From the IMG/VR virus record IMGVR_UViG_3300030085_000608, positions 3,656-25,730 of that record: a stretch of DNA of 22,075 nt, one strand, 5' to 3'. This document shows positions 1 to 22,075 of this stretch, one piece after another. The position numbers and the translations under genes are program-made. The stretch's first letter is position 1. Every line of letters starts with the position of its first letter. The notes beneath the pieces were generated by a model. It did not search any database. It worked only from the letters and a program-made list of their open reading frames with translations, and was not told where the DNA came from. Origin of the DNA: a virus.

Positions 1-1218
1 TACCATACGGTAAGACTCTAATGAGTAACCAGTAACTGGGTGCTTTTCACGAGCTTGTGCAACAGGACCATGATCAAACAATGGTAATTTTACCACGTTT
101 ACTACGTGTCCATCCACGTGCTCGTAAGTAGTGAAGTAACCAGTCAATCCTAAGTTACGTCCATTACCTGTGATGAATCTGTTCTCACCACCTACTTTGA
201 AGGTGTTAGATGAGAAGTGTGACTTAAGAGCTTCATCAAACTCTCTTGCTCCACCAGTACCAGTGTATAATGTCACTTGCTTCTGGTTAGCGTCAGTCAT
301 TTGGTAGAATAAATCACCAATGATGTTTTTCAACTTATTTTCAGTCATAGTTGAATAAGTATCAGTGTTTACGATTTGCTCGAATAAACCTGGACCTACA
401 ATAACAGGCTGGCCATTCTCATCTTTCATAAACGTGTTACCGTTTGAATCATAAGTTTTTTGTCCGTACCAGTAGTACATTTCACACTCTTCTTTAAAGT
501 CAAGCATGTGTTGGTACTCTTCGTAATCCATCCAAAGGTTAGTAGAACCACCACCTTTAGTTGGTAAAGTAAACTCAGCTACATAATCTTTAGCATGTCC
601 TGACATGTGGTAAGATTTACGTACTGTAGTAATTTTGTTACGAACTTTTCCTGGTGCTTGCCAGTTAGATGCGTTACCTCTAGAGAAGTCAACACCTACT
701 GGTGCATACAATTGAGCCCAAAGATCACCTGCTGTAAAACCTGAAGTTAATACTGTAGCAGCTGCTGGGTTAACTAATTGTAATGTATATTCCCATCCAG
801 ATCCACCTACATAAGGAGTTGGCTCTTTCATGATACGAGCTAGTTCACCTTTTGAGTTTACTAACACGTATGGAAATACGAATCGTTTGTCAGGGAAAAC
901 CAAAGTAAAGCTTGATCCTCCTTGTCCTAAGTTTGCTCCTGCATTTGTCACAGCCAACGGACGAGTTCTCAATTTGTGAGTAGCCACTCGGTACTCATAC
1001 TCTAGACGGTCAATTGATTGTACATTACCAGCTCCCTCTGTTAAGAAAGATAGTGGAAATCTTTTATCATCTTTACCCGCTAGATGCGTAATAATTGGAG
1101 ATAACTCAGTTGGCTTAGACAATAATGCGTTTGCTAGACTGTTCATGTCTGTCATTTGCGAATCATTATAAAACGTCTTTTGTACGCTAATGTTCGTCCC
1201 GGTCATTTGTCCTGGCAT
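1..1218 (-). CDS. Major capsid protein, crAss-like, C-terminus cut by window edge
   Basis: An uninterrupted reading frame of 406 codons runs leftward from an ATG at 1216-1218 to the window edge, with no stop seen. The product starts MPGQMTGTNISVQKTF and contains the segments LAGKDDKRFPLSFLTEG, YRVATHKLRTRPLAVTNAG and LWMDYEEYQHMLDFKEECEM. Composition is typical of a capsid shell protein: balanced charge, many Gly/Thr/Asn, no membrane segment, no low complexity. I recognise it as the HK97-fold capsid protein of crAss-like phages from sequence style, position (last after TerL, portal and scaffold-like genes) and size; that family is usually about 450-510 residues, so roughly 50-100 residues are missing. 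A 51-base AT-rich spacer separates it from the scaffold-like gene upstream. The family call is recognition without a database search. Confidence 0.85.
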   Translation of the reverse strand, partial: MPGQMTGTNISVQKTFYNDSQMTDMNSLANALLSKPTELSPIITHLAGKDDKRFPLSFLTEGAGNVQSIDRLEYEYRVATHKLRTRPLAVTNAGANLGQGGSSFTLVFPDKRFVFPYVLVNSKGELARIMKEPTPYVGGSGWEYTLQLVNPAAATVLTSGFTAGDLWAQLYAPVGVDFSRGNASNWQAPGKVRNKITTVRKSYHMSGHAKDYVAEFTLPTKGGGSTNLWMDYEEYQHMLDFKEECEMYYWYGQKTYDSNGNTFMKDENGQPVIVGPGLFEQIVNTDTYSTMTENKLKNIIGDLFYQMTDANQKQVTLYTGTGGAREFDEALKSHFSSNTFKVGGENRFITGNGRNLGLTGYFTTYEHVDGHVVNVVKLPLFDHGPVAQAREKHPVTGYSLESYRMV

Positions 1219-1269
1219 AATTATCTAATTTTTATAAAGTTAAGTTGCATTTTAAAATTGCCATTTATA

Positions 1270-2388
1270 TTAAAAGTTAAGATCTAAATCATCTAAGTCT
1301 ACTTGCTTACTCTTGCGTCTTGACGCTTTTCGTGCGCTTTTAACTCGCTCTTCATTTCTAGAAATTCTATCTCTCAACGATTTAGCATTTGATGTTCTAG
1401 CTTTTTTCTCTACCAATTTTGATAAATCAAAACCTTTGTACATTAAATAATCAATCGCGAGTTTAGTTTCTATCTCTGCTTCTGCGTGATCTAAATCTCG
1501 CTGTGTCCTACCATCTTGTGACACTGGTCTAGAGAGATACTCAAAAAATTTGTTTTTCTCTCTCTTTGGAACCGTAATGCCTGCAAACTCATCTGTTTCT
1601 TCAATAGTTTCGTACACACCATTCCAAAATTCTTCTTGCTGCTCTTGTTGTTTCTGTCTTTCTGCTTTTCTCTGCTGTACTAGCTGAGCTCTACTATTTT
1701 CTTGCATCTTAGACAGTGCACCTTGTGCAGCTTTTGCTTTATCTAATAACTTGCCATTATCTTGGTAGTCCTCAAGCAGTTCATTTATAAACTCTTGCTC
1801 GTGTCCTTTTGTAGCAAAGTAATCAGACAAAATAGCTTTTTGACTTCTTACGTCGTCTTCTGCAAGCTCAAACTTACTGTAATCCAAATTAGGATCATAA
1901 GCTTGCATAAAGTCTTGAGAGTCTCCTCCGTTAAGAACATACTCAAGGTGGTCTTTAACTAGTGGGAAGTTTTCAAACAGATTATCTAATTGATCTTCTG
2001 CAATCTGTCTTCCTACATCTTGAGTCATAGCTAATAATCCTTCTGTTGTATCATCATACTCTTCATCAGTTTCATATCCTAACTGGTCTAGTATTTCAGA
2101 TACTACTGTATTAGCTACAGGTTCTCTATCATCATCTTCATCGTCCTCTTCGTCGTAGTCTTCATCTTCATACTCTTCGTCATCATACTCTTCATCCTCT
2201 TCTTCTTCATCTACGTCCTCAGACTCCTCTAATTCTTCTGCATCCGCGTCAAGCTCTTCAGCTTCAGCGCTAGTGTCTTCTATTGCGAGATCATCCGCAA
2301 CTTCTGTGCTTGATGATTCTCCTGAAATAACATCGTCAAATGAAATATCATCCAAACCGATGCCTTCTTCTTCTCCTGGTTCTATCAT
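1270..2388 (-). CDS. Acidic coiled-coil protein, probable capsid scaffold
   Basis: The 372-residue product has three zones. Residues 1-90 are extremely acidic, with long Glu/Asp runs broken by Tyr. The middle is helical, with a Gln/Lys/Glu-rich stretch around residues 220-260 that looks like a coiled coil. The C-terminal 45 residues are strongly basic (RKASRRKSKQ) before ending in DLDDLDLNF. Phage scaffolding proteins are typically elongated, charged and helical, with a basic C-terminal segment that contacts the capsid protein. The gene lies directly upstream of the capsid gene in the transcript and after the portal, the usual scaffold position. No protease motif was recognised. The scaffold role is inferred from composition and position only; a minor head or DNA-mimic protein is the main alternative. 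Confidence 0.6.
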   Translation of the reverse strand: MIEPGEEEGIGLDDISFDDVISGESSSTEVADDLAIEDTSAEAEELDADAEELEESEDVDEEEEDEEYDDEEYEDEDYDEEDDEDDDREPVANTVVSEILDQLGYETDEEYDDTTEGLLAMTQDVGRQIAEDQLDNLFENFPLVKDHLEYVLNGGDSQDFMQAYDPNLDYSKFELAEDDVRSQKAILSDYFATKGHEQEFINELLEDYQDNGKLLDKAKAAQGALSKMQENSRAQLVQQRKAERQKQQEQQEEFWNGVYETIEETDEFAGITVPKREKNKFFEYLSRPVSQDGRTQRDLDHAEAEIETKLAIDYLMYKGFDLSKLVEKKARTSNAKSLRDRISRNEERVKSARKASRRKSKQVDLDDLDLNF

Positions 2389-2476
2389 AATCTATATATT
2401 AATTTTTTACAAAAATAATTAAATATGCAAGTAATATCACATACATATAAGTTTTTGGATATGTCTTTATTATATA

Positions 2477-5041
2477 TCACTTACGTTTCTTTTTTCTAAG
2501 TTTCTTTCTATATCCTCCATATCTATTTGCAGCAATAAGTCCTTCAGTACCTGAAGCTACAGGCTTTGTTACAAGAGGAGTTATTGCTTGTTTAAGCGAA
2601 CTTATTCCTTCCTTAGCGGCTGCTGGTGTAGATGCAATTACGTCAGTATCTGTAAATTTGTTAAAAAATTTAGTTCCATATTTAAGTAAAGGATTTTTAT
2701 CACCTGCTAAAGCTAAAGTTCTTAAAGCTGCACTATCATAATCTTGATCATACAAATCTTTACCTATCTTATATGTATCTTTAATTTTTGCTAATTGAGG
2801 AACAACATCAACTATCTTTTTACCGGCAGCAAGTCTATTATCTATATTTCCTTCACCCTTAATCTCAGTACTCATTTGTTTACCTATAGTGTAGTATGCT
2901 TGTGGAACCGCTACACCTTTCATTATATTATACGATCCTGACAACAAATTACCTGTTTTTGATTTAGCAGTTTGCATTAAACTTTGACCAATGGGAGCTT
3001 TACTGGTAAGGTTCACAAAATCTTTTGCAGCTTTACTCCCATACTTTTGCATAGGAGATAATAATTGTTTACCGGTAGGTCTTAATACATTCTTATAGAC
3101 AGTTGGAGCATACTTACTTATTAACCCTGATCCGTATTTTGCTATCTGTGTCCCAGTAGTTCCCATAAATCCCGTGCCTCCAATAGGAGCGGTTACAGCA
3201 GTAGCTGCTAATCCCGAAACCATATCAGAAAAATCGTCACCTCTATAAATATTTGCTTTAACAGGATTTGCTTTTGTTAAATAATTAGCTGCCTCTCTTT
3301 GTGCATCTGTTACCTCCTCACCCTTCCTCATAGCTTCTGCCCCTGTTGATGCATCAAGTAAAAACTTATTATACTCTGCCTGATCAGCTTTACTTAGTGG
3401 AGCATCTCTATCTGCTACAATTTCTATTTCTGGAAACTTTTGCATATGAAAAGTTATATCGCCTTGATCATCATATGAACTAGTAGCTACCTTACCTTGT
3501 TTATATGCTTTGCTATAGTCTGCAGTTCCATATGTAACATAATCTAAATCTAATGGAGTAACTTGGTCATTGCCGCCTTCTTGAAACTTCTGTGGATATT
3601 TTGGCTTGTACCCTCCGCTCTTTCTCTTACGAAGTGCTGGTGCTACATCTTTATACTTTTCTGCAAAGTATCTTGCATCTTGCTCACGATTAAACTTAAT
3701 AGCTTCATCTGTTCTAGGACCTGTGTATTGTAAACTACCACCTACATCTTGTATGTTTGGTATAGCAGACTTACCATAGCTACCCATATGATGAGTTCCT
3801 GTTCTACCATCACCAAAATCATATGATTTATCAGTTGGCTTTATCATTCGAGATATGGCTGGGTTATTGCCAAATTCATTTTCCATGGCAATCTTTGCTT
3901 TCATCATACCCGTCATACCTTCATTACTTTCCTTGCTTGGTGTAACTCTAGGACCGTCTGTTCTACGAGGACCTCCATCTTCAAAGTCTTTCTTTTTTAT
4001 TCCTTTTTTAACTAAATTAAGAAGAGATTTTACAGCAAAATTAGAATCTTCAGGAACTTGTATAAGATCTAAAACATCATCTTTAGTAAGCCCCATTTTT
4101 TCTCTATACTCTTTTAATCCAGAAGTGTCTTGTTTACGAAGAATTTTAAGAGCATCAATAATCCCAAAATCTTCATCCTCAGACATTGCTTCTAAATATG
4201 GAGAGCTTAAGGTATTTATAAGTCGTGAAAACTCTTGAACTTCTGCGTCAGTAAGGGTATCTAATTTAGGAAGCACTTTATCCATAGCTTTAAAGACTGG
4301 AGCATTCGCAGACACTATACCATATTTATTTTTATACTCTGTACTTCCCTTATCTTTATAGTATTCATAGGCATTTAGTACATTACTACCTACATAGTCA
4401 TCCCTGTCATATTCTCTATAATTTTTTAGTTCCTTTAGATTTTCTTTTCTATCTTTTTCAATTATTGGCTTTATTATATCATAGTATGGATCTCCCTCAA
4501 AACTTTTCAGAGTTTCAATAGTATTATCCTCAATGTTTTTAAGATCTGATTTTTTTACCAGTTTATTATCATATTCAACATAGTCATCCAGTTTATCTGG
4601 GGAAACTTGAGGAATAAATTTATAAGAGTCTTTTACCAGATCAAGCTTTTTAAAAGCGTCAAAAGTTCTTTTAGATATTACTGCCTTGTCATCAATGCCT
4701 GTAGGTTGCTTAGGATTAGGATCTTTAGTGCCACCCTTTTCCATCTTCTGTATAAGCATACCTTCTGCTGGTCCTGATGGTAAGTTTCTCAGACCAGGAG
4801 GTGCACTTTGATAAGATTGTACTAGATGTCCTTGATTATCTTGCACAGGAGGTTGTGCGCTTGCAGGGTTTATTCGTGGAGGAGACGCTGGGGGTACAGG
4901 CATTTCAGGCATCTGCTGCTGCATATCTACACCTTCAGGACCTTGCGGCTGCTGTTGAGGTTGTAGGATTTCAGCAAGACTGCCTTTATAATTTGACTTG
5001 ATGGCCTCTTTCAAGACCTGCATCTGCTCCTCGTTCGTCAT
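2477..5041 (-). CDS. Large probable virion protein with recurrent GG motifs
   Basis: This 854-residue product has a Gln/Pro-rich disordered N-terminus (residues 1-95), a Lys/Asp-rich helical middle, a Gly/Ala-rich stretch of marginal hydrophobicity (around residues 650-720), and a very basic end (YRKKLRKKKRK). Short motifs of the form charged-x-GG recur: MEKGG, FEDGG, KSGGYKPKY, FQEGG and RYGGYRKK. I do not recognise an enzyme domain. Its ATG shares one base with the portal stop (TAATG), so translation is probably coupled to the portal. Being inside the head-gene block suggests a virion component. The mix of disordered, amphipathic and basic regions would suit an internal or ejected protein, but that is inference. 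An 88-base AT-rich gap with no clear signal follows the gene. Confidence 0.7.
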   Translation of the reverse strand: MTNEEQMQVLKEAIKSNYKGSLAEILQPQQQPQGPEGVDMQQQMPEMPVPPASPPRINPASAQPPVQDNQGHLVQSYQSAPPGLRNLPSGPAEGMLIQKMEKGGTKDPNPKQPTGIDDKAVISKRTFDAFKKLDLVKDSYKFIPQVSPDKLDDYVEYDNKLVKKSDLKNIEDNTIETLKSFEGDPYYDIIKPIIEKDRKENLKELKNYREYDRDDYVGSNVLNAYEYYKDKGSTEYKNKYGIVSANAPVFKAMDKVLPKLDTLTDAEVQEFSRLINTLSSPYLEAMSEDEDFGIIDALKILRKQDTSGLKEYREKMGLTKDDVLDLIQVPEDSNFAVKSLLNLVKKGIKKKDFEDGGPRRTDGPRVTPSKESNEGMTGMMKAKIAMENEFGNNPAISRMIKPTDKSYDFGDGRTGTHHMGSYGKSAIPNIQDVGGSLQYTGPRTDEAIKFNREQDARYFAEKYKDVAPALRKRKSGGYKPKYPQKFQEGGNDQVTPLDLDYVTYGTADYSKAYKQGKVATSSYDDQGDITFHMQKFPEIEIVADRDAPLSKADQAEYNKFLLDASTGAEAMRKGEEVTDAQREAANYLTKANPVKANIYRGDDFSDMVSGLAATAVTAPIGGTGFMGTTGTQIAKYGSGLISKYAPTVYKNVLRPTGKQLLSPMQKYGSKAAKDFVNLTSKAPIGQSLMQTAKSKTGNLLSGSYNIMKGVAVPQAYYTIGKQMSTEIKGEGNIDNRLAAGKKIVDVVPQLAKIKDTYKIGKDLYDQDYDSAALRTLALAGDKNPLLKYGTKFFNKFTDTDVIASTPAAAKEGISSLKQAITPLVTKPVASGTEGLIAANRYGGYRKKLRKKKRK

Positions 5042-7314
5042 TAACTCTTACGCTTCTTGTTTGCTTCCCTTTTTATTTCTTCATTAGCTCTGTTAGATCT
5101 AGCATCTTCATCAGCTTCTTTTGCTTTGATAGCAATCTCTTGTGACTTAGTTTCTTGATCCATCATAGCTTTCTCTAGATTAAACTTGCTAGCAGTTTCA
5201 GCCATACCAGCTTGTATCATTGCAATGTCAATCTTGTTCTTTCTATCAAGCTCATTGTTTTGATTTGCATTATCTAGCTCTTGTTGCTTCATCTGAGCTT
5301 GTAGTTGTTCTGACTGCTGCTTAGCTTGCATTTCTGCTTGCTGTTGTTGCTGCTGTAATTCTTGCATAGACTTCTCAGCTTCTTTCAGCTTACTCTTAAT
5401 CTCAGTAAAGCTCTCTTGTTCTAGTAGGTCTGCCATAGCAGATGCTGGCATTCCGTTTTGTATCATAGACTGAGCCATTTGTCTGATAGTATCTATCTTC
5501 TCTTTCTCCTTACCAGAGTTAGTTACAAATATACCGTAGTCTGCTTCTAAGTGTGATAACGGATCTACAGTTAAATACTCTACAGTTCCATCAGGCATTA
5601 CATATGCCCCGCTCTTACCTGTCAACCAAGCTTCTTTAGAGTAGTCAAGTAACGCTTGTAAATCTCTTTGCTCTAAGTGCTCAAACTTTCTAAACATATC
5701 TTCTGTGATATGTGAAGATTGTACAATAGCTTGCTGTGTAGATCCTTTACCTTCGTATTGTCCTACACTACCTTGTCTTTGTCTGTTTACACCAGATAGT
5801 TTTTCCCATTCGTTTAGTATAGATTCTAACAGAGTAATGTATTGAGATATAGTCTTGATTGACATATCTAATACAGACTGATGCTGTGGATTTAGTGCAA
5901 TACCTTCTTTGTTGTAATCTACCCACGCTATACCTGTACCTTCTACGTAGTACATAAACTTATCCATGTCCCACTTCTTTGGTATCATGTTAATATCAAA
6001 CTGGGCTATAATATCTTTTGATCTTGCAATAGCTAGCTCTAGTCTATACTTGTAGATGTTGTAGTTCAACTGGTAAGGTATACCTAGTGACACTAGAGAT
6101 ATGTTCTTTGCATTTATATCTGAATATCTTCTACCATTTATAGGTAACTTACAAACAGATGGATCATTCATTGTGTTTCTTTGATTAGCTACAGGATGTA
6201 TATCTACATACATTCTACCATCTATTCTTGTGCCTTGCCATACTTCGTTTACCCAAGTATACTTGACTTTGGCGCCCATAGCTTTCATCTCTGCAGGCAT
6301 TCTAAAACCTTCATCAACAATCTCTTCTTCTATTGTACCAGTCATTGGGTCTGGGTATGTCAAAAATCCTATACGTTTTCTTGATTTCCAGTACACTGTT
6401 ACAACTTCTAGTAATCTATTTCTATATGCATTCTCATCCTTAGATGTTTCAGCTCTTCTAAATAATAAGTAAGAATCAATATCTGATTGTCTAGGTTGTT
6501 CTAGCTCTAGTATTTGCTCAGGTGTTAACAGATCATAGAAGTGATCAACTACTGTAGACACGTGTACATACTTACGAACTAATGCCCAGTCTCCATCTTC
6601 TACAAACTCTAAATCTGGATCTTTGTCATAATCTACATCAAGAGGATTAAGTATATCATAGAAAGGCTCTCCATTACGAACACCTCTCTCTGTGTATACC
6701 TCACCAGATACTAGATAGTGAAACCAGCCTTTCTGTAGTTTATCATACACCTCTGCATTTTGCATTATGTAATTCATAGACTTCTGACCTATGATAGCTC
6801 TGTTGTCTACGTAACTTCTTTCAAAAGACTTTAATATATCTTCAGGCAGTTGTATCTGCTGCTCTTGCATATCTTCAGGAGCAATGCCCATCTGCATCAT
6901 TTTATTAGCAAACTGTGCCTGCATATTCTGCATAAACACCATCTGCTTTGCTTTTTCTTTTTCAGATACAACGTCTTCGTTAAGGACTGCTACGGTATAA
7001 TTGAGAGGTCGTTTAGACTTCTCACCTAATAGAAGATCAATGATAGGCTTGATAATAGGATAGTTACGCATTTTAGAGGGGAAATTATTGCGGGACTTGC
7101 CATAAGGGGCAAGAACGTAACGATAGTCTTCCTCTTCAATTATACCATTGTAGTAGTCATATAGTGTTCTGATGTAATCTCTTCTCTTAGATACACCTTG
7201 ATTAGATAAGTCGATAAAAGCTTCAACACAAGCTTCTCTCCACTTTTTATTTTTCTTTGATAAAGGCAGCTTTTGCTGCGGTATTTTTTCTCCCCCTAGA
7301 TACATATCCTGCAA
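5041..7314 (-). CDS. Portal protein
   Basis: The portal ring occupies one capsid vertex, anchors the tail and is the channel for DNA packaging and exit. The 757-residue product has segments I associate with crAss-like portals: a basic N-terminus, YNGIIEEEDYRYVLAPYG, and IIKPIIDLLLGEKSKRP around residues 85-105, then a long mixed alpha/beta body. From about residue 645 it turns into a Gln/Glu/Lys-rich helix with a run of six or more Gln (ELQQQQQQAEMQAKQQ) and ends in a basic tail (REANKKRKS). Length fits the family. It follows TerL after a 68-base gap and overlaps the next gene by one base. The Q-rich end could be a crown or barrel extension of the portal or a docking segment for internal proteins; this is inference. 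Confidence 0.87.
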   Translation of the reverse strand: MQDMYLGGEKIPQQKLPLSKKNKKWREACVEAFIDLSNQGVSKRRDYIRTLYDYYNGIIEEEDYRYVLAPYGKSRNNFPSKMRNYPIIKPIIDLLLGEKSKRPLNYTVAVLNEDVVSEKEKAKQMVFMQNMQAQFANKMMQMGIAPEDMQEQQIQLPEDILKSFERSYVDNRAIIGQKSMNYIMQNAEVYDKLQKGWFHYLVSGEVYTERGVRNGEPFYDILNPLDVDYDKDPDLEFVEDGDWALVRKYVHVSTVVDHFYDLLTPEQILELEQPRQSDIDSYLLFRRAETSKDENAYRNRLLEVVTVYWKSRKRIGFLTYPDPMTGTIEEEIVDEGFRMPAEMKAMGAKVKYTWVNEVWQGTRIDGRMYVDIHPVANQRNTMNDPSVCKLPINGRRYSDINAKNISLVSLGIPYQLNYNIYKYRLELAIARSKDIIAQFDINMIPKKWDMDKFMYYVEGTGIAWVDYNKEGIALNPQHQSVLDMSIKTISQYITLLESILNEWEKLSGVNRQRQGSVGQYEGKGSTQQAIVQSSHITEDMFRKFEHLEQRDLQALLDYSKEAWLTGKSGAYVMPDGTVEYLTVDPLSHLEADYGIFVTNSGKEKEKIDTIRQMAQSMIQNGMPASAMADLLEQESFTEIKSKLKEAEKSMQELQQQQQQAEMQAKQQSEQLQAQMKQQELDNANQNNELDRKNKIDIAMIQAGMAETASKFNLEKAMMDQETKSQEIAIKAKEADEDARSNRANEEIKREANKKRKS

Positions 7315-7329
7315 AATTAATATTTTTTA

Positions 7330-7352
7330 TATACACATTAACATGGTGTATA
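7330..7352 (-). other. Seven-base-pair hairpin in the TerL-portal gap
   Basis: TATACAC at 7330-7336 pairs exactly with GTGTATA at 7346-7352, leaving a 9-base loop. It sits in the 68-base AT-rich gap between the terminase stop and the portal start. On the transcribed (leftward) strand no U-run follows, so it is not a good intrinsic terminator. It could be a processing site or an mRNA stabiliser, or simply chance in AT-rich DNA. Confidence 0.35.
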
Positions 7353-7382
7353 CATTTTAAACTGTTATTTATATATATAACA

Positions 7383-9374
7383 CTATTGATAATTCCTATC
7401 AAACCATTCATTTGATGCATTATCTTCTAGTATCTCTTTAACCTCAGCATTGTATAACTCTCGTGTATGATACATTCCTACCATCAATGCCATTACACGG
7501 TCAAAGTTACCTTTGTGATTAAACTTTATTAGTTCCTGTAAAAGACCTAAATCGTATATCTTATGTAAGTTAAGTGTTACCTTATCTCCATCGTCAGATC
7601 TTACAGCATTCAACCAATCTCTTATATACAACTCACCCTGCCTCTTCCTAGCTTCTGTTGTATGCATACCAAAGTTACGCTTTACGTTTCTAGACCTTAG
7701 CTCTTTCTTATCTAACATCTCAAACTCTTCCTGTAATCTATGTAACTTTCTATGCTGCTTTGCATACTGTATTACAGCTCCACGATCATTCTCAAATCCT
7801 ATCTTGGCATTGTAATAGTCTGCTAACATAAATAAATTTTTGTTATATTCGTCCTGCGTGTGTGGCCTACCTACATAGCTAGCAACAATTAAATCATCAG
7901 GCTTTGATATATTATTTATTCTCTTTATCACATACGCAGCACCAAGAGAGCTGGAGTCTGCTGATTGGTTTTGTCCGTACGGGTCATGACAAACTAGATA
8001 TAGGTTATGTGGAGTTTGTCCCTCCTGGTTTCTATAAGGACCTTCGTAAAGAACAATGGCTCCTTCCAGATTATCTTCTTTACGATGTGGGAATCGAAGG
8101 ATTGGCCTAGCATCTCCATCAGGCTCAAACTTTATCCTATTATCTTTACCATAATATAGTTTACCTGCTGTACCTATAGCGTGTAACTTGTTTGCTTTTA
8201 CTTTGTTATACTGTTCTTGTAGTGATGATATATCAAATAGATTTGAAGATACTTGTAGTGTAGCTTCTGCTGGACACATAGGATGTTCTGCTATATACTG
8301 ATCATATGCCTTTGGATCATTAGTACCTTTCTTTTTATTCCTATTCTCTTCTTCAAAATCTATAGCCTTATCTATAAAAGAGTTACCATCATCGTCTATA
8401 AATCCTTCTAAGTTCTCATAGATAGGTACAAAATAACCACACTCTGTACCCATAGCACCATCATCCCATACATTCTTAAAAGATAAGCAGTCATATGACT
8501 CTGGATTGTAGAATAGTTCTTCCATACCTTGAAAGTCAGAGCCTTGTGTACCACCTGTACCAAATGCAATCATTGTACCCAGCGTCTTACTACCTTGACG
8601 CATAGTTGGCATAGCTACTTCCCAAGCTTTTAGTAGTCCTGGAAATGATCCTGCCTCTTCAAAAAAGATAAGTTCACCTGCTTTACCACGGACTTTGTCT
8701 GGATCATCTTTCAATGACACACCTATGATCTGTGACTTCATACCCATCTCTACAAGTGCACCATTCACATTCTTTTTGTACCCAGATTGCTTGTGCATCT
8801 CCCTGTCTCGCAGTCTTGGCTGCGTCCATGCAGTATTATCATCTACAAATGACATTATTTCCCACGCTTTAGACAGTAGACCGTCCCCAATCAAGTATTC
8901 TTTCTGCCCTGCAAAGACATAGTTCTTACTATTACGCACATGAAAGTAGTTACGTACGAGCATAGCAGCAGCTTTATAAGAAAATCCTTTACGACGTGCT
9001 TTTAACACCGTCATATGCTTGTTTTCTTTCCTACATTTGTCTATTGATGTAAAATATTTCCAATCTCCGTCGTAAAATGCTGGGAATGTACGCTCTCTTC
9101 GCGCTATAATTGTACCGTCTGGTAGTTCTTCATCAACAGATCTGTCAATGGGGCAGTAGTTTAGATAAAAATAATGATTACCTGTTATAGTTACACCATT
9201 GTGGGTGTAACCATACAGACATCTACGTCTCTCCTCATCCCAATACTCAAAGTAAGGCTTTGTTCCTGGTAATGCATCTGTATAGTAACCATTTTTTAAG
9301 TACTTATTTGCAGCAGGTGCTAGTCCTCTGGTGCGCTTAAATACTTCCTTTTCAAATTCAATAACTCCTGACAT
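7383..9374 (-). CDS. terL: Terminase large subunit (packaging ATPase-nuclease)
   Basis: TerL pumps phage DNA through the portal and cuts concatemers. The 663-residue product shows a Walker A-like segment KARRKGFSY (residues 125-133), the variant form without the classic GKT seen in many phage terminases. Walker B with catalytic glutamate is ELIFFEEAG (234-242), and a coupling motif GTGGTQGSD occurs at 272-280. The RNase H-like nuclease domain shows three acidic positions: D464 in LVCHDPYG, E528/D530 in IGFENDRG, and D625 in NFDRVMALMVG. All key residues are present and the length is normal. The start codon lies inside the preceding 92-codon gene (55-base overlap). It ends with TAG, which argues against TAG recoding in this phage. 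Confidence 0.93.
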   Translation of the reverse strand: MSGVIEFEKEVFKRTRGLAPAANKYLKNGYYTDALPGTKPYFEYWDEERRRCLYGYTHNGVTITGNHYFYLNYCPIDRSVDEELPDGTIIARRERTFPAFYDGDWKYFTSIDKCRKENKHMTVLKARRKGFSYKAAAMLVRNYFHVRNSKNYVFAGQKEYLIGDGLLSKAWEIMSFVDDNTAWTQPRLRDREMHKQSGYKKNVNGALVEMGMKSQIIGVSLKDDPDKVRGKAGELIFFEEAGSFPGLLKAWEVAMPTMRQGSKTLGTMIAFGTGGTQGSDFQGMEELFYNPESYDCLSFKNVWDDGAMGTECGYFVPIYENLEGFIDDDGNSFIDKAIDFEEENRNKKKGTNDPKAYDQYIAEHPMCPAEATLQVSSNLFDISSLQEQYNKVKANKLHAIGTAGKLYYGKDNRIKFEPDGDARPILRFPHRKEDNLEGAIVLYEGPYRNQEGQTPHNLYLVCHDPYGQNQSADSSSLGAAYVIKRINNISKPDDLIVASYVGRPHTQDEYNKNLFMLADYYNAKIGFENDRGAVIQYAKQHRKLHRLQEEFEMLDKKELRSRNVKRNFGMHTTEARKRQGELYIRDWLNAVRSDDGDKVTLNLHKIYDLGLLQELIKFNHKGNFDRVMALMVGMYHTRELYNAEVKEILEDNASNEWFDRNYQ

Positions 9375-9598
9375 TTCTCGTACTCTTCTGTTTCTATAAA
9401 ATGTTCTATTAACAGATCCAGTGTAGCTTCATCTCTACCATCACTGCTTATAGGGTCAAACGGTAAGTAAAACTCCTCCATTCTACCAGATTGCTCTGCT
9501 TTTTCAAATATATCGTCAAGTGTTATTCTTTTAGTTACAAAATCATATGCATTATTCATTGAATCGTAGTAATCTTGCATGTCATCTAAAAAATCCAT
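9320..9598 (-). CDS. Small acidic protein upstream of TerL
   Basis: The 92-residue product (starts MDFLDDMQDYYDSMNN) is acidic and appears mostly helical, with a segment LLIEHFIETEEYEKCQELLNLKRKY near its C-terminus that looks like a helical repeat hairpin. No known family was recognised. It starts 9 bases after the stop of the 167-codon gene, and its last 55 bases overlap the start of terL, so the two are almost certainly translated together. A packaging accessory role, including a piece of the small terminase, is possible from position alone. No DNA-binding motif was seen. Confidence 0.7.
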   Translation of the reverse strand: MDFLDDMQDYYDSMNNAYDFVTKRITLDDIFEKAEQSGRMEEFYLPFDPISSDGRDEATLDLLIEHFIETEEYEKCQELLNLKRKYLSAPED

Positions 9599-9607
9599 AA
9601 CCCAAAT

Positions 9608-10111
9608 CTACGAACTATATTTGTTAACTACAACTCCTCCGCGTGTATTTGTATTAATTTGCTCTTGTTTAGCAACTTGTTCTTCTAATTTAGATAGTCC
9701 GTTTACTACATCTCCCATCTTAGATAAGTTAGCAACCAAATCCTTTGCATGGAATATTGGCCTACCATTATCGTCCATCAATGTAAGATCTACAGTTTCA
9801 AAATACTTTTGTAGTTTTATTACAGACGATCTAGCAGCATTCAGTAGTTTTACTGCAGATGTTTCTTTTAATTTTTTATATGTGTCGCAAGCTGCTTGTA
9901 CTTTTGTAGATACTTTAGATTCCTTACCATACACACCTAACATCACTTCATTATGTCTAGAGTCTAAGTCATATACTGCATATGGCGACTTGTGATCACA
10001 CATAAAGTAAACATATGCAAGTTCTTTTGCATTCAGATTCTTGAACTCCAAAATACTTTTAGCATATGGAGAAGGTACTGCTACATTATCAACTATCTCT
10101 AGTAATTCCAT
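9608..10111 (-). CDS. Helical protein, possible small terminase subunit
   Basis: The 167-residue product starts MELLEIVDNVAVPSPYAKSI. It contains a conserved-looking central part (ELAYVYFMCDHKSPYAVYDL), a long helical stretch with a possible coiled coil (SKLEEQVAKQEQINTN), and a short tail TRGGVVVNKYSS. Small terminases are of this size, pair DNA recognition with a helical oligomerisation core, and are usually encoded just upstream of TerL. Here one small gene lies between. No clear helix-turn-helix is visible, so the terminase label is only a candidate; a head-completion or virion protein is also possible. Its start overlaps the HU/IHF-like gene by 23 bases. Confidence 0.7.
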   Translation of the reverse strand: MELLEIVDNVAVPSPYAKSILEFKNLNAKELAYVYFMCDHKSPYAVYDLDSRHNEVMLGVYGKESKVSTKVQAACDTYKKLKETSAVKLLNAARSSVIKLQKYFETVDLTLMDDNGRPIFHAKDLVANLSKMGDVVNGLSKLEEQVAKQEQINTNTRGGVVVNKYSS

Positions 10112-10304
10112 TTATTATATCTCTTCTTTCTTTTTTGGAGTGAAACTTTCCAAAGTATGGCAGTCTAACAGAGTCAAATTTACCTTCTGCCATAACCTTA
10201 GCCACATACTTAAACTGACTGTTTACAATCTTTTCTATTTTCTCTAACGGTAAATTATGCTTCGTTGCTAGAGTCTGTATTATCTCCTTCTTTGACTTCG
10301 CCAT
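10089..10304 (-). CDS. HU/IHF-like DNA-bending protein
   Basis: The 71-residue product starts MAKSKKEIIQTLATKHNLP. An N-terminal helical pair resembles the dimerisation part of HU/IHF (KxxIIxxLAxKxxLPxxxIEKIV). It is followed by SVRLPYFGKFHSKKERR, which matches the strand leading into the DNA-binding arm (the GxGxF-like turn is here YFGKF). HU is about 90 residues, so the arm and last helix are shortened. Genes of this type are a recurring member of crAss-like late blocks near the terminase, which supports the call. It probably bends DNA during packaging, replication or late transcription. It overlaps the zinc-ribbon gene by 50 bases and the next gene by 23. Confidence 0.72.
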   Translation of the reverse strand: MAKSKKEIIQTLATKHNLPLEKIEKIVNSQFKYVAKVMAEGKFDSVRLPYFGKFHSKKERRDIINGITRDS

Positions 10305-10560
10305 TGTCTAATACCTGTGTTTTCCACTTACCTATTGGGCATGTAGTTGTTTTCCATTTTGCTTTATGCTGTATCAAGCAACCACACTTACCGCATCTCA
10401 TTTTATCTTTTACCAAATGTACACAAGCATTACAATCTGCTAGTCTTTGTCTATAATCTGTTTCAGATACATTCGGTGCTCCTTCTGCTACATACTTTGC
10501 TAGGTCTTTGCTAAAACTCTTAGCCATTGCCCATATTCCAGGTGTTTTATTTTCACTCAT
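10255..10560 (-). CDS. Small zinc-ribbon protein
   Basis: The 101-residue product has the Cys pattern CNACVHL...MRCGKCGCLI...TTCPIGKW. Two CxxC pairs and further Cys make a compact treble-clef or ribbon-like zinc site between residues 43 and 76, and the CPxGKW ending is shared with small zinc-binding phage proteins. The N-terminal 35 residues are helical and basic; the last 20 are acidic and disordered. The site probably binds zinc and DNA, RNA or protein; the exact role is unknown. The start lies 8 bases inside the upstream winged-helix gene, and the HU/IHF-like start lies inside this gene, a tight translationally coupled cassette. Confidence 0.75.
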   Translation of the reverse strand: MSENKTPGIWAMAKSFSKDLAKYVAEGAPNVSETDYRQRLADCNACVHLVKDKMRCGKCGCLIQHKAKWKTTTCPIGKWKTQVLDNGEVKEGDNTDSSNEA

Positions 10561-10888
10561 CTTTCCAGTTTATGTTTACCTCTACCTTTACAGTTTCTAA
10601 ATCTAGTAATCTATTAAGTATATAGTTCTTATTCTCTTTACGTATAGCTTTTTTGTCTTTCATCTTCTTTACGTAGTTGTTCAAGGTGTTAAAGTCAGAC
10701 AAGCCTAGTACTTTTGCAGCTTCTTTCTTAACTTTTGCAGAGCATACGTTAGGATCTTCTAATACCTTAGCAGTATCAACAAGTGCTGACAAAACTCTAA
10801 GCTCTGTAGATGTCAGATTAAACACACCATTCCAGAACTGTAAATACTTAAGTGTAGAGTTTACGTTAATCGTTATCTTCTGTTCCAT
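10553..10888 (-). CDS. Winged-helix-like protein
   Basis: The 111-residue product contains LTSTELRVLSALVDTAKV, then AKVKKEAAKVLGLSDFNTLNNYVKKMKDKKAI, then KNYILNRLLDLE. This order (helix, helix, a recognition helix that could read DNA, and a short wing) is typical of winged-helix proteins such as replication initiators and transcription regulators. It ends in a short hydrophobic and charged strand (VKVEVNINWKDE). Because it lies in the late block upstream of TerL, it may regulate late genes or provide DNA recognition for packaging as an unrecognised small terminase; both are inference. It overlaps its neighbours by 23 and 8 bases. Confidence 0.7.
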   Translation of the reverse strand: MEQKITINVNSTLKYLQFWNGVFNLTSTELRVLSALVDTAKVLEDPNVCSAKVKKEAAKVLGLSDFNTLNNYVKKMKDKKAIRKENKNYILNRLLDLETVKVEVNINWKDE

Positions 10889-11048
10889 TCGCTTCTTCTT
10901 TTTCTTTTAGATACGCAGCAAGTATAGCTTCATACTGCTCTATCTTTAGTTTTTGGTTTTCTAGCAGTTCATACACAGCATATTCTACCTTCATAGGCTG
11001 ACCATCTATGTATATTCTACGTTTATTCTTCTTCTTCGCCGCTTTCAT
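10866..11048 (-). CDS. Small basic-then-acidic helical protein
   Basis: The 60-residue product begins MKAAKKKNKRRIYIDGQPM and continues as one long helix rich in Glu and Lys (YELLENQKLKIEQYEAILAAYLKEKEEAN), probably a short coiled coil. No family was recognised. It overlaps the upstream gene by 26 bases and the winged-helix gene by 23, in a different frame each time, so coding is supported by packing and by the continuous late operon. Confidence 0.6.
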   Translation of the reverse strand: MKAAKKKNKRRIYIDGQPMKVEYAVYELLENQKLKIEQYEAILAAYLKEKEEANGTEDND

Positions 11049-11214
11049 CTATTACTGTTACTATTAATGTATACTCATGGTCACCTATCAAAACTTGTAT
11101 GTCCCATGTACAATTTATATTTTTTTCTGACCACATTTCTAACTTTGTTTCAAATTCATCGTACAATCTAAAAAGCTCTTCCCAGCTACTCGTCTGAAAT
11201 TTTGTTTTTATCAT
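11023..11214 (-). CDS. Small acidic protein of unknown role
   Basis: The 63-residue product (starts MIKTKFQTSSWEELFRLYDE) has an N-terminal helix, then a beta-rich segment (CTWDIQVLIGDHEYTLIVTVIDE) and a Glu-rich end. Nothing in it identifies a family. It overlaps the preceding gene by 29 bases and the following gene by 26, consistent with the compact layout here. Confidence 0.6.
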   Translation of the reverse strand: MIKTKFQTSSWEELFRLYDEFETKLEMWSEKNINCTWDIQVLIGDHEYTLIVTVIDESGEEEE

Positions 11215-11452
11215 CTTTAAATTCTATTGTAGCTCGACCATCTTCCACAACTATCTGTGCTGTTTTAGATTGTCTATTAAATTCTTCTATATAAGTAGCC
11301 ACATCATCTCTGGTACACAAGAATGACAGGAACACAGACATTTCTTTGGCTGCTCTAGCTGTGGAATCACGCAATTCATTTGTTTTTTGCGTGTGTTCTA
11401 CAAGATCCAAGTAATCTTTTAGATCTATTGTAACTGTACCAGGCATTTTCAT
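11186..11452 (-). CDS. Small protein of unknown role after the co-chaperonin
   Basis: The 88-residue product (starts MKMPGTVTIDLKDYLDLVEH) has an N-terminal strand and helix, a charged helical middle (ELRDSTARAAKEMSVFLSFL) and a strand pair near the end (AQIVVEDGRATIEFKDD). No family was recognised. Its ATG shares one base with the co-chaperonin stop (TAATG), so it is probably translated by ribosomes that finish that gene. A second ATG two codons downstream could also be used. Confidence 0.65.
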   Translation of the reverse strand: MKMPGTVTIDLKDYLDLVEHTQKTNELRDSTARAAKEMSVFLSFLCTRDDVATYIEEFNRQSKTAQIVVEDGRATIEFKDDKNKISDE

Positions 11453-11727
11453 TAGAACTTGCCTAATACTTGGAACTCACTAACAAATAAGTACTGTACC
11501 TCATCAATATGAATCAGCATTGCCTCTGTATTTGGGTCTACCATTATCTTGTCACCCTTCTTACACTGCGTAACTTGCGGTCCTACCGCCAATACTTCTA
11601 CGATATTTGTTTGTAATTGCCTAGCTGTCGCGTCATCTAGAATGATGCCGGACTTAGTCTTCTTTGCGTCTGGTCTTGGTGTTACAATCCAAGCACCAAA
11701 TGGTTTAAATGTTAATTCGTTTGCCAT
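11452..11727 (-). CDS. GroES-like co-chaperonin (Cpn10)
   Basis: GroES caps GroEL and helps fold substrates; T4 replaces it with gp31 to fold its capsid protein. The 91-residue product, close to the 95-100 of bacterial GroES, follows the family order. It has an opening strand and PxRPD (residues 17-20), a mobile loop with KTKSGIIL (23-30; the hydrophobic triplet binds GroEL), VEVLAVGP (43-50), KKGDKIMVDP (56-65) and a closing YLFVSEFQVLG (79-89). As the first gene of the late block it would be made just when capsid protein needs folding. I infer that it partners with host GroEL; no GroEL is in the window. It is preceded by a good promoter candidate with a leader of about 20 bases. Confidence 0.85.
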   Translation of the reverse strand: MANELTFKPFGAWIVTPRPDAKKTKSGIILDDATARQLQTNIVEVLAVGPQVTQCKKGDKIMVDPNTEAMLIHIDEVQYLFVSEFQVLGKF

Positions 11728-11753
11728 TATTATCTATTATTAGTTCAATAATG

Positions 11754-11786
11754 CAAAGGTATAACAAAATATTTTATAAATCCAAG
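11754..11786 (-). promoter_or_regulatory. Candidate late promoter, Bacteroidota type
   Basis: Read leftward, the -7 box is TACCTTTG (complement of 11754-11761), an exact match to the Bacteroidota TAnnTTTG pattern. Twenty bases upstream lies CTTGG (complement of 11782-11786), a partial match to the -33 TTTG box. A start about 7 bases downstream of the -7 box would give a leader of about 20 bases before the co-chaperonin ATG at 11727. The whole late block could begin here. Confidence 0.55.
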
Positions 11787-11789
11787 TGT

Positions 11790-12191
11790 TTTGTGAAGAA
11801 CTTCACTATTAGATACACCTCACCCCTAGGCGTTTGACTATTTCAGTTGGGATTTTACCGCTGGCAGTGCTGTCTTTTGAACTACCCAAGGACACTAAAA
11901 CTGATGTTGATTCATCACACTTACCTCTGTGTAATGTGCCCTAACCGTTGGCTATACCCGCCCTTTTAGAAGCTATTGGAGAAAACTCTATTCTCTATTT
12001 GAGAACTACAATCCAACGTCTGACCCCATAACTACCTCTCGGCCCTCTGGGGTGATACACGTATTGTGTGCTTCTGAATGCAAAACTACTAAAAAATTTT
12101 TAACCACCAAAATTTTTGAGAGCGTAGGGGTATTATGAAACACACCCCAACCTAATTAGAGTATTAACAGTACCCCCGGGTACACAAAACT
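11790..12191. other. Structured noncoding region between the divergent gene blocks
   Basis: About 400 bases without a convincing gene on either strand. Many short perfect helices are visible on the plus strand: TGATG 11902-11906 with CATCA 11913-11917; an eight-pair hairpin with one bulge at 11916-11938; TTCTC 11991-11995 with GAGAA 12001-12005; CGTTGG 11946-11951 with CCAACG 12013-12018; ACCCCA 12023-12028 with TGGGGT 12048-12053; ACAC 12057-12060 with GTGT 12066-12069; and GGGGT 12127-12131 with ACCCC 12144-12148. On the minus strand three stretches look like tRNA D-arm halves but lack T-arms. The region is visibly richer in G and C than neighbouring spacers. It may encode a structured RNA, or hold an origin or control elements; none can be fixed from sequence alone. 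Confidence 0.5.
12170..12183 (+). promoter_or_regulatory. Short hairpin just upstream of a start codon
   Basis: GTACC at 12170-12174 pairs with GGTAC at 12179-12183 around a CCCG loop. It ends 8 bases before the ATG at 12192. A GC-rich hairpin this close could protect the 5' end of the message or limit ribosome entry. No Bacteroidota-type promoter was found upstream for this gene. Confidence 0.35.
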
Positions 12192-12497
12192 ATGATTATG
12201 CAAACGAATGTTGCAGGTGTAGTAGTAGGTTCAGTAGCTCGTACCTATGAAGGAGACACGTACTATAGAGCTACAGCAAAGACAGCAGAAGGACTGATTT
12301 CCTTTAAAATGGCAGAGCGTCCTAATTCAGGACAAAATGTTTTGCTAGACATTTACAAGAAAGGTACCAAGCTACCATTTGGCGACGGTTCTATTCTTGA
12401 AAAAGATTTAGCAGTATGTAAGTTGGATAACTTCGATATTGAGGTTGTGAAGACAGCAGATGCTTTGTTGAAAGAGTTAGAGGGTATTACATTGTAA
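12192..12497 (+). CDS. Small beta-rich protein, function unknown
   Basis: The 101-residue product starts MIMQTNVAGVVVGSVAR; a second ATG at 12198 is also plausible. It alternates short strands (VVVGSVARTYEG, YYRATAKTAEGLISFKM, NVLLDIYKKG) with a short helix at the end (TADALLKELEG). That pattern and size would suit an OB-fold or similar small barrel, such as a single-strand DNA-binding protein, but no signature residues prove it. It is the first rightward gene after the divergent region and ends just before a terminator-like hairpin, so it is probably a single-gene unit expressed early. Confidence 0.75.
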   Translation: MIMQTNVAGVVVGSVARTYEGDTYYRATAKTAEGLISFKMAERPNSGQNVLLDIYKKGTKLPFGDGSILEKDLAVCKLDNFDIEVVKTADALLKELEGITL

Positions 12498-12522
12498 TAC
12501 CTTTTATCTATCAACACAACAT

Positions 12523-12567
12523 AAGTGTGTGAATGCGTCAACTAGACTGTATTCACCACTTTTGTCT
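12523..12567 (+). terminator. Terminator-like hairpin
   Basis: AAGTG 12523-12527 plus GTGAAT 12529-12534 pair with ATTCAC 12551-12556 plus CACTT 12557-12561, eleven pairs with one bulged T. Three more pairs are possible inside (GTC with GAC). The 3' arm runs into TTTG. The U-run is short, so termination may be partial. Confidence 0.5.
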
Positions 12568-12591
12568 ATCTTTTACTAATCAATAGGTTTA
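12561..12591 (+). promoter_or_regulatory. Candidate promoter for the 52-codon gene and downstream RNA
   Basis: TTTG at 12561-12564 and TAGGTTTA at 12584-12591 are separated by 19 bases, matching the Bacteroidota -33/-7 arrangement except for the last base of the -7 box. A start near 12598 would leave a leader of about 17 bases before the ATG at 12615. The -7 box also lies within a six-pair hairpin (AATAGG 12582-12587 with CCTATT 12594-12599). The -33 box directly abuts the terminator-like hairpin. Confidence 0.4.
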
Positions 12592-12614
12592 TTCCTATTA
12601 CATTATATATCATT

Positions 12615-12773
12615 ATGTTCGAATATACACACGAAGTAATTGAAGAAAGCTCAGGCCAATCTTGGGGCATATTTCCTAATGAAAGTATGGCTAAGATTAT
12701 GCAAGAGGAGCTAAACAGAAGATTTAGATCTATTAAATACAATAGATTCTTTATGGTTAAGCTAATAAAATAG
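12615..12773 (+). CDS. Mini-protein of 52 residues, unknown
   Basis: An ATG at 12615 opens 52 codons ending in TAG. The product starts MFEYTHEVIEESSGQSWGIF and continues with a helix SMAKIMQEELNRRFRSIKYN and a hydrophobic end FFMVKLIK. A helix of alternating acidic and basic residues after a short strand suggests a small folded protein. No family was recognised. Support is the open frame, the preceding promoter candidate and codon use like that of its neighbours; it is too short for certainty. Confidence 0.5.
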   Translation: MFEYTHEVIEESSGQSWGIFPNESMAKIMQEELNRRFRSIKYNRFFMVKLIK

Positions 12774-13056
12774 AAAGGACGTACTATTAGTCAATACAAT
12801 TGGCAACGTCGTATTCCTAAGCAAGAAGACAAACTGCTTTATTTAAAACTTTACCCGGAAGATGAGTAGATCCATAACCTGACGAAATAAACTAAGGGAA
12901 AGCCTTAGTCTAAGATGATTCTAGTTTAACACTAGACGGAATAGGTTTAAACACATATAAAATAACAAGGTTTGTGATGTGAAATTCATCAGCAGGCCTC
13001 TTGACCTTTCAGCCGTTAGAGTCGGTAATAGATAGAGACTTGTTATTTTATTTTTA
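12774..13056 (+). other. Structured RNA leader ahead of the ribozyme
   Basis: No gene is visible in these 283 bases. Three perfect helices stand out on the plus strand: ACTAAGG 12891-12897 with CCTTAGT 12903-12909 (loop GAAAG); TCTAGT 12920-12925 with ACTAGA 12931-12936 (loop TTAAC); and a 13-pair helix, ATAAAATAACAAG 12957-12969 with CTTGTTATTTTAT 13039-13051. The last encloses a 69-base domain containing TGATG/CATCA (12975-12979, 12987-12991) and CCG/CGG (13013-13015, 13023-13025) helices. It ends 5 bases before the ribozyme. It may be a folding platform, a ligand-sensing domain or a protective structure. Confidence 0.6.
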
Positions 13057-13106
13057 GATATACTGATGAGCTTTCAATAAGCGAAACACCTTAGGGTGTC
13101 TATATC
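13057..13106 (+). ncRNA. Type I hammerhead self-cleaving ribozyme
   Basis: All parts of the hammerhead occur in order. Stem I 5' strand is GATATA (13057-13062), followed by core CTGATGA (13063-13069). Stem II is GCTT/AAGC with loop TCAAT (13070-13082), then core GAAA (13083-13086). Stem III is CACC/GGTG with loop TTAG (13087-13098), then TC (13099-13100), completing a GUC cleavage triplet. Stem I closes with TATATC (13101-13106), pairing all six bases of its 5' strand. Ends open through stem I, so it is type I. Cleavage is predicted between 13100 and 13101, leaving a 5'-OH on a message whose ATG is 11 bases downstream (13112). Every invariant core base is present. Stem II is short (four pairs), and loop-loop contacts that speed cleavage cannot be judged by eye. 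Confidence 0.93.
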
Positions 13107-13111
13107 AACCA

Positions 13112-13354
13112 ATGTTATATGTTATGACTTATTATACTTACGGCAGACTAAAGTTCTGCTATCAATTGTTAGCGTTTCTTACAGGTATTATATCTATAAT
13201 ACTTGCAATATTCGCTATTGTTAATACTTCAATTTTGTACGGCTGTGCAACAGCTGTTACAGTAATCTTAACTGCATTGTTCATCAAAAGATCTGAGATG
13301 TATCAGACAAAGATGGACAACTGGAGTTACAAACACTATTTAGACAATGAATAG
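13112..13354 (+). CDS. Small membrane protein with two transmembrane helices
   Basis: The 80-residue product starts MLYVMTYYTYGRLKFCYQ; an in-frame ATG at codon 5 could also start it. It has two hydrophobic segments, about residues 18-37 (LLAFLTGIISIILAIFAIV) and 42-58 (YGCATAVTVILTALFI), then a charged tail KRSEMYQTKMDNWSYKHYLDNE. That makes an inner-membrane hairpin with both ends probably inside. The length fits several phage groups (class II holins, superinfection-exclusion proteins), with no motif to decide. Its stop overlaps the lipoprotein start by 8 bases, so the two are translationally coupled. The hammerhead just upstream would cut its leader to 11 bases. Confidence 0.8.
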   Translation: MLYVMTYYTYGRLKFCYQLLAFLTGIISIILAIFAIVNTSILYGCATAVTVILTALFIKRSEMYQTKMDNWSYKHYLDNE

Positions 13355-13850
13355 TAATTATACCCTCAAGGACTTAGCAGTACTGATTGTACTCTTTGTC
13401 CTTGCGGTGTGGTTAACATCGTGCGATAAAAGAGAAGATGAGTATAATGATATGATGTCAACAGCTACTGTTGCTGTCATGGAAGATAACTCTTACACTT
13501 CGTTTGTTACATATAGCTGCGATGATACAGTAAACACATACATTGTAGAAGATGTACAGTTTGGTGTAGCATATGTAGTTAACCTAGCTCGTATACCATT
13601 TATCAATGATATAAATGACGAGTTTGAGTTTTATGCTATGAAAGATGGCATAAAGTATACAGGAGATGATGTACTACAACGCTTAGTACCACCACCTGGT
13701 CTTAGTATTATCAATGTTCTTGTTGATGCTGAAATACCATACAACGAAAAGATTAGTGTGTATGTATTAAAAGAACATATTCACGACTATGAATATTTTA
13801 TCCAGAAAGGATCTAATGTAGTTCAACTACAGATAGATTGGATATACTAA
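13347..13850 (+). CDS. Phage-encoded lipoprotein with export-signal-like tail
   Basis: The 167-residue product has a short charged N-terminus, a hydrophobic segment (LAVLIVLFVLAVW, residues 10-22) and a lipobox LTSC with Cys26 as the lipidation site. The residues after the cysteine, DKREDE, are rich in acid and lysine. In Bacteroidota such a +2 to +6 signature can direct lipoproteins to the cell surface; the exact consensus varies by genus, so surface export is inference. The mature part is mostly beta (strands around VTYSCDD, GVAYVVNLARI, INVLVDAEI, ISVYVLKEH, VVQLQIDWIY) without known catalytic residues. Coupling to the two-helix membrane protein and proximity to a third membrane mini-protein suggest a host-envelope task such as superinfection exclusion. 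An outer-membrane spanin is less likely at this size. Confidence 0.82.
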   Translation: MNSNYTLKDLAVLIVLFVLAVWLTSCDKREDEYNDMMSTATVAVMEDNSYTSFVTYSCDDTVNTYIVEDVQFGVAYVVNLARIPFINDINDEFEFYAMKDGIKYTGDDVLQRLVPPPGLSIINVLVDAEIPYNEKISVYVLKEHIHDYEYFIQKGSNVVQLQIDWIY

Positions 13851-13861
13851 ACTTATTAATC

Positions 13862-13972
13862 ATGAAGATAATACTACCAATAGTAAAGTTTTTAATTTAT
13901 TGTGTATGTGCGTGTGTAATTGCTAGTACAGCAATTGTATTCGCACTGTACACTTTACATACATTGAGTTAA
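13862..13972 (+). CDS. Single-span membrane mini-protein, 36 residues
   Basis: ATG at 13862 opens 36 codons: MKIILPIVKFLIYCVCACVI followed by ASTAIVFALYTLHTLS. Almost the whole product is one hydrophobic helix with a single Lys at each side of the N-terminal part and three Cys in its core. Its TAA shares a base with the next ATG (TAATG at 13970-13974), which strongly supports real coding despite the length. It lies 11 bases after the lipoprotein stop, so the three membrane or envelope genes form one cassette. Confidence 0.62.
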   Translation: MKIILPIVKFLIYCVCACVIASTAIVFALYTLHTLS

Positions 13973-14487
13973 TGGAAGATCAACTAAAAGAATTCGTAAA
14001 TAGAATGAAAAACGTAGAAGAAATAGAAAAGCATCACGAGACACTTGATGTTGCATTTAAGTATCATCACAAATATGGTGAAGGAGATGACTTAAAAATT
14101 GATTTTGAAATGATGACTTTAAGTAAAATGACAGCTAACTTCTTTAAGTTTGACGATCTTAAGTGGACATTAGTCTATTCAGATAAGAAAGATGGAATAG
14201 GACTTGATCGTTTTGCAAGAGCAACTGTTAACTTTACTAATGGATATTATATATCTATTATAAACGGCATGTATTCACAGGGTGGTGTAGATGAGTATGA
14301 ACTTGCTATCTTAGACAAAGATGGTATATGTTATGATACAGAACTAGCTGATGATGTTGTAGGATTTCTTACTATGGAAGATATAGAACGGTTTGTGCGT
14401 GATGTATCTAAATTACCTGATTGCCGGACAAGAATGAAAGTGTGGCACAGAATGTCAGAAGAAGATAAACAAAACCCTGAAGTATAA
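13972..14487 (+). CDS. Protein of 171 residues, unknown
   Basis: The product starts MEDQLKEFVNRMKNVEEIEK. The first 35 residues are helical, then a beta-rich middle (FDDLKWTLVYSDKKDG, ATVNFTNGYYISIINGMYS, YELAILDKDGICYDT) and a final helical part (LTMEDIERFVRDVSKL). No signal, membrane segment or known catalytic motif was found, so it is a soluble cytoplasmic protein. It is coupled to the mini membrane gene by a one-base overlap and ends before the second structured noncoding region. The fold resembles small phage accessory proteins in general; no specific function is claimed. Confidence 0.75.
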   Translation: MEDQLKEFVNRMKNVEEIEKHHETLDVAFKYHHKYGEGDDLKIDFEMMTLSKMTANFFKFDDLKWTLVYSDKKDGIGLDRFARATVNFTNGYYISIINGMYSQGGVDEYELAILDKDGICYDTELADDVVGFLTMEDIERFVRDVSKLPDCRTRMKVWHRMSEEDKQNPEV

Positions 14488-14737
14488 CATTGTTTTTAGA
14501 GGAGTTAAACAGGGTCTCCTTGATCTAAGGCAGTTTCTCTTTTAAGTACTCTAGGAGTATTTAACTTGATGCTATTTGACGAGTGTTCAAGCTGTCGCAA
14601 ACCCTGAAAGAGCTAAAGTAGAGATATGAAAAGACGACGGAGACTCGCGCTCTTTTATAATTAACAGAGGACACTGCTGAAAGTGTGTCATTGCTAACCA
14701 CAATATATAATTACTAATTTATTAAATCTAAAAGAAA
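14488..14737 (+). other. Structured noncoding RNA region
   Basis: These 250 bases carry no gene. Perfect helices on the plus strand are AGTTAAA 14503-14509 with TTTAACT 14560-14566; CAGGGT 14510-14515 with ACCCTG 14601-14606; AAAGAGC 14607-14613 with GCTCTTT 14649-14655; a TACTC/GAGTA hairpin with loop TAG near 14547-14559; and a CCTT/AAGG hairpin at 14518-14530. The first two helices use one continuous 5' strand and interlock as a pseudoknot. A competing helix, GGGTCTCC 14512-14519 with GGAGACTC 14639-14646 (one G-T pair), cannot coexist with CAGGGT/ACCCTG. No hammerhead core was found here. It could be a leader with two alternative folds or a stand-alone RNA. Confidence 0.5.
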
Positions 14738-14980
14738 GTGAAAGAAAATGAAAGACTAATTTGGACAGTAACTTACAGTTGCGATGAATCGGGTGACACT
14801 ACAGTGCCACTAAACTATCACACTTGCCAAAGAACATCAGTTTTTGGTAGTGGTGAAGAAGCTCACGAGTTTTATTCTCAATGTATTGGGCAGAGAGATA
14901 TTAGACAAGTGGCTATATCTTATGATGACTTATGTCGTGCAAGGCACGATGTTATAGACATAGACAAACTTAATTATTAA
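14738..14980 (+). CDS. Small Cys-containing protein, GTG start
   Basis: The 80-residue product starts MKENERLIWTVTYSCDESGD. The only usable start is GTG at 14738: a stop lies three codons upstream, and the nearby ATG is in a frame that stops after three codons. It contains four Cys, a strand-rich first half and a helix-forming second half (EEAHEFYSQCIG, SYDDLCRARHD). No family was recognised. Six residues, VTYSCD, are shared with the lipoprotein upstream, with mostly synonymous base differences. It lies 16 bases before the 212-codon gene and probably shares its transcript. Confidence 0.65.
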   Translation: MKENERLIWTVTYSCDESGDTTVPLNYHTCQRTSVFGSGEEAHEFYSQCIGQRDIRQVAISYDDLCRARHDVIDIDKLNY

Positions 14981-14996
14981 TTTTAATCCATTAGAA

Positions 14997-15635
14997 ATGA
15001 CGAATGCGATGAACAGTGGTAGTATCCCCACTCTAAATGAGAATGATACACTATTGTACAGAATTTGGTCTACAAGTTCAGACAAAGTACAACTAGAATT
15101 TATTGAAAATGTAAACAATCCATACAGAAGTGGTGGTGGTGCAGGTATAAACTTATTATATCTTGCTAACAAGTCAGATGTTAGATTTACTCGTAGAGGT
15201 TATCGTGCATGGTTGACTGGTACACCTGAAGATGTTTACCCATTATTCAACATTGATCCTAACCATGTAGCTAATAGCTGGCAACATGATGCTGAAAGAG
15301 ATAAGAATTATGTTGAACTAAATATTGTTAATCCAACTGTTGTTGGTGTAGCTAGCCCTGATGGTGAAGTTGTTCGTGCTAGAGTTCAGATTACTGAATC
15401 TACAGAGCCTAACGCTTGGCAAGCTGAAGACCCAGAGAACCGTTGCAAGCGCAAAGGTAAGGATGGTGATGTTATGCTACACAATGGACAAAAGATATTC
15501 ATGAATGCACAAGTTGTATCATGTTACGGCGATGTAGCTGCAGAGCAAACGTTCTTGAAGCCAGACACTAGTGCTGCACAGAATGTAGATGCTCTAGATA
15601 AGTTTGCAGATGTCGCAGGTATTAACCTAGGATAA
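14997..15635 (+). CDS. Replication-module protein of 212 residues, possible ssDNA-binding
   Basis: The product starts MTNAMNSGSIPTLNENDTLL. It has a beta-rich central region (VQLEFIENVNNPYRSGGGAG, YVELNIVNPTVVGVAS, VVRARVQITEST), a small Cys/Lys-rich stretch (ENRCKRKGKDGDVMLHNGQK) and an Ala/Asp-rich C-terminal tail (ALDKFADVAG). Phages with a Sak4-type recombinase, DnaB-type helicase and own polymerase normally also encode a single-strand-binding protein, and this is the best-sized unassigned candidate. I see no decisive OB-fold signature, so that is inference. A strong terminator follows 11 bases after its stop, suggesting an abundant product from its own unit. Confidence 0.72.
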   Translation: MTNAMNSGSIPTLNENDTLLYRIWSTSSDKVQLEFIENVNNPYRSGGGAGINLLYLANKSDVRFTRRGYRAWLTGTPEDVYPLFNIDPNHVANSWQHDAERDKNYVELNIVNPTVVGVASPDGEVVRARVQITESTEPNAWQAEDPENRCKRKGKDGDVMLHNGQKIFMNAQVVSCYGDVAAEQTFLKPDTSAAQNVDALDKFADVAGINLG

Positions 15636-15646
15636 TATAAATAATT

Positions 15647-15679
15647 TGGGTATATCATTTGTTTGGTATACCCATTTTT
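15647..15679 (+). terminator. Intrinsic terminator
   Basis: TGGGTATA at 15647-15654 pairs perfectly with TATACCCA at 15667-15674 around a 12-base loop, followed at once by TTTTT (15675-15679). It lies 11 bases after the stop of the 212-codon gene. This is the clearest terminator in the window. Confidence 0.8.
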
Positions 15680-15689
15680 ACTATATTTG
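15658..15689 (+). promoter_or_regulatory. Candidate promoter, exact Bacteroidota match
   Basis: TTTG at 15658-15661 and TATATTTG at 15682-15689 are 20 bases apart, matching both boxes of the Bacteroidota pattern exactly. The -33 box is inside the terminator loop. A start near 15696 gives a leader of about 40 bases to the ATG at 15738. It could drive the replication operon from here on. Confidence 0.65.
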
Positions 15690-15737
15690 TAAAGTTTTAT
15701 AAAGAATATTTATACATAATTATCTAAATCATTGAAA

Positions 15738-15929
15738 ATGAATACATTAATCAAAAACGCAGGTAAGGTAGTAGCTACTGTATCTGCATCTCACAATGTC
15801 ACAGTAACTGAAAAGCAGATTACTATTGACTTATTTACTACCACGACTAAAACCAAAACCAAAAGACGTGGAAGACCTGTAGGGTCTAAAACTAAGAAGT
15901 CTACTAAGACTACGAAGAAGACAGCCTAA
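15738..15929 (+). CDS. Basic AT-hook mini-protein
   Basis: From ATG at 15738 the 63-residue product begins MNTLIKNAGKVVATVSASHN. A TTG two codons upstream is in frame but less likely. The first half has strand-forming Val/Thr-rich sequence; the second half is a Thr/Lys-rich disordered tail containing KRRGRPVGSK. R44-G45-R46-P47 is the core of an AT-hook, which binds the minor groove of AT-rich DNA. Such proteins compact or mark DNA, and phage genomes as AT-rich as this offer many sites. It could coat phage DNA, aid replication or act on transcription. It is the first gene after the terminator/promoter pair and is followed by a second hairpin, so it may be made in excess over downstream genes. 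Confidence 0.72.
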   Translation: MNTLIKNAGKVVATVSASHNVTVTEKQITIDLFTTTTKTKTKRRGRPVGSKTKKSTKTTKKTA

Positions 15930-15959
15930 TCAATAGACTGTTAATACTAATTGATAATG

Positions 15960-15985
15960 AAGGGGCCTTGTGCCCCTTTGTTGTC
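15960..15985 (+). terminator. Hairpin with weak T-rich tail
   Basis: AAGGGGC at 15960-15966 pairs with GCCCCTT at 15972-15978 around CTTGT; the bases after are TGTTGTC. The stem is strong but the T-run is broken, so it probably terminates only partly and sets the level of the replication genes relative to the AT-hook gene. Confidence 0.6.
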
Positions 15986-15999
15986 TAAGCCTATTTATT

Positions 16000-16194
16000 A
16001 TGCAGAATACTATTTTAACTAGAGGAGAAGTATCTCTTCTTATACATAGCGTACAACGCACTTTAATTAAGCTAGAACAATATGATCCTAACAGTGAGTT
16101 AGTTAGAAGGCACAGACTTCTTATTAAAACATTGCTAGACATGGAAAAAGAGCTTGTAGAAACAAAAGAAGAACCAATAACGATATACAAATAA
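16000..16194 (+). CDS. Short helical protein, unknown
   Basis: The ATG at 16000 opens 64 codons; an in-frame TTG further upstream falls inside the terminator hairpin and is rejected. The product starts MQNTILTRGEVSLLIHSVQR and reads as two or three helices (TLIKLEQYDPNSELVRRHRL, LDMEKELVETKEE). No family was recognised. Its TAA shares a base with the next ATG (TAATG), linking it to the following gene and to the polymerase. Confidence 0.65.
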   Translation: MQNTILTRGEVSLLIHSVQRTLIKLEQYDPNSELVRRHRLLIKTLLDMEKELVETKEEPITIYK

Positions 16195-16424
16195 TGGGAA
16201 AGATGAAAGAATTATTCATGGAAGCACAGCAAGGTTACTACCATGAGCTAAAGCATGCATATGTAAAAGCAGTACAAGCTAATAGTGATATTGTAGTCTT
16301 CAAAGGAAGAGAAATATCTAAGGCATATGCAGAATACTTACTACACTTTGAAGATACTTTTCTAAAAGATTTACGAGATGATTACACTGGTGACACAAAC
16401 AACGAGTCTGAGCGACTCGTATAA
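16194..16424 (+). CDS. Small helical protein ahead of the polymerase
   Basis: The 76-residue product starts MGKMKELFMEAQQGYYHELK and is almost entirely helical, with an amphipathic stretch (AYAEYLLHFEDTFLKDL) and an acidic end. No family was recognised. The start of the polymerase gene lies 47 bases inside its 3' end in another frame, so the two are co-translated. A polymerase accessory role is possible by position only. Confidence 0.65.
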   Translation: MGKMKELFMEAQQGYYHELKHAYVKAVQANSDIVVFKGREISKAYAEYLLHFEDTFLKDLRDDYTGDTNNESERLV

Positions 16425-18267
16425 ACTAGGCACTATCCAAGATGTGGTAGATTATTGCCACGACAAAGAAGTTCTAGGTGTTGATACAGAAACTGAAGGC
16501 TTTGACTTTACCTGCAAGAAGATGATTATGTTCCAGATTGGGGACGAGCATCAGCAGTTTGTTATAGATACTAGGTTTGTTGATATTACACCTTTAAAAA
16601 ATATATTAGAATCACCTGCTATCATAAAGATATTTCACAATGCTAAGTTTGACTACAAGTTTATTAAGAAATGGTCAGGCATAGAGTGTGATGGAGTTTA
16701 TGATACGTTTTTGGTAGAAAGAATACTATCTTGTGGTCGTCACATAGGTTATGGACTGAAAGACCTCTGTAAACGCTACTTAAATGTAGAATTAAATAAA
16801 GAAATCAGAAACCAATTTATAGGGTTATCCGGCCAAGCTTATCGTGATGACCAGATAGTATACGGTGCCAAAGATGTAGAATACTTATGTAAACTTCGTA
16901 AGCTACAACTACCTAAAATAGAAGAGTATAAACTACAGAATGTAGTAGAACTTGAAAACCGTGCAGTGTTAGCATTTGCAGATATTGAATACAATGGTAT
17001 TGATATTGATAGAGATGCTTGGGAGGTCATTGCACGTGCAAGCGAACAAGAAGCCTTGAATATGAGAGATGAATTAGATAACCTGGTATTAATCGTCCCA
17101 GAGTTGTCGTGCTTTGTGTTATCTCATGTTCAAGGTGACTTGTTTACTCCACAAGAAGAGTTACGTAAAGTTGGGATTAAGTGGACTAGTCCTACACAAG
17201 TGCTCAAAGTATTTCAAAAACTAGTCCCTGACTTAGAAGACGTTAACGGTAAGAAGATGTATAAGTATAGGCGTCAGCATAAGATTATTGATTTGTATGT
17301 TAAGTACAAAGAAAAGATGAAGCTGGCTACTTCTTACGGTAAGGACTTCTTTAAATTTGTTTCAAGCGATGGCAAAATACATACGCAATTCAATCAAATA
17401 CTTGACACTGGACGGGTCGCATCCAAGAAGCCAAACATGCAACAGATACCTGCGGATAATAAGTTCCGTAACTGCTTTCTGGCTCCTAGAGATTGGTGCT
17501 TTGTATCTAGTGATTATTCTTCTCAAGAGTTAAATGTGATAGCATTTGGTTCTAGAGATCCTGTATGGATAAAAGCTCTTCAAAGAGGACAAGACTTACA
17601 TAGTGTGTGTGCTGACCTTGTATATGGACAAGAGTGGATAGATGCAGCTGAAGACGACTGTAACTATATGAAAGATAAAAGTAAGTGTAAGTGTCCTAAG
17701 CATGGTAAGTTACGTACAAATGTTAAGACTATTAACTTTGGCTTAGCCTATGGCATGGGTCCACACAAACTTGCGGATACTCTTGATATAACTACAAAAG
17801 CAGCTGAAGCTTTGATTGATAAATACTTTGAAGCCTTTCCAGCTATTGGTGGCTTCTTAGATAAGCTTGGTAGCTTTGGCAAAAAGTTTGGTTATATCAA
17901 AACATTTCCGCCTTACAACAGACGTCGTTGGTTTCCTACATGGTACCCACGCATATACAAAGACAAGAGTCAAGCTTTTGAACTTGGTAGTATAGAACGT
18001 GCTAGTAAGAACACACCTATCCAAGGTGCATCAGCTGACATGACTAAGAAAGCTTTGATTCTTATCAGAGATCATATTAAATTGTATGACTTCCCTGTTA
18101 AGATAGTTATGACGGTACATGATCAGATAGACACTATATGTAAAGAAAGTTTTGCAGAAGATTGGGTGGATATAATGACAAGACTCATGGAGCAAGCAGC
18201 TCTTGAGGTAGTTACAAACGGTCTGTTGAAAGCAGACACAAATATTAGTAAATCATGGGAAAAGTAA
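16378..18267 (+). CDS. DNA polymerase, family A, with 3'-5' exonuclease
   Basis: This replicative polymerase has 629 residues. The DEDDy proofreading domain shows D36/E38 in GVDTETEGF, D92 in FHNAKFDYKF, and Y162/D166 in YGAKDVEYL. The polymerase domain shows motif A DYSSQELNVIAF (D379), motif B K450-TIN-F454-GLA-Y458-G, NTPIQGASADMTKKA, and motif C TVHDQID (H581, D582). All catalytic acids are present. Phe rather than Tyr at position 454, equivalent to F762 of E. coli Pol I, predicts good discrimination against dideoxynucleotides. There is no 5' nuclease domain, as usual in phages. A Cys cluster, C428-x8-C437-x-C439-xx-H442, lies between motifs A and B. crAss-like phages carry either family A or family B polymerases; this one belongs to the family A branch. 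It overlaps both neighbours (47 and 13 bases). Confidence 0.94.
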   Translation: MITLVTQTTSLSDSYKLGTIQDVVDYCHDKEVLGVDTETEGFDFTCKKMIMFQIGDEHQQFVIDTRFVDITPLKNILESPAIIKIFHNAKFDYKFIKKWSGIECDGVYDTFLVERILSCGRHIGYGLKDLCKRYLNVELNKEIRNQFIGLSGQAYRDDQIVYGAKDVEYLCKLRKLQLPKIEEYKLQNVVELENRAVLAFADIEYNGIDIDRDAWEVIARASEQEALNMRDELDNLVLIVPELSCFVLSHVQGDLFTPQEELRKVGIKWTSPTQVLKVFQKLVPDLEDVNGKKMYKYRRQHKIIDLYVKYKEKMKLATSYGKDFFKFVSSDGKIHTQFNQILDTGRVASKKPNMQQIPADNKFRNCFLAPRDWCFVSSDYSSQELNVIAFGSRDPVWIKALQRGQDLHSVCADLVYGQEWIDAAEDDCNYMKDKSKCKCPKHGKLRTNVKTINFGLAYGMGPHKLADTLDITTKAAEALIDKYFEAFPAIGGFLDKLGSFGKKFGYIKTFPPYNRRRWFPTWYPRIYKDKSQAFELGSIERASKNTPIQGASADMTKKALILIRDHIKLYDFPVKIVMTVHDQIDTICKESFAEDWVDIMTRLMEQAALEVVTNGLLKADTNISKSWEK

Positions 18268-18692
18268 AATTGTATAAGCTAGACTCAAATGTTGCTCGTA
18301 TAATTGCAACCGTGTCTAGATTAACAGAGATACCTATTAGTAAGATAAGAGGTAAGACACGGCATAGTGAAGTAGTTACAGCTAGACGTATATGCATGGT
18401 ATTGATAAACGATAAGCTGCGTTACAGTACAACTGTAAATGCTTCTATATTTCATAGAGATCATGCTACGGTGTTACACGCATTCAAGGTACACTCTGAT
18501 CTTATGGATGTAGATAAATCATATCAAGAATTTTATAACATATGTGCTACTGCTGTGGGTATTCAGGGTATGGGTGATTCTAATGATAAAGATGACATGA
18601 TTGCAAAGTTTGCTGCACGTGTAGAACATCTTGAGTATGAGAATCAAGAATTAAAAGAACAGATTAACAAAGTATCAGAAATATTATCATGA
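18255..18692 (+). CDS. Stand-alone DnaA domain IV with coiled-coil tail
   Basis: The 145-residue product starts MGKVKLYKLDSNVARIIATV. It carries the DNA-binding domain IV of DnaA: PISKIRGKTRHSEVVTARRI, then FHRDHATVLHAFK (residues 66-78), which matches the GGRDHTTVLHA signature that contacts the DnaA box. The ATPase domain III of host DnaA is missing. After residue 105 an acidic linker leads to a helix with heptad-like spacing (AARVEHLEYENQELKEQINK), probably a dimerising coiled coil. Encoded between polymerase and helicase genes, it probably recognises an origin on the phage genome, or competes with host DnaA for its boxes. It overlaps the polymerase stop by 13 bases and the next gene by 4. 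Confidence 0.85.
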   Translation: MGKVKLYKLDSNVARIIATVSRLTEIPISKIRGKTRHSEVVTARRICMVLINDKLRYSTTVNASIFHRDHATVLHAFKVHSDLMDVDKSYQEFYNICATAVGIQGMGDSNDKDDMIAKFAARVEHLEYENQELKEQINKVSEILS

Positions 18693-18793
18693 ACAAACCA
18701 AAACACGAATTTGATTATAGCATGTTTGCCTGCACTGTGGGCTTTGTAGCTATAATATCACTAATAATAATAATGTTAATTATAAATAATTAA
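18689..18793 (+). CDS. Single-span membrane mini-protein, 34 residues
   Basis: ATG at 18689 overlaps the TGA of the DnaA-like gene (ATGA) and opens 34 codons. The product begins MNKPKHEFDYSMFACTVGFV and continues as a hydrophobic Ile/Leu helix (AIISLIIIMLIINN). A hydrophilic start followed by one membrane span predicts an anchored peptide. No family was recognised. The ATGA junction and the 3-base gap to the next ATG support translation. Its place in a replication operon could hint at membrane tethering of a replication protein, but nothing proves that. Confidence 0.6.
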   Translation: MNKPKHEFDYSMFACTVGFVAIISLIIIMLIINN

Positions 18794-18796
18794 ATC

Positions 18797-19075
18797 ATGT
18801 TACACGAAATAGAATTAGAAAATGGATACACGGTTCAAGTTGAATATGAGTATGAACCAGCTGAATTAGACTACAATGGTACAGGTTACCATGGTGGTGT
18901 TACAATCAAAGCTGTATGGGCAAACTTAAGTGATGTCAACGGTAAGTTAATAAAAGTAGATATTCTACATTTTATGACAGGCTTTGATGAGTTTGATAAA
19001 AATGAACTTGAAGGTATACTAGAAGAAAAATACGAAGATTATGAGCCAGATCCAGATAGATTTAGGGATGAGTAA
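18797..19075 (+). CDS. Acidic protein of 92 residues, unknown
   Basis: The product starts MLHEIELENGYTVQVEYEYE. It is strongly acidic, with a beta-rich first two thirds (GYTVQVEYEYEP, GGVTIKAVWANLSDVNGK) and a helical acidic end (FDEFDKNELEGILEEKYEDY). Residues 24-35 include a Tyr/Gly/His stretch (ELDYNGTGYHGG). No family was recognised. The helicase start lies 8 bases inside this gene, so translation is coupled. Confidence 0.7.
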   Translation: MLHEIELENGYTVQVEYEYEPAELDYNGTGYHGGVTIKAVWANLSDVNGKLIKVDILHFMTGFDEFDKNELEGILEEKYEDYEPDPDRFRDE

Positions 19076-20234
19076 ATTAATAAAAGTAAAAGATACAGAG
19101 CAGAAGAAAGCTCTTAACAATTGGGCAAAGAAAGGTTTTAACGGCAGCATTATTGCAGGCACAGGCTTTGGTAAGTCTAGATGCGGTGTTATAGCTGTGG
19201 CTAAAACCTTGTCTGATGGTGGCAAGGGACTTGTATTAGTTCCTACCCATCAGTTGCAAGAACAATTTAAAGAAGAGTTTATAAAGTGGGGCTATGAATC
19301 TGTACTAGATAATGTAGACATCCTGTGTTACGCCTCTGCTTACAAGCTAGAGGACCAGCACTATGATGTTGTAGTATGTGATGAGATACACCTTGGACTG
19401 TCGCCTGAGTATCGTAAGTTCTTTGAGAACAATACTTGGGATAGAATGTTGTGTATGACCGCTACACTACCTGAAGATTATGAGTATAAAGAGTTGTTGT
19501 ACAAGATTGCTCCTTTAGTGTACATGATAAGTCTTGATGAATGTGTAGCGCTTGGTCTTGTCTCTCCTTATGAGATAGTATGTATACCTATACAGCTAAC
19601 TGATCTTGAACAGAAGGAATACAAAAAGGCCAATAACACATTTGTATATGCTAAGTACTGTCTTGGACAGTTTGGTGCATTTGATAGAGCAAAGCATATT
19701 ATGGGTGCAGGTAAACATACGGCTAGTCCTGAAGACAAGGCTGCTGCTGCACAGTTCTATCGCTCTATCAGAGCACGTAAAGCTGTAGTAGACCACGCCG
19801 ATGGTAAAATTGCAGAGCTACAAAAGATTGTTATCAAGAACATAGGTGAAAAGATACTTGTGTTTGGTGGTAGCAATGAGTTTACTAACAAGCTTGCAGA
19901 TGCAACAGAAACATTCTCTACTGTATACCACAGTGGTAGGACTAAGAAACAGAAAGAACAAGCGCTTAAAGATTTTAGATCAGGTGACAAGCCTGTGCTA
20001 TGTTCTACAAAAGCTTTGAACCAAGGCTTCGATGTAGCTGATGCTACAATGGCTGTTATATGTGGCCTGACTAGCAAGTCCTTGACTATGATACAGCGTG
20101 TGGGTAGAATTATACGTTATCAAGAAGACAAGATAGGCAAGATAAACATCTTGTATGTCAAGGATAGTCAAGAAGAAAAATGGTTGAAAAGTAGTGTGAA
20201 AAATCTAGATAATGTGACCTGGTTACCTTGCTAA
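19068..20234 (+). CDS. SF2 DNA helicase, UvsW/ResIII type
   Basis: From the ATG at 19068 the product has 388 residues (an ATG 27 bases upstream is in frame but would deepen the overlap). Superfamily 2 motifs are visible in order: Walker A GTGFGKS (residues 31-37), LVPTHQLQEQF (motif Ia), VVCDEIH (DExH box, 102-108), MTATLPED (motif III), an SGRTKKQKEQALKDFRSG region, then CSTKALNQGFDVADA (motif V) and QRVGRIIR (motif VI, 343-350). This is a two-RecA-domain ATP-driven translocase, probably acting on forks or recombination intermediates like T4 UvsW. No nuclease or extra domain is fused. The 31-base gap behind it has no obvious signal beyond a weak promoter-like match that I rejected. Confidence 0.9.
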   Translation: MSKLIKVKDTEQKKALNNWAKKGFNGSIIAGTGFGKSRCGVIAVAKTLSDGGKGLVLVPTHQLQEQFKEEFIKWGYESVLDNVDILCYASAYKLEDQHYDVVVCDEIHLGLSPEYRKFFENNTWDRMLCMTATLPEDYEYKELLYKIAPLVYMISLDECVALGLVSPYEIVCIPIQLTDLEQKEYKKANNTFVYAKYCLGQFGAFDRAKHIMGAGKHTASPEDKAAAAQFYRSIRARKAVVDHADGKIAELQKIVIKNIGEKILVFGGSNEFTNKLADATETFSTVYHSGRTKKQKEQALKDFRSGDKPVLCSTKALNQGFDVADATMAVICGLTSKSLTMIQRVGRIIRYQEDKIGKINILYVKDSQEEKWLKSSVKNLDNVTWLPC

Positions 20235-20265
20235 TCAGGCACATTTTTCGTAAATTTATAAGCTT

Positions 20266-20811
20266 ATGCAATTAGAAATTGACATTAATTTATTAACTGA
20301 AAACCAGATAAGTGCAGATGATTATCTTGCTCTGTATGCTATATACAGAAAGGGATTTAAGACTCTGTCTAATCTAAAACTAAACCCTAACTGGGATGAC
20401 CTACAAGAAAAAGGATTTGTTAAGATTGGTCCTGAAGGCTATGACACATACATTGTTAGGCAGAAGTTTATTGATTTGTTTGCTTCTGATTTTGATCAGA
20501 TGTTTGCTCAGCTTGTGGCTACGTACCCTATGAAAGTTAGAACATCTAATGGCATCAGGGTCTTACATGCTGCAGATCCAGACGCCAAGACAAACTTCAA
20601 AGCTAAAGAAAGATATAGAAAGATTGTTTTGGACAGAAGACACGTGCATGATCGTATCATGAAACTGTTGCATGTTCAGCTGAAGGTAGACAAACAAAGA
20701 TTAGAATACTTACAAAATCTTGAGGTGTGGATAAACAATCACACTTGGGAAAAATACACAAACATAGACGACGATGCAGGAGAAACAGAAAGAATCACAA
20801 GAAGGCTCTAA
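20266..20811 (+). CDS. Possible helicase partner or loader
   Basis: The 181-residue product starts MQLEIDINLLTENQISADDY. The first 70 residues have a winged-helix-like layout (ADDYLALYAIYRKG, LSNLKLNPNWDDLQEKGFVK, YDTYIVRQKFIDLF). The remainder is helical and charged, with a coiled-coil-like end (KLLHVQLKVDKQRLEYLQNL). No family was recognised. It directly precedes and overlaps (38 bases) the DnaB-type helicase gene. Loaders and initiator proteins often sit next to their helicase, and a winged helix plus helical tail would suit that, but the role is inference. It also contains one DnaA-box-like 9-mer in its coding sequence (20726-20734). Confidence 0.72.
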   Translation: MQLEIDINLLTENQISADDYLALYAIYRKGFKTLSNLKLNPNWDDLQEKGFVKIGPEGYDTYIVRQKFIDLFASDFDQMFAQLVATYPMKVRTSNGIRVLHAADPDAKTNFKAKERYRKIVLDRRHVHDRIMKLLHVQLKVDKQRLEYLQNLEVWINNHTWEKYTNIDDDAGETERITRRL

Positions 20812-21721
20812 CGTATTTCAAACTAGAGGATTTCAAAGAATAGACAGAGCAGTAAATCAATCTGTTGCCATAGTCAAGCAGGCTAAACAAGGGCAACGGG
20901 ATGTGCTAGCTACGTCTTGGAAAAGACTTAACAGGAATCTTCTAGGCGGATTGCAAAAGGGCAAGATGTATGTAGTTGCTGGTCGTCCTGGTGTTGGTAA
21001 GTCAGCATTCAGTAACCAGCTGATCTTTGATGTGCTTGACACTAACAGGCACAAGAAAATAATTGTATTGTATTGGACCTTTGAGATGCCCGGTTACCAA
21101 CAGGTGATGAGGTCAGCGTCAAAGGATGTTCAGAAACAAATGGCTGAGCTATTGTCTGTAGATAATACATTGTCTGATAAAGACTTTGGTATTTATGCGG
21201 CAAAGGTTCAGAAGTATAAGAACTATCCTATATACTTTAACAATGTTCCTCGTAGTATGGAATACATAATGAATACTAACGAAGAACTATTTAGTCAGCA
21301 TCCTGAACACACAGTGATCAACTTATTTGACCACTCACGTTTGATACGTGGCAATGAAGAAACAGAATTGCGCAGACTAAACACAGTATCCAAAGGTTGC
21401 ATGTGGATGCAATCAAGACTTGGAGTTATTAATATATTATTATCACAGCTCAATCGTAACATAGAACAAGAGCATCGTGCAAAGAATCAATACCAACCGC
21501 TACTAACAGATTTATTTGGTGGTGACAGTATTGGTCAGGATGCACATGTAGTTATGATTCTTAATCGTCCTTATGACTTGTATGGTATCACAGACACATA
21601 CTGTGGTGAGAACCCGCAAGGGTTACTTGCATGTCATATGGAAAAGAATCGTGACGGCTTGCTTGGCATGATTGGCTATGAAGCAGACATGAGTACATTT
21701 AATATTAAAGAAAGAAAATGA
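20774..21721 (+). CDS. Replicative DnaB-type helicase (SF4), motor domain only
   Basis: The 315-residue product starts MQEKQKESQEGSNVFQTRGF. RecA-fold motor motifs are Walker A GRPGVGKS (residues 70-77), WTFEMP (H1a) after about 30 residues, Walker B INLFDH (D186; DnaB normally has hydrophobic residues then DYLQ), SQLNRN (H3), and DLFGGDSIGQDAHVVMILNR (H4 and arginine-finger region). The N-terminal primase-interacting domain of host DnaB is absent, as in several phage helicases. It unwinds the fork ahead of the family A polymerase. Its TGA overlaps the next ATG (ATGA). Confidence 0.9.
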   Translation: MQEKQKESQEGSNVFQTRGFQRIDRAVNQSVAIVKQAKQGQRDVLATSWKRLNRNLLGGLQKGKMYVVAGRPGVGKSAFSNQLIFDVLDTNRHKKIIVLYWTFEMPGYQQVMRSASKDVQKQMAELLSVDNTLSDKDFGIYAAKVQKYKNYPIYFNNVPRSMEYIMNTNEELFSQHPEHTVINLFDHSRLIRGNEETELRRLNTVSKGCMWMQSRLGVINILLSQLNRNIEQEHRAKNQYQPLLTDLFGGDSIGQDAHVVMILNRPYDLYGITDTYCGENPQGLLACHMEKNRDGLLGMIGYEADMSTFNIKERK

Positions 21722-22075
21722 TGGAGTTACCAAAAACTGTGGTCAAGGCGAGCCGTAAGTCGCCTAAGAATATGATAATCTATGGTCCACCTAAGATAGG
21801 CAAGACTACAGTGTTATCACAATTGAAGGATTGTTTGATCATTGACCTTGAAGAAGGTTCAGATATGGTTGACGCCTTGAAGATTAAAGTTAACAGCTTG
21901 AAAGAACTTGGTGAGGTTGGCAAGGCTATCATAAAAGATGGCAAACCATACAAGTATGTGGCTATTGACACTATCTCCAAGTTGGAAGAATGGTGTGAAG
22001 CTGAAGCTAAAACTATATACATGCAAACTCCTATGGGTAAAAACTTTGAACAGAAGAACCCTGGTGCATCAGTCC
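21718..22075 (+). CDS. Sak4-like RecA-fold ATPase, C-terminus cut by window edge
   Basis: The visible 119 residues start MMELPKTVVKASRKSPKNMI; starts at 21718 or 21721 are both possible. Walker A is GPPKIGKT (residues 23-30), DLEEG (43-47) follows the first strand pair, and YKYVAIDT (78-85) is Walker B. Short single-domain RecA-like ATPases of this form are Sak4 proteins, which support single-strand annealing and recombination and replace RecA or Rad52 in many phages. An ATGA junction with the helicase gene supports co-translation. The remaining half, including possible C-terminal tails, is outside the window. Confidence 0.85.
   Translation, partial: MMELPKTVVKASRKSPKNMIIYGPPKIGKTTVLSQLKDCLIIDLEEGSDMVDALKIKVNSLKELGEVGKAIIKDGKPYKYVAIDTISKLEEWCEAEAKTIYMQTPMGKNFEQKNPGASV

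Follow-up and report, generated by a model that had tools for sequence, protein, structure and literature searches.

A compact type I hammerhead ribozyme preceding a start codon in a marine phage, with relatives in phages and Flavobacteriales

The synthetic insulator RiboJ, a self-cleaving hammerhead that sits ahead of the ribosome binding site, standardizes the 5′ leader of a message whatever lies upstream. Hammerhead ribozymes near the genes of phages and bacteria are already known. In the text of Perreault et al. 2011 (PMC3088659), prophage hammerheads are described as clustered: a prophage has several of them, placed around single genes or short blocks. Activity was shown for some, both in vitro and in E. 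coli, and the role suggested for them was to divide long phage transcripts into mRNAs of gene length. The same text describes HHphage, a hammerhead variant of haloviruses HF1 and HF2 that lies 13 nt before a helicase start codon and for which the mapped mRNA 5′ end falls no more than 3 nt from the predicted cut. The roles of prokaryotic hammerheads have been described as an open question (PMC6155905).

Here we describe a compact type I hammerhead from a marine phage, together with a large group of elements of the same build. They share the core of the prophage hammerheads; as far as the main text of PMC3088659 goes, they differ in being uniformly compact type I elements with an open 6-bp stem I flanked by A, in having the cut usually 11 to 40 nt before a start codon and in that every tested locus scores below the Rfam gathering level. 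HHphage is alike in its closeness to a start codon and in the mapped 5′ end near its predicted cut, but it was described as a variant, whereas our element has the standard core. That core and the three-way fold are also those of Rfam families Hammerhead_1 (RF00163) and Hammerhead_HH9 (RF02275), although no tested compact member reaches the gathering score. RiboJ is engineered, and its likeness to the phage element is one of analogy, not homology. The apparent novelty lies in a uniform compact group that falls outside the Rfam thresholds, in its scale, in its pattern at cassette borders and in its conserved chromosomal operon; we found neither this group nor the operon element of the Flavobacteriales described in the open-access literature searched, which scarcely covers preprints.

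Sequence, fold and covariation of the hammerhead element

The stretch analyzed, hereafter the window, comprises 22,075 nt of IMG/VR record IMGVR_UViG_3300030085_000608 (record positions 3,656 to 25,730). Its terminase is 41% identical to that of the Suoliviridae (cr114_1, over 99%) and also matches phrog_6681, and its major head protein matches phrog_11589. These protein matches agree with the earlier assignment to the crAss-like phages and point to a marine member of the Crassvirales.

Counting both strands, the window has a single complete hammerhead, a type I ribozyme at 13057-13106 on the plus strand, identified by sequence and fold; the features given below all lie on the same strand. The 5′ strand of stem I (GATATA, 13057-13062) is followed by the invariant core CTGATGA (13063-13069), a 4-bp stem II hairpin (GCTT-TCAAT-AAGC, 13070-13082), the core GAA (13083-13085) and a 5-bp stem III hairpin (ACACC-TTAG-GGTGT, 13086-13099). 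The GUC cleavage triplet, which is of the NUH type, occupies 13098-13100 and ends in C17 (13100), and the 3′ strand of stem I (TATATC, 13101-13106), with which the message would begin after cleavage, pairs with the 5′ strand at six of six positions. The core CUGAUGA ... GAA is thus complete, as are the A15.1-U16.1 pair, which is part of stem III, and the G10.1-C11.1 pair; loops close stems II and III and stem I is open, as in the type I layout. The initial annotation had reported a complete type I hammerhead here, with all core bases, three stems, a fully paired stem I and a GUC triplet, and every one of these elements is present; the cut that it placed between 13100 and 13101 is where the hammerhead fold puts it, cleavage itself being predicted.

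The minimum-energy fold of 13057-13106 is identical to the hammerhead structure (−10.3 kcal/mol), and its folding energy (z = −1.8, or −0.67 with flanks) is by itself not decisive. Among 60,000 simulated CTGATGA cores, not one formed a full element, corresponding to an expectation of less than ~1e-4 per window against the one observed. The usual tertiary contact between stems I and II is the source of hammerhead activity at low magnesium; it is not evident in the window element because stem I has no loop, and the conserved flanking A's and the mostly U-initial 5-nt loop II could act as a stand-in for it.

Rfam alone would not have decided the case. The best Rfam match of the window element was to Hammerhead_HH9 (22.4 bits, E = 0.17), well below the gathering score of 52, and Hammerhead_1 gave no match on the window contig at E ≤ 1. 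Hammerhead_1 did match several relatives at the same sites, again below threshold (best 31.5 bits, E = 6e-8), which supports membership of the class without the curated score. At gathering level Rfam returned 0 of 32 hammerhead loci in a run made without a known hammerhead as positive control, and the gathering score is a curated detection threshold, not a biological property. A blastn search of the window region against annotated phages gave no match. The expectation that this hammerhead would be missing from standard annotation was borne out.

Using the downstream ORF as bait, we collected 17 marine phage loci. In L002-L011 the hammerhead lies at the same place before this ORF, and its stems II and III have changed in a compensatory way: GCTT/AAGC in stem II of the window becomes GTCT/AGAC in L002, L010 and L011, and the changes in stem III are largely compensated. 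Loci L012-L016, with ~60% protein identity in the downstream ORF, have no hammerhead, and L012-L015 still have inserted cassettes despite its absence, so that the hammerhead is dispensable. In L012-L015, a conserved hairpin-forming block, TAGCCTCACTC...GAGTCTGGGCTTGTT, with a T-rich end, lies just upstream of the homologous ORF and occupies the place of the window's hammerhead.

In an alignment of 46 related elements, 99.1% of cells were paired, compared with 72.8% after shuffling, and the shuffles never reached the observed value. Double-sided changes occurred in 13 of 15 pairs, with helix 1 covarying in 6 of 6 pairs and helix 2 being 100% paired. We regard this comparative evidence as decisive and conclude from it that the window element did not arise by chance.

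Cassette border and downstream gene

The window loses its homology to L010, L011 and L003 near 12617-12623 and regains it at 13055/13056, immediately ahead of stem I. The stretch replaced is a swappable cassette of 438 nt in the window (12618-13055), is ~10 nt long in L010 and has other content in L011 and L003. By these alignments, a swapped cassette in the window's clade has its right border exactly at the hammerhead. A 52-aa ORF inside the cassette (12615-12773), replaced in L010 and L011, had no Pfam match. To the left of the cassette, at ~12500-12617, CACCACTTTT and AATAGGTTTATTCCTATT are conserved across most relatives and are possibly a promoter and a hairpin. Between L041 and L058, one gene flanked by two hammerheads has been lost, with the breakpoint inside a hammerhead. 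Homology-block starts amounted to 20.8% at hammerheads versus 7.0% at other gene starts, an enrichment of about threefold that is suggestive only, because the sequences are related and not independent.

The region upstream of the hammerhead also contains a conserved structured-RNA-like motif (12772-12839), the 5′ helix of which has double-sided, compensatory changes. This motif, AGAAAGG...CGTATTCCTAAGCAAGAAGACAAACTGCTT, occurs in marine phages (the window, L002 and L112-L123), often before small ORFs, and a 24-nt block of it is found exactly in 20 IMG/VR stretches; the window and the L002-L016 loci searched gave no Rfam match to it. A second hammerhead lies 325 nt upstream of the first in L002-L009, such that the two bracket the motif. 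In L113 and L117, too, hammerheads lie downstream of the motif, and 8 of 10 further records have the motif but no hammerhead. We had suspected that L002 carries a tRNA-like piece between its two hammerheads, but an ARAGORN scan of the window and of L002-L018 gave no tRNA and lent this no support.

Downstream of the hammerhead, an 80-aa membrane-like ORF (13112-13354) is followed in the operon by a 167-aa lipoprotein-like ORF with a lipobox-like LTSC (13347-13850). The initial annotation had taken these genes for an envelope-modifying cassette preceded by an 11-nt leader, and neither claim is supported. The envelope-modifying role was dropped because the two ORFs match no family above cut-off. 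Relatives without the hammerhead begin the downstream gene at the codon matching 13124 (ATGTCTTA), and the start codon is therefore more likely ATG 13124 than ATG 13112; the predicted 5′-OH leader would then be 23 nt (13101-13123), a length typical for the family, instead of the 11 nt that a start at 13112 would give. Throughout the family, the predicted cut lies 11 to 40 nt upstream of an ATG (ORF ≥ 40 aa) in 75 of 85 distinct elements, compared with 20% of random positions, with distances centred near 26 nt. In the phage record G018, a Shine-Dalgarno-like AGGAGG sits between stem I and the ATG.

Related elements in phages and Flavobacteriales

A pattern search of IMG/VR yielded 69 stretches, most of them with complete type I hammerheads. 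We built a covariance model from the 46 aligned elements, of which the window element was a training member, and this model matched 47 of 50 whole records, and further records besides. Together, the pattern and covariance searches put the number of hammerheads with this compact build in IMG/VR phages at well over 100, with as many as 14 in one 22-kb contig, within 6.3 kb, and with about one per gene in G018, which carries many. The hammerhead is thus one of a large family and not the isolated curiosity that it had first appeared to be.

Among the relaxed-pattern matches listed, 109 of 124 candidates were complete, and stem I was exactly 6 bp in 103 of these 109; within the same matches, A preceded stem I in 98 of 103 and followed it in 95 of 103. 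Loop II looked conserved as UNANU, but we gave this no weight, since the initial search pattern had required that sequence; 62 of the 109 complete relaxed-pattern matches listed still had UNANU, under a pattern in which the stem II hairpin length was likewise set. Hammerhead-like cores located right before an ATG in L144, L153, L154, L192 and L223 do not fit the type I layout and are possibly of type III, with the ribozyme left on the message.

The model also scored in six cultured phages, none of which had been used to build it: Pelagibacter phages HTVC019P, HTVC131P, HTVC022P and EXVC012P, Methylophilales phage MEP301 and Flavobacterium phage elemoC. No ribozyme is annotated in the regions examined of these six phages. 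The model found no match in gut crAss-like phages cr114_1 and cr50_1, termite-symbiont phage ProJPt-Bp1 or Salmonella phage 7t3, and weak matches only in Yersinia phage YerA41.

A compact hammerhead is present on the chromosome in 24 of 248 Flavobacteriales genomes, and in 21 of 52 within a single marine family. In the first 12 inspected, a Cys/His-rich lipoprotein-like ORF lies downstream in every case, 22 to 27 nt after the predicted cut, and the upstream ORF is a TonB-receptor-like C terminus in 11, the ORF rule having left the twelfth (L241) unassigned. Most further chromosomal examples agree with this arrangement; L257, L260 and L261 do not parse strictly, and the lipoprotein ORF of L262 was not picked up. 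The stems of the chromosomal element show strong covariation within its own set. In L238-L256, L258, L259, L262 and L263, a TonB-dependent receptor gene lies on one side of the element and a small lipoprotein-like gene, Cys/His-rich, on the other. The best NCBIfam matches of the receptor, below cut-off, are to heme and ZnuD types.

Proposed function and its alternatives

We propose, with a probability of roughly 0.7, that the window element is a functional ribozyme cutting at 13100/13101 whose main role would be to process the transcript and insulate the downstream gene. We infer that in the cell the nascent transcript would be cut co-transcriptionally between 13100 and 13101. The upstream RNA, with the cassette ORF and the ncRNA-like motif, would keep the ribozyme and end in a 2′,3′-cyclic phosphate, and the downstream message would begin with a 5′-OH and a short fixed leader of ~23 nt. 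Any cassette inserted upstream would then leave the downstream gene with the same short 5′ end, so that the hammerhead would serve as a natural insulator, by analogy with RiboJ.

Processing and insulation are favored because of the cassette border, the fixed short leader and the presence of one hammerhead per gene in some phages, and the active prophage hammerheads and the mapped halovirus 5′ end (PMC3088659) are precedents. The initial annotation had instead suggested that cleavage sets dose or stability. Such control is possible, and it follows from hammerhead chemistry: cleavage might mainly alter the lifetime of the message, either through the 5′-OH, which is poorly used by 5′-end-dependent decay, or through a protected upstream 3′ end, and about one hammerhead per gene in G018 would fit. 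By itself, however, it leaves the position at the cassette border and the narrow range of leader lengths unexplained, and as the principal function we consider it unlikely. If the useful product were the upstream RNA, a structured small RNA with defined ends cut out by hammerheads, then the paired hammerheads around the RNA-like motif in L002-L009 and the motif's place upstream of hammerheads in L113 and L117 would be accounted for, but most hammerheads of the family have a gene upstream and not this motif, which in turn mostly occurs without hammerheads in the further records; we think this quite improbable.

The location of the L041/L058 breakpoints within hammerheads and the enrichment of homology starts at such elements could also mean that the element is a recombination joint or a selfish element, a short conserved tract for cassette exchange in which cleavage is secondary or irrelevant. 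Yet pairing and the catalytic core persist although the stem sequences have diverged, a pattern that selection on the RNA fold, not on a DNA tract, would produce, and the chromosomal copies remain in one operon, so that we give this idea little credence. Finally, a score below every Rfam gathering level is what a chance or decayed, inactive hammerhead-like sequence would give, but the simulated expectation of less than 1e-4, the compensatory evolution in close relatives and the family-wide covariation contradict such an origin, which we find scarcely credible.

Returning to processing and insulation, we extend the proposal to the family only tentatively, at somewhat short of even odds: compact type I hammerheads may be widespread standard parts of phage operons that insulate 5′ ends and mark cassette joints, and one bacterial family may have fixed such an element in a TonB-receptor/lipoprotein operon. 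With a uniform set that precedes start codons, in cultured phages as well as in a conserved chromosomal operon, the question of what these hammerheads do becomes testable. Present models overlook part of the hammerhead class, and the elements described here would supply natural counterparts of an insulator part used in synthetic biology.
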